NCBI GenBank assembly: GCA_025059045.1
Contig: JANXEA010000008.1
Coordinates: 1 to 64,000, forward strand
DNA: 64,000 nt
Direction: 5' to 3'
Origin: Candidatus Bathyarchaeota archaeon
Lineage (GTDB): Archaea; Thermoproteota; Bathyarchaeia; Bathyarchaeales; DTEX01
The notes under the pieces are model-generated. The model made no database searches, was not told the origin of the DNA, and worked only from the letters and a program-made list of their open reading frames with translations. Both the position numbers and the translations under genes were made by a program. Position 1 is the first letter of the stretch. Each line of letters starts with the position of its first letter. Shown here one piece after another: positions 1 through 64,000 of this stretch.

Positions 1-278
1 TTGAATTCTTCTGGGCTTAGTTTGTGAAGAGAGATATGCGACCAGCCATGAAACGCTATTTCGTGACCCTGATCGTCGATCATTTTTAATACTTCCGGAA
101 ATTTCTCCGCAATTTCGCCTACGACAAAAAATGTTGCTTCCACATTATGTGCTGAGAGCAAATTGAGCACTATCTGAATATTTTTCGGAGTCCTATACTT
201 AATATCATAATTGTAATATTGTCTAGCATATTCGGCATGAAAGACTTCTTCGATATCAATTGTAAGGATATTCTTCAA
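1..278 (-). CDS. Polysaccharide deacetylase, NodB-like (C-terminus cut by window edge)
   Basis: The first 92 codons of a gene running off the left edge. A TTG start at 278 is placed because an in-frame TAA lies immediately upstream. The visible N-terminus has the deacetylase layout: an early TIDIEE metal-ligand segment, then ATFFVVGEIAEKFPEV, then GHEIAFHGWSH, whose histidines match the HxxxH metal site of carbohydrate esterase family 4. The TIDIEE plus HGWSH combination resembles deacetylases attached to exopolysaccharide loci. The neighbouring glycosyltransferases fit removal of N-acetyl groups from a surface glycan. The rest of the catalytic domain is outside the window, so substrate cannot be judged. 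Confidence 0.85.
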   Translation of the reverse strand, partial: MKNILTIDIEEVFHAEYARQYYNYDIKYRTPKNIQIVLNLLSAHNVEATFFVVGEIAEKFPEVLKMIDDQGHEIAFHGWSHISLHKLSPEEF

Positions 279-435
279 TTAATCTGACTCAAACTTGATG
301 AATATATACGCCTTTAAAAGAATTATCCAGTTTTAAATTGTCTAGTGACTATATTTGAATACCTGTTCTGCGATTCCAGAAGATATCTGGGATTAGAATT
401 AATCAGCATCTTTCCTCATAAGGTCGGTGTCCAGA

Positions 436-1389
436 TCATAACTTTTCTTTTATAATACTTACTAGAACCCAAATGATGATAGCAGTTGTAAGCAACACCA
501 GTCCAACTATAGTCGCGCCTATAGCAACTAGAGCAATATTCGTTATTACTTGATGCCTAATAGCAAACTCTTGGAATGTCCAAACCCAGAAGCCCAATCC
601 TATAATGAGGGCGATTATGCCTGGAAGACCATAAAAAAGAAGAGGTCTCTTAGTCGATATATATTTCAACGTGCTCAAGACGACATCCATGCCATGAATA
701 AGCGCGTTTTGGGAAGAAGGTTCACTAAGCTCATATTTCACTTTTACGGGGACCTCCTTTAACCTTAGCTTATTCTCCTTAGCCTTCAATAGAAGCTCAG
801 TTGAAGCTCCCATTCCCGATTCATTCGGAGTTAACAGAATTATTGCTTTCTTGTTGAAAGCGCGGAAGCCACATTGAGCATCGGTCAGGTCATCATAGGA
901 CATTGCTCTAGCAAGCTTCGTAATCGCTTTTATCCCACTTTTCCTATACCTAGGTATGCAATTATTGTTTCCACCAATGAATCTGGAACCCGTCACAACA
1001 TCAGCCTCACCCTTCAGGATCGGCTCCATAACATTTGGGATCTCAGCCGGGTCATGCTGTCCGTCACCGTCAAGTAGGACCATAACATCCGCTCCTAGCT
1101 CGCGAGCCCGCGCAAAAAGGGTTGAAAGGGCGGCGCCGTAGCCCATGTTCCTCTCATGCCTTATGACTTCGGCGCCTAACGCTTGAGCAATCTCACCTGT
1201 TACATCGGTTGAGCCGTCATCACATACGATGACGTGATCAACATGCCTTCTGGTCTGCAAGATAACCTTTGCAATTGTGGCCTCCTCGTTATAGGCGGGT
1301 ATGCAGGCAACGATAAAGGGTCTATTATTAACCCTTACGTCCCCGGATATGCTATTTGTATCCTTAAACGACGATTGTACTTGACTCAC
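436..1389 (-). CDS. Glycosyltransferase family 2 (dolichyl-phosphate sugar synthase type)
   Basis: 317 residues from a GTG start behind an AAGGTG ribosome-binding site. The N-terminal GT-A fold is clear: CIPAYNEEATIAKV (residues about 29-42), CDDGSTD, then the DXD-type LLDGDGQHDP near residue 107 and VTGSRFIGG. This is the DPM1/DPG synthase pattern. Two hydrophobic segments at the C-terminus (about 250-275 and 285-310) would anchor it in the membrane, as in many archaeal dolichol-phosphate glycosyltransferases. It probably loads a nucleotide sugar onto a polyprenyl phosphate, supplying lipid-linked donors to the GT-C enzymes encoded further right. The sugar itself cannot be read from the sequence. 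Confidence 0.9.
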   Translation of the reverse strand: MSQVQSSFKDTNSISGDVRVNNRPFIVACIPAYNEEATIAKVILQTRRHVDHVIVCDDGSTDVTGEIAQALGAEVIRHERNMGYGAALSTLFARARELGADVMVLLDGDGQHDPAEIPNVMEPILKGEADVVTGSRFIGGNNNCIPRYRKSGIKAITKLARAMSYDDLTDAQCGFRAFNKKAIILLTPNESGMGASTELLLKAKENKLRLKEVPVKVKYELSEPSSQNALIHGMDVVLSTLKYISTKRPLLFYGLPGIIALIIGLGFWVWTFQEFAIRHQVITNIALVAIGATIVGLVLLTTAIIIWVLVSIIKEKL

Positions 1390-1454
1390 CGCTTACACCT
1401 TACCCTTAAACTTCCTCTTCCTTAAATCCTATATGCTTCAATAAGAGGGCCGCC

Positions 1455-1832
1455 TTAAACATAAATCGTTACATCATTAAGCTTGCACACGGCGAGATAC
1501 TGTATGAAACCTTTATCCTTCGCCCAGCTTATGGCCGAAGGGTTCCCCCATCCTATTGCTAATCGGCTTATCCTATCCGCTAAGGGGGCTGCAATCTGGC
1601 TCCTTAAACGCTCTAATGGACTTCGCATGGCTTCAGCGACCTTCACCACTATCCTCGCAATGGCGTCAACGAGCAGCGGACTCTTTACAGTATCGACACA
1701 CTTCGGAGCCAGGCTCAGTATAGCCCTCTCAGCGGAACCCAGAACCCGGAACCAAACCCCGCACCTTATAGCCCGCCTCTTTATGGACATGAGAAAATCT
1801 CTGCCGAATCTAACTGCCATATCTCCTCTCAC
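1455..1832 (-). CDS. Conserved archaeal hypothetical protein, small and basic
   Basis: 125 residues if started at GTG 1832; an ATG four codons in (1820) is equally possible. The protein begins with VRFGRDFLMSIKRRA and contains a tryptophan/arginine-rich start followed by amphipathic helices; SAERAILSLA and AISWAKDKGFIQYLAV are other recognisable stretches. I recall similar proteins of unknown function in Bathyarchaeia-type genomes, so I prefer this frame to the overlapping plus-strand open frame (1483-1863). No transmembrane segment or catalytic motif is visible. It lies between the GT2 gene and the glycosyltransferase operon on the same strand. Function unknown. Confidence 0.6.
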   Translation of the reverse strand: MRGDMAVRFGRDFLMSIKRRAIRCGVWFRVLGSAERAILSLAPKCVDTVKSPLLVDAIARIVVKVAEAMRSPLERLRSQIAAPLADRISRLAIGWGNPSAISWAKDKGFIQYLAVCKLNDVTIYV

Positions 1833-2068
1833 ACCACGGCACAGAATGTCATATGCGCATTAATGTTTAAGGTTTTATCATCAAACTATTTATAAGACTT
1901 ACGTAAACTCCACCTGATGTGACGTGAGTATTACTGAACATCGATTGAAAGGGGAAAATTGAAGATTGTGACAACCTTTGCTCTCTAAACCCCGAAATAA
2001 CGATATCGCCGCTCATTTAAAGCGAGGAAGAAGTTCCGAGTCCATCCTATACTGAGATAATTTCTAAA

Positions 2069-3220
2069 TTAGCAGAGCTCGTACCAGTTGGTGTAGACAA
2101 CTGTCAGAAGTCCCAGAAGCATACAGGCTCCGCAGAGCATTATGGTTCCGAGAGTTCTATTATTCGCGCTAAGACTGCCCATAAGCCAGTAGATAGTGAG
2201 GATTGTAATGGAGTATCTGACGAAACCTAATGCAGATGAGTAGAATAGGTATACGACAAAGATGATGATAGAGTAGACAAGATATCTCGAACCCTTCCTC
2301 AGTGAGGCCGCATTTACATAGGAGGCGAGCGCTAGGGCTATCAGCAATGCAGAAATGATCTTCAGTGCCGCATTAACCTGTATGCTGTTTGAAAGGATGC
2401 TAGTTGTTAGAGGCGAACGTCCGGATAGGATGCTCATCAGCAGATCATAGGGCATTGTGATTGCATAGAATTTTCCCATCACCATATACCTGTAAACATC
2501 GAAGACAAGTATTGAGCTGGCGGAGAGGGCTGAGAGGACTACAATCTTAATTGACCTATCCTTTAATCCAGCTAGAAGCATGGGCAGGGAGGCAAGGAAT
2601 CCGATTGGCCTGGATAAGCCAGCTAGGAAGGCCAGAACGGAAGCCACAACGAATCTTCCTCTCTCAAGCATTATGAAGGACCAGAGAGCGAACGCCATCA
2701 GGAGTGATTCGGCATAGACGGCGGACATAAAGACCGAGGTTGGATAAAATGATAGGAAGAGGGCAGAGTAGAACGCTACCCTCTCATCACCATCAAAAAC
2801 CTTATAGGTCAGCCTATAGAGCCCAAGAACGGAGATAAAGAAGAAGAGATTACTGAGAAAGAAGCCTATGATATTCAAAGACCATAACCTTGGCATAAAT
2901 GGGGAAAGGGGTGCTGAGAAGAGCCAGAGAAGACAAGGTAGAAGCGGGAAGGAGCCCACATTAGTCTCATCATACCCGTACTGGGCTATTCTGAAATAGT
3001 GTCCAGCATCCCATCTGGCGAAGAGGTTTAGTACAGGAAGCCCGGTATCCCAAGCGTTAGGGTTGATAATGGGTAGAAAATATGATCCTAAAACCGCGTT
3101 TAAGACCACGAAAACTCTAGAAGCAAGGGCCAAGAGCAGAGCGGCGCCGACCCCGTAAGGCTCGGGCTTAACCCTCAATCTAACCCTACCAAGTAGACCG
3201 CTCAACCTAGAACCCTGCAT
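2069..3220 (-). CDS. PIG-V-like mannosyltransferase, integral membrane GT-C
   Basis: 383 residues, almost entirely hydrophobic (about ten membrane helices). The diagnostic motif is FARWDAGHYFRIAQYGY at about residues 67-83, the RWDxxHY loop of PIG-V/GT76 mannosyltransferases that take sugar from a dolichyl phosphate. Next follow SFPLLPCLLWLFS and a long run of helices, with GLSRPIGFLASLP in the middle. It is the last gene of the operon and starts two bases after the stop of the upstream gene, so translation is probably coupled. Likely role: adding a hexose to a lipid-linked or protein-linked glycan on the outer face of the membrane. The donor and acceptor are inferred only. Confidence 0.8.
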   Translation of the reverse strand: MQGSRLSGLLGRVRLRVKPEPYGVGAALLLALASRVFVVLNAVLGSYFLPIINPNAWDTGLPVLNLFARWDAGHYFRIAQYGYDETNVGSFPLLPCLLWLFSAPLSPFMPRLWSLNIIGFFLSNLFFFISVLGLYRLTYKVFDGDERVAFYSALFLSFYPTSVFMSAVYAESLLMAFALWSFIMLERGRFVVASVLAFLAGLSRPIGFLASLPMLLAGLKDRSIKIVVLSALSASSILVFDVYRYMVMGKFYAITMPYDLLMSILSGRSPLTTSILSNSIQVNAALKIISALLIALALASYVNAASLRKGSRYLVYSIIIFVVYLFYSSALGFVRYSITILTIYWLMGSLSANNRTLGTIMLCGACMLLGLLTVVYTNWYELC

Positions 3221-3221
3221 T

Positions 3222-5369
3222 CTAATCCTCCCCCTCAGCAGACCTCAATACACCATCATGCTCGATATGCTGCTCCACTATCTCTTGCGGTTGCAGCTCG
3301 ATTCTAGAGGAGCTCTGCCTAAGCGTGGCAACCCGCCCGCAAATATTGGAGAGCAGGGATAAAGAGCAAGTCACAGCCAATGCATAGAGAATATATGGCG
3401 AGACCTGCCCAAACAGATCAGCCCATGAAGAGCCTAAACGGGCAACGAACTCGCCGCCCAATGAAAGCGTGGCAAGCGGAGCCATGAAGTATGCTGGACC
3501 AGAATAAAACAACGCATAGAGGAAGTAGCCTGCGGAGAGGAATGATGCTAAACCCTCATAGCCTAAGAATAGTAGTAGGGGAAGCAGAGCGGCTAGATGC
3601 TGCTCATTAACGACCGAGCCTACCGCTAAATAGGCGGCTAGAGAGAGTGGTACGCCCTCCTCATGAGAGCCTATTCTCATCAATATGGCGAGAACTGTCA
3701 ATCCTAAGGCCACGATCGAAACCTTATTCAAGATTGATTGGAAACCGTAACTGTAGAGCTTCGGCGCGAGGTGGTAGAGGTTTACACCCCCTGGGGATCG
3801 GACCGAATGGAAGAGGAGAACCTGCAGCATCGACCCCGGATCCTGAGCGAAGAAGATGAGGGTGGGGACCTGCGATATCACTAAGCCGAACAGAAACCTC
3901 ACTAGAGTGTCACGTCTTCTAACGGTTGAGAATAGGAATGCCGGAAAAACTACCGCCATATAAAGTTTCATGAGCGATAGACCATAAAATAGGCCGGAGA
4001 GCAGAGGCCTCTCAGACCTACAGATAAAAGCAAGTAGGAGGAAAAGTCCGACCAGAGAGTCGAAGTTACCCCAGACCGAAGTAATCATAATAGAGTATGG
4101 AAGAAAAGCGTAGAATAGGCCTAACCTAGCCGACTTCCTGGCAAGAATGTAAGTTATCGCCGCATCCGCCAAGATCACTGGCATCTTCAGAAGGGTTAGG
4201 AAAACGTATATGTTTGGCGTGGCGAGCTTGAGCGGGGAAAGGTGACCCCCAAACATTGCGGGCGCCCCTCCGAATAGCCAGACGTAGGCTAGGTGGAAGG
4301 GCATATAGATCAGAAGCGGGTGAGGAAGATATGCGTATCCCTCATAATTCGCCTCAACGCCGTTAGCAGCCCTAAGCATAAGCGTCCGCTCCACGACAGA
4401 GCAGTAAACGTTCCTACCGGAGGCAAACTCATTAAGCGACTCATGAACTGTGACTACATCCCAGACATGCATAAAGAATGGAGACAAGATCAACCTCACC
4501 GCGAAGGCAATCAACGCTAAGCACACCGGGCTTAGAAGCCCCTTCCCCACGATGACCGCGCTGCCTCTACGGGACATCCTCAACCTAAACTTAAGGGGAA
4601 AAACTGAATAGACGAGAAAGAACATAGTGACAGCAGCTGCAATGATTGGGTAAAGGAGCAGAGGCGACCATAAACCGCTGCTTCGACCCGACCCAGAGAC
4701 ATTAGCACAAATTGACATGGAGACCTTGCTGACATCTATAAATGAAACTGCAATCTTATTCAAGCCGGCATCATCACCGTAGACCACAATCTCATCCGGG
4801 ACAGGGCTAAAACCGATTTCACCAGTCAGCCGCTCACCATTATGCATGAATGTGAAGTGCAATTTGCCAGATGCAGGAAGCACAGAAGATGCCACATCAA
4901 ACTTCGTGACATTCTCAACTGACTCATAATACCACCTCCAGAGCGTTATAGTAAGGTTAGCGTCCACGCTTAGAGAGTACAGGATTCTTATTACGTCGCC
5001 GGATGGCTCAACCCTCTTGACAAGAACCCCGCCGCCATAAGTTGCGACTAAGGCGCCGCCATCCAACCTAATGACCTCAGCAAAGTTGGGATATATTCTC
5101 AGCCAGTTCACCTCAGACCGCTGGTCGCTCACCTCAACCAATGGAACCCTGTCAAGCGAAATCAGCACATATATCTGAGGTTTACCCACACCCGTACTCG
5201 CCTCGCCATAGTGAACCTCGTAATGGTCGTTTTTATAGAAATGCGAGCCTAAACTGCCATACCCAGCCCATTCTCCTCTAGGCTGCATAAAAGGCAGGAA
5301 ACCTAAGACTATGGTCAGGCATACTACCGCAACCCATGAACATCTGACTCCTCCGAATTGGCTAGTCAT
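3222..5369 (-). CDS. Membrane GT-C-like glycosyltransferase with N-terminal ectodomain
   Basis: 715 residues in two parts. After a signal-anchor helix (residues about 10-28) comes a beta-rich extracytoplasmic region to about residue 230 with N-x-T/S sequons. A multi-helix membrane domain of GT-C character follows. The likely catalytic loop is FFMHVWDVVTVHESLN, with an acidic residue after the first membrane helix, and a second motif is VWGNFDSLVGLFLLLAF, typical of PIG-M/GT87-like enzymes. It sits one base downstream of the preceding gene and one base upstream of the PIG-V-like gene, so it is an operon member. I infer transfer of a sugar from a polyprenyl carrier; the ectodomain is unusual for the group and may bind the acceptor. 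Confidence 0.65.
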   Translation of the reverse strand: MTSQFGGVRCSWVAVVCLTIVLGFLPFMQPRGEWAGYGSLGSHFYKNDHYEVHYGEASTGVGKPQIYVLISLDRVPLVEVSDQRSEVNWLRIYPNFAEVIRLDGGALVATYGGGVLVKRVEPSGDVIRILYSLSVDANLTITLWRWYYESVENVTKFDVASSVLPASGKLHFTFMHNGERLTGEIGFSPVPDEIVVYGDDAGLNKIAVSFIDVSKVSMSICANVSGSGRSSGLWSPLLLYPIIAAAVTMFFLVYSVFPLKFRLRMSRRGSAVIVGKGLLSPVCLALIAFAVRLILSPFFMHVWDVVTVHESLNEFASGRNVYCSVVERTLMLRAANGVEANYEGYAYLPHPLLIYMPFHLAYVWLFGGAPAMFGGHLSPLKLATPNIYVFLTLLKMPVILADAAITYILARKSARLGLFYAFLPYSIMITSVWGNFDSLVGLFLLLAFICRSERPLLSGLFYGLSLMKLYMAVVFPAFLFSTVRRRDTLVRFLFGLVISQVPTLIFFAQDPGSMLQVLLFHSVRSPGGVNLYHLAPKLYSYGFQSILNKVSIVALGLTVLAILMRIGSHEEGVPLSLAAYLAVGSVVNEQHLAALLPLLLFLGYEGLASFLSAGYFLYALFYSGPAYFMAPLATLSLGGEFVARLGSSWADLFGQVSPYILYALAVTCSLSLLSNICGRVATLRQSSSRIELQPQEIVEQHIEHDGVLRSAEGED

Positions 5370-5370
5370 C

Positions 5371-8025
5371 TTACGGCGCCCTCACCTCATATATCTCGTA
5401 GAGCCTCAATGCGCCAGCAGGCTCAAAGTAGCCCTTCTCAACCGAGATAATTATCCTATCCTCATCCAGCATATCAGGTCTGGATGTCGGTTCATACCGC
5501 GAATATATGGCTACGCCATCCCCAATTGATCTTATACTCACTCCTATAGTATCACCCGAGCTCTGCAGCTGGAACGTAGCGTGAACTCTAATCTGCCCAT
5601 ACTCCGGATGCCGCTCAACCTTAATATCGGAGACATTACCACTGAATAGGATGAGAAAATCGCCTGAATCCAATGGAAGCCTGACGCTCCCATTATCAAT
5701 CGAGATAAAGAGTTTTTCGGAGAACACCTCCCTTCCATAGGCTACCCAGAGCGAGAATGCGCACACGATCAGGCGAGTATTCTCCTTATATGGTTCAACC
5801 AAATATGTTACATTCAGCCATGTATCGGAGTAACATGTCTTCTTCTCTATACGTAAACCAGCCGTCTCAATTAGTGTTAACCTCGAATTATTATGAACAC
5901 TTTCCTTCAAGACCTTAGCATATGCAGGCGCCTCTATGTAGAGGCTGCCGCCACAATTTATTATAAACCTCACAAATGAATCCTTCAATATGAGGCTCTC
6001 CAACAAAGACGGCAGAGCCCCCTCCATGAAGACCCTATGCTCCCTAGGAACGATGAGATAGTCGACACCACGTTTCTTAGCCTCATCGAAGAGCGAGGAG
6101 TACCAGAACCGCTCGCCGGAGGCAACTGAACCTTGAACCTCAAATTCAGCCCTACCATACACCGTAAACCCGTCCGCCGACTCAAAAGTGCATGTCACAT
6201 ACCTCTGATCCTTCGTCCTACCCTGAGAAACTTCTGAAACATTCCCGACAAATGATATGGAAACCTTAAATCCTTCAATCCGCACAGTGGCACCGCGGCT
6301 CCAAACCTCTACGTCGGGAAGAACATCCATAGGCAGACTGTAGATGCCAATTGATAATCTCTTTACGCTGACATCTTTCATCGGAGCCGTTTGAGCAGAA
6401 TATTCCACCGAGACCAGGGGCTTATCCTCCACTAATGTAATAGTCTTATTTATTATTAGGCCAGAGGACCTGAACGAGACTGTTAAGTTAATATACCTGT
6501 CAGACCTGCTCCAATGGTGTGAAAGGAACTTCGCCCGATATGGGCTTTCGACATATACATTTCCAGAGGAGTCGACAAGGGTCACCCTGGCGTATGAATC
6601 GTCAATATAGACTAGTTGTCTAAAGTTTCTCCCATCATATGCATGGATCAGCGGCGCCTTAGCAGCTGAAAATGGCTCCCAATCATCAACCTTTAGGAAA
6701 GAATTCATCATCCTAAAACTGGTAGTTGTCAGTAGATCCGCAACCCTAAACGTCTCCTCATTAATCACAGGCAGAACATTAAGGCCGGAGGATACAAGTA
6801 ACCAATTCGCCAAGGACGGATGAGCAACTATAAGCCGCCGCCCAGCCTCCCCTGAAAGGATGCTTGAAGCACCACCTATATCCTGGGCTTTCAATGGTGG
6901 AACAATTTCATGATCACCCAAAACCACGGCTGATGGTGCGGCTAAGACCAGCAACACGATAAGAAGCATCGCTGGGAGCGCTGCAATAAGCCTCCCAAGA
7001 TCGATCTCAACCTCATATTCAACCCCAGACCCGTCATCCTCGCCAATCCTCCTAACAGCGAACGTCTCCTTTAGACGCCTAAGAGAGAGAGGCATTAGGG
7101 CCGAGGCTAACGGCAACAAAAATGCAAAGGAAAGAGGCTTAATGGCCACGCATACTAGGGATGCTAGAAGCCAAGATGAAAGCACGAAAAGCAACTTTAC
7201 CTGCCCACGGACATATAGGTCTAAGAGGCCGATACCAAATGATACAACCAAAAATGCAGAGATAACTATGTTTGATGAGAACTCTAGGAATGGGTTAGGC
7301 CGCCACAGTCCATCAACAAAGCCTACTGAAACAGTAAAGGAAAGAAGCGCCGCCGCCGCATGTACACTCAACAAACAGAGGAAGTGCGGCGAAAACCTCC
7401 TACCCAAAGAGAGAACGAATGCAGAAAGTGAAGCTAAAACTACTATCGAGAGAAATGTGAGCAGCTGAGGATCCGTGAACGGAAGAACAACCAACGCGGA
7501 CAGCATCGCCGCAAAATACCTTTTCGATGGCTTCTGAAAATAACCGCAGATGCCTGCTAGGAGGAGACACGTGAACGCCATGGCCGCTAGAAGAGCATAA
7601 TCACCTTTAAAGACAGTATCATAGAACATGGGATGGAAAGCGGTCAGCAGTGTCGCAGCCGCCAGAAACCTTGACGAGAGAAGAGACGAAAACCAGTAGA
7701 GGCCTAAAAAGTAGACCAAGAGAAGAAATATTACGGCAGACCTGACTGCAACGAGCATGTCACCAACGAACATGCCCGCAACCATCGCCAGAAAGCGATA
7801 GAATGTGTAGGAAGCCTGATACCCATATCTTTCAGAATAGCCTAAAATGAGGAGATACTCAATCGAAGCTCGACCTCCAGGTAGGAACATAGTCTTCGAG
7901 AAAGCCTGAAGGAACAGGGATAGAATCATATATAATATGATTAGGAGCGGCGCATAAGCCATCCCATTCCACAGAATCTGAACGAGTCTTGAACGCAACG
8001 CCATACCCTCACCCTTCAATTCCAA
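5371..8025 (-). CDS. Large membrane protein with C-terminal extracellular beta domain, unknown function
   Basis: 884 residues, starting inside the end of the upstream gene (10-base overlap). Residues about 20-370 hold roughly ten membrane helices, including FLPGGRASIEYLLILGYSE near residue 47, reminiscent of the first exoplasmic loop of GT-C and oligosaccharyltransferase-like proteins. After the last helix (about 345-370) comes a 500-residue ectodomain rich in beta strands and sequons (NLT, NKT, NVS, NNS). A soluble segment, AKKRGVDYLIVPREHRVF, could be an alpha/beta subdomain. The arrangement recalls archaeal oligosaccharyltransferases, but I see no WWDYG motif, so I do not assign that activity. 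Operon context points to surface glycan assembly or export. Confidence 0.6.
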   Translation of the reverse strand: MELKGEGMALRSRLVQILWNGMAYAPLLIILYMILSLFLQAFSKTMFLPGGRASIEYLLILGYSERYGYQASYTFYRFLAMVAGMFVGDMLVAVRSAVIFLLLVYFLGLYWFSSLLSSRFLAAATLLTAFHPMFYDTVFKGDYALLAAMAFTCLLLAGICGYFQKPSKRYFAAMLSALVVLPFTDPQLLTFLSIVVLASLSAFVLSLGRRFSPHFLCLLSVHAAAALLSFTVSVGFVDGLWRPNPFLEFSSNIVISAFLVVSFGIGLLDLYVRGQVKLLFVLSSWLLASLVCVAIKPLSFAFLLPLASALMPLSLRRLKETFAVRRIGEDDGSGVEYEVEIDLGRLIAALPAMLLIVLLVLAAPSAVVLGDHEIVPPLKAQDIGGASSILSGEAGRRLIVAHPSLANWLLVSSGLNVLPVINEETFRVADLLTTTSFRMMNSFLKVDDWEPFSAAKAPLIHAYDGRNFRQLVYIDDSYARVTLVDSSGNVYVESPYRAKFLSHHWSRSDRYINLTVSFRSSGLIINKTITLVEDKPLVSVEYSAQTAPMKDVSVKRLSIGIYSLPMDVLPDVEVWSRGATVRIEGFKVSISFVGNVSEVSQGRTKDQRYVTCTFESADGFTVYGRAEFEVQGSVASGERFWYSSLFDEAKKRGVDYLIVPREHRVFMEGALPSLLESLILKDSFVRFIINCGGSLYIEAPAYAKVLKESVHNNSRLTLIETAGLRIEKKTCYSDTWLNVTYLVEPYKENTRLIVCAFSLWVAYGREVFSEKLFISIDNGSVRLPLDSGDFLILFSGNVSDIKVERHPEYGQIRVHATFQLQSSGDTIGVSIRSIGDGVAIYSRYEPTSRPDMLDEDRIIISVEKGYFEPAGALRLYEIYEVRAP

Positions 8026-9728
8026 ACCCTCATCCTCATGCCTTCAAGAACCAGAACCCCTAATAGGCATGATACAGGAAAAACCGACCAAACTACTTGA
8101 TCCATAGGATCTGTCGTTTGTTGAATATTATATTTGCCCCTCAGCGCATGTGATATTTCCCAGATCTCCACATTCAAGCTTCCATTAACACTGCCGATCA
8201 GAGTCAAACCAAAGTCTACGAGATACGGCCCATAATACCCGTCAGCAGACAATACATACTTTAAACCATTATCAGCTTCGCTTTCAATAATACTTTTCAG
8301 AAGATTTGTCCCGTTAGGAAAGTATTTCGCCGCATCGACGTTATCGACCCCGCTCTTTGTGAATATAGGCAGAGTCTTCGCTTGGTTATATCCTCCGTCA
8401 AACATTGGAGCTGAAGTCATGGCGCTGAGAAGAAGCCTTTGACTCCCGAACCCAAGCGTAATATACTTCCACTCCTGGTGCTCGTCCAGAAACTTCGCCA
8501 GCTCACATAACTGCTCTCTGCTCAAAGTCTGAACAGGCTGTAACTTCATCAAGAAATTCCCCATAGAAGCTAGAACAAAGGAGGCGGCTAGGCCGCATAT
8601 CATTGCAGCGGCAAGCAGCCTACGAGCATGCATATTCGGCTTGGATGTTGCTTCACCGAAATAATACTTTTGTATGAAGACGCCTAATTCAGAGATTAGG
8701 ACAGCGAGAAAAGGAGTGTAGATCAAAGCAGCCCAGAATGCAAACCTATCATAAGTCAGTATCCTCCAGACATAGCCAAGAAGAATCGATGGGAGAGGAG
8801 TGGTCCCGCCTAAACCCATGATGAAAAAGAAGATGAAGATAATAAGTAGAGTCCGCAATCCCTTCCGCCTGTAAGCGATGAGGAAGGCGTTAGGTAAAAG
8901 GAACACTGTAAAGCTATGCATACCCCAGAAGAAGGGAAAAGCATACTCTGGGCGTTCAAAGAGATTATGTCTCGTCGCATGGGGTATCTCCTCATATGGC
9001 GGATTACTAAGAGTAAACACTATAAGTGGCTTCAACACGGCACCTAACAATGCGACGCATAGAAAACCGTAGATTAGCGTCCTCTTCACTAAGGCGCGCC
9101 GAACACCAATATTCTTGACAATAATAAGCAGAATGATGAGTGGAAAGAAGAATACGAGTGTGAAATGGTGTGCGAAGCCCGACAGAACCGTCCATAAAAC
9201 CGCTCTAAGGAGAACAGATGGAGAAGGTGTAGAAAGATAACTGTTGAGGCTGTAGGCAGCTATCAATGACAGGCTGGTAGAAAAAACTGTGGGGAGCTGC
9301 CCAAAGGCATTAAGTATTATCCCGGTGGCGGGTAAAAGAGAGGCTATAACCGCGGCGTACTCCGCCTCATCCTCTTCAAGAAAAATTTTAGAAAAAAGGT
9401 AAACAGAGTATGTTAGAACAAGAGACGAGGCCACAGATAAGATCTGATAGGAATACTCGACACCGAAGAGGAAACTCAATAACGCCATCAATTGGTGTGT
9501 GAGAGGAGGATAGGAGGTAACGGGAAAGCCGCCGTACCACCTATAATCCCAAAGACTAAACCAGTCGCGCCTATAATGATCGGCAAAGAACATATGGGTG
9601 TAAGCGTCATATGTATATCTATAAACCCCAAATATTTGGATCAAAGTATTTGAGAATCCAGCGACAAGAAGTGCAATAAGAAGATTAAGGCGAGATCTCA
9701 ACGCCAACCTAATATCGCGGACCATCAT
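8016..9728 (-). CDS. GT-C-like polytopic membrane protein (6-pyruvoyl-tetrahydropterin-synthase-related membrane family)
   Basis: About 570 residues when started at ATG 9728, which directly follows the upstream stop and has GGGGAG eleven bases before it; the frame is open to 9860 but that would overlap the upstream gene by 130 bases. The first loop after helix 1 reads YDAYTHMFFADHYRRDW, then YRWYGGFPVTSYPPLTHQL, the motif of a widespread family of large membrane glycosyltransferase-like proteins. About eleven helices precede a roughly 170-residue C-terminal extracellular domain and a final anchor helix. The DAYxH acidic loop suggests a GT-C active site. Likely role: a lipid-linked glycan transferase in the same surface pathway. 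Confidence 0.6.
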   Translation of the reverse strand: MMVRDIRLALRSRLNLLIALLVAGFSNTLIQIFGVYRYTYDAYTHMFFADHYRRDWFSLWDYRWYGGFPVTSYPPLTHQLMALLSFLFGVEYSYQILSVASSLVLTYSVYLFSKIFLEEDEAEYAAVIASLLPATGIILNAFGQLPTVFSTSLSLIAAYSLNSYLSTPSPSVLLRAVLWTVLSGFAHHFTLVFFFPLIILLIIVKNIGVRRALVKRTLIYGFLCVALLGAVLKPLIVFTLSNPPYEEIPHATRHNLFERPEYAFPFFWGMHSFTVFLLPNAFLIAYRRKGLRTLLIIFIFFFIMGLGGTTPLPSILLGYVWRILTYDRFAFWAALIYTPFLAVLISELGVFIQKYYFGEATSKPNMHARRLLAAAMICGLAASFVLASMGNFLMKLQPVQTLSREQLCELAKFLDEHQEWKYITLGFGSQRLLLSAMTSAPMFDGGYNQAKTLPIFTKSGVDNVDAAKYFPNGTNLLKSIIESEADNGLKYVLSADGYYGPYLVDFGLTLIGSVNGSLNVEIWEISHALRGKYNIQQTTDPMDQVVWSVFPVSCLLGVLVLEGMRMRVWN

Positions 9729-9729
9729 T

Positions 9730-10899
9730 TCAACATAGTCTCCCCGCATGTCTTGTGTAAACATTAAGGTACATCGCAGCGACTTTCTGCCAGCTTCTTG
9801 AAAGTGCAAAGTCTCTGGATCTCTTAGAGAGAGACTCTGCCAACTGTCTATCAGATGCAACCCTCATTATCCCATACCTCAAAGCCTCTTTCGACATATC
9901 AACAAGCAATATGCCAGCCCCCTCCTCAGCCAATTCCTTTAACTCGTATGTTGAGAACGCTACAAACGGGACACCCAGACCGCAAAGAAGATGAATAACG
10001 CCGCTGGTTCCCGCACAAGCCCTATAGGGCAACGCAGCAACAGCGACTCTTGACACAAGATTAGGCAGCCGCTCATTACTGACATAGCCTAGATACTTGA
10101 CATGCCGCTCCCTCAAAACTCCCTCTATCACCCTTTTTCCCTCCTCAACAAAATTAGGATTAGGTCGACCTGACACCAATAGTTCTCCGCCAATCTCCTT
10201 CACGACATCTGATAATAACTTCAAATCTTTATACTGGGAGAGGTATCCCAAAAAAAGTACACTAACCCTTCCATCTTGCCATTTCCAAGAGGGATGATGA
10301 TCAGTAAACCATGCGCCATGTGGAATCCACACAACATTACCAGCACCATACCGACTCATGAGCAGTTTAACGTATCGTCTAACAAGGACGACTACTGTAT
10401 GCGCAGATGACAATACTATCTTAGTCACGATCTCCAAACCAATCCTATTAACTAAATTATCCCTGTAGCCTGAAACGTTAAGCCTTACGCCTTCTGGAAT
10501 ATTATGCAATGTTACAATTACCCTCTTCCTTGAGAGCCGCGCCACTGTAACGGATAGCAGGCCGAGAAAGTTCACAATTCTAGATCTACCAAAGACGGAG
10601 AGGGAGACATTGAAATGCATAACCTTCGATTTAGACCTAATGATCTCAAACCACAAGTTCAAAATGCCAAGTAGTGAATCAGGCCTCCAAACAGGTTTAA
10701 CATCAACACCCGAGATAAGCTCCGAGGGTCTACAGTCAGAAAGCACCAAAAAACTGGAGTTCGAGACACTGACCAAGCCGCCTATTAAAGCTTCAGCATA
10801 CTCGCTCAGCCTCCCATAGTCAGGCGGATAAGCAGAGACCCAAACGAATTGGCTGAAACTACGCTTCCTCACCAGTCCACCAACCCATTGTGTAATCAT
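9730..10899 (-). CDS. Glycosyltransferase family 4 (group 1)
   Basis: 389 residues, soluble, with a GT-B fold. The N-terminal domain contains SAYPPDYGRLSEYAEAL, the glycine-rich acceptor loop near the start. The C-terminal domain begins VSVLFLGYLSQYKDLKLL and carries VKYLGYVSNERLPNLVSRV and ALPYRACAGTSGVIHLLCGLG. In the last of these an E-x7-E-like region is replaced by a CAGTSG loop that would contact the nucleotide sugar. First gene of the operon; the stop at 9730 is one base from the next start. It would work on the cytoplasmic side, building the glycan before flipping. Sugar specificity is unknown. Confidence 0.85.
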   Translation of the reverse strand: MITQWVGGLVRKRSFSQFVWVSAYPPDYGRLSEYAEALIGGLVSVSNSSFLVLSDCRPSELISGVDVKPVWRPDSLLGILNLWFEIIRSKSKVMHFNVSLSVFGRSRIVNFLGLLSVTVARLSRKRVIVTLHNIPEGVRLNVSGYRDNLVNRIGLEIVTKIVLSSAHTVVVLVRRYVKLLMSRYGAGNVVWIPHGAWFTDHHPSWKWQDGRVSVLFLGYLSQYKDLKLLSDVVKEIGGELLVSGRPNPNFVEEGKRVIEGVLRERHVKYLGYVSNERLPNLVSRVAVAALPYRACAGTSGVIHLLCGLGVPFVAFSTYELKELAEEGAGILLVDMSKEALRYGIMRVASDRQLAESLSKRSRDFALSRSWQKVAAMYLNVYTRHAGRLC

Positions 10900-11263
10900 A
10901 TGGCCTAGGCTGCATAAGCATCAATATTCTCCTATCTTCTCAATCTATATGCCAGTAACCCATTAAGAGATGATGCAAACCCCAATTCACAACGAAAACC
11001 AGCTAGACACATTAAGAATGCACCATTAATAAGAGTATAAAAAATTGATCAAAAAATAATATAAAATTAATGTTGCTTTCCCCCACCGATGTGAATCTTG
11101 AATACCCATAAAATCTAAACACATCATCCCAAGAGGACTTTAATGCGAAAATCCATCATGAACTCTTAGCTTTCACAGGCAACAACCAAAAACGAAGAGG
11201 CAAGAACATGGGTTAGCAGCAAACTGCAAATACAATCAGACAGAGGAGGTTTTCCAAAGCTGA
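10900..11263. other. AT-rich intergenic stretch with no recognised gene
   Basis: About 360 bases between the first gene of the glycosyltransferase operon and the 3' end of tRNA-Val. It is rich in short A/T runs around 11030-11070. It presumably carries the promoter of the minus-strand operon. I see no open frame with coding character, no repeat and no hairpin worth naming. Confidence 0.4.
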
Positions 11264-11374
11264 TGGGCCGGGCCGGACTTGAACCGGCGACCTCAGCCTC
11301 TCTTAGACTTTGGTCTGCTCGTAAGGGCTGCTTTGGGTCTGTTAGATGTCCCAACCAGGCTAGACTACCGGCCC
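11264..11374 (-). tRNA. tRNA-Val (TAC) with two introns
   Basis: Acceptor strands GGGCCGG (11368-11374) and CCGGCCC (11265-11271) pair, with discriminator A at 11264; the T arm is GCCGG-TTCAAGT-CCGGC. Two introns must be removed to fold the rest. Intron A, 16 nt (11332-11347), lies between positions 25 and 26: TGGG and CCCA form the central helix, with ACA and AAG bulges and a TCT/AGA inner stem. Intron B, 20 nt (11300-11319), is at the canonical 37/38 site: CTTA pairs with TAAG, flanked by CGA and AGA bulges. The spliced anticodon arm is CAGCC-CTTACGA-GGCTG, giving anticodon TAC. The mature length is 75 nt. CCA is not encoded. Confidence 0.9.
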
Positions 11375-11420
11375 TCGGATCGGCAAACATCCATTCTGTG
11401 AATTTAGGTATTTTAATCTT

Positions 11421-12587
11421 TTACTCATGCCTCGCATAGTGGGCTGAGACTTTTCTTATGCCTTCGAGTATCTTTTCTAAGTCTTCTCCGCTGAGGCCTG
11501 GGTGGACTGGTAGGGAGAGTACTCTTCCGCAGACTTTCTCGGCTACTGGGCACCTTGTCCTCGCGTATCTTCTTAGCGCTGGCTGCTTGCTTAGCGGGGT
11601 TGGATAGTAGACTATGCATTCTATATTCTCCGCATTCATGGCCCTGACGAACTCGTCTCTTGTGCATCTGAACTTCTCTAAGTCCATCTGTACTGTGAAG
11701 TAACTGTAAGAGTGCTCGGCGCCCTCGGTTGTCTTCTGCGGCTCCAGTCCATCAATCTCCTCTAGACCCTTCATTAGATATTCGGCGTTTCTCCTTCTTT
11801 TCAGAAGGAATTCGTCCAGCATCCTGAGCTGTTCTAGTCCGATGGCAGCTGCGATCTCCGTCATCCGATAGTTAAGCCCTAACCTCACACTCCTATATCT
11901 CGTTTCTTGACCATGATTCCTCAGCATTCTTCCAGCCTCATAGATCTCCTTGCCTAGCGTTGTCACCATGCCTCCTTCACCAGTCGTCAGGGTTTTGGTT
12001 GGATAGAAGCTGTAGCAGGCTGCATCCCTGTAGGCGCCCACATCCTTTCCATGAATCCTTGTTCCATGTGCCTGGGCTGCATCATTCACAAGGTATAAGC
12101 CGTGATCCTCAGCGATTTCTATGAGCTCCTTCATCCTCGCAGCGTTCCCGAAGAGGTGTACGGGCACAATCGCCTTAGTCCTCCGGGTTATCTTCCTCTC
12201 AACATCCACCGGATCAATCGTCAGAGTCTCCTCATCAATGTCGGCGAAGACAGGCTTCCCACCGCTCAGCACAACCGTGCTAGCTGTGGAGACGAAGGTG
12301 AAGACGGGGACTATGACCTCGTCTCCCGGCTTGAGAAGCGACATGAAGACGACGTGTAGGGCCGCCGTGCCCGAGCTGACGGCAAAAGCGTATTCAGCCC
12401 CCACCCTCCGCCTGAACTCTTCCTCAAACTGCTCGGTTAATGGGCCATGGCAGAGAATGCCGGACTCCAGAACTTCTCTTATCCTCCGCAAAGTCTCCTC
12501 AGTAAATAATGGTTTAGCGATAGGGATCTTCCTTTCTGAGACAGGCTTCCCGCCCTCAATCGCTAAGCGTTCCATTCGAGCAAACAT
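11421..12587 (-). CDS. DegT/DnrJ/EryC1/StrS family sugar aminotransferase
   Basis: 388 residues, a full-length PLP enzyme of the nucleotide-sugar aminotransferase family. AVSSGTAALHVVF (about residues 68-80) is the phosphate-binding segment, VPVHLFGNAARM and NDAAQAHGTRI carry the PLP-contacting aspartate, and YSFYPTKTLTTGEGGMV has the Schiff-base lysine near residue 192. The C-terminal NYRMTEIAAAIGLEQL is also typical. It makes a 4-amino or 3-amino sugar nucleotide from a keto-sugar. With the glycosyltransferase operon 500 bases away on the same strand, a role in supplying an amino sugar for surface glycans is plausible. No dehydratase partner is in the window. Confidence 0.9.
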   Translation of the reverse strand: MFARMERLAIEGGKPVSERKIPIAKPLFTEETLRRIREVLESGILCHGPLTEQFEEEFRRRVGAEYAFAVSSGTAALHVVFMSLLKPGDEVIVPVFTFVSTASTVVLSGGKPVFADIDEETLTIDPVDVERKITRRTKAIVPVHLFGNAARMKELIEIAEDHGLYLVNDAAQAHGTRIHGKDVGAYRDAACYSFYPTKTLTTGEGGMVTTLGKEIYEAGRMLRNHGQETRYRSVRLGLNYRMTEIAAAIGLEQLRMLDEFLLKRRRNAEYLMKGLEEIDGLEPQKTTEGAEHSYSYFTVQMDLEKFRCTRDEFVRAMNAENIECIVYYPTPLSKQPALRRYARTRCPVAEKVCGRVLSLPVHPGLSGEDLEKILEGIRKVSAHYARHE

Positions 12588-12689
12588 CCTTGGATAGCTG
12601 CCATCCGGAGACTATCTGTTGTTCAATATTCTGATTCCAGCCTATTAATTTAAAAAAATGGTGAACCAGTTCGGTTAATTGATGGATCC

Positions 12690-13091
12690 TCAGGCCTTCA
12701 TAGCCTCGGATATAATGTTCAGCGCCTCTTTTATCTCGTTCATCTCGGCTTTTGTTGCTTCTAGGCCCGACTGCAATGTCTCTCTATTCTTTATGTAAGT
12801 CTTCTCGTCAACTTCCCCTCCAGCATAGCTAACCTCTAGACTCGCAAGCAGCAGGTCAAGTGTCTCAAGCTGATTAGCAAGCTCGTCTATCCGCTCCCTC
12901 ATCTTTTCGACAAGAGATCTCTGGTGCGCCTCAAGATCAAGCAATGTCTCCCTGAGTGTCCTCTCAAGATGCTCATAGGTAAGCTGGGACATCTTCTTCT
13001 TTTCGAGGAGATCGTCTAGGGCCTGCTTCTTTCTCCGAGCAATCTCCAGCTCCTGCCTCACCCTCTCAAACGACTCCTTCCACGAACTCAA
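12690..13091 (-). CDS. CdvA-like coiled-coil protein
   Basis: 133 residues from a TTG start with GGGGTGA seven bases upstream. Almost the whole chain is helical with heptad character. Recognisable blocks are SSWKESFERVRQELEIA at the start, LEAHQRSLVEKMRERI in the middle and LDLLLASLEVSYAGGEVDE, followed by LQSGLEATKAEMNEIKE. This is the pattern of the CdvA-like coiled-coil family of TACK archaea, proteins tied to ESCRT-III (CdvB) membrane remodelling and division. A second copy is at 58137-58673 and aligns along the whole length. It lies about 90 bases downstream of the SMC-like ATPase gene on the same strand, so the two may be co-transcribed. The PRC-barrel domain of Sulfolobus CdvA is absent. 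Confidence 0.65.
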   Translation of the reverse strand: MSSWKESFERVRQELEIARRKKQALDDLLEKKKMSQLTYEHLERTLRETLLDLEAHQRSLVEKMRERIDELANQLETLDLLLASLEVSYAGGEVDEKTYIKNRETLQSGLEATKAEMNEIKEALNIISEAMKA

Positions 13092-13183
13092 ACAATCACC
13101 CCACCAAACTTTAGGAACAAGATTTCAAATAGACTTTAACCTGCATCCCATATTTTACATTAATCCATTGCCGAAGCCTAAGA

Positions 13184-14668
13184 TCATCCTTCATGGATGA
13201 CTTCGATCCCTCCGCCGTCAGAAGTTAATGAGGTGACTATCACGTAGGGAACACGTTGCCTCATATAACCCGTAATCTGCCTGAACCTTTCCGGGTCATA
13301 GCTAAGGGTGAGCTCATCAAGGATGAAGAAGGGGAAGTCCGGCAGAAAAGTCTCCTTAGCAGCCAACATAAGCAGCAGGCTGATGGTAAGCTTCTCAGAT
13401 GCGCTTAATGTATCAACAGGCTGTCGAACCCCGTTCTCACGCATTATATGTAATGCGAAATCCTGATCTAAGAAGACGCTTTTAAAGCCCCTAAGCCCAA
13501 GCCTCTCAAAAGCCCTGTTCACATTCCTGTTAAACCTTAACCTTGCAGCGGTCATGCGGCGCATATACTTATCCTGAAAGTATCCAATCGCCATATTAAG
13601 CCAATCAATCTTCCCAATAATCTCCCTTCTAACCTCAACAACAAGGCGGCCTGGATACTTCGGATCGTCTGGGGGCAGCCGCTCAGCCTCCTGAATCTCC
13701 TCCTCCTTAAGGATCAGCTCCTTGTTTAAACGTTCCATCTCCCTCTCCAACGACTCGAGCTCCATCTCTTCTTCGCGCTTCTTCTCTTCAAACTTCATCT
13801 CCAAGGCCTTTACCTCGGACCTTAACCCATGGACGACTTGGCTCTGCCTCTCGACCTCATCCCTTATCCTCATCTGCCTATCCCTGCAAATATTAATGTC
13901 CTGCTTAATCCGAGCTGCAACCTTCAATGACTCGTCCGCCAACCCTAGAAGGTTAATTAGCTGGTCCTCCCTTTCACGCTCCCTATCAAGATCCTTTCTA
14001 AGATCAGAAAGCCTCATCTCCTCCATTGCCAGCGAACTCTTCTTCTCCTCTAGGCTCCTCAGCAGAGACTGAGAATCCGAGCCGAAGCCAGCCCGTAGCA
14101 TCCTAATCCTTTCAGAAACCCTCTCTTTCTCGGCATGAATCTCCGCGATATCTGCGATAAGTAGGGGCAGAGACTCAAACTTCCTAAAACTAGGCCCAGC
14201 AAGCTCCCTGCTCAGCTCGTTCACGATCCCCTGTGCGGAAGAGATTATAGTGCTATAGTACTTGCCATACGAGAGCTCTTCGAGATATTCGCGAAAAGCT
14301 GAGCTTCCTCCAGTAATCTTATGGACTACGCCGGACTCGGCCATGGCAACGCATGCATCGAAGGCCCTATTATCGGAGAAGGGGAGCATGCTTCCAGATG
14401 CAACCACAGAGCCTGAGGGAGTTCTCCTGAACGTTCTCTCGTAGACTCGACCTCGAAAACGTACTCTAACAATCCCCTCAACCTCATTAAGCGAGAGCAC
14501 ATGCTCAGGCGGAATCTTCTCAGAAAATATTGACGCGAAACCCCTTACAAGGCTGGTCTTACCTGAAGCATTTGGAGCGCGGATTATGTTAAGACCGGGC
14601 TCAAAATCAAGTTCAATACGCCTTAAGCATCCGATATTCTTAAGCTCTAACCGGATACTCCCTCGCAT
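13184..14668 (-). CDS. SMC/Rad50-like ABC ATPase with short coiled coil
   Basis: About 494 residues from ATG 14668; the frame stays open to ATG 14689. The N-terminus IRLELKNIGCLRRIELDF leads into the Walker A segment RAPNASGKTSLVRGF. The C-terminal half has the ABC signature DTLSASEKLTISLLLML and the Walker B/D-loop FFILDELTLSYDPERF. The central 180 residues are a coiled coil (for example EMELESLEREMERLNKE), shorter than in true SMC or Rad50, and there is no CxxC zinc hook. This suits the archaea-specific SMC-related group, whose substrate is probably DNA. The start overlaps the end of the 68-residue gene, suggesting coupled translation and a partner protein. Confidence 0.75.
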   Translation of the reverse strand: MRGSIRLELKNIGCLRRIELDFEPGLNIIRAPNASGKTSLVRGFASIFSEKIPPEHVLSLNEVEGIVRVRFRGRVYERTFRRTPSGSVVASGSMLPFSDNRAFDACVAMAESGVVHKITGGSSAFREYLEELSYGKYYSTIISSAQGIVNELSRELAGPSFRKFESLPLLIADIAEIHAEKERVSERIRMLRAGFGSDSQSLLRSLEEKKSSLAMEEMRLSDLRKDLDREREREDQLINLLGLADESLKVAARIKQDINICRDRQMRIRDEVERQSQVVHGLRSEVKALEMKFEEKKREEEMELESLEREMERLNKELILKEEEIQEAERLPPDDPKYPGRLVVEVRREIIGKIDWLNMAIGYFQDKYMRRMTAARLRFNRNVNRAFERLGLRGFKSVFLDQDFALHIMRENGVRQPVDTLSASEKLTISLLLMLAAKETFLPDFPFFILDELTLSYDPERFRQITGYMRQRVPYVIVTSLTSDGGGIEVIHEG

Positions 14669-14846
14669 ATCTCTCCGCATACCTCTCAAGCATCTCCCTT
14701 AGCTCTTTGCCGTCCCCCCTTCTGAGAATGTCTAAGGCCAACCTTTCAATCTCAGCGATATATGGAACTGGCAAAACAGAAGCCTCCGAGACCCGCTCCG
14801 TCTTCTGCCTTGGCATATTAAGAACCTTTATGCAGTCCACTGGCAA
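14640..14846 (-). CDS. Small acidic/basic helical protein coupled to the SMC-like ATPase
   Basis: 68 residues ending YAERYAREYPVRA. Its stop lies 29 bases inside the start of the SMC-like gene, in another frame, which is the strongest sign that it is real and translated. The N-terminal third is polar; residues about 28-60 form an amphipathic helix (EIERLALDILRRGDGKEL). No family is recognised. Its position ahead of an SMC-type ATPase suggests a regulatory or kleisin-like binding partner, but that is inference from context only. Confidence 0.6.
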   Translation of the reverse strand: MPVDCIKVLNMPRQKTERVSEASVLPVPYIAEIERLALDILRRGDGKELREMLERYAERYAREYPVRA

Positions 14847-14994
14847 TCTAAGGAATATACGAACCGCATAAAACGTTTTTTAACATAAGTGAATAGCCAA
14901 TTATAATATCCATTCGCAAGAACCACCGCAAATCATTACTACTGATGCCAAACTCAAAATTCTTGGCCGCTGAAAGATGAACAGCATAATACTC

Positions 14995-15753
14995 TCAGTT
15001 TCCGAGGCATCTGAGACGAATCATGTAGAGTAGAAGAAGGTGGAATGGATAGTAGGCGTAAAAGAAGTATTTCCTATAGGCGGAGTAATGGGCACCTAAA
15101 CCAGCATCCTTAAAGATATGCACGTAATCCATCCGATGTAGAAGAAGAATTGGCAAAGCTAAGAGAGAAAAGATCTGGATATTCCAGGACGGGAGGAAGA
15201 GCAGATTCAGCAGAATGAAAGAGGCAACGCCAGCCTTAACATCATCCTTTAAGATGCACATCGTAACGATTAACGCGATCCCATAAACGCCGTAATCAAT
15301 ATTAAGGAAAATGGAGGCTAGTAGGATAGGCAGTATAAGGTAAGGGTTCTTCCTAAATGAGCGGATTACCAGAATGCCAATTGCAAGCGTGAAGAATATG
15401 TTCAGCATTTCGAAAGGCTGAAGTTTCAGCGCTAACTGGAAGGGAACCTGCGATAAGCAGCCGAACAGGAGAAGCCTTAAGAAGTAATGCTTAACGCTCC
15501 TAGTTGTATTAACACCCAGGACCAGTAGATAAGAAAATATGGGAAAGGCAAGTCTCCCAATAATCCTGAATACAATGACCTCGGGATAGAGGACCGCTCC
15601 TATATGATCAATGGTCATCGAGGCAACCGCAATCCACTTCAACAACTCTCTGCCGAAATCAAATCTTACCAATCCCACGTTTGTGCTGACAGGTGTAGAA
15701 GAAGTCAAGGCAAGCCGACACTGATCCCAAAGATTTACAGCAACGATTCCCAA
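14995..15753 (-). CDS. TraX-family integral membrane protein
   Basis: 252 residues with about seven membrane helices. The family signature is at residues about 32-75: LLKWIAVASMTIDHIGAVL followed by FRIIGRLAFPIFSYLLVLG and then YFLRLLLFGCLSQVPFQLA. This matches TraX/acyltransferase-like membrane proteins. The first 30 residues are less conserved and a start at GTG or ATG closer to RFDFGRELLKW is possible. Members acetylate pilin in F plasmids; in archaeal chromosomes the substrate is unknown, and acylation of a surface component is a guess. It is transcribed away from the oxidoreductase gene at 15899. Confidence 0.75.
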   Translation of the reverse strand: MGIVAVNLWDQCRLALTSSTPVSTNVGLVRFDFGRELLKWIAVASMTIDHIGAVLYPEVIVFRIIGRLAFPIFSYLLVLGVNTTRSVKHYFLRLLLFGCLSQVPFQLALKLQPFEMLNIFFTLAIGILVIRSFRKNPYLILPILLASIFLNIDYGVYGIALIVTMCILKDDVKAGVASFILLNLLFLPSWNIQIFSLLALPILLLHRMDYVHIFKDAGLGAHYSAYRKYFFYAYYPFHLLLLYMIRLRCLGN

Positions 15754-15898
15754 ACTCCTTTATCTAAATCTTCAGGAGATTAAATAAAATCTCCATTTCT
15801 ATAAACATTAATCGAAGTAAAGCAGCCTTAAAATCATTCTAACGTTCAGATTGATACATAAAATAGATGTATAGCAATGCTCTCTTAGATGAGAAAGA

Positions 15899-16948
15899 GT
15901 GGCAGGAATGGAGCAAGGTGTAAGATTTGGGATAATTGGCGTTGGTGTAGGCGCAAATCTATGTGCTGAAGCCTTCTCATTGTTAGGTCCTGGTGTGGCG
16001 AGACTCATAGCCGCGGCAGGCCAAAGAGAAGAGCGGGTCAAAGAATTTGCGTCCAAGTGGAATCTAAACCTCTGGTACACAAGTTATATGGAGATGTTGG
16101 AGAAAGCGCCTATAGACGCGGTGATAATTAGCGTTCCGCATTACCTTCATTGTCCAATAGCGCTTGACGCCATAAGGCTTGGAAGACATGTTCTCGTAGA
16201 CAAGCCAATCGCATTAAACCTTGAAGAGGCGGACAGGATGATTGAGGCTGCTAGAAGGAGCGACGTGAAGTTAGGGGTTATCCTGCAGTCCAGGTTCGAT
16301 CCAACATTTAGGAGGGTGAAACAAGTCGCCGACGAAGGCGGATTTGGAAGACTGATCCTCGGTGAGGCTGACGTCAAGTGGTTCCGAGACCAAAAATACT
16401 ATGATGATAGCCGTTGGCGTGGAAGGTGGTCAACCGAGGGCGGCGGAGCACTCATAAACCAATCAATCCACACAATCGATCTACTACTATGGATAATTGG
16501 AAAACCAAGGCGCTTGTGGGCCCAGATTGGAACATATGCGCATAAGATTGAGGTCGAAGATCTCGCAGTCGCAGCCATCCGATTCGAGAATGGCGCTCTC
16601 GGCGTAATCCAAGGTAGTACCGCCACATACCCTGGACTGCCGGCGAAGCTGGGAATCTATGGGACTAAGGGCATGGTCATATTGGAGGGGGAAGCGATTA
16701 AGAAGTGGTCAGTTATGGGCGAAGTTGAGGTTGTATCTGAGCAGACCAAGGAGGGGCTCCAATCATGGGCTAGACCTGAACTTGTGCCTGTAACAAACCA
16801 TTCAGCCCTCATTAAAGACTTCGCCGAAGCGATTATTAATGACAGGGAGCCACTAGTGAACGGTGTTGAGGGGAGAAGATCCTTGGAGACTATAATGGCC
16901 ATATACATTTCAAGCAGGACAGGAAGAGTAGTCGATCTCCCCCTATGA
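15899..16948 (+). CDS. Gfo/Idh/MocA family NAD(P)-dependent sugar oxidoreductase
   Basis: 349 residues from GTG 15899; ATG 15908 is an alternative. The Rossmann N-terminus RFGIIGVGVGANLCAEAF binds NAD(P), and SVPHYLHCPIALDAIRLG followed by HVLVDKPIALNLEEADRMI holds the EKP-type lysine (here DKP) of this family. The C-terminal beta-sheet domain contains WSTEGGGALINQSIHTIDLL, in which the histidine and aspartate are the expected catalytic residues. These enzymes oxidise or reduce sugars, inositols or sugar nucleotides. No dedicated partner is adjacent; the glycoside hydrolases at 22-26 kb suggest a sugar-catabolic role. Confidence 0.88.
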   Translation: MAGMEQGVRFGIIGVGVGANLCAEAFSLLGPGVARLIAAAGQREERVKEFASKWNLNLWYTSYMEMLEKAPIDAVIISVPHYLHCPIALDAIRLGRHVLVDKPIALNLEEADRMIEAARRSDVKLGVILQSRFDPTFRRVKQVADEGGFGRLILGEADVKWFRDQKYYDDSRWRGRWSTEGGGALINQSIHTIDLLLWIIGKPRRLWAQIGTYAHKIEVEDLAVAAIRFENGALGVIQGSTATYPGLPAKLGIYGTKGMVILEGEAIKKWSVMGEVEVVSEQTKEGLQSWARPELVPVTNHSALIKDFAEAIINDREPLVNGVEGRRSLETIMAIYISSRTGRVVDLPL

Positions 16949-17039
16949 GGAGAAGGAAAAATGGAGAATTTTAGGACTAAGCAGTCAAGTCTGCAGAAGG
17001 GTTATTTACTATTACCCCATATTCTTAACTAGATCAGAG

Positions 17040-17573
17040 ATGGATGTGTTCGAAGCCATTCAGAAGAGAAGATCGGTCCGATCCTATGAGCCCACTCCAG
17101 TCCCGAGAGAAAAGCTTGAGAGGATATTGGAGGCGGCTAGGCTTGCACCATCAGCCATGAACCTACAGCCCTGGCACTTTATAGTAGTCACTGATGCTGG
17201 CAAAAGGGAGAAGCTGGCTCAGGCTCCTTATGCAGGGTTCCTAAGAGAAGCGCCTGTCGTCATAGTGGGATGCGGAAACGAGAAGCTCTCACCGAAATGG
17301 TTCATAATTGATGTGACAATAGCCATGCAGAACATGGTCATAATGGCGACGAGTGAAGGGTTAGGCACATGCTGGATCGGGAGCTTCAACGAGAAGGAAG
17401 TGAAGGAACTGCTTAGGATACCGGAGGAATTCCGTGTAGTGGCGCTTTTAGCCTTAGGATACCCCGCAGATAAGATTGACATCCAGCGAGGACTGCTCCA
17501 CTTAGTCAGAAGGCGGAAGAAACTTGAGGATATAACAAGCTACGAGGAGTTTGGCGTAAGACAAAGATTATAG
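17040..17573 (+). CDS. Nitroreductase-family flavoprotein
   Basis: 177 residues, the usual length. It opens MDVFEAIQKRRSVRSYEPTP, the FMN-binding RRSxR motif, followed by LEAARLAPSAMNLQPWHF and, toward the C-terminus, GTCWIGSFNEKEVKELL and VALLALGYPAD. These are the classic contacts of FMN-dependent nitroreductase/NADH oxidase folds. It converts quinones, nitro compounds or related acceptors with NAD(P)H. It stands alone between the oxidoreductase upstream and the convergent TauE gene, whose stop is 14 bases away. Confidence 0.9.
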   Translation: MDVFEAIQKRRSVRSYEPTPVPREKLERILEAARLAPSAMNLQPWHFIVVTDAGKREKLAQAPYAGFLREAPVVIVGCGNEKLSPKWFIIDVTIAMQNMVIMATSEGLGTCWIGSFNEKEVKELLRIPEEFRVVALLALGYPADKIDIQRGLLHLVRRRKKLEDITSYEEFGVRQRL

Positions 17574-17586
17574 TTGCCTGTTCACC

Positions 17587-18354
17587 TTAAGGTTTTGTTA
17601 TCATCCGCACAGTCGCAAGGATGAGGATGAAAGCCAGCAGCACCTTCAATGTCTCCTTACCAACTACTTCTAAAAATGAGGCCCCGCATAGGGCGCCAAA
17701 TACAGAGCTCAATCCCAGAATGATTGGGATCCTCAAAGATGTACCATCAAAGTTGCCTAATCTTCTATGCCTTAGGAAGCCCGAGGCCACGGTTGGTATA
17801 GAGACTAGGAGGCTCGCTGTGCCCGCCGTCACAATATCTAAACCGAAAATGTAGATGAAGACTGGTATCCTGAACTCGCCACCTGCAACGCCAAAGAGAC
17901 CTGAGATAATCCCTATAAGAAGACCGACCAAGCCCGCTAACGCTAGCTCCTCAAAAAAATTCAAGGTGAAGCCTATTACAGGATCAATCTTAACGAATGG
18001 CTCCAACCCAATCTTCAAGCCCACACTTATGAGGAAAAGTATAAGAAACTTTTTTAATGGCTTTTCAGGGATTCTCCCGGTCAATGAAGCGCCAATTATA
18101 GCGCCAACTACCGAAGCAAATGACATTATTAACACTAATGAAAGACAATGCATGCCCAGCGGTTCTATGTGCAGACGTCTAAAGAAAGAAGCAACAACAG
18201 TCAGTAAACCAACCGACAGGTTTATGGCGACTGCATTAAAAACTGGAAGACCCAAAACATATATTAGAATTGGTATCCTGAATTCGCCGCCTCCAACCCC
18301 TATCAAGCCAGCAGCAATCCCTGTAAGGAAACATAAAAAAGCCGCAACCAGCAA
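17587..18354 (-). CDS. TauE/SafE family membrane permease (sulfite or organo-anion exporter)
   Basis: 255 residues with eight predicted membrane helices and an internal duplication: FLTGIAAGLIGVGGGEFRIPIL near the N-terminus reappears as LLIGIISGLFGVAGGEFRIPVF near residue 141. This twofold GxGGGEF repeat is the family hallmark. The start is a TTG directly behind GAGAAGG, and no upstream ATG is in frame. Family members export sulfite, sulfoacetate and similar anions. No sulfur gene is adjacent, so the substrate is open. A TATA box at 18437-18450 fits its promoter. Confidence 0.88.
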   Translation of the reverse strand: MLVAAFLCFLTGIAAGLIGVGGGEFRIPILIYVLGLPVFNAVAINLSVGLLTVVASFFRRLHIEPLGMHCLSLVLIMSFASVVGAIIGASLTGRIPEKPLKKFLILFLISVGLKIGLEPFVKIDPVIGFTLNFFEELALAGLVGLLIGIISGLFGVAGGEFRIPVFIYIFGLDIVTAGTASLLVSIPTVASGFLRHRRLGNFDGTSLRIPIILGLSSVFGALCGASFLEVVGKETLKVLLAFILILATVRMITKP

Positions 18355-18436
18355 CCTTCTCGATGATGTTTTGACATCTTTACGGATATAGTGTCACCCC
18401 AGGCTGTGTTATTACAGTAATCGGCGCAGACGACAA

Positions 18437-18450
18437 TATATAAATTTAGA
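18437..18450 (-). promoter_or_regulatory. TATA-box promoter for the TauE/SafE gene
   Basis: On the minus strand this reads TCTAAATTTATATA, a good archaeal BRE/TATA element. Transcription would begin about 25 bases further on, leaving a leader of some 50-60 bases before the TTG start at 18354. Confidence 0.5.
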
Positions 18451-18531
18451 AGGCATATACTATACTTTTCAAATGATGCGATGTAAAGTATATGGTGCCG
18501 ACGCACTCTTATCAACCCATCTTCAAATTCA

Positions 18532-19221
18532 TTGAAGCGGCAACACCTAATGCAAGAGCTTGAGCTCAGGTGGGAGTCAGCATTGGTTGAGGTTATATCA
18601 TTCGACCTAGAGGGAACACTTGTAACATTGGATTTCAGCGAATCAGTGTGGCATCAGGGGATTCCTATGCTTTACGCCCAAGATCGAGGATTAAGTCTGA
18701 AGGAGGCGATGGAGATAGTATTCCAGGAGTATGAAAGAGTCGGGGAAGAAAGAGTTGAATGGTATGACATTAAGTACTGGTTCAAACATTTAAACCTAAA
18801 GGGAGATTATATAAGAGTTTTTGACTATTATAGGCGAAGAGTCACGCTCTACCCCGAAACAATCCAAGTGCTGGAACAATTCAGCAAATCCTACACCCTG
18901 ATCTTAGCAACAAACACTTCAAGAGAGTTCTTGAATGTTCTGACAGAAAAAATATCAAAACACTTCAAGTATGTATTCTCAGCGACCTCCGACTTCGGAA
19001 TAGTAAAAAAGAATGTGGAATTCTACCGCAGGGTTGCGGAGGCTCTAAATGTTAATCCAGCCGAGATCGCCCATGTTGGAGACCGATGGGAGGATGATTA
19101 TATCGTTCCACGTATGTTCGGCATCCAAGCGTACTATCTCGATAGGGCATGCAGTAGAACTGGAGAACATGTCGTCAGAGACCTAATAGAATTCTCATCT
19201 AAGATTCATAAGACAAAATGA
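18532..19221 (+). CDS. HAD-superfamily hydrolase
   Basis: 229 residues from a TTG start; an ATG at codon 7 (18550) is equally likely. Motif I is ISFDLEGTLVTL (residues about 22-33; DxEGT instead of the usual DxDGT), motif II is LILATNTSREFL, motif III is the lysine in FGIVKKNVEFY, and motif IV is HVGDRWEDDYI. The spacing and the helical cap between motifs I and II match class I HAD phosphatases. The aspartate to glutamate change at the second acidic residue of motif I may alter specificity. Substrate unknown; no operon. Confidence 0.85.
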   Translation: MKRQHLMQELELRWESALVEVISFDLEGTLVTLDFSESVWHQGIPMLYAQDRGLSLKEAMEIVFQEYERVGEERVEWYDIKYWFKHLNLKGDYIRVFDYYRRRVTLYPETIQVLEQFSKSYTLILATNTSREFLNVLTEKISKHFKYVFSATSDFGIVKKNVEFYRRVAEALNVNPAEIAHVGDRWEDDYIVPRMFGIQAYYLDRACSRTGEHVVRDLIEFSSKIHKTK

Positions 19222-19334
19222 AAGTCTCGGGAAAACTTGATCTGTAACACTGAACCTGTCCATCATGACCGAGTGAACAGCACAATTTTACAGTTTTATA
19301 TAAGGGTTTATTCTCTTGCAGATTAGGTGAACTT

Positions 19335-20078
19335 TTACGCTTTTTTACGCTTTTCTTCAAGCCATAGATGATATGCCTCATCAAGATCCCTTGAGCAAAG
19401 CACAAAATCTCTTATGAAGTAAGTATGCTCCCTAATCAATTTCTCAGCCTCATCAATAGTCAATTTTCCCTTTTCAAGCAGGATCTCAAGGGTCTCTAAG
19501 GGTTTGAAGTAGTATGCCTTCTGCACACACTTGACGCTGACAAGATGCCCATATTTTCTTAGGCATTCAGCTAGATGCCAACCAGATAGGTCTGTAATAC
19601 ATGCGCTTCTATCCTCGGCTTTAACACTGATGAATTCAGCTTCCTTTTCTGTAGATTCTGGGCTAAATGGTTCTTTAAGCACATTGATCCATTCTTCAAC
19701 TTCCACCCTACCAGTCAAGTTTACCCGTAATGTAAGCCTAGCTATCTTTGCAGCTGCATTTGCCAACAGGTGGCAATGGTCGACTTCCCTATAACAGTAA
19801 AGTTTTGCATGCTCACCTACTTCCGGTAAAACCTCAAGTAGAGGCCCATTTAGGTACAGCCACGAATTCACTGGGTCTGGAAGTAGAACATCGCCTTTTA
19901 TCCTGTTTAGTAGTTCATGAAGAGAGATAATGCCCTGCACATACTCTGTAATAAGCGGCTGAAGACTGCGTGGAAAGTCAAGAAATACCGCGGAGTACTC
20001 AGGTCTTCTTATGCGATCTGCTGCTTCTATGGCTGAAGATCTTAGATTGGGAACAATGAAGAGGTCGACTTCAGCCAT
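19335..20078 (-). CDS. Hypothetical protein, no family recognised
   Basis: 247 soluble residues. The N-terminus MAEVDLFIVPNLRSSAIEAAD and a core with CYREVDHCHLLANAAAKIAR suggest an alpha/beta fold. A histidine/cysteine cluster near residues 94-102 could bind metal. The C-terminal third is helical and ends KRKKA. An alternating pattern of strand (AVFLDFP, LLPDPV, LYLNGP) and helix in the first 100 residues hints at a nucleotide- or metal-binding domain, but I cannot match it. Own promoter region; no operon. Confidence 0.6.
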   Translation of the reverse strand: MAEVDLFIVPNLRSSAIEAADRIRRPEYSAVFLDFPRSLQPLITEYVQGIISLHELLNRIKGDVLLPDPVNSWLYLNGPLLEVLPEVGEHAKLYCYREVDHCHLLANAAAKIARLTLRVNLTGRVEVEEWINVLKEPFSPESTEKEAEFISVKAEDRSACITDLSGWHLAECLRKYGHLVSVKCVQKAYYFKPLETLEILLEKGKLTIDEAEKLIREHTYFIRDFVLCSRDLDEAYHLWLEEKRKKA

Positions 20079-20287
20079 ACCCTAGATGCATACAAAGAGG
20101 ACCCCGATAAAAAGATTATTTTCCATCAGAAAAGATGAAAAACGAATTCCACAGCACGTTTTTAGATAAGCCGAACAGTTTTGAATTAAGACTTTTTATC
20201 AGGGCCGCGAAATTATTAGTTATTAATCGCTATCCGCATGCTTTATGTTATCCTTTAACATTATGATAGGACGGAGCAACGATCAAC

Positions 20288-21067
20288 ATGGCAATCAAGT
20301 TCAAGTTCTTGAAGGATTTAAAGGCTGATAAACCCTGTGTCATAGCAGGGTTTCCGGGCATCGGTTACGTTGCAAAAATCGCCCTAGACTACCTAGCTGA
20401 AAAGCTAAGAGCGGACGTTTACGCGGAAGTTTACTCGCATGCTTTTCCACCCTTCATAATTGTAAGGGAGAATGGGGTGATAGAGCCGCTTAAGGTTGAT
20501 CTTCTCTACTCAAGCCTAGATGGCAAAGATTTTCTCCTAATCACGGGGAATGCGCAACCAGCAACCCCTGAGGGGCAGCATGAGTTGATAGACGCTCTCA
20601 TTAGCGAAATCTCCGGGCGGTATAGAGTTACAAGAGTTTTCGCTATGGCTGCTTATGTAGTTGAGAATCGAGTTGGAGAGCCTAATATTTATGGAGCCGC
20701 GACTGATAGTGCAACTATGGACCTATTGAAAACGCATGGTGTTAAGCCGATGACCGAGGGAAGCATATCAGGGGCTAATGGCATCATACTGAGCTATGCA
20801 AAGGCGATCGGAGTGCCAGCCGCCTGTCTACTTAGCGAAACCCCTGCATATACATATTACGGGCAATTCGCCGATGCCAAGGCGGCTGAGGCTTTACTGA
20901 AGGTTATAACATCTATACTAGGCGTTAGTATAGATATGACTGACATAGAGGAGAAGGCGAGAGGATCCGAAGAGATTTTGAGAAGGCTTAGTAGACTGGC
21001 AGAAGAAAGATTCATTAAAGAGGTGCCACAGAAGACCTTCACCGGGGACTTAACATACATTGGGTAG
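20288..21067 (+). CDS. PAC2 family protein (proteasome assembly chaperone-like)
   Basis: 259 residues. The PAC2 fold is seen in VIAGFPGIGYVAKIALDYLAEKL at the start, FPPFIIVRENG, DFLLITGNAQPATPEGQHEL in the middle and GANGIILSYAKAIGVPAACLLSE. About 40 helical residues form the tail. Archaeal members resemble PbaA/PbaB, which act as homologues of the eukaryotic PAC1-PAC2 chaperone that helps assemble the 20S proteasome alpha ring, though some have other roles. It is followed by a second PAC2 gene six bases on, so the two are co-transcribed and may form a heteromer. Confidence 0.88.
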   Translation: MAIKFKFLKDLKADKPCVIAGFPGIGYVAKIALDYLAEKLRADVYAEVYSHAFPPFIIVRENGVIEPLKVDLLYSSLDGKDFLLITGNAQPATPEGQHELIDALISEISGRYRVTRVFAMAAYVVENRVGEPNIYGAATDSATMDLLKTHGVKPMTEGSISGANGIILSYAKAIGVPAACLLSETPAYTYYGQFADAKAAEALLKVITSILGVSIDMTDIEEKARGSEEILRRLSRLAEERFIKEVPQKTFTGDLTYIG

Positions 21068-21073
21068 TCAGCC

Positions 21074-21784
21074 ATGTCAAGGTGCTGGATCCAGGTTTTT
21101 GAGAAAATGGAAATTGAGGGCGGTATAGCCCTGATCGCATCACAGGGATTAAGGTCCGCCGGATGGCTTGCCATAAACTTTCTCATCGAGAAGATCAAAC
21201 CATCGCTAATAGCTAAGATATTCTCGACGAGCTTCCCAATCCAGCATGAGACAATCCCAACCTATAATGCCCAACCAGACGCAAGAGGAGTTGGAGGGGT
21301 ATTTGTAGACTCAGGCTTAGCTACTGAACCAAGCGTCGAGGTATACAGGGCTGGAGGTGACCTGATGATTGTCAGAGGATATCAGGCTAACTTTTATGGA
21401 CAGAGAGAAACCGCCGAGAAAACAGTTGAACTGTTAGAGCAATTAGGAGCGAGTCTAATTATTGGGCTGGCAGCTCATGCGACGGGCAAAGGCGACCTCT
21501 GCATAGCAGCTACAAAACCCGAACTAGTCGAACATTACAGCCGAACGCTAAAGGCAGAAGCATATCAGGGGCCCTTGCTAGGCTTCACTGGTCTCACGTT
21601 AGGGGAGGCAGCTATACGAGATATAGACGCAATATGCATTCTCACTAAGACGACGACTAATGATGAGTTTCCTGAGCAGCCTGACTACGAAGCAGCCAAA
21701 AAATTGGTGAGAGCCATCATTTCCTTACTAAAACTTGAAATCGATCCGTTTGACCTTGAGAATTTCAACAGTAAACTAACATGA
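21074..21784 (+). CDS. PAC2 family protein, second and divergent copy
   Basis: 236 residues. IALIASQGLRSAGWLAINFLIEK corresponds to the first motif of its neighbour but lacks the FPGIG loop. GDLMIVRGYQANFYGQRETAE and SLIIGLAAHATGKGD match the core. GPLLGFTGLTLGEAAIRDID and ICILTKTTTN take the place of the last PAC2 segments. Gene order and spacing (six bases) indicate one transcript with the upstream copy. The two proteins are only weakly similar, as expected for the two subunits of a heteromer. Confidence 0.8.
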   Translation: MSRCWIQVFEKMEIEGGIALIASQGLRSAGWLAINFLIEKIKPSLIAKIFSTSFPIQHETIPTYNAQPDARGVGGVFVDSGLATEPSVEVYRAGGDLMIVRGYQANFYGQRETAEKTVELLEQLGASLIIGLAAHATGKGDLCIAATKPELVEHYSRTLKAEAYQGPLLGFTGLTLGEAAIRDIDAICILTKTTTNDEFPEQPDYEAAKKLVRAIISLLKLEIDPFDLENFNSKLT

Positions 21785-21840
21785 ATCTTAGAGTTGCGAA
21801 ACAAACTTTAGTTAGGGCAATGGAACGGAGAAAAACTAGC

Positions 21841-24003
21841 CTACTGTGGCTCCATTACTGTTAGCTTTTTTATTCTGTCTTTTGGTGTTACCTCTAATTC
21901 TTGAAGTTTGCCATCCCTGTACACTCCTTTAATAATTGTTCTTGAAGGGGCATGTAGCTTGAAGTCGACATTCCAGTCCCTTGGCCAGGCTGGAAAAAGT
22001 ATTATTTTATCATCATCATACTGCATGAGCATCCTCTGAAGGGCGATTAGCCCGACGCTTCCATGATCTTGGTCCGGTATCCAATCATAATTTGGTCCCC
22101 AAAAGGCTGGAAACCTAAAGTTTTCATTCCATGAGGAGAACCTTTCGACGACCATTCGACGGGCCTCTTCTGCGAGGCCTAGGTAGGCTGCCTGTATATC
22201 GTCTTGCTGCCAACATCTGTTTCCTTTTATGCGGCGTCTGCGGAAAGATTCAAGCCCGGTCTCCAAATTAGGTTTACCGACACCATATATTCTGTATGGA
22301 AATATGGCGTATAGCTCGGGGTTTTCGACGTTCCTCGGTTTGGGATCCAAAATCTTCTCTGCAGGTGAGAGGAGAGTTGTTTTATCCTCCATTCTTGTGG
22401 GTATGTGGGGTATTTCCTGGAGAATTCTGCTTAGACTTTTCCGAAGATCTGAGGACACTAGATTCTCTGGGAGAGAGAGGATCTTATTAATCACGAAGAT
22501 CAACCCTGCTATGTCTGGGAGTGGATTAACGCATTCCCACCATGTTTCCAGTGACTGGGATGGTTCCATTCGCATCTTGCCTTTCTCATCCCTTGGGTAA
22601 TGCTCATCGTAAAATTGGATCACTCTTAGGGCTATCGGAAGTAGAAACTTACGCGCGAACATTTCATCTTGAGTGAATAGGAAATAGTCAAGCATCATCG
22701 CCACGAGTTCAAGTCCACCCTGCCAGTAATACCTTATATAGCGATTTTCGACATAGGAGACTGGTTTGCCTTCCCTATTCCACCCATAGTTATGTGAAGC
22801 ATAGGCACCCCAGAAATACATGGTCTCAGGATAAAATGCTCCTTCATGATTAAAGTATATTTTTGTCCGCGCCTCGGCTAGGGGCAATGTGTCTAAATAC
22901 ATGTTGAAGAGGGGCCTCATTAGATCGAAGTCGCCGGATGCCAGCATTGACCAATATATGAGGCGGGTGTTTTGAAACCAGTAAGGTCCGCCCCATCTGC
23001 GGTAATCGGCGTTATAACCTTTCTCCCTAGCCTCCACGGTAAAAATTGATCCGTTATGTTTTATCGGGTAAGAGCCTCTTCCTGCACAAGCGTTCATGAA
23101 ACGCTGTAAGATATATCCCCGAGTTACGATCTCAGCGTCCTCTCCTCCTGTAACATGGATCCAACTGCGCTCCCAGAAACCCCTCCACCATCCCCGATGA
23201 GCGGCACGCGACATCTCCAAGTCTAAAGCTTGAACCTCTGCCGCCTGTTTTTCGAGTTGCCGAAGCCACTCTTCAACCGATAACGTCTGAGCTGTGAGTA
23301 TATGGATATAGATGTGATATCGCATGTTTAATGAATCTGACGCCAATATTCTCTCCTCTCTGGTCCGTAGCCCTGGACCGCATATTAGGCCGCCAAATGT
23401 CCTGTTTATCAATGGATCCTTACAGGCATCCATTAGGCTTTCTAGACCCTGCAGCTTCATGGTTTCAGGCCATATTGACGTCTCATTTCTATGGAACCAA
23501 AGTATACGATCGTCTCTTAATGAGAGAACTGTGTCAGGCCCCTCTACAACTGGGTGTGGGGCATCTATCAAACCGTAGGCGCTGTGAACTTCATCACCTA
23601 CCAATTCACGTTTATGGGTGCGCCATGATTCAAAGTGAACCTCTGCCTGAGCACCCTTCTTGCTCTCAAATTCTAGATGAATTACTGGATGTAGGGCGTC
23701 AACCCAAACCCTTATGTTAGCCATCGAATCTTCTCCACCGCTCTCAATTCTAATCTCTGCTGAGTGCATGTCAAGAGTTTGGCGGAAAATGATGGGCTTA
23801 ATGAATGGGTTCGGCGTTATCCTGAACCGTACAAGACCGAGCTTGAGAAGACGTCCAATCTCGCTCCATGTGTCCGTCTTTCCAATATAAAAGAGAATGT
23901 CTCCATCCTCTTCAACCCAGAGGTTGATGCCGATGTCCCCGTTGCCCAGGGGCATGGAGCCGTAAGAGCCTCGGCTCGGCGAATCCCACATTATGCGGTA
24001 CAC
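21841..24003 (-). CDS. DUF5703/GH95-like glycoside hydrolase
   Basis: 720 residues from a GTG start (ATG four codons in is possible). The N-terminus has MWDSPSRGSYGSMPLGNGDI and then ILFYIGKTDTWSE, the signature of the DUF5703 N-terminal domain found ahead of GH95-like (alpha/alpha)6 barrels. Residues about 270-600 contain tryptophan- and arginine-rich blocks such as RRWGGPYWFQNTRLIYW and PSQSLETWWECVNPLPDI, the latter with candidate acidic catalytic residues. The C-terminal beta part ends the chain. No signal peptide, so it acts in the cytoplasm on imported oligosaccharides. It is divergent from the GH2 gene at 24182, and the two probably belong to one sugar-degradation unit. Confidence 0.8.
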   Translation of the reverse strand: MYRIMWDSPSRGSYGSMPLGNGDIGINLWVEEDGDILFYIGKTDTWSEIGRLLKLGLVRFRITPNPFIKPIIFRQTLDMHSAEIRIESGGEDSMANIRVWVDALHPVIHLEFESKKGAQAEVHFESWRTHKRELVGDEVHSAYGLIDAPHPVVEGPDTVLSLRDDRILWFHRNETSIWPETMKLQGLESLMDACKDPLINRTFGGLICGPGLRTREERILASDSLNMRYHIYIHILTAQTLSVEEWLRQLEKQAAEVQALDLEMSRAAHRGWWRGFWERSWIHVTGGEDAEIVTRGYILQRFMNACAGRGSYPIKHNGSIFTVEAREKGYNADYRRWGGPYWFQNTRLIYWSMLASGDFDLMRPLFNMYLDTLPLAEARTKIYFNHEGAFYPETMYFWGAYASHNYGWNREGKPVSYVENRYIRYYWQGGLELVAMMLDYFLFTQDEMFARKFLLPIALRVIQFYDEHYPRDEKGKMRMEPSQSLETWWECVNPLPDIAGLIFVINKILSLPENLVSSDLRKSLSRILQEIPHIPTRMEDKTTLLSPAEKILDPKPRNVENPELYAIFPYRIYGVGKPNLETGLESFRRRRIKGNRCWQQDDIQAAYLGLAEEARRMVVERFSSWNENFRFPAFWGPNYDWIPDQDHGSVGLIALQRMLMQYDDDKIILFPAWPRDWNVDFKLHAPSRTIIKGVYRDGKLQELEVTPKDRIKKLTVMEPQ

Positions 24004-24181
24004 GAGTTAAAGGATAATTCTTCACAGCATATAATCCTTTAATCTCTTCACTCAAAATCTGTAAACCCAAATAAGGTCCGCACTTCACAGCTGGCTGGTT
24101 TTAGGACTGTATGCTTACAGTTTAGCTCCGTAAACTCTTTTAGGATAGAGATCGGTATCTAGCGATATTTGAGGAGAGACC

Positions 24182-25966
24182 ATGGTGACAGCAAGATTCG
24201 GATTGACCAGGGAAATCCTCGATCTATCCGGCTTCTGGAGATTCAGAATCGACCCTGAGGGGGTTGGAGAAAGAGAGGAATGGTTTAACTGTTCAACATC
24301 ATTACGTTCCTGGGATAAGCTTTATGTTCCAGCCAATTGGAACGAGCAGTGCTCAAAATACACATGGTATATGGGAACCGTATGGTATGCTAAAGATTTC
24401 TTTGTCCCAAAAGACTGGGTGGAAAGCGCTGTCACTTTATGCTTTGAGGGTGTAAATTATAAGGCGAAGGTTTGGGTTAACGGGAGCTACTTAGGCGAGC
24501 ATGAAGGCGGGTTCACATCCTTCAGTTTCAGAGTTGAGAAATTTTTAAGGTTTGGCGGCATGAATCGTACCGTTATCATGGTTGACAATACCCTATCCAG
24601 AAAGACTATTCCGCCAGGAGAGAACATGAACAGAACCTACTTTGACTTTTTCCATTATGGCGGAATCTATAGGGAAGTTTTTCTATCAACTTATCCAAAG
24701 ATACATGTTAGTGACGTTACAATTAAGACAGACATTCAGGGCGAGGATGGCATAGTTAACGTCGATGCTAAAATCACAAATGAATTAGACAGACCATATG
24801 ATGGCACATTAAAAGCTCAAATCATCTTTGAGGATGAAATTGTTTGCGAAAACACGCAGCCACTCATTATCCAGCCGTTTTCAGAAGTAATTGAAAAATT
24901 AGAGTTCAGGGTTAGAGAGGCTCGGTTCTGGGACGTTAGGGCTCCCAACCTATACAATTTGAGAATACTCCTTCTTAGGGATGAAGAAATTGTAGATGAG
25001 GCGTCAGAAAGGTTCGGGATTAGAACAGTGAAAGTTGAGAACACTAAGATCCTTCTAAATGGTAAACCTGTTTTCCTCAAGGGATTCGGAAGACATGAAG
25101 ACTTTCCAATATTAGGTAAGGCGTTAAATGGTGCAATACTGCGAAGAGACTTCGATTTAATGGTTGCGTTAGGAGCAAATTCTTTTAGGACGACCCATTA
25201 TCCATACTCACGTACACACCTTGACTTAGCTGATGAAAATGGATTCCTAGTAATTCTTGAAATACCGACAGTCGGCATATTTAAGAGTGAAACGAAAGGT
25301 GTGGAGAGACTTGACGATCCAGAACTTATAGAGAAAGCTAAGAGGATGCTAAAAGAGGCGATTCAGCGCGACAAAAACAGGCCGTCCGTTATAATGTATA
25401 GCCTATTCAATGAGCCGAGCAGCGACAAGCCAGAGTTTCTTGTATTCCTTAGAGAGCTCGTTGAGGAAGCTAGAAGACTGGATTCCAGTAGGCCGGTAAC
25501 CTTCGTGAGTAATAGAGTTGAAAATGCGGAGGGCGTACTCGATCTGATCGACGTAATCTGTCAAAACATATACTATGGATGGTACTTCAATTTCGGCGAC
25601 CTTGAAACGTCTAGAAGGCTGCTTAAAGAGACCCTTGAGACCCTACATGCAAAGCAGCCAAATAAACCCATAATTGTAACAGAGTTTGGAGCTGAGGCTA
25701 TAGCCGGTCTGCATTCCGACCCCCCGGAAATGTGGACCGAGGAATATCAAGCAGAATTTATAAGAACTTACTGGGAAGTCCTAACGAGCACCGACTATGT
25801 GGCAGGCGGGCACATCTGGAACTTCGCGGACTTCAGGACTCCCCAAGGGGTCTTAAGAACCATTCTTAATAGAAAGGGGATATTTACACGGACAAGGGAG
25901 CCGAAATACTCGACGAAGGTTGTAAAAGAACTCTTTACAAAAACCCCAGATCACAGGTTAGCGTAG
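24182..25966 (+). CDS. GH2 family beta-glycosidase (beta-glucuronidase/beta-galactosidase type)
   Basis: 594 residues; ATG 24182 has GAGGAGAG just upstream. Domain order is sugar-binding jelly roll (to about residue 165, with VNYKAKVWVNGSYLGEHEGG), immunoglobulin-like domain (about 165-275) and TIM barrel. The acid/base glutamate is in VIMYSLFNEPSSD (about residue 410) and the nucleophile in IIVTEFGAEA (about residue 501). No signal peptide. It is a close paralogue of the gene at 32217-33974. Substrate is probably a beta-glucuronide or beta-galactoside, with exact sugar unresolved. Its neighbours are a DUF5703 hydrolase and a UroD-type methyltransferase. Confidence 0.9.
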   Translation: MVTARFGLTREILDLSGFWRFRIDPEGVGEREEWFNCSTSLRSWDKLYVPANWNEQCSKYTWYMGTVWYAKDFFVPKDWVESAVTLCFEGVNYKAKVWVNGSYLGEHEGGFTSFSFRVEKFLRFGGMNRTVIMVDNTLSRKTIPPGENMNRTYFDFFHYGGIYREVFLSTYPKIHVSDVTIKTDIQGEDGIVNVDAKITNELDRPYDGTLKAQIIFEDEIVCENTQPLIIQPFSEVIEKLEFRVREARFWDVRAPNLYNLRILLLRDEEIVDEASERFGIRTVKVENTKILLNGKPVFLKGFGRHEDFPILGKALNGAILRRDFDLMVALGANSFRTTHYPYSRTHLDLADENGFLVILEIPTVGIFKSETKGVERLDDPELIEKAKRMLKEAIQRDKNRPSVIMYSLFNEPSSDKPEFLVFLRELVEEARRLDSSRPVTFVSNRVENAEGVLDLIDVICQNIYYGWYFNFGDLETSRRLLKETLETLHAKQPNKPIIVTEFGAEAIAGLHSDPPEMWTEEYQAEFIRTYWEVLTSTDYVAGGHIWNFADFRTPQGVLRTILNRKGIFTRTREPKYSTKVVKELFTKTPDHRLA

Positions 25967-26081
25967 AGATACCACATTGAACGAGATGGCGGAATCCAGG
26001 CAGGCTTCAACGGCACTGTTACAGCCTACTCAAAAAAGTTTTTAAGGATCCTTCAGGACTCCTCGCAGGGAGAATAGGAGA

Positions 26082-27107
26082 ATGAGGAGAAGTAGGGTTT
26101 CGCTCTTGGTCAAGCAAGCTTATTCTGAGGGTAGGCGCTTAATTGCTCCTCTCCTGGGTTTTCCAGGAATTCAGCTGACTAAAAGCAGCATTAAGCTTGC
26201 CCAACAGAATTTCGGTGAGCATTACAAAGTTATAAAGGCGATTGTCGAAAGGTTCAGCCCCGATATTGTATTTCCTCTCATGGATCTTTCTGTCGAGGCA
26301 AATGCGCTTGGCAGATTCACAGTATTCCCAAAGGATGAGCCTGCAGCAGTATATGATAAGGACTTCAGGTTAGAGGACTTGGAGAGGCTGAGAGAAATTG
26401 ACATCTCATTTGACACTAGAATTATTGGTTATGTTGAGACCGTTAAGCTCATGAAGCTCTATCTGCCTCCAAAAATCGTCAGGGGCGCGTATGTTACGGG
26501 TCCATTCACACTAGCATCACTTATAATGACCTCTCAAAACGCTATTAATTACATACTAAGGAGTCGAGAAGCATTCCGAAAGGTATGCGACTTTGCGGCT
26601 GAGGTTATATCCTCGTATGCGAAGATGCTTATGGCTGCTGGCGCACAGTTAATATGCATACTCGACCCTGCCGCCGTTATACTTAGCCCAAGCATGTTTA
26701 GAGAGTTTGCAGCGCCATTCATGTCGCGGATTGTAGAATCATGCGAGTATAATAATGTTGACACCGTTTACCATGTCTGTGGAAACTCTATGCATCTCAT
26801 AGATGCCATTGTAGAGGCGGGCGCACACGGTTTAAGCTTGGACTCCAAGTATGCAGGCGTACGGATCGGCCATGTGATAAGAAGAGTACCCGAGGACGTG
26901 GTGATAATGGGTAACATCAGCCCGACAGTAACGATGACTTATGGCAGACCCGAGGATGTGCGCCGAGAAGTACTCGAACTACTGGGAGAGATGGAGCCCT
27001 ATCAAAACTTTATTCTAAGCACAGGCTGCGATCTGCCGCAGAATGCGCCGCTCGAAAATATAGAGACCCTCTTCGAAACCGCACGAGCACATAGGGCTAA
27101 GAAATAA
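26082..27107 (+). CDS. Uroporphyrinogen decarboxylase (UroD/MtaA) family methyltransferase-like protein
   Basis: 341 residues. FPGIQLTKSSIKLAQQNFGEHY at the start and FSPDIVFPLMDLSVEANALG are the UroD-fold opening. GAYVTGPFTLASL, CILDPAAVILSP, TVYHVCGNSMHLIDAIVEAG and HGLSLDSKYAG follow, then NFILSTGCDLPQNAPLENI. The HxCGN and SxGCDLP segments supply the His/Cys/Cys zinc site of MtaA/MtbA-type corrinoid:CoM methyltransferases rather than the arginines of true UroD. It may therefore move methyl groups from a corrinoid protein. No corrinoid protein or methyltransferase partner is adjacent. Confidence 0.85.
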   Translation: MRRSRVSLLVKQAYSEGRRLIAPLLGFPGIQLTKSSIKLAQQNFGEHYKVIKAIVERFSPDIVFPLMDLSVEANALGRFTVFPKDEPAAVYDKDFRLEDLERLREIDISFDTRIIGYVETVKLMKLYLPPKIVRGAYVTGPFTLASLIMTSQNAINYILRSREAFRKVCDFAAEVISSYAKMLMAAGAQLICILDPAAVILSPSMFREFAAPFMSRIVESCEYNNVDTVYHVCGNSMHLIDAIVEAGAHGLSLDSKYAGVRIGHVIRRVPEDVVIMGNISPTVTMTYGRPEDVRREVLELLGEMEPYQNFILSTGCDLPQNAPLENIETLFETARAHRAKK

Positions 27108-27156
27108 TCGACATGCAATAATGATCATGCATAAAGTATCATCTTCTTTCCTCCTG

Positions 27157-27210
27157 GTTTTCTCCTTCAGCGTCCTCTATGCCTCTCTCGGTTATTTTGA
27201 AGGAGAAAGG
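27157..27210. repeat. Dispersed repeat with inverted-repeat ends, copy 1
   Basis: An 11-base perfect inverted repeat, TTTCTCCTTCA (27159-27169) and TGAAGGAGAAA (27198-27208), encloses a 28-base middle. The same 54-base arrangement, with clear similarity including the middle, recurs at 29150-29203. The right arm also serves as the ribosome-binding site of the gene starting at 27210. Confidence 0.55.
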
Positions 27211-27419
27211 TGTCTAAAATATTTCATGATAGAGGTTATGGAGAGATGGGAAATAAGGTGCAGGTAGAGTGTAGGTATACTGATGTGTGTAAGGATTATG
27301 GTAAGAAATGTCGCGAGTGCTGGCTTAGCAAGCGCAGAGAAAGCTATTTTATATCGGAGCGCGAATTAAAACATAGGTTTGTTAAAGGCTTCTTAATTGG
27401 GCAAATGTATGGTGAATAA
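27210..27419 (+). CDS. Small cysteine-rich protein
   Basis: 69 residues from GTG 27210 (GGAG five bases upstream) or 57 residues from ATG 27246. The core has cysteines as VECRYTDVCKDYGKKCRECW, that is C-x5-C-x6-C-x2-C, likely a single zinc-binding knuckle. The C-terminal half is basic and helical (KHRFVKGFLIGQMYGE). No family recognised. Cysteine pattern and ribosome-binding site favour a real gene. The overlap of its leader with a repeated inverted-repeat element is unusual. Confidence 0.5.
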   Translation: MSKIFHDRGYGEMGNKVQVECRYTDVCKDYGKKCRECWLSKRRESYFISERELKHRFVKGFLIGQMYGE

Positions 27420-27675
27420 GATCCCTAAAAACCTTTAAGGAATTAAAGAGTTTGCGCCAATCAAACATCAACATATCCATTAATGGCCGCGTTATAAATT
27501 AAAGTCTAATGTACCAAAGAATAGCAGGACCATCCCCAACAAAGAAGAGAAATTTCTCCCTCATAAGCAGCCTTTCTTCTGATCAACATAGTGAATCGAA
27601 AATTTTGCCCTTACTTATTACTTAAAAATTTTCTTCGGGACTAAAAGGCTTGCTTTTATGAGTAAATTGGAAGGT

Positions 27676-29031
27676 TTAATAGCATTTTTCTTTGAAGTTG
27701 CAAGATTGACACTTACTAGGTTTTCTGGTCGGTATTGCTTTTCTTTCTTTCTTCCAATATTTTAGTGCCCATTCTAGCTCTTGTCTTGCTTCTTCAATTT
27801 CGAAGTTGCTTATAAAAACCCTTACTGGTTGGCCGTCGATTTTCTTCTCAAAAGTATCTATATTTTTGTGTTCTAGTATCATGTTTTCAATTTCTGTTTT
27901 TATTTTTTCTGGATTACGGCATGTTTGAGGGGCTAGAACTAAAGCATACTTCAAGGTTCGCGTCTTGAATCCAATTAAGTTTAGGAGTAGACAGTATAAT
28001 TTTGCTTGGATGTGATGGTCACGCCATGGGCGTTGGGTTTTAGTGAACTTATATTCGATTAGGGTTTTTGCTTCCCCACCCTTAAAGATTACCATATCAG
28101 GCATACCAATCAAAAAGATGTCTCCGTATTTCGCTATGAGAGGCATTTCCCTCACTTTCACCAGCATTCCTGCAGATATTTTCGCCCATAGAGATTCCAT
28201 GTTAATTTTTTCGGTTCCTTCTAAGAGTTTTTTGTGGATCTCCCGTCCGAGCAACATTTCCTTAGTTTCTTCTTCGCCGTATGGACAGACGAGTTCAACC
28301 TTCTTTTCGCAGTAGTATTGCCTGGCTATTAAGGAGATGCGTATGGCAGGTACTCCAAACCTGAGATGGCTTTCTCCACTTCTTAAGACTCTAGCCAACT
28401 CTTTGATTGTTTTCCTAAAGTTATTTAGGCTGTTTCGCCATTCAGGCCAGAATTCTCCGGCAAGCATATCCATTAATAGAAGACTTTTCGAAGACTTCGC
28501 GTATCTATAGGCTTCTTCTACTAGCTCTTTCCCATTTACGCCTGATAGCTTTTCTTTAAAGTACGGAAGAAACCATGGATGTATCGAGTAAACAATTCTT
28601 CTGCCATCTTTCTTTTCAGCGATAAGTAAATGCGTCTTTTTCAATCCATCTACTCTTCTAAGTAAGTATCGCCGTGCTTTCTTCTCATCAAGAAATTTAG
28701 AGGTTATTATGCCAAAGGCGGCTTCCGGGATTCTATGAGACAATACTTTCCGAACTAACTCATACTCCGCTATCTCTCTTTTAGTTTTAGGACCTGACAG
28801 TAAAACATGTAGGATGAGCCTTTCAAACCAACGTAAATGCTTGATAACCCTACTATGCTCAAGCAGATCGTCAGGAGAATAAAACTTCAAAATCTCCTTA
28901 ATCATCACATCTTTTCTATTCCCGGTTTTAATCCCTCTACTTTTAAGCATTTCCCCTAGCATTGATTTCGTAAAACGGGAGTTCACAAAATCGTACAAGA
29001 CTTTTCTAAGCTCAGATTCTATGGCTGACAT
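27676..29031 (-). CDS. Cas4/Dna2-like PD-(D/E)XK iron-sulfur nuclease with long N-terminal extension
   Basis: 451 residues. The C-terminal 220 are Cas4-like: LIARQYYCEKKVELVCPYGEEE (first cysteine), LLGREIHKKLLEG, a middle LIGMPDMVIFKG (catalytic Asp), TLIEYKFTKTQRPW (E-x-K), HHIQAKLYCLLLN and a final CQSCNFKEKCY cluster. Together four cysteines could hold a 4Fe-4S centre, as in Cas4 and the AddB/Dna2 nucleases. Residues 1-225 are not part of normal Cas4. They include a helical start with SAP-like features (LGEMLKSRGIKTGNRKDVM) and a winged-helix-like piece around LLSGPKTKREIAEYELV. There is no CRISPR array or other cas gene in the window. The gene stands alone beside a mobile-element graveyard. 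Confidence 0.7.
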   Translation of the reverse strand: MSAIESELRKVLYDFVNSRFTKSMLGEMLKSRGIKTGNRKDVMIKEILKFYSPDDLLEHSRVIKHLRWFERLILHVLLSGPKTKREIAEYELVRKVLSHRIPEAAFGIITSKFLDEKKARRYLLRRVDGLKKTHLLIAEKKDGRRIVYSIHPWFLPYFKEKLSGVNGKELVEEAYRYAKSSKSLLLMDMLAGEFWPEWRNSLNNFRKTIKELARVLRSGESHLRFGVPAIRISLIARQYYCEKKVELVCPYGEEETKEMLLGREIHKKLLEGTEKINMESLWAKISAGMLVKVREMPLIAKYGDIFLIGMPDMVIFKGGEAKTLIEYKFTKTQRPWRDHHIQAKLYCLLLNLIGFKTRTLKYALVLAPQTCRNPEKIKTEIENMILEHKNIDTFEKKIDGQPVRVFISNFEIEEARQELEWALKYWKKERKAIPTRKPSKCQSCNFKEKCY

Positions 29032-29149
29032 TTTACAACTATATTTAGTTTAACTTTCCAATCTAAATAAAAGACTGTTCTTATATTTGCCTTTTTTTGG
29101 CTCTTGGAGTACTCTATTTTTAAATTAACGAGATTCTACCCTTCTTCTT

Positions 29150-29203
29150 GATTTTCTCCTTAAGTGCCTTCTATCCATTTCTCTGTTCTTTTTGGGGAGA
29201 AGT
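29150..29203. repeat. Dispersed repeat with inverted-repeat ends, copy 2
   Basis: ATTTTCTCCTTAAG at the left and GGGGAGAAG at the right hold the same spacing as the copy at 27157-27210 and most middle bases agree. Arms are more decayed here (TTCTCC/GGAGAA remains). The right end passes directly into the integrase remnant that starts at 29191. The two copies flank the Cas4-like nuclease gene. Confidence 0.5.
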
Positions 29204-29310
29204 TAAGCAAGATTGCCAGAAACATAAACGAGGCTAAAGAACTAATATAGGCTGGCTTCGAGTATATCTGCGAAATAGACGGAGTAAAAATGTTTAGAAA
29301 ACCGAAATAG
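29191..29310 (+). pseudogene. Tyrosine integrase C-terminal remnant
   Basis: Translated in this frame it reads KIARNINEAKELI, a TAG stop (29248-29250), then AGFEYICEIDGVKMFRKPK and TAG. It lines up with the last 40 residues of the integrase pseudogene at 30952-31936 (EEACKLIEAGFEYVCDFN and FRKRK). Only the tail after the catalytic tyrosine is left. A tRNA T-arm-like sequence follows 23 bases later, just as tRNA-Leu follows the other integrase. I read it as the relic of a second or tandem element. Confidence 0.75.
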
Positions 29311-29332
29311 GCAAGAAATATGCTGATGAGTC

Positions 29333-29375
29333 TGCGGGGGTTCGAATCCCACCGCTAGCTGGAGATATCCCCCGC
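29333..29375. repeat. Possible attachment-site relic: tRNA T-arm-like sequence with GC-rich inverted repeat
   Basis: GCGGGGG (29334-29340) and CCCCCGC (29369-29375) are inverted, and between them is TTCGAATCCCACC, a T-loop and stem. TGCGGGGG also occurs at the 3' end of the tRNA-Leu gene (31968-31975), so the two could be the duplicated core of an integrated element (29.3-32.0 kb). It cannot fold into a complete tRNA. Confidence 0.45.
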
Positions 29376-29545
29376 AATATCTCATCTCATTTTTTGTTTT
29401 TAAATTTTTAATCTTCAAAATCTAGACAATGCCAGAAGAAAAGGTGAAACAGATGTATGCCCCATAGTGTTTTTACTGAATTTTTTATTAGGTTAATTTA
29501 AGTTATGATTTAATACAAATTTTGCTTGCTTTGTTTTACATTTAT

Positions 29546-29560
29546 GTAAAGCTTAAATAG
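29546..29560 (+). promoter_or_regulatory. BRE/TATA promoter of the vapBC operon
   Basis: GTAAAGCTTAAATAG matches an archaeal BRE followed by a TATA box. It ends 27 bases before the antitoxin start at 29588, so the transcript would be nearly leaderless. Antitoxin binding near here would be the expected autoregulation. Confidence 0.6.
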
Positions 29561-29587
29561 TAATGTTTTATTAGTAATACTGAAGAG

Positions 29588-29821
29588 ATGAAAATGTCTG
29601 ATGCAGTAATAAGTGTAAGAGTCCCCAGGGAGCTCAAGAAGGAGCTAAAGAAGCATGAAGTTAATATTAGTGAAGTGGTTAGGAGGGCCCTTGAGGAGGA
29701 GGTGCGCAGGAGAAAGATGAAGAGGCTTCAGGAGGCTGCGGCTAAGCTAGGAGAGTTCTTCGCAGGGATACCCGATGAGGAGATTATTAAGAGCGTTAAG
29801 ATGGCCAGGATGGAAAGATGA
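29588..29821 (+). CDS. vapB: VapB-like ribbon-helix-helix antitoxin
   Basis: 77 residues (start ATG 29588 or the ATG two codons on). SDAVISVRVPRELKKELKKHE supplies the DNA-binding beta strand with alternating residues, and NISEVVRRALEEEVRRRK the first helices of an RHH fold. The C-terminal 30 residues (KLGEFFAGIPDEEIIKSVK) would wrap the toxin. It overlaps the VapC start by four bases (ATGA), the usual layout for toxin-antitoxin pairs. As a DNA-binding antitoxin it probably represses its own promoter. The pair sits inside the decayed integrated element. Confidence 0.85.
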   Translation: MKMSDAVISVRVPRELKKELKKHEVNISEVVRRALEEEVRRRKMKRLQEAAAKLGEFFAGIPDEEIIKSVKMARMER

Positions 29822-30246
29822 AGTGTCTTATGGATTCAAGCGCCATAATTCTAGTGCTCAAATGGTTGAAGGAGAAATCTGTAGAAGCTCTTAATGGGCA
29901 TGCAACCCTCAACTTGGCTTATTATGAGATAAATAACGTGATTTGGAAGCAATGCGCAATAGGGGGTTCTATAAATCTTCAAGAAGCAATAAATAGAGCC
30001 AAAGAAGCAGCGCAAATCTTGGAAATTATGAGCATGGAGGAGTTGAGGTCAGCTGAAGATGTCGGCGAAACCATGAAGTACGCCGTAGAGCAAAGACTAA
30101 CATTCTACGATGCGTCATATCTCCAAAAGGCGAAGAGCAAGGATTATGTGCTGGTAACGGAAGATAAAGAACTCTCTGAAAAATCTGGAAATGTTGGCGT
30201 CAAAGCAATAACCGTAAAAGAGTACTTAAACCTAATTAAACTTTGA
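29818..30246 (+). CDS. vapC: VapC-like PIN-domain ribonuclease toxin
   Basis: 142 residues. The PIN active-site acids are present: CLMDSSAIILVL (Asp at residue 6), NLAYYEINNVIWK (Glu near 40), QRLTFYDASYLQKA (Asp near 98) and LVTEDKELSEK (Asp near 118). This is a complete metal-dependent endoribonuclease fold, typically cutting tRNA or rRNA to stop growth when the antitoxin is lost. Its start overlaps the end of vapB. It is the only apparently intact operon inside the mobile remnant, so it may be kept by addiction. Confidence 0.88.
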   Translation: MKCLMDSSAIILVLKWLKEKSVEALNGHATLNLAYYEINNVIWKQCAIGGSINLQEAINRAKEAAQILEIMSMEELRSAEDVGETMKYAVEQRLTFYDASYLQKAKSKDYVLVTEDKELSEKSGNVGVKAITVKEYLNLIKL

Positions 30247-30250
30247 GCAA

Positions 30251-30349
30251 AACTTTACCTACCCAAAAATCCTCGAAATCATTCAGAACAACATGGACCT
30301 GGGAAGAATAGAGGAACTATTCCCGGCGATATCAGAGACCGAAGAATGA
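30251..30349 (+). pseudogene. C-terminal fragment of an unidentified gene
   Basis: Directly after vapC a frame reads NFTYPKILEIIQNNMDLG and RIEELFPAISETEE before TGA at 30347-30349. The TGA overlaps the ATG of the DUF45 pseudogene. It has coding character but no start. In intact loci a DUF45 peptidase gene often follows a type I restriction gene (hsdR) with this ATGA overlap, so an hsdR tail is a possibility, not a firm match. Confidence 0.4.
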
Positions 30350-30766
30350 AAACAGAAGAAGCCTACAAAGAACTCCAGCATATAATCATAGAGATAAACG
30401 AGATACAAGCAAGGAGAAAGGAGCCAAGCGGCAGAGAGTTAAGCATAATACTACCACTCGAAAGAGCCATTAGAAAATCACAACAACTAATAAACTCAGT
30501 CAAAACATTAATAGGCGAATACTCAACTAAAACAGGCTTCAAACCAGAGAAGATAACGATCAGACGGCAGAAAACAAGGTGGGTAAGCTGCTCAAGCAGC
30601 GGAAGCATAAGCCTAAACCTAAAACTCATATGCCTACTAGAAAACGTAGTCCACCATAAAGTAACCTACCTAAAACACAGAAAACATAATAAAGCATTCT
30701 GGCAAACAGTAAGCCAACGATACCCCGGACTATAAGCAGATAGAAAAGAAACTACTCGAACAATGA
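30346..30766 (+). pseudogene. DUF45/YgjP-like metallopeptidase, degenerate
   Basis: 129 residues up to a TAA at 30733-30735. After a helical start, KITIRRQKTRWVSCSSSGSI and LNLKLICLLE belong to the YgjP-like peptidase family, but the normal RWGSCSS is RWVSCSS. The zinc motif HE-x2-H reads HHKVTYLKHRKHNKAFW, with the catalytic glutamate changed to lysine and a histidine to tyrosine. A one-base insertion near 30727 then breaks the frame: in the +1 frame YKQIEKKLLEQ continues to TGA 30764-30766. It is a dead copy of the gene. Codon use is heavy in CTA/ATA/AAA, unlike flanking genes. Confidence 0.75.
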
Positions 30767-30910
30767 TTCATGACCGAAAAACTATTCAAAAACCTAACGA
30801 AAAATGGTTAGATTAAATAGCGTTATTTCAAAGGTTAAAAAGAAAAGGAAAAATTTAGAGGGACAGTATGCTCTGCCTGTATCCTTAATCTTCTTATAGA
30901 GCCCATAAGC

Positions 30911-30920
30911 CTATAAATAT
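30911..30920 (+). promoter_or_regulatory. TATA box before the integrase pseudogene
   Basis: CTATAAATAT lies about 32 bases upstream of the GTG at 30952 and is preceded by purine-rich bases. It is well placed for the integrase transcript. A small GC-rich palindrome (CTCC-GGAAGG-CGGAG, about 30938-30952) lies between the two. Confidence 0.45.
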
Positions 30921-30951
30921 TGATTGCCGATTATGCGCTCCGGAAGGCGGA

Positions 30952-31936
30952 GTGATAAACTCGGCTGGGACCGTGCTGGTCCCAATGGAGGAGAAAGCAT
31001 ACGCCGAAAGCCGGGCTGCGGGAGCCACGGAAGCACGATCTGAATCCTTAACCCTCCATCAGAGCGTGGCAAAGATCTTTGAATATGCTTGGGCGCTTAA
31101 GAAAGAGGGCTACGCTGAGCAGACAATACATGGACGCGTAAAATTCTTAAAGAGGCTTGTAAAATTAGGCGCAAACCTCTATGACCCTGAGTCCATTAAA
31201 GAGGTGATCGCCAAACAGAGGTGGAGCGCTGGCAGAAAGGAACTCGCCGTGTAGACGTACAGCGGTTTCCTGAAGGTTTTCGGTGGAAAGTGGGATCCGC
31301 CAAAATATAAGAGGGTTAGGAAGCTACCATTCATACCATTGGAAAGCGAGATTGACTAGTTAATCGCTGGCTGTGGACCTAAAACAGCGGCTTTACTCCA
31401 ACTCCTAAAAGAGACAGGCATGAGAATAGGTGAGGCATGGAGGTTGAAATTGGTTGATGTAGACTTCGGTAATAATACAATAAGAATAACACCTGAAAAA
31501 AGGGAGTGAACCTAGAATATTCAGGGTTTCTGATAAGCTCATGAGCATGCTGAAAACCCTACAGAAAGACTCCGAAAGCGAAAGAGTATTCCAGAAGTCG
31601 CTTAAGAGCCAAAAGAGACTATTCTATAAGGCCAGAAAGAAAGTGTCTGAGAAACTGAAGAACCCCAGAATAAGGCAAATAAGCTTCCACACATTCCGCC
31701 ACTGGAAAGCCACAATGGAATACGCTAAAACGAAAGATATCCTAAATGTGATGCGCATACTGGGGCATAAAGACATTAAGAATACACTCGTCTACACGCA
31801 GCTCGTGGACTTCAGCGGAGATGAATACGTGGCTAAGGTAGCCCGCACCGAGGAGGAAGCCTGCAAACTCATTGAAGCCGGATTCGAGTATGTATGCGAC
31901 TTCAACGACAACAAAATCTTCAGGAAACGCAAATAA
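30952..31936 (+). pseudogene. Tyrosine recombinase (integrase), broken by stops and a frameshift
   Basis: Pieces across this stretch join into one phage/plasmid-type integrase: SAM-like N-terminal domain (YAWALKKEGYAEQTIHGRV), core with KETGMRIGEAWRLKLVD (catalytic Arg), then FHTFRHWKATMEYA (HxxR), RILGHKDIKNTLVYTQL (His and the tyrosine nucleophile) and a tail ending FRKRK. It is interrupted by TAG at 31252-31254, TAG at 31357-31359 and a +1 shift in an A run near 31496-31501. Parts on either side are well conserved, so loss is recent. It ends 32 bases from the 3' end of tRNA-Leu on the opposite strand, as expected for an element integrated there. Confidence 0.88.
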
Positions 31937-31967
31937 CCCGAAGCTGTGAGGGGGGTTCATCCAAAAG

Positions 31968-32097
31968 TGCGGGGGGTGGGATTTGAACCCACGAACCCCT
32001 ATGGGACGGGATCTTGAGTCTTACGCGCATTCGGCGTTTGGCCGTTTGCTCCGCGCATCTTGTCCTTTTTTGGTTGACCTGGCTCTGCTACCCCCGC
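31968..32097 (-). tRNA. tRNA-Leu (CAA) with two introns
   Basis: Acceptor strands GCGGGGG (32091-32097) and CCCCCGC (31969-31975), discriminator A at 31968. The T arm is GTGGG-TTCAAAT-CCCAC and there is a long class II variable arm. Two insertions must be removed. Intron B, 30 nt (32021-32050), splits the anticodon stem at 29/30: GCGC pairs with GCGT, with GGA and AAG bulges cut to join CGG with GA, giving CGGGA-CTCAAGA-TCCCG. Intron A, 14-15 nt (32059/32060-32073), lies in the D arm, with a GTC/GAC helix around A-rich sequence. Its removal restores GCA/TGC D-stem pairs. Mature length is about 85 nt. CCA is not encoded. Confidence 0.85.
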
Positions 32098-32216
32098 ATC
32101 TTGAGATTTTAGGTTTTCGCCGCTAATATTCCTTTCTGGTTTCTTATTCTGATAAACTTTATAATTCCTTTAGATGTCACTATTAGACATGTTTGGTTGG
32201 TGTTTGGGTGGTTAGT

Positions 32217-33974
32217 ATGAGCTACGAGGAGCGGTTTATTAGGGAGCGGATTGATCTTTCCGGTTTCTGGTACTTTAGGGTTGATCCGAGGGATGCTGGT
32301 GAGCTGGAGAAGTGGTTTGAGGAGAGGGATCTCAGGGGTTGGGACAAACTCTATGTTCCAGCGTCTTGGAACGAGCAGGATTCTGCCTACACTTGGTACA
32401 TGGGTGTGGCTTGGTATGCAAGGGAATTCTATGTCCCCGGAGATTGGAAGGACAAAGTTGTTTCTCTGTGTTTTGAGGGTGTAAATTATAAGGCTAAGGT
32501 CTGGGTTAATGGGGTCTTTCTCGGGGAGCATGAGGGGGGATTCACACCTTTCAGTTTCAGGGTTGAAGGCGCGTTGAGGATTGGGGGGGATAATATCCTT
32601 TTCGTCAGGGTTGATAATACGCTATCGAAGAGAACTATTCCTCCTGGGGAGGGTATGAATCAGACCTACTTCGACTTTTTCCATTATGGCGGTATTCATC
32701 GTGAGGTATACTTGACATGCCTTCCGAGGCTTTACATAAAGGATGTCATCCTGAGGACGGATATTAAGAATGGAGATGGATTAGTCGATGCTGATGTCTC
32801 TTTTGTGAATGAGACGGCTGAACGCTACTTCTGCAAGCTGATGCTTGAGGTTTTTGATGGCCCTGAGATTGCTGCGCAGAAGCCTGTTCGATTCATTATT
32901 GGTCCAAACTCTGAGAAGGTTGTAAATGAGAAGGTTGTCATTAAAGCGGCGAAGCTTTGGAGCCCGGAGTCCCCTCACCTCTATCGGTTTAGAGTGACCG
33001 TCTCACATGATGAGGGCATATGCGACACCTATGAGGAGAGGTTTGGGGTAAGAACAATCAGGGTTGAGGGCGGAAGGATCCTGCTTAATGGTCGCCCAGT
33101 CTTTTTGAAGGGATGCGCACGGCATGAAGATTTCCCCATTATGGGCAAAGCTCTGCCTGGAGCGGTACTAAGAAAAGATTTCGGCCTGATGAAGGAGATC
33201 GGATGTAATTCCTTCCGGACATCCCATTATCCCTACTCTAGGGCGCATCTTGACCTTGCAGATGAGTATGGCTTCATGGTCATACTTGAGATGCCGATGG
33301 TTGGGCTGTGTCGGCATATTGAGAGGCTTGATGACCCTGAGCTGATGGAGAAGATGAAAAGGATGACTCGGGAGGCTATAGAGCGTGACAGGAACCGACC
33401 TTCAGTAATCATGTACAGTCTATTTAATGAACCGGACAGCGATAGGGAAGAGTTTCGAACGTTGCTGAAGGAGGTTGCAGAAGAAGCCAGAAAAGCTGAT
33501 CCTACTAGACCGATAACGTTTGTTTCTTACAGGCACCTAGAAGATAAGGCGCTTGACATGGTCGATGTCCTCTGCCACAACTTCTATTATGGGTGGTATA
33601 ACCTCTGCGGAGAACTTGATAAGGCTGAAAAAATGCTGAGCGAAACGCTGGATGAGATCCACAGGAGATTTCCGGATAAACCTATTATTGTCACCGAGTT
33701 CGGCGCAGATGCCATTGTAGGAGTCCACCGAAACCCACCCGAGATGTGGTCTGAGGAATATCAGGCCGAATTGATAAAGACTTACTGGAAGGTTCTACGC
33801 TCAAAGCCCTATGTCGTTGGAGGTCACATTTGGAACTTCGCGGATTTCAGGGTTGGACAGAGCCCAAGAAGAACAACATTAAACAGGAAGGGAATCTTCA
33901 CAAGGACAAGAGAGCCAAAGTTATCTGTGAATGTCGTTAAAGAATTATTCCAGAAAACCCCGACCTTTCTCTAG
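32217..33974 (+). CDS. GH2 family beta-glycosidase, paralogue of the 24182 gene
   Basis: 585 residues from ATG 32217, which has GGGTGG six bases upstream and aligns with the start of the paralogue; TTG 32193 is an upstream option. Same three-domain order, with VNYKAKVWVNGVFLGEHEGG in the jelly roll, the acid/base glutamate in VIMYSLFNEPDSD and the nucleophile in IIVTEFGADAIVG. Long stretches of protein and some DNA are almost the same as in the other copy, so this is a duplication. It is separated from its sister by 6 kb that includes the accessory island. Substrate may differ, since residues around the active-site loops (GCARHEDF against GFGRHEDF) vary. Confidence 0.9.
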   Translation: MSYEERFIRERIDLSGFWYFRVDPRDAGELEKWFEERDLRGWDKLYVPASWNEQDSAYTWYMGVAWYAREFYVPGDWKDKVVSLCFEGVNYKAKVWVNGVFLGEHEGGFTPFSFRVEGALRIGGDNILFVRVDNTLSKRTIPPGEGMNQTYFDFFHYGGIHREVYLTCLPRLYIKDVILRTDIKNGDGLVDADVSFVNETAERYFCKLMLEVFDGPEIAAQKPVRFIIGPNSEKVVNEKVVIKAAKLWSPESPHLYRFRVTVSHDEGICDTYEERFGVRTIRVEGGRILLNGRPVFLKGCARHEDFPIMGKALPGAVLRKDFGLMKEIGCNSFRTSHYPYSRAHLDLADEYGFMVILEMPMVGLCRHIERLDDPELMEKMKRMTREAIERDRNRPSVIMYSLFNEPDSDREEFRTLLKEVAEEARKADPTRPITFVSYRHLEDKALDMVDVLCHNFYYGWYNLCGELDKAEKMLSETLDEIHRRFPDKPIIVTEFGADAIVGVHRNPPEMWSEEYQAELIKTYWKVLRSKPYVVGGHIWNFADFRVGQSPRRTTLNRKGIFTRTREPKLSVNVVKELFQKTPTFL

Positions 33975-33985
33975 TGTAGCACGGC

Positions 33986-34669
33986 CTATTGGATTGATGT
34001 CCCCACATTTCTCCCCTCGATAGCTAACGCTATATTGCTAGGCTTAAACCCGTTCACAACCACCATCTTTATACGCTTCTTTTTTAGTAAACGGACTGCT
34101 TGAGGGTCAACAATCTGGTGAATACCTGCCTCATGCTTATCATGAGGCATGAAGCGGTCTAACTCCTCAAAACTCACAAAATCAAGTTTTACGGCGTCAG
34201 CATATCTCTTCGGATCCCTAGTATATATTCCATCCTGATTCGTGGCCTTTATTATTAGATCGGCGTTAACCTTCGACGCAATTAATGCTGCAACAGTGTC
34301 CGTTGTCATTCCAGGTTTCAGTCCTCCCATGATAACAATTCCCCTTTTATTAAGGATTCTTAACGCATCCCTAATCGTCTCCGGTATTCTCTTCCATTCA
34401 GAACCGCCTATGCACATCGCTAAGATCTGAGCGAAAAGTCTTGAGACGGTGATTGCGGCCTCATCTTGCTCAGGTTCAGCTAAGCCTACATCCCTAGCCA
34501 GCCTTATGAACTCACGTGCAGGTTCACCTCCTCCTACGACCACGACTAAACGGTGGCCTTGACCTCTCAGATTTTGTAGGATATTAGCGTATTCTCTTAT
34601 GAGATGTGGGTTCGGCGGAGACCCTATGACAGATCCGCCGATGCGAACAACGACATTCAAACCGGGCAT
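33986..34669 (-). CDS. pyrH: UMP kinase, archaeal type
   Basis: 227 residues, the normal size. It has the amino-acid-kinase fold: NVVVRIGGSVIGSP at the N-terminus, VVVVGGGEPAREFIRLARD, then IVIMGGLKPGMTTDTVAALIA, LIIKATNQDGIYTRDPKRY and a C-terminal IKMVVVNGFKPSNIALAI. It phosphorylates UMP to UDP with ATP in pyrimidine nucleotide synthesis. A TATA box 22 bases before the ATG suggests a leaderless mRNA. It is divergent from the MBL-fold hydrolase gene. Confidence 0.93.
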   Translation of the reverse strand: MPGLNVVVRIGGSVIGSPPNPHLIREYANILQNLRGQGHRLVVVVGGGEPAREFIRLARDVGLAEPEQDEAAITVSRLFAQILAMCIGGSEWKRIPETIRDALRILNKRGIVIMGGLKPGMTTDTVAALIASKVNADLIIKATNQDGIYTRDPKRYADAVKLDFVSFEELDRFMPHDKHEAGIHQIVDPQAVRLLKKKRIKMVVVNGFKPSNIALAIEGRNVGTSIQ

Positions 34670-34690
34670 AAGAAAATATTTTAGACTCTC

Positions 34691-34700
34691 ACTATAAATA
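34691..34700 (-). promoter_or_regulatory. TATA box of the UMP kinase gene
   Basis: On the minus strand TATTTATAGT lies 22 bases ahead of ATG 34669. That spacing puts the transcription start at or next to the start codon, so the mRNA is probably leaderless. Confidence 0.55.
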
Positions 34701-34747
34701 GCTCATCGCTCTTCATAGAGCCCGCCCCAAGCATGATACCATATCCC

Positions 34748-34755
34748 TATAAATA
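34748..34755 (+). promoter_or_regulatory. TATA box of the MBL-fold hydrolase gene
   Basis: TATAAATA lies about 40 bases before ATG 34795. Because ATG 34759 would then be upstream of the expected transcription start, the element decides the start codon in favour of 34795. Confidence 0.6.
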
Positions 34756-34794
34756 TGAATGGACATTCTTCATTTTTCGGAGCTAGATTGGTTT

Positions 34795-35619
34795 ATGTTT
34801 GAGATCATCTTCCTTGGAACAGGCGGCGGCCGCTTCGCCATGGTAACCCAGAAATTCAGGACAGGCGGGATCAGAATTCTCTCAGAAGGAGTGAACGTTC
34901 ATATTGACCCGGGTCCTGGAGCCCTCATATATTCATTGGAGGCTGGTCTTGATCCCAAAAAGGTTGATGCTGTTCTTGTATCTCACTGCCACTTAGACCA
35001 CACAAATGATGCATGTGTCATGATAGAGGCTATGACTGAAGGGACGACTAGGAAGAGGGGATTGCTCTGCGCGTCCCGCAGCGTGCTTGAGGGTAATGAA
35101 GTCTGCGACAAGGAGATTACATCGTATCATCGGGCGCTTCCGGAAAAAGTTGTTGAGACCCGCGTCGGAACATCGTTTCCGGTTGGTAACATTTTGGTGA
35201 AAGTCTGCAAGGCAGTCCATACGGATCCTGACACTGTAGGATTCAGATTTGAGACGGCAGATTATGGCGGGTTCGCATACATTCCCGACTCAGAATACTT
35301 CAGCGATATGAGAGAATACTACGGAGGGGTTAGACTGCTAATACTTTCAGTCTTGAGACCGTCTGGTAAACCGTGGAAGGGACATATGTCAACCGATGAG
35401 GCGGTTAAGGCTGTTGCAGATATTCTCCCAGAGAAGGTTGTAATAACACATTTTGGGATGCTCATGGTAAGTAAGGGTGCGGATCATGAGGCTAAGATTA
35501 TAGAGAAATCTACGGGCATTCCAACCATAGCTGCGAAGGATGGTATGCGCCTAATTTTCGGCAGAGAGATCGTTGTAAGTGTGACAAAAAGAGGGGAAGA
35601 CCTAAGCCGCTTTCTTTAG
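34795..35619 (+). CDS. MBL-fold metallo-hydrolase (RNase Z / phosphodiesterase-like)
   Basis: 274 residues from ATG 34795, chosen because the TATA box at 34748 rules out the upstream ATG. It opens MFEIIFLGTGGGRFAMVTQ, and the first metal site is VSHCHLDHTNDACV. Later ligands are seen in AVHTDPDTVGFRF, FAYIPDSEYF and VVITHFGM. This layout matches the beta-lactamase-fold group containing RNase Z-like and cyclic phosphodiesterase enzymes, but there is no clear RNase Z flexible arm. Substrate unknown. Divergent from UMP kinase. Confidence 0.8.
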   Translation: MFEIIFLGTGGGRFAMVTQKFRTGGIRILSEGVNVHIDPGPGALIYSLEAGLDPKKVDAVLVSHCHLDHTNDACVMIEAMTEGTTRKRGLLCASRSVLEGNEVCDKEITSYHRALPEKVVETRVGTSFPVGNILVKVCKAVHTDPDTVGFRFETADYGGFAYIPDSEYFSDMREYYGGVRLLILSVLRPSGKPWKGHMSTDEAVKAVADILPEKVVITHFGMLMVSKGADHEAKIIEKSTGIPTIAAKDGMRLIFGREIVVSVTKRGEDLSRFL

Positions 35620-35660
35620 GATTCGGATTAAACCTTTCTTCTAGAATGGTGTGTTAGCAG

Positions 35661-38114
35661 TCAGTATTCCACCGTATATCCTGCTTGCGGATAATTCTTG
35701 ATTTGACTTTCTCCTCCCTTGCCGAAAATAATGATCAGCTCTTTAATTTTGCAGGCTTGCATTATTGCCTCTTTACCTTCCTTAATAGCCTCCAGGAACA
35801 CCTTGTCCTCACTGTAAATAGTTAGCTTTTTGATGGGGGCGTTGAGGGGAAACCTTCTTTCCGATTTACCTCTCCTAATCTCGGCTATCATCTGAATTAC
35901 TATGTCGCCTTTTCTTTCAGCTTCCTCATTAATCAATTCTCTATCCGCCTCCGGCCAGGGTGTCAGATGAATACTTCTGTAACCCTTGAGTTCCGCGTAC
36001 ATGTTCTGGTAGATTTCCTCTGTTATATGCGGTGTGAAGGGTGCTAGCATCTGGATAATCTTGTAGATCGCATGGTAAAGCGTGTATAATGCAGCCGCTC
36101 GACTCTCATCGTCTTGGCTTTCTACTCTGTATAGCCTATCCTTAATCGCCTCGATATACTGATCACAGAAGATGTGCCAAGTAAATTCACGAACGGCTTC
36201 GATTGCAATATTGAAATTATAGTTTTCAAGCGCTTCTCCAACCTTTTCTACGGTTTTCTCAAGCTTCGATAACAGCCATCTGTCTATTAATTGGAGCCTA
36301 CCCTTTGATGCGGGATCATAGTCTTTAAGGTGGAGGCTGGCGAACCTAGAGGCATTCCACAGCTTTATCAGGAACCTCCAACCATACTCCACGTCCGGCC
36401 AACGGAACGGTATATCGGAGCCTGTTGCCCCTCCGGCCGCAGCCCACTGTCTCATAGCGTCTGCACCGTACTTCTCAATGACCTCCAGTGTTGTGACATA
36501 ATTTCCAAGAGACTTGCTCATCTTCCTGCCATCTGAGCCCAAGACCATGCCGTTGATTAGACATGCCTTGTAAGCTTTTTCTCCGAAAAGTGCTAGATGG
36601 CGGACCATGAGATAGTATGCCCAAGTCCTTATTATGTCAGTCCCTGAGGGGTGAAGATCTGATGGGAAGAGCCTTCTCCAATCTGGTCTGTCAGGCCAGC
36701 CTGCATGGACGGCGCAGGTTATTGATGAGTCAAACCATGTGTCAAGCACGTCTTTCTCGGGTAGGAACTTTTTAGATCCGCATTTAGGACAAATTTCAAT
36801 CTTAGGCGGGCTTAGCTTTGGATCTATTGGAAGCCACTCAGGCTTAGCTAATATGACCTCGCCGCACTTCTCACAGTACCATATGGGTATCGGTGTTGCA
36901 AAGACCCTTTGCCTCGATATAACCCAGTCCCAGTCCAAGCTTCTAGCCCAGTCGATAAGCCTATGCCGCATATGGTTTGGGTACCACTTCACCTCATAAG
37001 CCGCTTTTTCAACCTGATCTGTAAGAGCTCGAGTTTTCATGAACCACTGCTTTCTCTCTAGGATCTCGACCGGGGTTTTACATCTCCAGCAGACTCCTAC
37101 TTCCTGTCTGATTCTTTCGATCTTCTCAAGAAAGCCTTCATTTTGAAGGTCTTGGACAATGGCTTTTCGAGCCTCCTCTATCCCCAGTCCCGCGTATTTT
37201 CCAGCATTCTCGTTCATCTTTCCGTCTTCTGTCAAGACTGTTATAACTGGAAGCTTATTCTTTGAGACGCATCTCACATCATCCTTATCCCCGAATGTGC
37301 AGATCATCACCACTCCTGTTCCAAACTCCGGCTCAACATTGTCGTCAAATATTATTTTGACTTTACTTCCAACAATTGGGACTACAACTGTCCTGTTAAC
37401 AAATCTGTTATATCTCTGGTCGTCCGGATGCACTGCCACAGCGACGCATGCGGGTATAAGCTCGGGGCGGGTTGTGGCTATGCTTAAGAAACCACCATCC
37501 TCCAGCGGGAACCTTATGTAATGAAAGAATCCATCCCTACTCTCATACTCAACTTCGGCGTCTGCTATGGCAGTCTCGCATCTCGGACACCAATTCACCG
37601 GGTGCGTTCCCTGGTAAATTAAACCCTTCTGGTAAAGGAGGATGAAGGAGAGCTGGGTTCTACGCCAGTAATCCGGATCCATAGTCTTATATTCCAGCGA
37701 CCAGTCTATTGAGCAGCCCATCCGCTTAATCGCTTTTTTCATCGCCTGAATATACTTCTCCACAAACTGCTCGCATAACTTTCTGAACTCGTCCGGAGGC
37801 ACCTGAGTCTTTCTTATGCCATACTTTTCTTCTGTCTCAACCTCTGTAGGCAAACCGTGGCAATCCCATCCTTGCGGGAAATGAACATTATAACCCTTCA
37901 TACGCTTGTATCTGGCGACGATGTCAAAGTACGTCCAATTCAAAACATTTCCCATATGAAAGTCGCCTGAGGGATACGGTGGGGGCGTATCTATCGTGTA
38001 GGGAGGCTTATCCCTTGCTTCCCAATCGAAGCGGTAGACCCCCTCCTCCTCCCACAGGGTCTGCCACTTTACCTCGATCTCTTTTATGTTGAATTCTTTC
38101 GGCAGAGGCTTCAT
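35661..38114 (-). CDS. valS: Valyl-tRNA synthetase
   Basis: 817 residues. Class I signatures: [20 protein letters not shown] (HIGH-type HMGN) near residue 45 and [16 protein letters not shown] (KMSKS) near residue 527. CP1 editing domain lies between ([20 protein letters not shown] carries the editing TRPE motif). CRCKTP- and CEKCG-type zinc knuckles occur near 344 and 414. The C-terminal anticodon-binding domain is present, without the bacterial coiled-coil tail. It charges tRNA-Val; the only tRNA-Val in this window is 24 kb away. A structured spacer with a possible RNA lies just upstream. Confidence 0.95.
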
Positions 38115-38309
38115 GGACTGTCATCCTTCAATGCATATTTAATAAGGAAAGGGTAAATAAGAACTAGAATAATTAGTTTTCCGCGAAAAACAGGAACAAC
38201 GTACAGCTAATAATATGGTGTGAAGACATTCTCACTCGGAAGCTGATTTCAAATTTTTTCAAAAAATACATGCTTTTTTGTTGTGTGGATGGGCGGTTTT
38301 TCTTTTTCG

Positions 38310-38470
38310 CTAGTCCCAAGCGACTACTTCCGCTCCAACCTACCCATCGGAAACTCGCCTTCCGTCAGGGCTGAGCCCCCTAAAGTCGCCATATACTCTG
38401 CTGCCAGAAGGGGAGATGGTCTCGCCATCAGCTGGCCAAGCTGCAACACAGAGTACCAGAAGAACCTCAA
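38310..38470. ncRNA. Candidate structured RNA (strand uncertain)
   Basis: This spacer is much more GC-rich than its flanks and is full of nested complementarity. TACTCTG (38394-38400) pairs with CAGAGTA (38449-38455). Inside it GCCAG (38403-38407) pairs with CTGGC (38432-38436), and GATGG (38415-38419) with CCATC (38425-38429). To the left GCGACT (38330-38335) pairs with AGTCGC (38384-38389), enclosing CGGAA (38348-38352)/TTCCG (38360-38364). That gives a multi-branch fold. A T-rich run on the minus strand near 38260 could end a minus-strand transcript, and a TATA-like TTTTAAAA sits near 38563. It matches no RNA class I know; 7S, RNase P and tRNA are excluded by motif. Confidence 0.45.
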
Positions 38471-38562
38471 CTAGAGATAGTAATATCAACCGGTAGCTTC
38501 ATACCAGTCGACTTAGGCTAGCTGATGATGGATAAGGTTTAGGTAGCGTGGTAGAGGTTGTT

Positions 38563-38712
38563 TTAAAACACGAATACTGGTTTTCTGTAGGACATGTTGG
38601 TATCTTTTAACATTCCACCATTATCCTGAACCTTGACAATTTCATCCTCGCGGAAAATATACGTCTTTTCCCCGTCTGCGTAAATCTTGGATGTATGTTG
38701 AAAACTTGAAGT
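38563..38712 (-). pseudogene. Open frame without a start codon directly after the TFB stop
   Basis: In phase with TFB and beginning right after its stop, about 50 codons read with coding character, including FQHTSKIYADGEKTYIFRED and DNGGMLKDTNMSYRKPVF, ending TAA at 38563. It has no ATG, GTG or TTG near the front. It may be the tail of a lost gene, or an extension reached only by readthrough. Confidence 0.3.
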
Positions 38713-39648
38713 TTAGAGCGCCTCAACGAAAAAAAGCCTATCAACAAGCTCTTTATACCTGTTTCTGATCGTCACCTCGGTTATCCTGGCTGCCTGAGAT
38801 ATTTCTCGCTGGGTCATTCTCTCCCCACATATAACCGATGCGACATATAGCGCGGCTGCTGCAAGACCAGTCGGGCTTCTACCAGCAGTGAGTTTAAGTT
38901 CTTTCGCAACCTTCAGGACCCGGTTGGCTATTTCCGATGTCTTTCCATTAAGCTCTAGACAATTTGAAAGCTTCATGATATATTGGGCTGGTTTTGAAGA
39001 TGGAGCCGTGAAGTCGAGTTCCCTTTGTAGGATCCTGTAGCTCCGGCTGATCACCTTCTTGTCCAAACCGGATGCTGACGCAAGATCATCAAGTGTTCTT
39101 ATCTGCCCACATTGCCTACAAGCAATGTATAACGCTGCAGCACCCATTCCCTTCATAGTTCTCCCGCGGATCAAGTTTTTCTTGAGTGATTTCCGATATA
39201 TCACGGCAGCGGTCTCTATTATGCTTAGGGGCAATGAAAGATTCTCAGCAATCTTCGAAATTTCGGATAGAGCGAAGAGGAGGTTCCTCTCTGAGGTATC
39301 GGCAACCCGCGCAATTTTCTGCCACTTCCTTATCCTATAAATCTGGTCCCTCTGCTCCGCGGCAACCCTTCTCCCATAAGCGTCTCGATCCCGTTGATCA
39401 ATATCCGTCGACAAACCCTTATCATGCATTGTGAGCCTTGAGGGCGCGCCTGCCCGGGCCTTTTTCTCCCTCTCCTCCTCATCGAATGCCCTCCATTCAG
39501 GCCCGCTGTCAACGATTTTTGCTTCCATTACAAAACCGCAGTCCATACACACTATTTCGGAGCTCTCATAATCCCATACAAGTCTCTTGCTGCCGCATTC
39601 TGAGCAGCATTCTATAATGGCGGGAGCCTCTTCCCCTTCATTGCTCAT
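38713..39648 (-). CDS. tfb: Transcription initiation factor IIB
   Basis: 311 residues. An N-terminal zinc ribbon is formed by CCSECGSKRLVWD and IVCMDCGFVMEAK. The B-finger linker contains EWRAFDEEEREKKARAGAPS and the DKGLSTDI segment. Two cyclin-like repeats follow: RNLLFALSEISKIAENLSLP with GMGAAALYIACRQCG, and KLTAGRSPTGLAAAALYVAS with a final helix-turn-helix (TQREISQAARITEVTIRNRY) that contacts the BRE. It recruits RNA polymerase to TBP-bound promoters. The GNAT gene lies 22 bases upstream on the same strand. Confidence 0.96.
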   Translation of the reverse strand: MSNEGEEAPAIIECCSECGSKRLVWDYESSEIVCMDCGFVMEAKIVDSGPEWRAFDEEEREKKARAGAPSRLTMHDKGLSTDIDQRDRDAYGRRVAAEQRDQIYRIRKWQKIARVADTSERNLLFALSEISKIAENLSLPLSIIETAAVIYRKSLKKNLIRGRTMKGMGAAALYIACRQCGQIRTLDDLASASGLDKKVISRSYRILQRELDFTAPSSKPAQYIMKLSNCLELNGKTSEIANRVLKVAKELKLTAGRSPTGLAAAALYVASVICGERMTQREISQAARITEVTIRNRYKELVDRLFFVEAL

Positions 39649-39670
39649 CTTTTTTCCATCTGACCATATT

Positions 39671-40198
39671 TTACGAATTCAAACTATTTAGGAGCATATA
39701 GTAGGATGCTTCATCATGATATTTGCCCTCTTTCTGCACCCTCAATTTCCTTATACTTTCAAGTTTGAAACCAAGCTTCTCCGCTACATGCCTCATCGCC
39801 TTATTGTCAGCCAGCGTCTCGATCTCAAGCCTTACGATACCCTCTTTCTCAGCGAGCGCTATCGCCGATTCTACAAGTTTAGTAGCTATTCCATTACCCC
39901 AATAATCCGGATGGACGCTAACACCTATAGTTGCCACATGCTCCATGAATCTTCCAAGCCTCCAGAGCCCAAGAAAACCTACCACACGATCCTTACTCTT
40001 CGCTACAAGTATCTCAGCCCTCTTATTCTTCTTCAACCTTCTGAAAAACCTCTTATATGCCTGAAACTCTTTATCGATACTGCCAACATACTCAAAAAGC
40101 CATTCACGAACTTTAGGGTGACACTCTATCTCCACAATGTCCCTAATATCTTCGTTTGTTAATCTTACTTCTTTTGCGTTGAAAATCTCAAATTTCAA
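39671..40198 (-). CDS. GNAT N-acetyltransferase (RimJ/RimL-like)
   Basis: 175 residues. The acetyl-CoA loop is in VSVHPDYWGNGIATKLVESA (motif A, Q/RxxGxG type with WGNGIA), preceded by VGFLGLWRLGRFMEHVATIG. LEIETLADNKAMRHVAEKLG is motif B. The size matches RimJ/RimL and spermidine acetyltransferases. It is co-oriented with and just ahead of tfb. Whether it modifies a protein N-terminus or a small amine cannot be told. It is shorter than the beta-lysine acetyltransferase AblB, although a lysine 2,3-aminomutase gene lies 3 kb away. Confidence 0.88.
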   Translation of the reverse strand: MKFEIFNAKEVRLTNEDIRDIVEIECHPKVREWLFEYVGSIDKEFQAYKRFFRRLKKNKRAEILVAKSKDRVVGFLGLWRLGRFMEHVATIGVSVHPDYWGNGIATKLVESAIALAEKEGIVRLEIETLADNKAMRHVAEKLGFKLESIRKLRVQKEGKYHDEASYYMLLNSLNS

Positions 40199-40304
40199 CG
40201 CATCCCTCCAACAACAGATTTGACTGATTATCCAACGTATTATTAAAGTTTACTTGTCATCCATTAACATTCCTCCTCATGCCAATGACCTTATATGTTA
40301 AAGC

Positions 40305-41366
40305 ATGAATTTGGATGATGTGATGAAGTCCATATACATACCGCATATTAACGCAGATCTTAGAGTCGCTGTTGCCTATAATCTTACGTCAGAACTTCAT
40401 AAGGGCGAGAATCTCGACTATATATCCGAGGTTGAGGTTGAGGAGGAGGCTAAAAATGTCGGGGAAGCACTTGAAAAACTTGGGATCCGATTTGAGATGT
40501 TTCCTCTTGGCGGGGATCTAGGAGACTTCATAAGTGATCTTAAAAGATTTAATCCAGACGTCGCCATAAATCTTTGCGAAGGCGCATTCGGCGAAAGCCA
40601 CCATGAAATGAATGTGCCAAGCATATTCGAACTCTTAGGCATACCCTATACTGGTTCGCCGCCGTTGTCTCTTGGAATATGCCAAAATAAGGGATTGGCC
40701 AAAAAAATATTGAGCGCAAGCGGGATATTGACGCCGCGATACTGCATATTGGATGATCCTCGAGATTGGAGGGGGCAGATTGAGTTTCCGCTTTTCGTCA
40801 AGCCGCTGCAGGAGGACGCAAGCCTCGGAATTTCTAGGGAAAATTATGTGCAGAATAGTGAGCAATTAAAAGAGAGAGTTGAATACATATGCAAAACATA
40901 TAGGCAGCCAGCTCTGGTCGAAGAGTACATTTGTGGGAGAGAGTTAAACATATCCATACTGGGCAATGAGGAGCCAATTGTGCTGCCTATTTCCGAGATA
41001 ATTTTCGAGTTCGAGGAGGAGCCGAGGATAGTGGACTACAGAGCCAAATGGGTTAAAGAAAGCGAAGAATATAAGAAGACGAAGCCTATCTGTCCCGCAG
41101 ATCTAGAAGCGAAGACCAGAATGAAGGTTGAAAAAGCAGCCCTATCAGCCTACAAGGCCCTTTACTGCAGGGACTACGCGAGGGTTGACATGCGCCTAAA
41201 GAACGACTCGCCAATCGTCCTCGAGGTCAACCCAAACCCAGACATATCCATTGAAGCAGGTTTCGCACGATCACTGAGAGCCGCAGGAATACCATATGAA
41301 GAATTCATCAAGAAGATAATCTCGTTTGCACTTGAGCGCCAGAACGCCTCAAGGAAGTTTTACTAA
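40305..41366 (+). CDS. D-alanine-D-alanine ligase-like ATP-grasp protein
   Basis: 353 residues (ATG 40305; ATG six codons on is possible). After an N-terminal pre-ATP-grasp domain (NPDVAINLCEGAFGESHHEM, PSIFELLGIPYTGSPPLSL) come ATP-binding segments: FPLFVKPLQEDASLGI, PALVEEYICGRELNISILG and DYARVDMRLKNDSPIVLEVNP, the last with the magnesium-binding acid/Asn pair. This is the Ddl fold that joins a carboxylate to an amine through an acyl phosphate. It is convergent with, and overlaps by 18 bases, a sister gene. No peptidoglycan genes are present, so a Ddl role is unlikely. Confidence 0.85.
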   Translation: MNLDDVMKSIYIPHINADLRVAVAYNLTSELHKGENLDYISEVEVEEEAKNVGEALEKLGIRFEMFPLGGDLGDFISDLKRFNPDVAINLCEGAFGESHHEMNVPSIFELLGIPYTGSPPLSLGICQNKGLAKKILSASGILTPRYCILDDPRDWRGQIEFPLFVKPLQEDASLGISRENYVQNSEQLKERVEYICKTYRQPALVEEYICGRELNISILGNEEPIVLPISEIIFEFEEEPRIVDYRAKWVKESEEYKKTKPICPADLEAKTRMKVEKAALSAYKALYCRDYARVDMRLKNDSPIVLEVNPNPDISIEAGFARSLRAAGIPYEEFIKKIISFALERQNASRKFY

Positions 41367-42404
41367 CGATAACCCATCAAAAAGAGACTGAAGCCCGTAT
41401 CTTTTGAGAGCCTGCCAAAGAATTGTGCAGATAAGCTCATCATAAGTAAAGCCTGCGGCTCTAGCCGCTTCTGGAAAGCATGAATGCGCATCAGGATCCG
41501 GGATTAATCCTGGAAGAGGGTTAACCTCAAGAACGTGAGGCTCACCCTGCTCATCCAATCTCATGTCTATGCGGCATAGATCTCTACAGTTAAGCGCCTT
41601 AAAAGTCTTAACTGCAATCTGTTTTATCCTTTTCTCAAGCGTCTTCGAAATATTTGCAGGGCATTTAAAGATCTCAAGAGGCTTTTCCGGAGTATCCCAC
41701 ACCCACTTAACTTCATATGAGTATATTGGGCTCACATCTGGGGGCAATTTCTCCAATAATATCTCGACTATCGGCAACACCAGCGGATCTTTATTACCTA
41801 TGAGGGCAACTGTAAACTCCCTTCCAGGAAGAAAAGACTCGACGATGGCGGGTTGATTATATGTTTTTATAACCCACGCGATCTGATTTCTCAGACTGTT
41901 ATCATCCTTAACTAGAGAACTATTTCTCACACCCTTGCTCGACCCCTCAGCCAAAGGTTTAACGATGAGGGGAAAACGGAGCCTCCTGCTTAAACGCTCA
42001 TATGGACTTTTAAACACCTGAAAGTTAGGTGACGGGACGCCGCTCGCAGCAAGCACCCTATGAGTTAAAGCTTTATCTAATGCAACCGCCAGGGTTAACG
42101 GTCCGGAACCCGTATATGGGATGCCAAGCATCTCAAGCATAGCCGGCACCTGAGACTCTCTGCTCTCACCCCTCAGCCCCTCAGCTATGTTAAAAACTAT
42201 ATGAGGCTTCAGTCTCCTAATCTTAGAATAAGCATTCTCATCCGCTTCTATCTTTGTTACCCGACATCCACCTCTCTTCAATGATTCGGCTATGGCATTA
42301 ACCGTTGTTTCATCGTCAAATTCTGCGAAAAAGTCTTCCGGCAGCCCTTCATCAGGGCGGACTTTTCTCTTAAGGTTAAATGTTAGCCCTACCTTGAGGC
42401 TCAT
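41349..42404 (-). CDS. D-alanine-D-alanine ligase-like ATP-grasp protein (operon with kamA)
   Basis: 351 residues. PHIVFNIAEGLRGESRESQV and PAMLEMLGIPYTGSGPLTLA match the front of the family. FPLIVKPLAEGSSKGVRN, QPAIVESFLPGREFTVALIG and DLCRIDMRLDEQGEPHVLEV are the ATP and metal site. The start overlaps the stop of the KamA gene by four bases (ATGA), so the two are translated together. It is paralogous with the convergent gene at 40305-41366. The amine substrate may be the beta-lysine made by the coupled aminomutase; that is inferred from gene order only. Confidence 0.85.
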   Translation of the reverse strand: MSLKVGLTFNLKRKVRPDEGLPEDFFAEFDDETTVNAIAESLKRGGCRVTKIEADENAYSKIRRLKPHIVFNIAEGLRGESRESQVPAMLEMLGIPYTGSGPLTLAVALDKALTHRVLAASGVPSPNFQVFKSPYERLSRRLRFPLIVKPLAEGSSKGVRNSSLVKDDNSLRNQIAWVIKTYNQPAIVESFLPGREFTVALIGNKDPLVLPIVEILLEKLPPDVSPIYSYEVKWVWDTPEKPLEIFKCPANISKTLEKRIKQIAVKTFKALNCRDLCRIDMRLDEQGEPHVLEVNPLPGLIPDPDAHSCFPEAARAAGFTYDELICTILWQALKRYGLQSLFDGLSLVKLP

Positions 42405-43504
42405 AGCGGTTCAGCTGCTTCCACTGGAACCTTCAAAAGCCTATATGTCTTCTCTCCCTCAGGTATTTGCGGGTACACAAAAATCTTGCCCTCATAGTTT
42501 CTCAGAACAACATGGTCTTTCTCAAGGCTCACTATATAATTGGGCTGAACAGGTATTTTGCCTCCACCGCCAGGCGCGTCAATGACATAGCGGGGGACAG
42601 CGAATCCCGTAGTATGCCCTATGAGGGACTCTATTATTTGGAGACCAGTCTCTATTCTAGTCCTGAAATGATATGTTCCCTTAACGAGGTCCATCTGAAA
42701 GAGATAATAGGGCTTAACACGTATCTTCAGAAGCCTATGAACCAGCTCTCTCATGACTTCTGGATTGTCGTTGACACCTCTTAGGAGGACTGATTGATTT
42801 CCAAGCGGGATTCCAACATCTGCGAGAAGACCGCATGCCCTTTCACTATCCTCGGTAATCTCTCTAGGATGATTAAAATGTACATTCACGTACAATGGAT
42901 GGTACTTCTTCAGCATTTCACATAGCTTCGGAGTAATCCTCTGGGGAAGCGTGCATGGAACTCTTGACCCTATTCTCAGAATCTCTACATGCGGTATCGC
43001 CCTTAACCTTTTCAGGATCCGTTCAATCTTCTCGTCGGGGAGCAGGAATGGATCCCCGCCTGAAAGCAGCACGTCCCTGACCTGCGAATTCCTCTCGATA
43101 TATCTCAGCTGCTCTTGCAGAACCCCATCCGAAAGGTCAATAACAGGCTTTCCAACCTGCCTCTTACGGGTACAAAATCTGCAGTACATTGCACATCTAT
43201 TTGAGACACACATGAGAACTCTGTCAGGATATCGGTGAATTAAGCCTGGTGTCGGACTGTCGCCTTCCTCGTTCAAAGGATCCTCTATGCCATATGGATC
43301 CTCAAGCTCAAGAGGGCTTGGTATGCACTGCTTCCAAATAGGGTCGCCGACTTCCTCTATAAGATCAAAATAATATTTCGAGACCCTCATCGGATATTTG
43401 GCGACAACAGGTTTAAGAAGGTCGACATCAACATTGAATTTCTTGAGAATTTGTTCTGGCCTTGTTATACTCTCTTTAAGGATCTGTTTCCAGACCTCAA
43501 CCAT
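42401..43504 (-). CDS. kamA: Lysine 2,3-aminomutase (KamA family radical SAM enzyme)
   Basis: 367 residues, slightly shorter than clostridial LAM. The radical SAM cluster is RCAMYCRFCTRKRQVG (CxxxCxxC). DVLLSGGDPFLLPDEKI and VNVHFNHPREITED follow. The lysine-specific aspartates are kept: YYLFQMDLVKGTYHF and YVIDAPGGGGKIPVQPNY; the latter also holds the PLP lysine. The enzyme moves the alpha amino group of L-lysine to the beta position. The overlap with an ATP-grasp ligase rather than a typical AblB acetyltransferase suggests beta-lysine is joined to a carboxylate here. Glutamate 2,3-aminomutase activity is the alternative. Confidence 0.88.
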   Translation of the reverse strand: MVEVWKQILKESITRPEQILKKFNVDVDLLKPVVAKYPMRVSKYYFDLIEEVGDPIWKQCIPSPLELEDPYGIEDPLNEEGDSPTPGLIHRYPDRVLMCVSNRCAMYCRFCTRKRQVGKPVIDLSDGVLQEQLRYIERNSQVRDVLLSGGDPFLLPDEKIERILKRLRAIPHVEILRIGSRVPCTLPQRITPKLCEMLKKYHPLYVNVHFNHPREITEDSERACGLLADVGIPLGNQSVLLRGVNDNPEVMRELVHRLLKIRVKPYYLFQMDLVKGTYHFRTRIETGLQIIESLIGHTTGFAVPRYVIDAPGGGGKIPVQPNYIVSLEKDHVVLRNYEGKIFVYPQIPEGEKTYRLLKVPVEAAEPL

Positions 43505-43743
43505 CTTATTTTACGCGCTCTGTAACACCTTTAAGGTGTCACGAAAGTAATATCCGTTTCAACTGATGCTTTTAAATCTTTCTATTATATTTTCAAATCG
43601 CACCATTTTCTAGAAAAATCAAGAGTCATGCCAAAATTGACATTCAATATTTTTAAAAAAGTGAACTGCGGCAAAGAGAGAAATTTCAGCACGCTTGCCG
43701 AACAAATTTTAATCATAACGTATATAGTCCATTTGTGAACTAG

Positions 43744-43753
43744 TTTTAAATAT
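43744..43753 (+). promoter_or_regulatory. TATA box of the bactofilin-like gene
   Basis: TTTTAAATAT lies about 40 bases before the ATG at 43793, and AGGTGA at 43780-43785 is the ribosome-binding site. A short leader of about 15-20 bases results. Confidence 0.5.
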
Positions 43754-43792
43754 GCTATGCTAAATGAGTAGATCTCGTTAGGTGAAGAGGCG

Positions 43793-45124
43793 ATGGTTAC
43801 AATTAATGTTCCGCCAGGCTCAACAATGACGCTAAATAAGATTGATGGTGACCTCATACTATTCGAAAACGTGAAAATTAGAGCGAAAAACGGCGAAGTT
43901 GTCGAGGTTTCAGGAACAGTTCAATTTGAGGGTGATTGCCATTTTGATTGTAGTCTATATGCCGATTCGGTCAGGGGTAAGCATGGTGAAATGCTGGTTA
44001 AGGGAGACATGATAACAAAAAAATCAATAAGAATCTATGAGGGAGGATTAGACGTAAAAGGAAAATTATTTGCGAAGACTGTGGAAGTTGACAGAAAAGT
44101 TTTCGTCAACAAAGACCTAAAAGCGGAGAATGTTGAAGTTGGAGGAAAAGTTACTGTTGGGGGGAACCTCCAGGCAAAGGATGTTGAAGTTGGAGGAACC
44201 TTAGAGACACATGGAAACCTCGAAGTCGAAAACGTAGAGGTAGGCGGCTCAATGATGATTGATGGAACCACCGTCGGCACTAAGGTAAAGGTCGGCGGAA
44301 CATTCTATGGAAAAGGCAGAGTTGAAGTGGAACAGATAGATGCTGGAGGAGCATTCACTACAGACTCGGAAATCATCAGCAAAGAATTGCATGTAGGCGG
44401 CACCGTAAAAGTTGCTGGCGGAGAGATTAGAGAGGAGATTAACGTCGGCGGCTCATTCGAGTCTGAGAAGCCAATAACCTTCAGATCAATCGATGTAGGA
44501 GGGAAGGTACAACTCGCAGGTGAGAGTGAAGGATTGAATGTGGACATAGGCGGAACACTTAGCGTAAACGGGTCGTTCAAATTTACAGACATAAATGTTG
44601 GCGGGGCAGTTAAGATCAAAGGTGATGCCAAAGGCGAAGAGATAGAGGTTGGAGGAAGCCTCTTCGTCGATGGAAATCTTATGCTTGCCGGAAAACTCAA
44701 CGTTGGAGGAACAGCTGAGACGACGAAGACTTTGAAGGCTGAAACGATTACTGTTGGAGGAGCTCTGAAGGCAGATTTCATCGAGGCAATGAATTCGGTA
44801 AGGGTTGGAGGTCGAATAGAAACCAGTAAGGGCGTGAAAGCAGGAAGGGTTGAGATCGGCAGAGGCGGCAGCATAATAGGCCCGGTAGTTGCTAAAGAAG
44901 TTCTGTTGAGAGAGAGGTCAGAGGCGGAAGACATTTATGCAGAGTCCTTAACAATGGAGGAAAAATCGAAAGCCAGAAACATATATGTCAATAACGCATA
45001 TCTAGAAAAAGATTCGAAGATTCTTGGCGAAGTACATTATACGGAGGAACTGAGAAGGGAGGATAACGTGCTCCTAGCCAGAGAGCCAATCAAGGAAGAT
45101 AGACTTCCAAACCCCCCGATTTAA
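43793..45124 (+). CDS. Bactofilin-like polymer-forming protein with 17-residue beta-helix repeats
   Basis: 443 residues. From about residue 100 to 370 it is a chain of roughly sixteen repeats of 17 residues (one is 18). The pattern is V-x-V-G-G-x-x-x-x-x-G-x-x-x-A-x-x, for example VEVGGKVTVGGNLQAKD, VEVGGTLETHGNLEVEN and INVGGAVKIKGDAKGEE. This regular VGG ladder predicts a right-handed or bactofilin-type beta helix. No signal peptide or membrane helix. Bacterial bactofilins self-assemble into filaments and scaffolds; a structural cytoskeletal role is likely here, but the repeat chain is much longer than the usual bactofilin. It is followed, 49 bases on, by an unknown gene on the same strand. 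Confidence 0.75.
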   Translation: MVTINVPPGSTMTLNKIDGDLILFENVKIRAKNGEVVEVSGTVQFEGDCHFDCSLYADSVRGKHGEMLVKGDMITKKSIRIYEGGLDVKGKLFAKTVEVDRKVFVNKDLKAENVEVGGKVTVGGNLQAKDVEVGGTLETHGNLEVENVEVGGSMMIDGTTVGTKVKVGGTFYGKGRVEVEQIDAGGAFTTDSEIISKELHVGGTVKVAGGEIREEINVGGSFESEKPITFRSIDVGGKVQLAGESEGLNVDIGGTLSVNGSFKFTDINVGGAVKIKGDAKGEEIEVGGSLFVDGNLMLAGKLNVGGTAETTKTLKAETITVGGALKADFIEAMNSVRVGGRIETSKGVKAGRVEIGRGGSIIGPVVAKEVLLRERSEAEDIYAESLTMEEKSKARNIYVNNAYLEKDSKILGEVHYTEELRREDNVLLAREPIKEDRLPNPPI

Positions 45125-45173
45125 GAATACGCAAATCAGATAAAATGTTCTCGCATCCGGATGCGTTTCAAAC

Positions 45174-45866
45174 TTGAATTCCGTGAGAATTAAGAAGATA
45201 GAATTCCGTCTGGGCAGCAGCTACCTCACACTCGAAGTTCCTCCCTTTTACATTAACTTCGAGAAAAGATCATTCGGCTCGATAATGGCGAGAAGAAATC
45301 TCCCGAGAGAAGGCGTAGCAATATACATATATGTAACCCGCCGGAGGCAAGTTGAGAAACTACTTCTCTTAAAAAGACTTCATCCAGACCTGTTCCTGCC
45401 AGATGAATTGAAAGAATCTGCCGCAGTAATCGAGAACCTAAGCCCAGAAGAGTTTGAAGGATTCGTTAAGACGGTCAAACTGGAGGGATTCATCAGATCA
45501 CTTAGGAGACTTGAAAAGCAGTGGGAATATGGCGGAAAAGGAATATGGCTGAAGAAGATCGGCCCATTCACGCTCTATATGATCCTAATCATTAAAGAGA
45601 GCAGATGGACAGTCAGGCCTGCGATTTCAAAGGAGGGGGTTGAGGGATACGGTTTCGAAATTCCCGTAGACACCAAACTAAAAGACGCATTTTTAAAAGA
45701 GCTGAAGGAGGGTGAGCTTGAAGAGATTCACGATCACCAAGAAACCCAGCACTTTCATCTAAAGGTTGAGAGTCTGGAGAGATGCGTTCATCTAGCGAAG
45801 GGCTGGGATTATTACTTCTCAACTAGGACACGATGGAGACAGACTGTTTTCATCTCTAAAGCATGA
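45174..45866 (+). CDS. Hypothetical protein downstream of the bactofilin-like gene
   Basis: 230 residues from a TTG start. Basic N-terminal half (VAIYIYVTRRRQVEKLLLLKR) and a long acidic helix (LFLPDELKESAAVIENLSPE). The C-terminal half has EIHDHQETQHFHLKVESLE, a histidine-rich stretch that might bind metal. No membrane segment or catalytic motif recognised. Same strand and 49 bases after the polymer protein, so probably one transcript. It may be an assembly or anchoring partner; no family assigned. Confidence 0.6.
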   Translation: MNSVRIKKIEFRLGSSYLTLEVPPFYINFEKRSFGSIMARRNLPREGVAIYIYVTRRRQVEKLLLLKRLHPDLFLPDELKESAAVIENLSPEEFEGFVKTVKLEGFIRSLRRLEKQWEYGGKGIWLKKIGPFTLYMILIIKESRWTVRPAISKEGVEGYGFEIPVDTKLKDAFLKELKEGELEEIHDHQETQHFHLKVESLERCVHLAKGWDYYFSTRTRWRQTVFISKA

Positions 45867-45922
45867 GAATATTAGGATATCGGCAAATGTATAAACCGTA
45901 TTCACAACGTAGATTGTTGTGA

Positions 45923-46165
45923 ACAAGATATGAAATATCCCTAGACGTTCTAGAAACCGTTGTGAGAAAGGGAACATGTTCACTAACAAGACTCTCTTAT
46001 GGGGCAGGACCACCAGTCGACGGGACAAAAGCTATGTAGGAATTTTTGCTATTTCGCGGACTCATAAAATCACTTAACGTCGGAGCCAGAGAACTTTACA
46101 CGATCGCATGGAGAGGAGGAGAATTTCTCGAAGCTTTGAAGACAGTAAAGAAGATCATTCAGTAA
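45923..46165 (+). pseudogene. Winged-helix transcriptional regulator, broken
   Basis: One frame reads RYEISLDVLETVVRKG, TCSLTRLSYGAGPPVDG, TKAM, a TAG stop (46037-46039), then EFLLFRGLIKSLNVGAREL and YTIAWRGGEFLEALKTVKK to TAA. This is the common archaeal wHTH pattern in which EFL-x3-GLI and LYTI-x4-G-x-EFL form the recognition helix and wing. There is no start codon at the front, since TGA 45920-45922 precedes it, and the internal TAG replaces a hydrophobic residue. A dead DNA-binding regulator of about 80 residues. Confidence 0.65.
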
Positions 46166-46171
46166 CGAAGA

Positions 46172-46561
46172 TCAGTAGTTCTCTGAAGTCTCCTCTTTGA
46201 TCTTCTGTTCAAGACTCTTTATTTCCCCATGCTCCAAAACTTTTATACGTGTCGGAAGACGAACTTTTACGCCTAATCTTAAAAAGATACTGTACAATTC
46301 TTCGCCGCTTATCTTGGTTTTTATCTTACCTTCCCTAATCAATTTTGCGAGAGTTGCCTCCATCCAACTTCCAGCCTCTGGATATTGAATTTTGGCCGCA
46401 TTCAGAACCTCCCACGCCCTATCAGCAAGGTATGCGCTAAGAACCTCTCGGTCGCTCGGCTTCCCAGCTTTTTCAGATTCGAGATCAGATCTTTTTTCGA
46501 GAGATTTCTTCAACTGCAGAAGCTTTTTCCGTCTTATAGTCTCAAGCTCCCAATCCGACAT
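46172..46561 (-). CDS. PDCD5-like DNA-binding protein
   Basis: 129 residues. A charged N-terminal helix (ELETIRRKKLLQLKKSLEK) precedes a helical bundle, with LSAYLADRAWEVLNAAK and AGSWMEATLAKLIREGKI and then KISGEELYSIFLRLGVKVR. Order and the L-x3-G-x-I plus I-x3-EL pattern match the archaeal PDCD5 (double-stranded DNA-binding) family, though it is longer than usual and sequence is divergent. It lies six bases past the broken regulator, on the other strand. It may act on DNA or with chaperonin, as PDCD5 does in eukaryotes. Confidence 0.6.
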   Translation of the reverse strand: MSDWELETIRRKKLLQLKKSLEKRSDLESEKAGKPSDREVLSAYLADRAWEVLNAAKIQYPEAGSWMEATLAKLIREGKIKTKISGEELYSIFLRLGVKVRLPTRIKVLEHGEIKSLEQKIKEETSENY

Positions 46562-46638
46562 TTGAAGGAACCCCCGCTAAACCTTTGAAGATTCAGCTGG
46601 AAAGTAATTAAGCATGTCCTATTCCATCCTAAAACGAC

Positions 46639-47898
46639 CTACTCATTCACTCTATATTTGAGTATTGCCCCAACACCACCAAATGATTTTAGCAGCATTT
46701 GACCCTCCTCAGTCTCTGTCGATATGACCTCAACATTCGCACCAGCCTGTTCAGCTTTATCAGCAAGCTCATCAATAACATCCTTTGTCTCCGAAATTTG
46801 AAGAGTTGGAACGTTGCACTTAGGGCACGGCTTGCCGTTAAGCGTGCCTTCAAACGCCAAAACCTCACTGGCCCTCATACTCAAGTTATAGGTATACCCG
46901 CATGAGGAACACTCAACCCTAACAATCTTCGTTTCTAACGCCTCAGATATTATAAGTGTGTCAACCAAACCTAGATCGAGGGCCCTTCTCACCTCTCCTT
47001 CACCATATGTGACCGTCCCAGTTTCATGGCCAATATGATACAAGAACTTCTGCACAATCCGCTTCTCCTCAACGTATCTAATCTTCTTGATGATCTCGGG
47101 CGCTTTCTCCAACATTTCCTCAATTCCTTGCTCGCCAGTATAGGCGGTGTCGACTGTTGCGGCAATCTTCTCTTTAAGTCTATAATCAAGAAACTTTCCA
47201 TCCTGAAAATCATATTTTGTCGGTCCAGGCCCACCAATGATTATTGCTTTTAGATCCGGTATGCCTAGAAAAATATTGTTGGCATGCTCTCCTATGCGTT
47301 TGAAAAACTCTATAAGCTGCATCTCTCTCAATCGCTCGAATCTCCTAGCAGACTGGCCGCCGGCACGATGCTTTCCCGGAATACCTGACGTTATATCCTC
47401 CACGATTTCCAGCCGGCGACCCTTAAGAGTTGCAAACGTCGCGCCGCTTGAATCCAACAAAATAATCCCATACGTTTCTTTCTCTTTAAGAAAGTCCATC
47501 AGATAGTCGATGTGGAATTTGGAATCACACCTATACAAGTATATATTAATCGGTTCTGGCGGTATGATGACATAGGTCTCTATCCTTTCGCTTCCAGGCC
47601 CATCTTGGGGTATGGCACCACAGAATATCACTAAACCATTCTCGGGCACGGTCTTGAACAGTTTTAGGCGTTGGATAACCCTGACAATTGCATCTTGAAC
47701 ATTTTTGCGGGTTGTAGTCGACTTAATATTAGAGGCTGTTCCCCACTCATCCTTTAGCATTTGAACAATCTCGCTAATCTGCCTGCCAGGCGGGACATAG
47801 AGCGAGACCAGCTCGGTGCCTCTTCCCTCCTTGGATGCCAAGACACTGAGAATCTTTTTCAGCCTGAAAAGTTCGAGAGAAGTTCTTTTCCCATTCAA
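46639..47898 (-). CDS. prf1: Peptide chain release factor aRF1
   Basis: 419 residues. The stop-codon-reading domain has TASNIKSTTTRKNVQ (NIKS motif near residue 56). The middle domain carries GKHRAGGQSARRFERLRE, the GGQ that triggers peptidyl-tRNA hydrolysis. The C-terminal domain has a small zinc-type hairpin (ECSSCGYTYNLS and GKPCPKCNVPT) found in archaeal and eukaryotic eRF1. It recognises all three stop codons and ends translation. It is the normal archaeal length. The start lies behind AAGGTTGA. Confidence 0.95.
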   Translation of the reverse strand: MNGKRTSLELFRLKKILSVLASKEGRGTELVSLYVPPGRQISEIVQMLKDEWGTASNIKSTTTRKNVQDAIVRVIQRLKLFKTVPENGLVIFCGAIPQDGPGSERIETYVIIPPEPINIYLYRCDSKFHIDYLMDFLKEKETYGIILLDSSGATFATLKGRRLEIVEDITSGIPGKHRAGGQSARRFERLREMQLIEFFKRIGEHANNIFLGIPDLKAIIIGGPGPTKYDFQDGKFLDYRLKEKIAATVDTAYTGEQGIEEMLEKAPEIIKKIRYVEEKRIVQKFLYHIGHETGTVTYGEGEVRRALDLGLVDTLIISEALETKIVRVECSSCGYTYNLSMRASEVLAFEGTLNGKPCPKCNVPTLQISETKDVIDELADKAEQAGANVEVISTETEEGQMLLKSFGGVGAILKYRVNE

Positions 47899-48011
47899 CC
47901 TTTAATCTACACCCTACCCATTAAAATCGAGGAGGATACATATTTCTTCCATTTACAACACCAGTTTTTATAGACAAGATCTAGAAACCCTAATTAAATG
48001 TTTAGCATTAC

Positions 48012-48365
48012 TTAGCGTCCCGCCCTCATCCTCATTCCATATTTTGATTCCTTCGAGAATACTAGGATCTCTTTTTCAACCACTTTGAGAAGGGACGGCT
48101 GGTTAAGCATCACAACCGCAAGCGAATGCGAGCATCTCTTCTTTCTAGCAAAGCCTGGACAGTTACAGTTCACAGTCCCATCAATCTTTTGTGCGACCGT
48201 GTAGGTTCCATGATCACCCACAACATTGTAGAGCATGTCGCCTATTGGTTCAACCCTTCTTTTACGAATTAGCTCGTAAGCCTTAACGATCATCCTATCG
48301 ATAGGCAAAAACTTGGGGCTCCCCTGGAATTTAAAGAATCTTATGAAAAAGATAGATTTAAACAT
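48012..48365 (-). CDS. SWIM zinc-finger protein
   Basis: Up to 117 residues; the true start may be nearer codon 26 (ATG 48290), because the first 20 residues are unusually aromatic. The SWIM motif CNCPGFARKKRCSH (C-x-C-x8-C-x-H) lies near residue 77, preceded by YTVAQKIDGTVNCN. Such short archaeal SWIM proteins are thought to bind DNA or protein and sometimes pair with Rad51 paralogues. No partner is adjacent. It is divergent from RIO2. Confidence 0.8.
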   Translation of the reverse strand: MFKSIFFIRFFKFQGSPKFLPIDRMIVKAYELIRKRRVEPIGDMLYNVVGDHGTYTVAQKIDGTVNCNCPGFARKKRCSHSLAVVMLNQPSLLKVVEKEILVFSKESKYGMRMRAGR

Positions 48366-48449
48366 CTTTGTTTTTGATGGTTTAGAAATATAGGATTGTT
48401 TGGCAAATCAGAATTTTTAAATTAGTCGTCCATCTTCTTTAAGAGGATA

Positions 48450-49352
48450 ATGTCTTCTCTTGATATTGCAGTCAGCACTTATCGCAATCTCGAACCTGAG
48501 GACATACACGTGTTATCAGCCATTGAACTTGATATGAGCAGGCATAAGTATGTTCCGAAAACGGATCTCCTAAGCATGACTGGCCTCAGCGCTAAGGAAC
48601 TTGATTATAGACTAAATAGATTAAACAAGCTCGGTCTACTCTACAGTTGGACTGGACCATACACAGGCTATGTTCTAAATAATGCTGGCTACGACTGCCT
48701 AGCCATAAACGCGCTAGTAAAGGCAGGAGTATTGGAGTCATTTGGAAAACCCTTAGGAATCGGGAAGGAGGCTGATGTCTATGACGCATTATCTCCGTCA
48801 GGTGAGAGAATAGCTATAAAATTCCACCGTTTAGGGAGAGTCAGCTTTCGCAAAACGAAGAGACTTCGAGGATATGCCGGCGACAGGGAGCACATCTCTT
48901 GGCTTTACCAATCCCGGTTGGCGGCTGAAAGAGAATATGAAGCGCTAACCCTCCTCTATCCATGCGGGATATCCGTGCCAAAGCCGATCGGCCAAAATAG
49001 ACATGCTGTAGTAATGAGTTTTATTGAGGGAATAGAGCTCAACGAGACGGTTAATCTTACGAAACCAGAGAAAACTTTAAAAGAGATTCTTTTTAACATT
49101 AAGAAAGCCTACATTGAAGCGCAAGTGATACATGCAGATCTCAGTGAATTCAACATTATCATTGGACCAAGTGAAAAGGTACTCATTATCGATTGGCCAC
49201 AATTTGTCAAAACAGATCATCCCAATGCAGAATTCCTTCTTCGACGAGATCTAAAAAATGTTTTGAACTTCTTTTCGAAACGATATGGAATTAAGAAGGA
49301 CCTTGACATGATACTAAATTACGTTAAATCTAATCCGACAAGAATGCCTTAG
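48450..49352 (+). CDS. rio2: RIO2 serine/threonine protein kinase
   Basis: 300 residues. The N-terminal winged helix has ELDMSRHKYVPKTDLLSM and GLSAKELDYRLNRLNKLGLL. The kinase part has PLGIGKEADVYDALSPSG (P-loop variant), IAIKFHRLGRVSFRKTK, HADLSEFNIII (catalytic loop) and VLIIDWPQFVKTDHPNA (metal-binding DWPQ). These identify RIO2, which acts in 40S/30S-type small-subunit ribosome maturation. AGAGGATA before ATG 48450 is the ribosome-binding site. Confidence 0.95.
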   Translation: MSSLDIAVSTYRNLEPEDIHVLSAIELDMSRHKYVPKTDLLSMTGLSAKELDYRLNRLNKLGLLYSWTGPYTGYVLNNAGYDCLAINALVKAGVLESFGKPLGIGKEADVYDALSPSGERIAIKFHRLGRVSFRKTKRLRGYAGDREHISWLYQSRLAAEREYEALTLLYPCGISVPKPIGQNRHAVVMSFIEGIELNETVNLTKPEKTLKEILFNIKKAYIEAQVIHADLSEFNIIIGPSEKVLIIDWPQFVKTDHPNAEFLLRRDLKNVLNFFSKRYGIKKDLDMILNYVKSNPTRMP

Positions 49353-49514
49353 ATTTGATTTTGATCATAATCTTTTGCGGTTATCAGAAAGGAAGTACCA
49401 CCTTTATGTAAGCTAAGAAGGAAAATGACCACGGTATAAAGCAAAACCACCAGATTTATTGATCGAAAAAATAAGGGCTAAAAAATTCGAGAAAGACGAA
49501 ACAACTTTGTAATT

Positions 49515-50081
49515 CTAGAGGACGACGCTGTTAAGTTTCCGGCGGCACCCTTGGCAGAAGCCTGGACCTTTCTTATCAGTCATTAGGATATGTGAAGAGA
49601 AATACATCACACATGAAGGTATAGAGCAATGCTTAAGCCCGAAAGCATGTCCCAGCTCATGAACGGATTCCTTGATTATCCTTTCATGTAATAACTTCTC
49701 ATTCGGAATGTCGCCGTAAAATTCAGGTCTAAGCCTATAGATAGAAATTACTGCAACTCCTTCAGTATATGAAGCCTCTCCGAAAACATAATTAAAGCCA
49801 GCCGCATACAGGTCCACATCCGTGATGCCTAAAAGCCGGTCTTCCTCATCACTAATCAGCCGTGTTCTTCCGATATATTCTCGAATCTCAGCAAGTATCT
49901 TCGTAGATAGATATTGCCTCCTCACAGGATTATATGCGGGTAATAGGTTGAGAATGCGATAATCCGAGATTATTACTGAGCAGCCTTTCAGAATTTTCGG
50001 TAACGCATCTGCAACAACCTTCAAGATTTTCTCGTCAACCATTCCTACGGGCAATATAATGATCTGACCCAAACCATCCAC
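49515..50081 (-). CDS. amzA: Archaemetzincin zinc metalloprotease
   Basis: 188 residues. The zinc motif is SVHELGHAFGLKHCSIPSC (HE-x2-H-x2-G-x2-H-C-x4-C) followed by VMYFSSHI, the Met turn, and KKGPGFCQGCRRKL, which supplies a structural cysteine pair. The N-terminal half (GCSVIISDYRILNLLPAYNP, QYLSTKILAEIREYI) is typical of the family. Archaemetzincins are found across archaea and vertebrates. Their substrate is unknown. The downstream MBL-fold RNase gene and this one are only 12 bases apart on the same strand. Confidence 0.92.
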   Translation of the reverse strand: MDGLGQIIILPVGMVDEKILKVVADALPKILKGCSVIISDYRILNLLPAYNPVRRQYLSTKILAEIREYIGRTRLISDEEDRLLGITDVDLYAAGFNYVFGEASYTEGVAVISIYRLRPEFYGDIPNEKLLHERIIKESVHELGHAFGLKHCSIPSCVMYFSSHILMTDKKGPGFCQGCRRKLNSVVL

Positions 50082-50093
50082 TTCGCGACAATT

Positions 50094-51365
50094 TTAGATT
50101 GTAAAGGCATCACCTGGTTTAGGAGCCTTGGCCTCTAGATCCGTCTCCTCCTTAACCCATTTTGCGAATTTTGGGCAATTGTTCTCGGCTCCATGAACCA
50201 CATACACCGTAGGAGCACCTTTTAATCTTTTCACAGTCTCTTTCAATTCTTTCGCTCCACAGTGACTTGAAAAGTCGAAAAATCCAATCTTAGCCTTGAC
50301 TTTCCGCATCTTCCCATCGATGACGCATCTTCCCTTATCGAGCAGCTCCCTTCCAGGGGTCCCTGGAATTTGGTAACCGACAAGGAAGATTGCATTTCTA
50401 CTCTTCTTCCCAATCGTCTGTAAATAGGAGCCTACAGGTCCCCCCTTAAGCATACCAGCAGGAGAAATTATCACTCCAGGTTTTTTCGCCGCATTTGTTC
50501 TATCTTTCCAGCTCTCAACCCAATTAACCATGTGAACGGCATCCATGAAGAGCCTTGGATCCCTAAGAAAATTCAGGTGACCCATCAATATTCTGCAGGC
50601 TTCACGTGCCATTCCATCGATGAGCACTGGATATTCAAAATGGTAGGCTGAAAGGATACATGCGATTTCTTGGGCTCTACCTATGCTGAAAGCAGGAACA
50701 AGAACAGTGCCGCCTGATTCAACCGTTTCAGTAACCTCAGACACGAACTTTTCCTCAAGCTGCCTTCGGTCAGTATGATCCTCATCAGCATATGTGCTCT
50801 CAATTATTACGGCGTCCACATCTCCATAGTCCATGTCGGCGGGAGGAAGCAATCTTGTCTCAACAGTATTGAAATCGCTTGTGTAGAGAAGCCTTTTCCC
50901 CTCAGCCTCGATGAGAACGGATGCGCCTCCAGGAAGATGACCAGAATTTAAGAGTTTGAACCCAATATCCCCAATGGCAACATCTTTTTTATAATCTACG
51001 TCTTTTCTACACTTCAGCATTGTTCTTAGTTCTAAGTACTCAAATGGCAAGTAATAGCCCGATAAATGTATGAAGTCTTTTATCAATAAGTTGGCAAACT
51101 CGAAGCTCAGCCTTGTTCCATACACCGGAGTTCTGCCTCGAATATGAAAGATGGGAATAGCGCCAGAATGATCCAGATGGCTATGCGTCATTATTATCCC
51201 ATCGACTTCCTTAGGCGGAACATGCATAGGAAAGCCGGGAGTATGATTCAACATGACACCATAGTCCAATAATAGATGAGTTTTTTGTGTTCTAACCGAG
51301 ATTGCGGCTCTTCCAACCTCTCGTGCGCTACCCAAAAATGTAATCTTCAATGGTAATCTCTTCAC
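50094..51365 (-). CDS. MBL/beta-CASP RNase, archaeal CPSF-like (aCPSF2 type)
   Basis: 423 residues. The MBL motif is IIMTHSHLDHSGAIPIFH (HxHxDH) near residue 58, followed by LLNSGHLPGGASVL, LYTSDFN and IESTYADEDHTDR. Beta-CASP motifs appear in GTVLVPAFSIGRAQEI, VIISPAGMLKGGPV and FFDFSSHCGAKEL; the last histidine completes the metal site. The usual N-terminal KH domains of aCPSF1 are missing, so this is the aCPSF2 or RNase J-like group. It likely cuts or trims RNA. The gene is upstream of amzA. Confidence 0.88.
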   Translation of the reverse strand: MKRLPLKITFLGSAREVGRAAISVRTQKTHLLLDYGVMLNHTPGFPMHVPPKEVDGIIMTHSHLDHSGAIPIFHIRGRTPVYGTRLSFEFANLLIKDFIHLSGYYLPFEYLELRTMLKCRKDVDYKKDVAIGDIGFKLLNSGHLPGGASVLIEAEGKRLLYTSDFNTVETRLLPPADMDYGDVDAVIIESTYADEDHTDRRQLEEKFVSEVTETVESGGTVLVPAFSIGRAQEIACILSAYHFEYPVLIDGMAREACRILMGHLNFLRDPRLFMDAVHMVNWVESWKDRTNAAKKPGVIISPAGMLKGGPVGSYLQTIGKKSRNAIFLVGYQIPGTPGRELLDKGRCVIDGKMRKVKAKIGFFDFSSHCGAKELKETVKRLKGAPTVYVVHGAENNCPKFAKWVKEETDLEAKAPKPGDAFTI

Positions 51366-51535
51366 CGTCCAGACATGAGATTATAGTTAATGGAAATCAA
51401 ATTATAGCCTAAACGATTATTACACGAAGATTAATAAACTTTTATTTCTAAGAAGAATATTTGACAATAATTTGCCTTTAGTATGTGAACATGCGGAATT
51501 ATCTTTTCAATTCAATCATTTTATAGAAGTATTCA

Positions 51536-53095
51536 TCAAATGTAAATAGGTTTAAAACTGAAATCTTCGTTTGTACAGGATTGACCGAAGGATTGTGCAA
51601 CCTTATCTTGCCAAGTCCCCTTCTTTGCAAGCATTATAACCCTACCAATTTTAGCATGTCTTGCAAACTCGATTACTTGAAAGATCATATACTCGATTGT
51701 TTCCCGGTCTGGCTGACTGATAGACTCCGTCTGTCCCGCAGGATATGTTTCCGTGAGCTCCATAGGTATAACCCCAAATGGTGGGAAATAGATACAAAGC
51801 TGGATCTCATCTATGCTCAGCCTTAACCTTTCGCATACGCTTGATATCACCTTTGCTATTTCACTTCTGCCCTTTCTAATTAGATCCCTTGGCATAAGGA
51901 ATAAAAATTTGCTATCACAATTAGGTGCAAATCTTTCCATTAGCCTCAGATGATAGCGACTGACCTCCGGTCTAGAGAGACCGACCGAGCTGAAGAAGAA
52001 AAAGCCGCTTCTTTTAGACACTGGACTATACTTTTCAATATACCTCTCATACCTCTTAAGATTCTTAAGCGCATCAAGAAGTGAAGGATGCCCATGAGCT
52101 CTCATCTCTACATATTCCCAAAGTCTACCTTCAACTATTGCCTGCTTGATACGCTTGATCTCGGAAAAGCAGATATATAGGTTATGTTTGGCCAAATCTT
52201 TTTCACATTCTTTATCCGGCATCTCATTAAGCTCCCTCGCACTCCTCTTCACACATATAGGGCAGGAACAGGGCAAATATTCGAGCCTATCAAGCCGAAC
52301 CGTCCCCCGGTCAGTTAGGTATCTCCTCTCATATGCGAAGAGTGAGTAGGCAGCCGAGTCAAATAGATCGCAGCCGAGGGCCACAGCGATCCCAAACATG
52401 AATGGATGACCAGCTCCGAAGAGGTGGAATGGACGGTTTATGGGAAGGTTCATTTTTGCGGTTACAATCATATCTGTAAGCAGACTGAAGAGATATTGCT
52501 CCATAACAGGTGTCGGACTGCCCAAAGCATAAACATCAAAGTCAAATTTGCCCATCTTACTTGCCGACATTGCAAGGACGTCAAGATAACGTCCCCCCTG
52601 GATTGGACCAATCCAACCTATATCCCCACGTGATTTTAGCTCAAAGAACTTCTCCGCCCTCCGAACCGTCTCGTCAACAGTAAATTGGGCGTAATCACGA
52701 GATACCCGCCACCCAGTAGGCAAGTCAAGAATCGTAGCTATATCAGAGCCTATTTTCTCCTGGAATCTTATAATCTCTTCAGGCGTCACATCTACCTTCC
52801 CATAAGATAGGATTTGATAGGCTCCTGAGTCAGTCACCACGATTCCAGGAAAATCTAGGAAAGCATGTATCCCTAGGTCAGTCGCTTCTCTGCTGAAATA
52901 CTTTTTTATCAAATAGGCGTTAGTTATCAGAATTTTGCAGTCAAAATCCTCCCACATCTCTTTAGGGGTTATAGTTAATTTTGACGGATTTATAACGGGA
53001 AGAAAGGCCGGTGTTTCAATATTTCCACTCCTAGCGTATAGTTTCCCAATTCTGCCAAGAAGATCCCTATCTCTAACTTCAAATTCAAGCGTCAT
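51536..53095 (-). CDS. tgtA: Archaeosine tRNA-guanine transglycosylase (TgtA)
   Basis: 519 residues from ATG 53095, which has AGGAG nine bases upstream; the earlier ATG at 53104 abuts the same site and is less likely. GNIETPAFLPVINPSK at the start, VVTDSGAYQILSYGKVDVTP (catalytic Asp), RPFHLFGAGHPFMFGIAV and CSCPICVKRSARELNEM (zinc cysteines) belong to TGT. The enzyme replaces guanine 15 with preQ0 in tRNA. About 160 C-terminal residues beyond the barrel match archaeal C1/C2 regions; the PUA domain found in full-size archaeal TGT is missing or separate. Confidence 0.92.
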   Translation of the reverse strand: MTLEFEVRDRDLLGRIGKLYARSGNIETPAFLPVINPSKLTITPKEMWEDFDCKILITNAYLIKKYFSREATDLGIHAFLDFPGIVVTDSGAYQILSYGKVDVTPEEIIRFQEKIGSDIATILDLPTGWRVSRDYAQFTVDETVRRAEKFFELKSRGDIGWIGPIQGGRYLDVLAMSASKMGKFDFDVYALGSPTPVMEQYLFSLLTDMIVTAKMNLPINRPFHLFGAGHPFMFGIAVALGCDLFDSAAYSLFAYERRYLTDRGTVRLDRLEYLPCSCPICVKRSARELNEMPDKECEKDLAKHNLYICFSEIKRIKQAIVEGRLWEYVEMRAHGHPSLLDALKNLKRYERYIEKYSPVSKRSGFFFFSSVGLSRPEVSRYHLRLMERFAPNCDSKFLFLMPRDLIRKGRSEIAKVISSVCERLRLSIDEIQLCIYFPPFGVIPMELTETYPAGQTESISQPDRETIEYMIFQVIEFARHAKIGRVIMLAKKGTWQDKVAQSFGQSCTNEDFSFKPIYI

Positions 53096-53104
53096 AATGA
53101 TCAT

Positions 53105-53582
53105 CTCCTAAGTAGAAATGGTTACAGTAAGGTAAATATGTCATCTCTCCAGCCTTCCTACTTCTTCTCGTCCATGCCCCCATCTTTCTCTATAAATGCT
53201 GGCAGTGCAGGTATATGAGTACGTCTTCAGATATGAGCTGGTGAAGGATCCAAATGAAATTATTTAAAATTTATGGAGCCGAATAGCAAGCTAAATGCCA
53301 AAATAATACAACCTAATTTTATCTAACCATTAATCAATTCTCTTGCAGGCCATCTTTGGCCGGAACTAGAGTTAAGTCAGGGTCGCTCCATCTCATCATC
53401 ACAAGTGCTCAGAATGGTGTCCCTCATCACGCAGCAGAATACTATATACAACTTTCTAAAAAACCTATCCAATAACATGGCACTAAGGATAGGGGGCTTT
53501 AGTTTTACGGCAACATATATACAGGAAAACAATGGGTTTTAAACGACACATTTAATAAGGAAGGATGCATAAGTAGTAGGGT
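53105..53582. other. Intergenic stretch with only a weak open frame
   Basis: About 480 bases ahead of a hairpin and the small zinc-ribbon gene. A plus-strand frame around 53340-53542 without a clear start (MVSLITQQNTIYNFLKNLSN in part) shows slight coding character. I do not call a gene. The sequence TTTAATAAGG near 53550 could be a promoter for the downstream gene. Confidence 0.35.
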
Positions 53583-53623
53583 CTGCAAGAATTCTAAGCC
53601 CACCTCGCGCTTAATTCTTGCAG
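53583..53623 (+). promoter_or_regulatory. Strong 15-bp hairpin in the leader of the zinc-ribbon gene
   Basis: CTGCAAGAATTCTAAGC (53583-53599) folds onto GCTTAATTCTTGCAG (53609-53623), giving 15 pairs with a 2-base bulge (CT) and a 9-base loop. It lies 29 bases before the ATG of the zinc-ribbon gene. There is no T run after it, so it is not an obvious terminator. It may be a structured leader or a binding site. Confidence 0.6.
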
Positions 53624-53651
53624 TAAAACAGAGGAGAGTGAAAAGTATAGA

Positions 53652-53801
53652 ATGTCTTCAAGGCCAATGTTTAAAGCGGTCTGCTCAGAATGCAGCCAAG
53701 AATGCGAAGTACCCTTTAAGCCTGACCCAAACAGGCCAGTATACTGCAGAGAATGCTGGGCCAAAAGAAGACCGCAGAGAAGAAAATACAGAAGATATTA
53801 A
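53652..53801 (+). CDS. 49-residue CxxC zinc-ribbon protein
   Basis: Starts SSRPMFKAVCSECSQECEV after the methionine. Cysteines follow C-x2-C-x3-C then a CREC pair (NRPVYCRECWAKRRP), and the tail is very basic (QRRKYRR). This C-x2-C...C-x2-C zinc-ribbon with a FKPDPNRPVYC segment is a common, short archaeal protein, probably a nucleic-acid binder tied to the ribosome or transcription. GAGGAG lies about 14 bases upstream, rather far for an RBS, so leaderless translation is possible. It precedes EF-1 alpha. Confidence 0.75.
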   Translation: MSSRPMFKAVCSECSQECEVPFKPDPNRPVYCRECWAKRRPQRRKYRRY

Positions 53802-53983
53802 GGTCACCGTTGCGGTATTCACATAAAACAATTTTCGCCACCATCTCTTTCTAGAAAGGTACACATTTCACTTCACACACTAAATGTTAAGAGCCGACGA
53901 AGGGTAAGCTTAAAATAACTGTAATAGCTGATTCTTAACCAGTTCATCACAACCAATGAAAAGTGAAAGATGGAGGAGATTGA

Positions 53984-55285
53984 ATGAGCAAACCAGAAAA
54001 GCCACATCTTAACCTCGTGATCATCGGCCACGTAGACCATGGCAAATCCACCACAATGGGGCACCTTCTCTACCAAGCGGGAGTAGTCGATGAGAGAACC
54101 GTAAAGACCTATGAAGAAGAAGCAAAGAGAATGGGTAAGGAAACCTTCAAGTTCGCATGGATACTAGACAACCTAAAGGAGGAGAGAGAAAGGGGACTAA
54201 CCATCGATCTCCGATTCCTAAAATTTGAGACGCCAAAATACTTCTTCACGATTATAGATGCTCCTGGACATAGAGACTTCGTCAAGAACATGATAACTGG
54301 CGCCAGCCAAGCTGACGCAGCAGTCCTCTTCATATCGGCGAAAAGAGGCGAGTTCGAAGCTGGAATAGGACCTGGCGGACAAACAAGAGAACATGCCTTC
54401 TTAGCATTCACTCTGGGTGTGAGGCAGATTGTTGTAGCGATAAACAAAATGGATGATCCGTCGGTCAACTGGAGCAAAGAGAGGTACGAAGAAGTCAAGA
54501 ACGAAGTATCCCGGATGCTTAGACTAGTAGGTTATGATCCGTCAAAAATCAATTTTGTGCCCACTTCGGGGTGGACTGGAGACAACTTAACGAAACCAAG
54601 CGATAAAATGCCTTGGTACAAAGGACCCACACTTTATGAGGCGTTAGACACTCTGCAGATGCCTCCAAAGCCAATTGACAAGCCATTGCGTTTGCCAATC
54701 CAAGACGTCTACTCTATTCAGGGAGTAGGAACGGTGCCAGTTGGAAGAGTGGAGACTGGTGTACTTAAGGAGGGCGATACAGTGATCTTTATGCCGTCAG
54801 GTAAGACAGGTGAAGTAAAATCTATTGAGACCCATTACGTGAGAATACCGAGGGCAGAGCCTGGAGATAACATAGGTTTCAACGTTAGAGGTATTGCGAA
54901 GAACGAGATAAAAAGAGGTGATGTATGCGGGCATGTTAGCAACCCACCGACTGTAGCGAAGGAGTTTATCGGGCAGATAATAGTCATACATCACCCCACT
55001 GCAATTGCTGCAGGATATACACCTGTCCTTCATGCACATACAGCGCAGGTTGCATGCAGATTTGCAGAGCTAATCAGAAAAATTGATCCTAGAACAGGTC
55101 AGACGATCGAGGAAAAACCATCATTCTTGAAGACTGGTGACAGCGCATTAGTAAGGTTTGAGCCTCTACGCCCATTGCCAATAGAGGTCTACACAGATTT
55201 TCCAGAACTAGGCCGCTTCGCAATACGCGACATGGGAACAACAATCGCCGCAGGCGTTGTAAGAGAGATTACCAAGAAAATGTAA
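53984..55285 (+). CDS. tuf: Translation elongation factor 1 alpha
   Basis: 433 residues; GGAGGAG six bases before ATG 53984 is a strong RBS. GTPase motifs: [19 protein letters not shown] (G1), the switch I segment [25 protein letters not shown] (G3), [12 protein letters not shown] (G4) and [12 protein letters not shown] (G5). Domain II and III features follow ([18 protein letters not shown] and [16 protein letters not shown]). It carries aminoacyl-tRNA to the ribosome. The strong RBS fits a highly expressed gene. Confidence 0.97.
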
Positions 55286-55368
55286 GAATTTGTCGTCAAT
55301 TCTCTTAAACATGCTTCTCTTTTTTCTTCAGCCCTGATCTTCACACTCAAATCTATGGAGGAAAGTCT

Positions 55369-55914
55369 TTGAAGAACAAAAAAGTGGAGATAATATACTT
55401 TTATTCTGATGTATACGAAAGCGGAGGAAAACTTTCCAGACTAATAAAAAAACTTCAACAGCAACGCGGCGACATACAAATTCATTTAATCAACGTTGAC
55501 GACCCAAAAAATGAAAACTTAACTGAATTGTATAGCGTAAATACAGTTCCATTGATGATCTTTCTTACACCGGAGGGACAAATCGCGGCGCGGAGATTTA
55601 TGCCCTTATCCTCCGAGAACGTTGTAAATGAGATTGCAGACCAAGTCGTAAAAGGCATCCTACCAAATCCGGCGGTTGATGAAAAAAGAGAGAAAATAGT
55701 CAAACTCATAAAGAACATCACAAAACGCGGCGTATTAACTGAACTTATAGCGGATGAAATAATCAATGACATTCTTGAGGCCAATCTGGAAGCCGAGCTC
55801 GACAGAGTAATAGATTCCCACATTAGCATTTTGAATCACACAATAAAGGATCTTGAAGAAATTAAGACTGTACTAAATAGATATTCAAAGAGAAGGAACG
55901 AATTCTTAATCTAG
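55369..55914 (+). CDS. Thioredoxin-fold protein lacking the CxxC, with helical C-terminus
   Basis: 181 residues from a TTG start behind GGAGGAAAG. The first 100 residues follow a thioredoxin pattern: VEIIYFYSDVYESGGKLSRL where a CxxC would be (instead DVYESGG), then IQIHLINVDDPKNENLTELY and VNTVPLMIFLTPEGQIAARR, which holds the cis-proline VP. The C-terminal 75 residues are helical and mostly polar. With no cysteines it cannot do disulfide chemistry, so a chaperone or binding role is likely. 83 bases after EF-1 alpha, same strand. Confidence 0.65.
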   Translation: MKNKKVEIIYFYSDVYESGGKLSRLIKKLQQQRGDIQIHLINVDDPKNENLTELYSVNTVPLMIFLTPEGQIAARRFMPLSSENVVNEIADQVVKGILPNPAVDEKREKIVKLIKNITKRGVLTELIADEIINDILEANLEAELDRVIDSHISILNHTIKDLEEIKTVLNRYSKRRNEFLI

Positions 55915-56048
55915 AAACCTTTCATAGTCTAAAGGTGCTTATGAAAATCTATAAACCGTCCTTTTGAAGCACAATCAGCACATTGTCCGGGTTATTAAGA
56001 AGACAGCCTTGATCACAAGAATTTTCTCCAAAAGTTCCTCATTAGTGG

Positions 56049-56123
56049 TGGGGTCGCCCGGATTTGAACCGGGGTCAAGAGAGCCCAAGTCTCCTAGCCT
56101 AGACCAAACTAGCCGACGACCCC
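56049..56123 (-). tRNA. tRNA-Pro (TGG), no intron
   Basis: The acceptor stem is GGGGTCG (56117-56123) with CGACCCC (56050-56056) and discriminator A at 56049. D arm is GGCTAGTTTGGTCTAGGC-like, the anticodon arm GGAGA-CTTGGGC-TCTCT gives TGG, and the T arm is CCCGG-TTCAAAT-CCGGG. A CCA is encoded just past it (56046-56048), unlike the other two tRNA genes here. Confidence 0.93.
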
Positions 56124-56209
56124 AAAACCGTCTATTTCTAATGGTTAACTAGTTATTTTAAAAACATTTCTCACCGTTTCTAGCTATAGCGAACAAGTTG
56201 TCGTCCCAT

Positions 56210-56884
56210 TCATATGGTCAGAAGCCACGGAGCATAAGTCTTAGCAAGCATAAGAATAATAAACGATATTATTGGTACCGTAACATTATCGTCTATTGGA
56301 TTAAACTCGAAATGTTCGATAAAGGAAGCCGCTGCACCTGCCAATATGCCTGCGTATCCGAGGACTGCTCCCACTGTAACAGAGAAAAAAGCCATAGCTA
56401 AATTTCCCCACCAAGATTTTGTTCTCTTTCCATAAAGGAGATTTCTAACAATTCCAGTCACCGCGTCTCCAATTGACATGAAAAGAACAGGCAAAATTCC
56501 AATCCAGAAATTTCCACCCGAAAGAAGCCATCCCAGCGAAATTATCGCACCCCACATTATACAGAATGAAACCTCATACATGTTATCTTCAGTCTGGAAC
56601 CAAGTAAAAATTTTTCCAGTCCTATGAGGCAAGTATAAGAATAACGCCAGCATACAAGCCATAATCAACGGTAACATATACGTGCTAAATACGAAGGGTA
56701 CAATGAGGGCGCAAAATCCTCCGGCTAGAATGTGGATGACCTTACGGTTGTAGTAGACTGCAACGTAATGTTCCATCCCGCGTCTTATCATGTGTTTATA
56801 GGTTCTCTGTGTAAGGATAGTTGCTACGAAAATCACCCACATCAAGAGTAAGACTGTGGCAACAATCTCGTAATATGATATCAT
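56210..56884 (-). CDS. Dolichol kinase/phosphatidate cytidylyltransferase-like membrane protein
   Basis: 224 residues with six or seven membrane helices. YYNRKVIHILAGGFCALIVP has the K-x2-H motif near residue 48, and LFMSIGDAVTGIVRNLLYGK followed by RTKSWWGNLAMAFF is the CTP-binding DA-x-T-G-x3-R/GK segment. These belong to the SEC59/DGK1/phytol kinase group, which phosphorylates polyprenols with CTP. It may supply polyprenyl phosphate for surface glycosylation or recycle isoprenoid alcohols. CDP-archaeol synthase is a less likely alternative. Confidence 0.8.
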   Translation of the reverse strand: MISYYEIVATVLLLMWVIFVATILTQRTYKHMIRRGMEHYVAVYYNRKVIHILAGGFCALIVPFVFSTYMLPLIMACMLALFLYLPHRTGKIFTWFQTEDNMYEVSFCIMWGAIISLGWLLSGGNFWIGILPVLFMSIGDAVTGIVRNLLYGKRTKSWWGNLAMAFFSVTVGAVLGYAGILAGAAASFIEHFEFNPIDDNVTVPIISFIILMLAKTYAPWLLTI

Positions 56885-57089
56885 AGCCCCAAAATTCTTT
56901 ATTTTATTTTCAATAAAAGGTTTTGGATAAAAAGTCTGAGAAACTGTTGTTTCACCATTGTCCTATAAAATTAACCATATGATATCATAGGCAGCCTCGA
57001 ACCGTTCTCCTTAAATAATGTCCATCCTCTATTCTTTCCATCAAATCTTGATGAAAGAATGGGAACAAACCCTAATTTGGGGATAGGCC

Positions 57090-58004
57090 TTGCTCCGGGA
57101 TCCATACGGAAGACCTGTGAGGAGCATACGAGTTTCCGTAACCCGTAAATGTAATCTCAGATGCTTCTATTGCCATCGTGAAGGCGAAGAAGAAAAAGCA
57201 TTGACAGAAATGACGGCTGATGAGATTTGCAACATCATTAAGATTGCCGCCAGTTTCGGCGTAAATAAAGTGAAACTCACTGGTGGAGAACCACTCTTAA
57301 GAGCAGATATTATAGAGGTAGTGTCGAGGATAAGGGGTCTGCGAGGTATAAGGGAAATTGCGATGACGACAAACGGGGTTCTATTGGAAGAGTATGCTCT
57401 TGATTTGAGGGCGGCGGGATTAGACAGGGTGAATATCAGTCTTGATACACTTAATCCCGACAAATACTCGCAGATCACAGGTTTGAACGCCCTTACCAAA
57501 GTGCTTTCCGGAATTAAGGAGGCAAAGAGAGTAGGTTTCTCGCCGATCAAGCTTAACATGGTCATTTTAAGGGGAGTAAACGATGATGAAGTTGAGAGAA
57601 TGATCACATTCGCTGAAGAAAATGCGCTTACACTTCAGATAATAGAGCTAGAGTCAAAGGATGAGGACGAAATTTACAGGGAATATCATGTTGAACTAGA
57701 CAAGATTGAAGAATACTTCTTGAAAATGGCTGAGAAAGTAACTGTGAGACGGATGCATCATCGGAAGAAGTATCGTCTCTCAAGCGGAGGAGAGGTTGAG
57801 GTTGTCAAGCCGATGCATAACACTGAATTTTGCAGTCACTGCAACCGCCTACGCGTTACGTCTGACGGAAAATTAAAGCCATGCTTATTCCGCAATGATA
57901 ATCTTGTGGACATAGTAGGCCCCATGAGAAAAGGAGCTAGCGAAGAAGCCTTAAGAAAAATCTTCATCGAAGCAGTAAAACTGAGGGAACCTTACTTCAA
58001 GTAG
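57090..58004 (+). CDS. moaA: GTP 3',8-cyclase (MoaA)
   Basis: 304 residues from TTG 57090. The radical SAM site is VTRKCNLRCFYCHREGEE, followed by VKLTGGEPLLRADI and MTTNGVLLEEYALDL. The second iron-sulfur site is EFCSHCNRLRVTSDGKLKPC (C-x2-C-x13-C). This is archaeal MoaA, catalysing the first step of molybdopterin (molybdenum and tungsten cofactor) synthesis. The AOR gene 3 kb away needs that cofactor. The other moa genes are not in the window. Confidence 0.93.
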   Translation: MLRDPYGRPVRSIRVSVTRKCNLRCFYCHREGEEEKALTEMTADEICNIIKIAASFGVNKVKLTGGEPLLRADIIEVVSRIRGLRGIREIAMTTNGVLLEEYALDLRAAGLDRVNISLDTLNPDKYSQITGLNALTKVLSGIKEAKRVGFSPIKLNMVILRGVNDDEVERMITFAEENALTLQIIELESKDEDEIYREYHVELDKIEEYFLKMAEKVTVRRMHHRKKYRLSSGGEVEVVKPMHNTEFCSHCNRLRVTSDGKLKPCLFRNDNLVDIVGPMRKGASEEALRKIFIEAVKLREPYFK

Positions 58005-58136
58005 AATGGAGCTTGTTAAGGTGATATAACGTAAATATGCCACGGATTCGGCTAGTGAAGAAGTCGTACCAAACTATGTTTACACATTTTAGCGCGTCTA
58101 TTCGAGGTCACAGCACACCATGTTTTTAAGGACCTC

Positions 58137-58673
58137 TTACGATTGCACCGTCTCTTCTATATTGCGTATGCTAGGTGCTTCCTCTTCAGCAATGTCTTCA
58201 CCGATGGTTTCAGAAGGACCATGTGAAACCTCCGGTATATTTTTAGAAAATTCTACATTGCTCTTGTCGACTGGTGTTGAAGATTTTGGCATAGATTCCT
58301 CCGAAAAACCTTTTATTCTTCGCATCTCTTGCTTTGCCGCCTCTAAACCTAAGAGAACAGCTTTACTCTGTTTTTCATAGATCTCATCATCGATGTCACC
58401 GGCTGCATGATGTATCTCTAGGCTGGCTAGAAAAAGCTCTAACGTGCTTATCTGCCTCTCCAATTCTTGAGCTCTTAGGCTCATCTTGTCAATAACAGTC
58501 TTCAAATGACCTTCTAACTCATTTATAGCCTCATTAACCTCAGCACTCAACTGTTCATATGTTGCCTTCGATATCTTGCCATTATTGAAAAGGTTTTCCA
58601 GAACTTGCTTCTTCTTTTTTGTCATTTCCATCTCTTTAGTAACAAGCTCAAATGAATATCTCCATATACTCAA
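58137..58673 (-). CDS. CdvA-like coiled-coil protein with acidic C-terminal tail
   Basis: 178 residues from TTG 58673, with GAGGTG seven bases upstream. This start aligns with the TTG start of the paralogue at 12690-13091; the frame stays open further up. LSIWRYSFELVTKEMEM, LEGHLKTVIDKMSLRA, TLELFLASLEIHHAAGDIDD and LGLEAAKQEMRRIKG are paralogous blocks. Beyond them is a tail of about 55 residues, disordered and acidic (PEVSHGPSETIGEDIAEEEA), which the other copy lacks. Sulfolobus CdvA binds CdvB through its C-terminal end, so this tail could recruit an ESCRT-III protein; inferred. Confidence 0.65.
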   Translation of the reverse strand: MSIWRYSFELVTKEMEMTKKKKQVLENLFNNGKISKATYEQLSAEVNEAINELEGHLKTVIDKMSLRAQELERQISTLELFLASLEIHHAAGDIDDEIYEKQSKAVLLGLEAAKQEMRRIKGFSEESMPKSSTPVDKSNVEFSKNIPEVSHGPSETIGEDIAEEEAPSIRNIEETVQS

Positions 58674-58909
58674 ACCTAAACACCTCGTGAAGAGGTTGAA
58701 GACGAAGAAGATAACTTTTGCCATCACGCATGTATATGTTATCATATTAAGGCAATTTCATATTAAGGCAATTTTCATTTTCCAGCATCCAAGTTAGGAG
58801 AGAACAATACAAAAATTCCTTTAAGCCCAGAATTTTAGGCTCGTCTTAGCATCAATTATATAAGTATCTTCCCTCAATTACTAAAAGAGTTTAAGAGGTG
58901 TTCCCCCTA

Positions 58910-59644
58910 ATGGGAGAAGGCGTCCCTGCCGTTAAGGTTGTCGACGTACACAAGATATATTACTTGAAAGGCGAAGAGGTTCACGCATTAAGAGGGATAA
59001 CTCTCGAAATTCCTCGCGGCGAATATCTCTCCGTAATGGGTCCCTCAGGATCCGGAAAGACCACGCTCTTCAACATGGTCGGCGGAATCGACCGACCTAC
59101 GAAAGGCGATATCTTTATCGACGGTGTTGACCTTTCTAAGGTTCCTTCAAAGGCAATGGCATGGCTGAGATGCCGGAAGATCGGCTACATCTTCCAAACC
59201 TTCAACCTTATACCAGTACTAACAGCCATGGAAAATGTGGCTTTGCCGATGATCTTCTTGGGGGTAAGCAAGGAAGAGAGACAAAAGAAGGCTGTTGAAC
59301 TATTGAATGTAGTCGGCTTAGGCGACCGAGTCGACCACAGACCAACAGAGCTGAGCGGCGGTCAGCAGCAGCGTGTAGCCATAGCAAGAGCGCTTGCAAA
59401 TGACCCTGCAATCATTCTTGCTGATGAGCCGACAGGAAACCTCGATCTTAATACTGGTTTCGCCATAGTTCAGCTCTTGTACCGCCTAAAAGCTGAACGA
59501 GGAACGACAATTATCTGTGCAACCCATGACTTGAAAATGATTGATATTAGCGACAGGGTTGTATTCTTAAGGGACGGAGCTATCGAAAACATTGAACAGA
59601 GAAGGGGACTTGTCCTAACAGCCGAAGAATTTGAGAGAGGGTGA
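58910..59644 (+). CDS. ABC transporter ATP-binding protein, MacB/LolD type
   Basis: About 244 residues from ATG 58910, which follows AAGAGGTG by nine bases; the frame extends to GTG 58898. Walker A is MGPSGSGKTTLFNMVGG, the Q loop is YIFQTFNLIPVL, the signature is LSGGQQQRVAIARALAN, Walker B is ILADEPTGNLD and the switch histidine is in CATHDLKMID. MacB-type ATPases drive FtsX-like permeases. It shares near-identical DNA tracts with the gene at 62912-63646. It is co-transcribed with the zinc-finger-like gene that follows. Confidence 0.93.
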   Translation: MGEGVPAVKVVDVHKIYYLKGEEVHALRGITLEIPRGEYLSVMGPSGSGKTTLFNMVGGIDRPTKGDIFIDGVDLSKVPSKAMAWLRCRKIGYIFQTFNLIPVLTAMENVALPMIFLGVSKEERQKKAVELLNVVGLGDRVDHRPTELSGGQQQRVAIARALANDPAIILADEPTGNLDLNTGFAIVQLLYRLKAERGTTIICATHDLKMIDISDRVVFLRDGAIENIEQRRGLVLTAEEFERG

Positions 59645-59649
59645 TGATG

Positions 59650-59976
59650 ATGCCGTCAAGTTCTGAAAGCATACAATGTCCATGTGGAAGGATTATCGGA
59701 GATCCTGAAGAATATAAGGTTCTATACCTAAAACATGAAATGAAAGAGATAGACATTCTATGCCCAAATGATTCCTGCTATCTCAGAGAACTTGGATACA
59801 TAAAATTCGAGGTAGAGGAAGGGAAGGCGAAATTCAAAGAGGCCTCATTCTATCCACCATTTGTTACGTGGAATGCTGGAAGGCTAGGGTTCGAAAACGC
59901 TGAAAAGGTACTGAAGTCGCATCTCAAGCAGATAGCGAAAAGGGTAGATTGGGAGAGGCTAGGAAAACAGAAGTAA
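59650..59976 (+). CDS. Hypothetical protein with possible zinc-binding cysteines, coupled to the ABC ATPase
   Basis: About 108 residues; three successive ATGs follow the upstream stop (59644, 59647, 59650) and the last is best spaced from GAGAGGGTG. CPCGRIIGDPEEYK and ILCPNDSCYLREL hold two cysteine pairs that could form a zinc ribbon; the rest is charged, ending KRVDWERLGKQK. The gene directly abuts the ATPase stop. No family recognised. It is probably an accessory protein of the transporter, or only a neighbour. Confidence 0.6.
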   Translation: MPSSSESIQCPCGRIIGDPEEYKVLYLKHEMKEIDILCPNDSCYLRELGYIKFEVEEGKAKFKEASFYPPFVTWNAGRLGFENAEKVLKSHLKQIAKRVDWERLGKQK

Positions 59977-60113
59977 AGACAGTGATTATGCCTTTCGATT
60001 TCGTAAACACATCTTTGAGTATAGTGGATGCTGTGAGTCGAATTTTTGCGATCAACACAACATTGAATATTTAGAGAATCTGATAGACATTTAGTGTTTA
60101 AGAAGAAAAACTG

Positions 60114-62000
60114 TTAAATGTTTGACCTAAACTGTGAGCAGTAATTTTCCAGCCACTCTATCCCCAGTTCTTCTAGTTTATACTCTTTTGGAACACCATT
60201 CTCGTCCCATCCCATCATTTCATAGTAGATGCTTATAGCTCTTCTTAATTTTTCCCTGTCCAGAGCCGTGTTAGATAATGGACCTGAAGTTGTGGGAGAG
60301 AAGAACCTCTCAGGCAACCAGTCATCCTTGCATGTGAAACCTTCTCGGAGATTAAATATACGCGCCATTGTGGTGACCCGCTCCCCCACCTTCATTAGCT
60401 CCCAAGCAGTTGTGTTCCATCCAGTAGTTGCCCGCACAATCTCAGTCTTTTGATGGAAGTCCCAGGGCACAAAGTCGCATAATAGAAGGCAATTATCAAG
60501 GACCCGCCAATTCACGAAATTTATGAGGGCGCTGACTTTCTTTGGGCCTAGATCCTCAAGGGGGATCGGTTCAAGAATCCCCAATGCCGAGAAATTCTTT
60601 AATGCCCTACCGTCTGCAAGTACAGTATCATGCAAGTTATGCATGTGATCGGCCCCTGTGGGTGATACGGCGTACCCCACTGCAAGCGCCCTCTTCAATC
60701 TAGGCTCATGCATAGGAACCTCCAGCCCCTTAACATGAATAGCAAATTTTTCGGAGCCCTTTCCAATAATCTCCGCCGCTCTCTTCACACCCTCCGCCAA
60801 AAGATCGCCAAACCCTTCCCTATCCCCTATCATCTTCACCATTCTCAACATCGCTTCAGCATTACCAAATCTTAAATCCAGTCCATCAGTGTCCTTTTCT
60901 GTAAGAATCCCATTCTCGTAGCATTCCATTGCAAACGCTATTGCGCACCCAGTGGATATGGAATCCATTGAATACCTATTACAAATCTCATTAGCCTTAG
61001 TCACCGCTTTCAGATCATCTATACCACAGTTCGATCCAAGCGCAGCGAGCGCCTCATATTCCGGTCCGCCATATTTTGGATCTACCTGCCAAGGTTCGTC
61101 AAACTTAACAACCTTTTTGCACCTAATTGGGCAAGCATAGCACCCATCCATACCTATGCTTATCGTTTCCTTTATTGTCCTAGCATCCAAGGCCTGAGGA
61201 TTATGAAAGTTTCCATCTCTAAAGTTTCTTGTCGGCAGATTCCCGGATGCAACCCCGCTGTCCATGCCGACCCCTGTACCATAATTGTGAGCCCAACCAG
61301 CAACTTCATTAAGATTTTTTATAAGCCAGCCCGCTAAGTCCTTAAGCTTTTGGCGATCGTAAACATCAAGTAATTTTTTCCTGCCTCTCACAGCAATCGC
61401 CTTAAGCCCCTTCGATCCCATAACAGCACCTAACCCGGTTCTGCCCGCAGCATCCTTTAAATCATTCATTATACAAGCGAATCGAACCATCTTCTCTCCA
61501 GCAGGACCAATAGATGCCACTCGTACAAGGGGGTCCCTTAGCTCCTTCCTGATTAAACTTTCCGTATCCCCTGTTTCCTTTCCCCAAATGTGCCTCGCAT
61601 CCATGATCTCAGCCTCCTCGTCATGCACCCATAGATATACAGGATCCTTCGACTTTCCGTCAATGATGACCGCGTCGAATCCAGCATGCTTGAGTTCTGC
61701 ACTCCACATGCCCCCAACCTCGGATTCCCCGAAGCCTCCTGTCAAGGGCGATTTGCCACCTACACTATTTCTCCCGCTTCCAGGAACAGGAACACCTGTT
61801 ATGGGTCCAGCCGCAAAGATTAGTTTGTTTTTTGGGCTTAGAGGGTCTACACCAGGCTCCAGCTCCTTCAAGAGGTAATATGCAACGAGCCCTTCCCCGC
61901 CAACATATCTCCGATAGAATATATCGTCAGGTTCCTCGACCCGGATCCTTCCGCATGAAAGATCTACACGCAATATCTTTCCATTATAGCCAAACGGCAT
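60114..62000 (-). CDS. Tungsten aldehyde:ferredoxin oxidoreductase family
   Basis: About 628 residues from ATG 62000 (GGAG nine bases upstream; TTG 62015 is an alternative). The N-terminal domain opens YNGKILRVDLSCGRIRVEEP and continues with LIFAAGPITGVPVPGSGRNS and SPLTGGFGESEVGG. The 4Fe-4S ligands are in DGCYACPIRCKKVVKF plus DNCLLLCDFVPWD. HEPRLKRALAVGYAVSPTGADH is a pterin-contact segment. The enzyme oxidises aldehydes (or related oxo compounds) and reduces ferredoxin. Specific subfamily cannot be told; FOR, GAPOR and others share this plan. No maturation genes other than moaA are nearby. Confidence 0.93.
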   Translation of the reverse strand: MPFGYNGKILRVDLSCGRIRVEEPDDIFYRRYVGGEGLVAYYLLKELEPGVDPLSPKNKLIFAAGPITGVPVPGSGRNSVGGKSPLTGGFGESEVGGMWSAELKHAGFDAVIIDGKSKDPVYLWVHDEEAEIMDARHIWGKETGDTESLIRKELRDPLVRVASIGPAGEKMVRFACIMNDLKDAAGRTGLGAVMGSKGLKAIAVRGRKKLLDVYDRQKLKDLAGWLIKNLNEVAGWAHNYGTGVGMDSGVASGNLPTRNFRDGNFHNPQALDARTIKETISIGMDGCYACPIRCKKVVKFDEPWQVDPKYGGPEYEALAALGSNCGIDDLKAVTKANEICNRYSMDSISTGCAIAFAMECYENGILTEKDTDGLDLRFGNAEAMLRMVKMIGDREGFGDLLAEGVKRAAEIIGKGSEKFAIHVKGLEVPMHEPRLKRALAVGYAVSPTGADHMHNLHDTVLADGRALKNFSALGILEPIPLEDLGPKKVSALINFVNWRVLDNCLLLCDFVPWDFHQKTEIVRATTGWNTTAWELMKVGERVTTMARIFNLREGFTCKDDWLPERFFSPTTSGPLSNTALDREKLRRAISIYYEMMGWDENGVPKEYKLEELGIEWLENYCSQFRSNI

Positions 62001-62200
62001 TCTCCATTTCTCCAATCCGCATCTTGATCAATATTGGTTATCCTCTGCTTTAGCCAGTATGGATGGATACGCTCCAAAAAAAATTTTACGTTATTAGAAT
62101 ACCTAAAATTTGAGAGCTCGCTATCTCCGATCTATCCATTTATGGAAAACATTTAAAAGGTGATGGCTGATAAAATAAAAGTATCTGCGGGGTCTCACCA

Positions 62201-62833
62201 ATGAAGAGAGAGACTGAAGCTCCAAAAACCGAGAAAAGTTCCATTGCCATAGAAAAAGTTGGAACCGTAACCTTTCCAATAAGCGAGGCTTTTCGTTACT
62301 GCCTTGAAAGCATTAGGAAGAGATTTACGCGAGCTTTGATCACAGCATTATCGATCCTTCTGGGCATAGCATTCATGGTCACCGTCTTGACTATGCGTAT
62401 AGTGCTCATTTATCTAGGGCAGCCGCCTCCAGCCGCATACCAGCAATTGATGGTTATAATAGCTCTTCTAGTATGCGGCGTTGGAATCGTCAACTCCATG
62501 CTAATGTCTGTGACAGAGAGAATTAAGGAGATTGGAACTATAAAGTGCTTGGGCGCGACTGATACTAATGTTCTTGAGATCTTCTTGATAGAAGCTCTTC
62601 TCCTCGGTCTACTTGGAGGGGTAATCGGGTCAGTGGCTGGGTGGGTTGCTGCTATTGGCATATACGGGGCTCAATTCGGATTCGGGAAATTTCCGATAAT
62701 TGCACCGGACTATTTCATTAATATAGGTTTAGGCATAGGGGTCGCCGCCCTCTTGAGCGTTCTGTCAGCAGCGTATCCTGCCTTCTACGCGGCTAGGCTA
62801 AAACCTGCTGAAGCATTAAGATACGAAATATAA
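62201..62833 (+). CDS. FtsX/MacB-like ABC permease with little external domain
   Basis: 210 residues. One N-terminal helix (RALITALSILLGIAFMVTVL) is followed, after only about 20 residues, by the three C-terminal FtsX helices: QQLMVIIALLVCGVGIVNSM, LIEALLLGLLGGVIGSVAGW and LGIGVAALLSVLSAAYPAFY. SVTERIKEIGTIKCLGATD is the coupling motif, and the end AARLKPAEALRYEI is typical. A normal MacB permease has a periplasmic domain of 200 or more residues between helices 1 and 2; here it is nearly absent. It is convergent with the ABC ATPase gene at 62912. Confidence 0.85.
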   Translation: MKRETEAPKTEKSSIAIEKVGTVTFPISEAFRYCLESIRKRFTRALITALSILLGIAFMVTVLTMRIVLIYLGQPPPAAYQQLMVIIALLVCGVGIVNSMLMSVTERIKEIGTIKCLGATDTNVLEIFLIEALLLGLLGGVIGSVAGWVAAIGIYGAQFGFGKFPIIAPDYFINIGLGIGVAALLSVLSAAYPAFYAARLKPAEALRYEI

Positions 62834-62911
62834 GGGCAAAATAAAGCAGGTATGAGCAAAAAATCTTTCATCTATTTTTGCCGTAAAATTATGGTTAAAA
62901 GTTAGAACTTT

Positions 62912-63646
62912 TTATTCCGCTGCTCTTACATAGACCTCTGCTCTCGTCTCATATCTATCTATAAGTCCGTCACGCAGATATACTATTCTATCGCTGACAT
63001 CGATCATCTTTAAGTCATGAGTAGCCGCGATAATCGTTACGCCTTTCTCCTTGTTCATCTCTCTAAGAAGCGTGATGATCTCCAAACCTGTATGTAAGTC
63101 CAGGTTTCCCGTAGGCTCATCGGCAAGTATGATTACTGGATTGTTTGCAAGCGCTCTTGCTATGGCTACACGCTGCTGCTGACCGCCACTCAGCTCTGCA
63201 GGCTTATGATTCAGTCTGTCACCAAGCCCCACGGCCTCAAGAATCTCTCTGCCCCTCCTATTTCGCTCCTCCCTGTCAACACCTGCGAAGATCATAGGTA
63301 AGGTAACATTTTCCATGGCTGTTAGTACTGGTATAAGGTTGAAGGTTTGGAAGATGTAGCCGATCTTCCTACATCTCAGCCATGCGAGTTCATATGCATC
63401 CAGCTTCGCAATGTCGACGCCGTCGATAAATACTCTTCCACGTGTAGGTCGATCGATTCCGCCGACCATGTTGAAGAGCGTGGTCTTTCCGGATCCTGAG
63501 GGACCCATAATCGAGATATACTCGCCGCGTTTTACTCTCAGGTTCACACCGTCAAGCGCTTTAACTGTCACAGGTCCCATCTGATAATATTTCGCCAGAT
63601 CCTCAGTCTCCACAACATATTCGAAGCTGATATACCATTCCTCCAA
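62912..63646 (-). CDS. ABC transporter ATP-binding protein, MacB/LolD type, paralogue
   Basis: 244 residues from a TTG start. Walker A is MGPSGSGKTTLFNMVGG, Q loop YIFQTFNLIPVL, signature LSGGQQQRVAIARALAN, Walker B ILADEPTGNLD, switch AATHDLKMID. Nearly the same amino acids and, in three tracts, nearly the same bases as in the gene at 58910-59644, while other parts differ. It is convergent with the permease gene 79 bases away, so a pairing with it is plausible. Confidence 0.93.
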   Translation of the reverse strand: MEEWYISFEYVVETEDLAKYYQMGPVTVKALDGVNLRVKRGEYISIMGPSGSGKTTLFNMVGGIDRPTRGRVFIDGVDIAKLDAYELAWLRCRKIGYIFQTFNLIPVLTAMENVTLPMIFAGVDREERNRRGREILEAVGLGDRLNHKPAELSGGQQQRVAIARALANNPVIILADEPTGNLDLHTGLEIITLLREMNKEKGVTIIAATHDLKMIDVSDRIVYLRDGLIDRYETRAEVYVRAAE

Positions 63647-63820
63647 CTGTCTACAGTTTTTTCATTATTAGATAAACTACTCTTTAAAACTTTTGGTGAT
63701 AAATGTATTCAGGGTACGTATTCCGGATAAGCAGGTCTCTATTAGGGCTATGCCACAACCGCTAACTAAGTTTTGCACTACTCTTTCTAAGAGATTTCTA
63801 CGTTCAGCCCAGTCTTCAAA

Positions 63821-64000
63821 TTACTTAATTTTCAACCATCCTTCACGAGTTAACCAATAGCCATCCTTAGCGTTTCCAGCGAGGATTCCTTTTGCCTTAA
63901 GATCTTCCAGTATCATTATAGTTTCATCCCTAGAGAGACCGCAGTGGAGCATCACATTGTGGACCTGTATCCTCCCACTTTCCCTTTTAATATACTCGCA
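63821..64000 (-). CDS. Winged-helix-like protein, N-terminus cut by window edge
   Basis: The last 59 codons and stop of a gene entering from the right edge. The visible part reads VHNVMLHCGLSRDETIMILE, DLKAKGILAGNAKDGYWL and TREGWLKIK, a helix-turn-helix and wing in which LKAKGIL and YWLTREG are the end of the recognition helix and the wing. It is likely a transcription regulator of small size. The remaining part is not available. Confidence 0.6.
   Translation of the reverse strand, partial: CEYIKRESGRIQVHNVMLHCGLSRDETIMILEDLKAKGILAGNAKDGYWLTREGWLKIK

Follow-up and report, generated by a model that had tools for sequence, protein, structure and literature searches.

The window, a 64,000-nucleotide stretch of a Bathyarchaeia genome (Candidatus Bathyarchaeota archaeon, contig JANXEA010000008.1), contains three adjacent genes that encode a small helical protein, an SMC-like ATPase and a CdvA-like coiled-coil protein (Table 1). 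The initial annotation had described this trio as one run on one strand. We found all three open reading frames at the same positions, all on the (-) strand. The small gene and the ATPase gene overlap by 41 bases, and the CdvA-like reading frame, which starts with TTG, lies 92 bases after the ATPase gene. The small gene had been assigned 68 residues and an overlap with the ATPase start. The overlap stands; the length probably does not. The likely start of the small protein is the ATG at 14816 (MPRQKTERV...) rather than the TTG at 14846, because the part conserved in relatives begins later, and this start gives 58 residues. For the ATPase, the most likely start is the ATG at 14680 (MRRDMRG...), a position at which close relatives also have an ATG.

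The small gene is probably the first gene of an operon. Alignment of upstream DNA from seven genomes revealed an AT-rich, TATA-like box in the intergenic stretch before it. The box is TTTAAATT-like in the relatives, where it is located ~50 bases 5' of the small gene, and reads TTTTATG/TATATT in the window. Because the box precedes the small gene in the relatives, the operon probably opens with that gene, and the box is its probable promoter.

Table 1. Features of the ASRP locus and the window paralog of its CdvA-like gene
Feature	Position	Strand	Details
Putative operon promoter stretch, intergenic, before small gene	14820..14895	(-)	upstream DNA alignment, seven genomes
Small helical protein gene	14640..14816	(-)	58 aa from ATG; 68 aa if TTG at 14846
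ASRP-type SMC-like ATPase	13184..14680	(-)	498 aa from ATG; 501 aa from TTG 14689
CdvA-like stand-alone three-helix coiled-coil protein	12690..13091	(-)	133 aa, PF18822 + AlphaFold2 + Foldseek
CdvA-like paralog, order-wide, outside operon	58137..58745	(-)	202 aa, acidic tail, PF18822 46.4 bits

The sequence of the ATPase identifies it as a member of the SMC superfamily of the ASRP type, a relative of coalescin/ClsN and Sph. ASRPs (ClsN of Sulfolobales, Sph of haloarchaea) were the best family match by far. The NCBIfam ASRP model NF045487 scored 286.8 bits (E 3.5e-85), just under the curated cut-off of 300, as a shortened variant, and the next-best NCBIfam family had an E value of 1.1e-12. For comparison, a close ortholog scored 293.4 bits and an Asgard ASRP 250.3 bits. 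PF13476 also matched, above its cut-off. All nucleotide-binding motifs are present; alignments place an N-terminal Walker A (APNASGKTS) before the coiled coil, and a signature (LSASEKLTISL) and Walker B (FPFFILDELTLSYD) after it, at the C-terminus. This split Walker A/Walker B layout, the signature motif and an antiparallel coiled coil are shared with ClsN and Sph. An AlphaFold2 model of the ATPase (pLDDT 87.7), searched with Foldseek, matched structures or heads of Rad50, SMC, JetC and LmuB. The NF045487 match, the motifs and the predicted fold all agree with the initial annotation, which had called the protein an SMC-like ATPase.

The window ATPase differs from ClsN and Sph in its coiled coil, which is ~90-100 residues shorter and has no zinc hook. 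In the model, the coiled coil spans residues 171-333, with a short arm made up of helices 201-247 and 252-333. We found no CxxC at the coiled-coil apex of the window ATPase or of any Bathyarchaeia relative examined; the zinc-hook CxxC is present in ClsN and in Asgard relatives. By far most ASRPs, though not every one, are reported to have a zinc hook (PMC9389158). The window protein is ~500 residues long, compared to ~580-600 for ClsN and 610-660 for Asgard ASRPs. In a tree of head domains, it fell into a group with ClsN, Sph and Asgard ASRPs; the node leaving out a Thermoproteaceae-type Rad50-like outgroup and SMC had a UFBoot of 74, and the sister of its clade was an Asgard group (UFBoot 100). 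A scan of viral contigs for ASRPs gave no match.

Substitution patterns indicate that the small reading frame is a genuine protein gene under purifying selection. The protein is conserved in seven close genomes, with the invariant pattern PY..E..E.L.Y..E. Pairwise pN/pS was 0.08-0.59 in the part outside the ATPase overlap; pS was 0.74 and pN 0.06 for the genes of loci L012 and L013. A small ORF, within the 44-82 aa range that also covers Asgard archaea, overlapped or abutted the ASRP start at every Bathyarchaeia ASRP locus (8/8). As controls, we looked for an upstream small ORF at a like position before other genes and found one in 1/40 cases in the window and 6/54 cases in the fetched loci.

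ClsN and Sph loci are different: they have neither an overlapping upstream small gene nor a CdvA-like third gene. No such small ORF was present at the eight Sulfolobales ClsN loci that we inspected or beside five haloarchaeal or methanogen plasmid ASRPs. The small protein had no Pfam match at E 1. A search of solved structures with its profile gave chance-level matches only, so we treat its likeness to helices of kleisin or Mre11 as an analogy only. The ASRP paper of 2022 reported finding no consensus among the flanking genes of ASRPs (PMC9389158). We found no report of the small gene in the open-licence literature, and on that basis regard it as a new finding, a previously unreported ASRP partner gene.

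We found that the order small gene, ASRP, CdvA-like gene was kept in 6/6 ASRP genomes of the same family. An ASRP of the window type occurred in 8/257 genomes of the class, and all named relatives are Candidatus Bathyarchaeota. (A phylum-wide search with NF045487 mostly brings up Rad50-like proteins, and the ASRP counts do not draw on it.) The trio was found in at least three different genomic settings, at an ASRP identity of 55-58%. The gene after it encodes a DegT aminotransferase at the window, L011 and L014 loci, is nucleotidyltransferase-like in L010, and reads as ribosomal protein S5 in L012 and L013. Because the order is kept in all six genomes with differing flanks, and because the small ORF is under purifying selection, the arrangement is more than chance.

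The initial annotation had asked whether the gene order is kept beyond close relatives, and part of it was found there. Only one Bathyarchaeia family has the full trio, and the pair of small ORF and ASRP extends to other families and to Asgard archaea. The small gene and the ASRP are both present in a second Bathyarchaeia family (G022, L053). In a third (G036/L055), the ASRP is longer and its start overlaps a small ORF just before it. Neither family has the CdvA-like gene beside its ASRP; therefore, the CdvA-like protein is not a general ASRP part.

Several other features of these loci and their relatives were seen. In one Bathyarchaeia genome, the ASRP gene at L053:3422-4930 (also L015) is interrupted by one in-frame TAG where a Glu is conserved, and its frame is otherwise intact; the gene may be a pseudogene, the TAG may be a sequence error, or it may be translated as an amino acid. 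Two tandem paralogs of ~195 aa lie divergently upstream of the ASRP operon at L010:3386-4505, L012:3231-4398 and L013:86-1253. They are absent from the window, and the one that was scanned had no Pfam match. A small archaeal genome encodes a minimal ASRP-like ATPase of 377 aa (L054:4010-5143; P-loop NASVKTS) that adjoins a tyrosine-recombinase-like gene, with no overlapping small ORF seen.

Small ORFs also accompany ASRPs in Asgard archaea. An ASRP-like match was found in 14/228 genomes of the Asgard phylum. At 15/15 assessable loci (12 with a PNAxGK P-loop and three of a further group), a small ORF of 44-82 aa overlapped or abutted the ASRP start, and pN of the Asgard small ORFs was well below pS. 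We built a profile from 12 Asgard small proteins and used it to rank 6459 distinct ORFs. The small ORFs of the close Bathyarchaeia, all seven of them, were in the top 17 non-members, and 0/150 column-shuffled profiles matched their summed score. Direct comparison of the Bathyarchaeia and Asgard profiles indicated weak similarity (P 0.002 and 0.013). These results suggest that the small proteins of the two groups are homologous.

The Asgard small ORF is usually preceded by a gene for a protein of 90-150 aa ("X") with no Pfam match. A conserved protein X of 90-131 aa (e.g., MLMVYLRTTSLRRKFARYL...) is encoded before the small ORF and ASRP in L108-L116, L118, L121 and L123, and is a candidate third component of Asgard ASRP loci. 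A 109-aa ORF upstream in L033 was alike by eye, but the X profile missed it and it was dropped. In another Asgard group (L142, L143 and L144; also L119, L120 and L122), the ASRP-like ATPases have a GRTASGKS-type P-loop. These loci have an overlapping ORF of 45-48 aa and a larger upstream neighbor (about 150 aa in L143), in islands with AAA ATPase, PAPS-reductase-domain (PF01507), MutY/Nth-like and TGT/DpdA-like genes. These are possibly DNA-modification or defense islands.

The third gene of the window trio, which the initial annotation had called CdvA-like, encodes a protein that resembles the CdvA rod in sequence and predicted fold. It matched PF18822 (CdvA coiled-coil domain) with 58.3 bits (cut-off 30). 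Its AlphaFold2 model (pLDDT 93.9) consists of three helices only, and the top Foldseek matches were all S. islandicus CdvA (TM(query) 0.87-0.93 for the first nine; rmsd about 1.1-1.5 over the top matches). The model has the three-helix rod of the CdvA structures (PDB 9s9g/9s9h/9s9i; TM(query) 0.92 to 9s9g), and the protein aligned without gaps to CdvA residues 69-193 of 238, which form the three-helix coiled coil. CdvA has been described as having a PRC domain and an E3B peptide (PMC12818579). Both are absent here: the alignment starts at CdvA residue 69, and the match stops at residue 193, where the protein ends with its third helix. Mutation of six longitudinal contact residues of CdvA (A90/L94/I100/I149/M153/I156) stops polymerization (PMC12818579). 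The CdvA-like protein has A/L/M and A/V/A at these positions and shares their hydrophobic character, and head-to-tail assembly of the rod is possible.

Unlike CdvA, the CdvA-like protein is not encoded with CdvB and CdvC. A complete CdvB-CdvA-CdvB-CdvC cluster (the first gene CdvB-like, the last Vps4/CdvC) is located elsewhere in the genome, on contig C18, and a second CdvA-CdvB pair on contig C7; we found no evidence placing the CdvA-like protein in the cdv cluster. CdvA-domain proteins of 61 relatives fell into three classes: an order-wide paralog, a form of ~250 aa, and the short form. Of the 61 genomes, the six ASRP carriers alone had the short form, always as the next gene. Almost all genomes of the order have the paralog, and no ESCRT-III genes adjoin its window copy (58137-58745). 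In a tree, the CdvA-like gene was away from canonical CdvA and close to the order-wide paralog; the window copy joined the other five at a node with a support of only 0.51. A recent in-family duplication was considered as its origin and ruled out, as the gene forms its own branch. The CdvA coiled-coil domain also occurs in unrelated proteins of the genome, e.g., an FtsX-like permease. An FtsX-like permease with a C-terminal CdvA-type coiled-coil segment, below the Pfam cut-off, was seen at L127:61-1497 and suggests that these archaea use the CdvA-type hairpin as a general module. Judged by sequence and structural model, the label "CdvA-like" is right for the fold and carries no ESCRT-III function.

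Based on these results we suggest, with about even confidence, that the locus encodes an accessory SMC-like complex around the ASRP ATPase, with a small subunit and a CdvA-derived rod. The initial annotation had offered either a link between chromosome handling and membrane remodeling or a new small complex; the second is the better supported, and the link to ESCRT-III membranes is unsupported. The small protein would be a helix-loop-helix subunit, translationally coupled to the ATPase and made in step with it. By analogy with kleisin N-domains or the Rad50-binding domain of Mre11, it could bind the ATPase at its head or its coiled-coil root and regulate head engagement on DNA. We propose that the CdvA-like rod would oligomerize head to tail, because the six longitudinal contact positions of CdvA stay hydrophobic. 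It might then be a multimerizing or anchoring scaffold for the hookless ATPase, replacing the zinc hook. As for the cellular role, we infer a special-purpose DNA-tethering or positioning device beside the regular SMC rather than a general condensin, because the same genome encodes a full-length SMC.

A wider proposal, which we make tentatively and consider rather unlikely, is that ASRPs outside Sulfolobales and Euryarchaeota are multi-subunit cores with a near-universal subunit of 45-80 residues. In one Bathyarchaeia lineage, this core would be docked on a dedicated CdvA-type filament, with an SMC-like ATPase joined physically to a division-filament protein.

The main rival to the accessory-complex reading is a DNA-defense or DNA-modification module, in which the ASRP would sense or handle invading DNA like LmuB, DndD or JetC, with the small protein as an accessory. 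ASRPs are present patchily in both the class and the Asgard phylum, and the sister Asgard group (UFBoot 100) is beside AAA ATPase, PAPS-reductase-like and TGT/DpdA-like genes. PADLOC models matched the window ATPase with 59 bits (mad3) and 42 bits (LmuB). However, SMC-type heads in general give scores of this kind, neither the small nor the CdvA-like protein matches a defense model, and the window locus, like the loci of its Bathyarchaeia relatives, lacks a nuclease or any other effector. We consider this module unlikely. Lamassu LmuB-LmuC and Mre11-Rad50 likewise combine an SMC/Rad50-type ATPase with an adjacent partner gene, and the ASRP model matches both by fold. In contrast to these systems, the window locus has no nuclease (LmuA or Mre11), and the partner here is 45-80 aa. 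Lamassu also has an LmuA effector and a zinc-hook LmuB, whereas the window locus has no effector gene and no hook, and its LmuB match is the 42 bits given above.

Alternatively, the ASRP could be cytoskeletal rather than chromosomal, in a cell-shape module like RdfA-Sph3 of haloarchaea. RdfA-Sph3 is likewise an ASRP beside the gene for a small non-enzymatic partner, in conserved synteny. Haloferax needs both the ASRP Sph3 and the adjacent RdfA to form rods, and the RdfA gene adjoins 84% of haloarchaeal SMC-like genes (PMC10869688); it adjoins 4/5 of the plasmid ASRPs that we examined. CdvA rods form filaments (PMC12818579), and cell-surface sugar genes adjoin the window, L010/L048, L011 and L014 loci. 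We nonetheless find this reading distinctly improbable. L012 and L013 lack the sugar-gene neighborhood and have the ribosomal protein S5-like gene next, and the window locus has neither RdfA nor a recognizable relative of it. RdfA, a protein of ~200 aa, has a CxxC-type tail and forms a Pfam family of its own (PF21811), and the window small protein has no match to it. Among the proteins scanned, the RdfA model fired only on haloarchaeal and methanogen neighbors.

The link that the initial annotation had raised, in which the CdvA-like protein would connect chromosome handling with ESCRT-III division or membrane remodeling, is very unlikely. The predicted fold is that of the CdvA filament rod, which could in principle co-polymerize with the genome's own CdvA. 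Against this, the protein has neither PRC domain nor E3B peptide, its gene is outside a cdv cluster that is complete elsewhere, it branches apart from canonical CdvA and near the order-wide paralog, and its domain also occurs in unrelated proteins. The view that the three genes are unrelated neighbors, with an order kept only by recent common descent, fits the confinement of the full trio to one family but is extremely improbable, as the trio persists in at least three flanking contexts between genomes whose ASRPs are 55-58% identical, the CdvA-like form strictly co-occurs with the ASRP, and the pair of small ORF and ASRP reaches Asgard archaea.

Our best reading of the locus is an ASRP system whose small partner is widely kept but had been overlooked, and which in one Bathyarchaeia family includes a CdvA-derived rod. 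ASRPs such as ClsN and Sph were already known; the small partner gene is new. To our knowledge, since 2022 only RdfA of haloarchaea has been tied to a member of the ASRP family. The small gene at the ASRP start is a concrete, testable partner that bears on the ancestral function and the partners of ASRPs, and this candidate partner is also found in Asgard archaea, the lineage closest to eukaryotes. If the wider proposal is true, an ASRP subunit of 45-80 residues has escaped annotation until now. The stand-alone CdvA rod shows the filament domain of a division protein reused apart from ESCRT-III.
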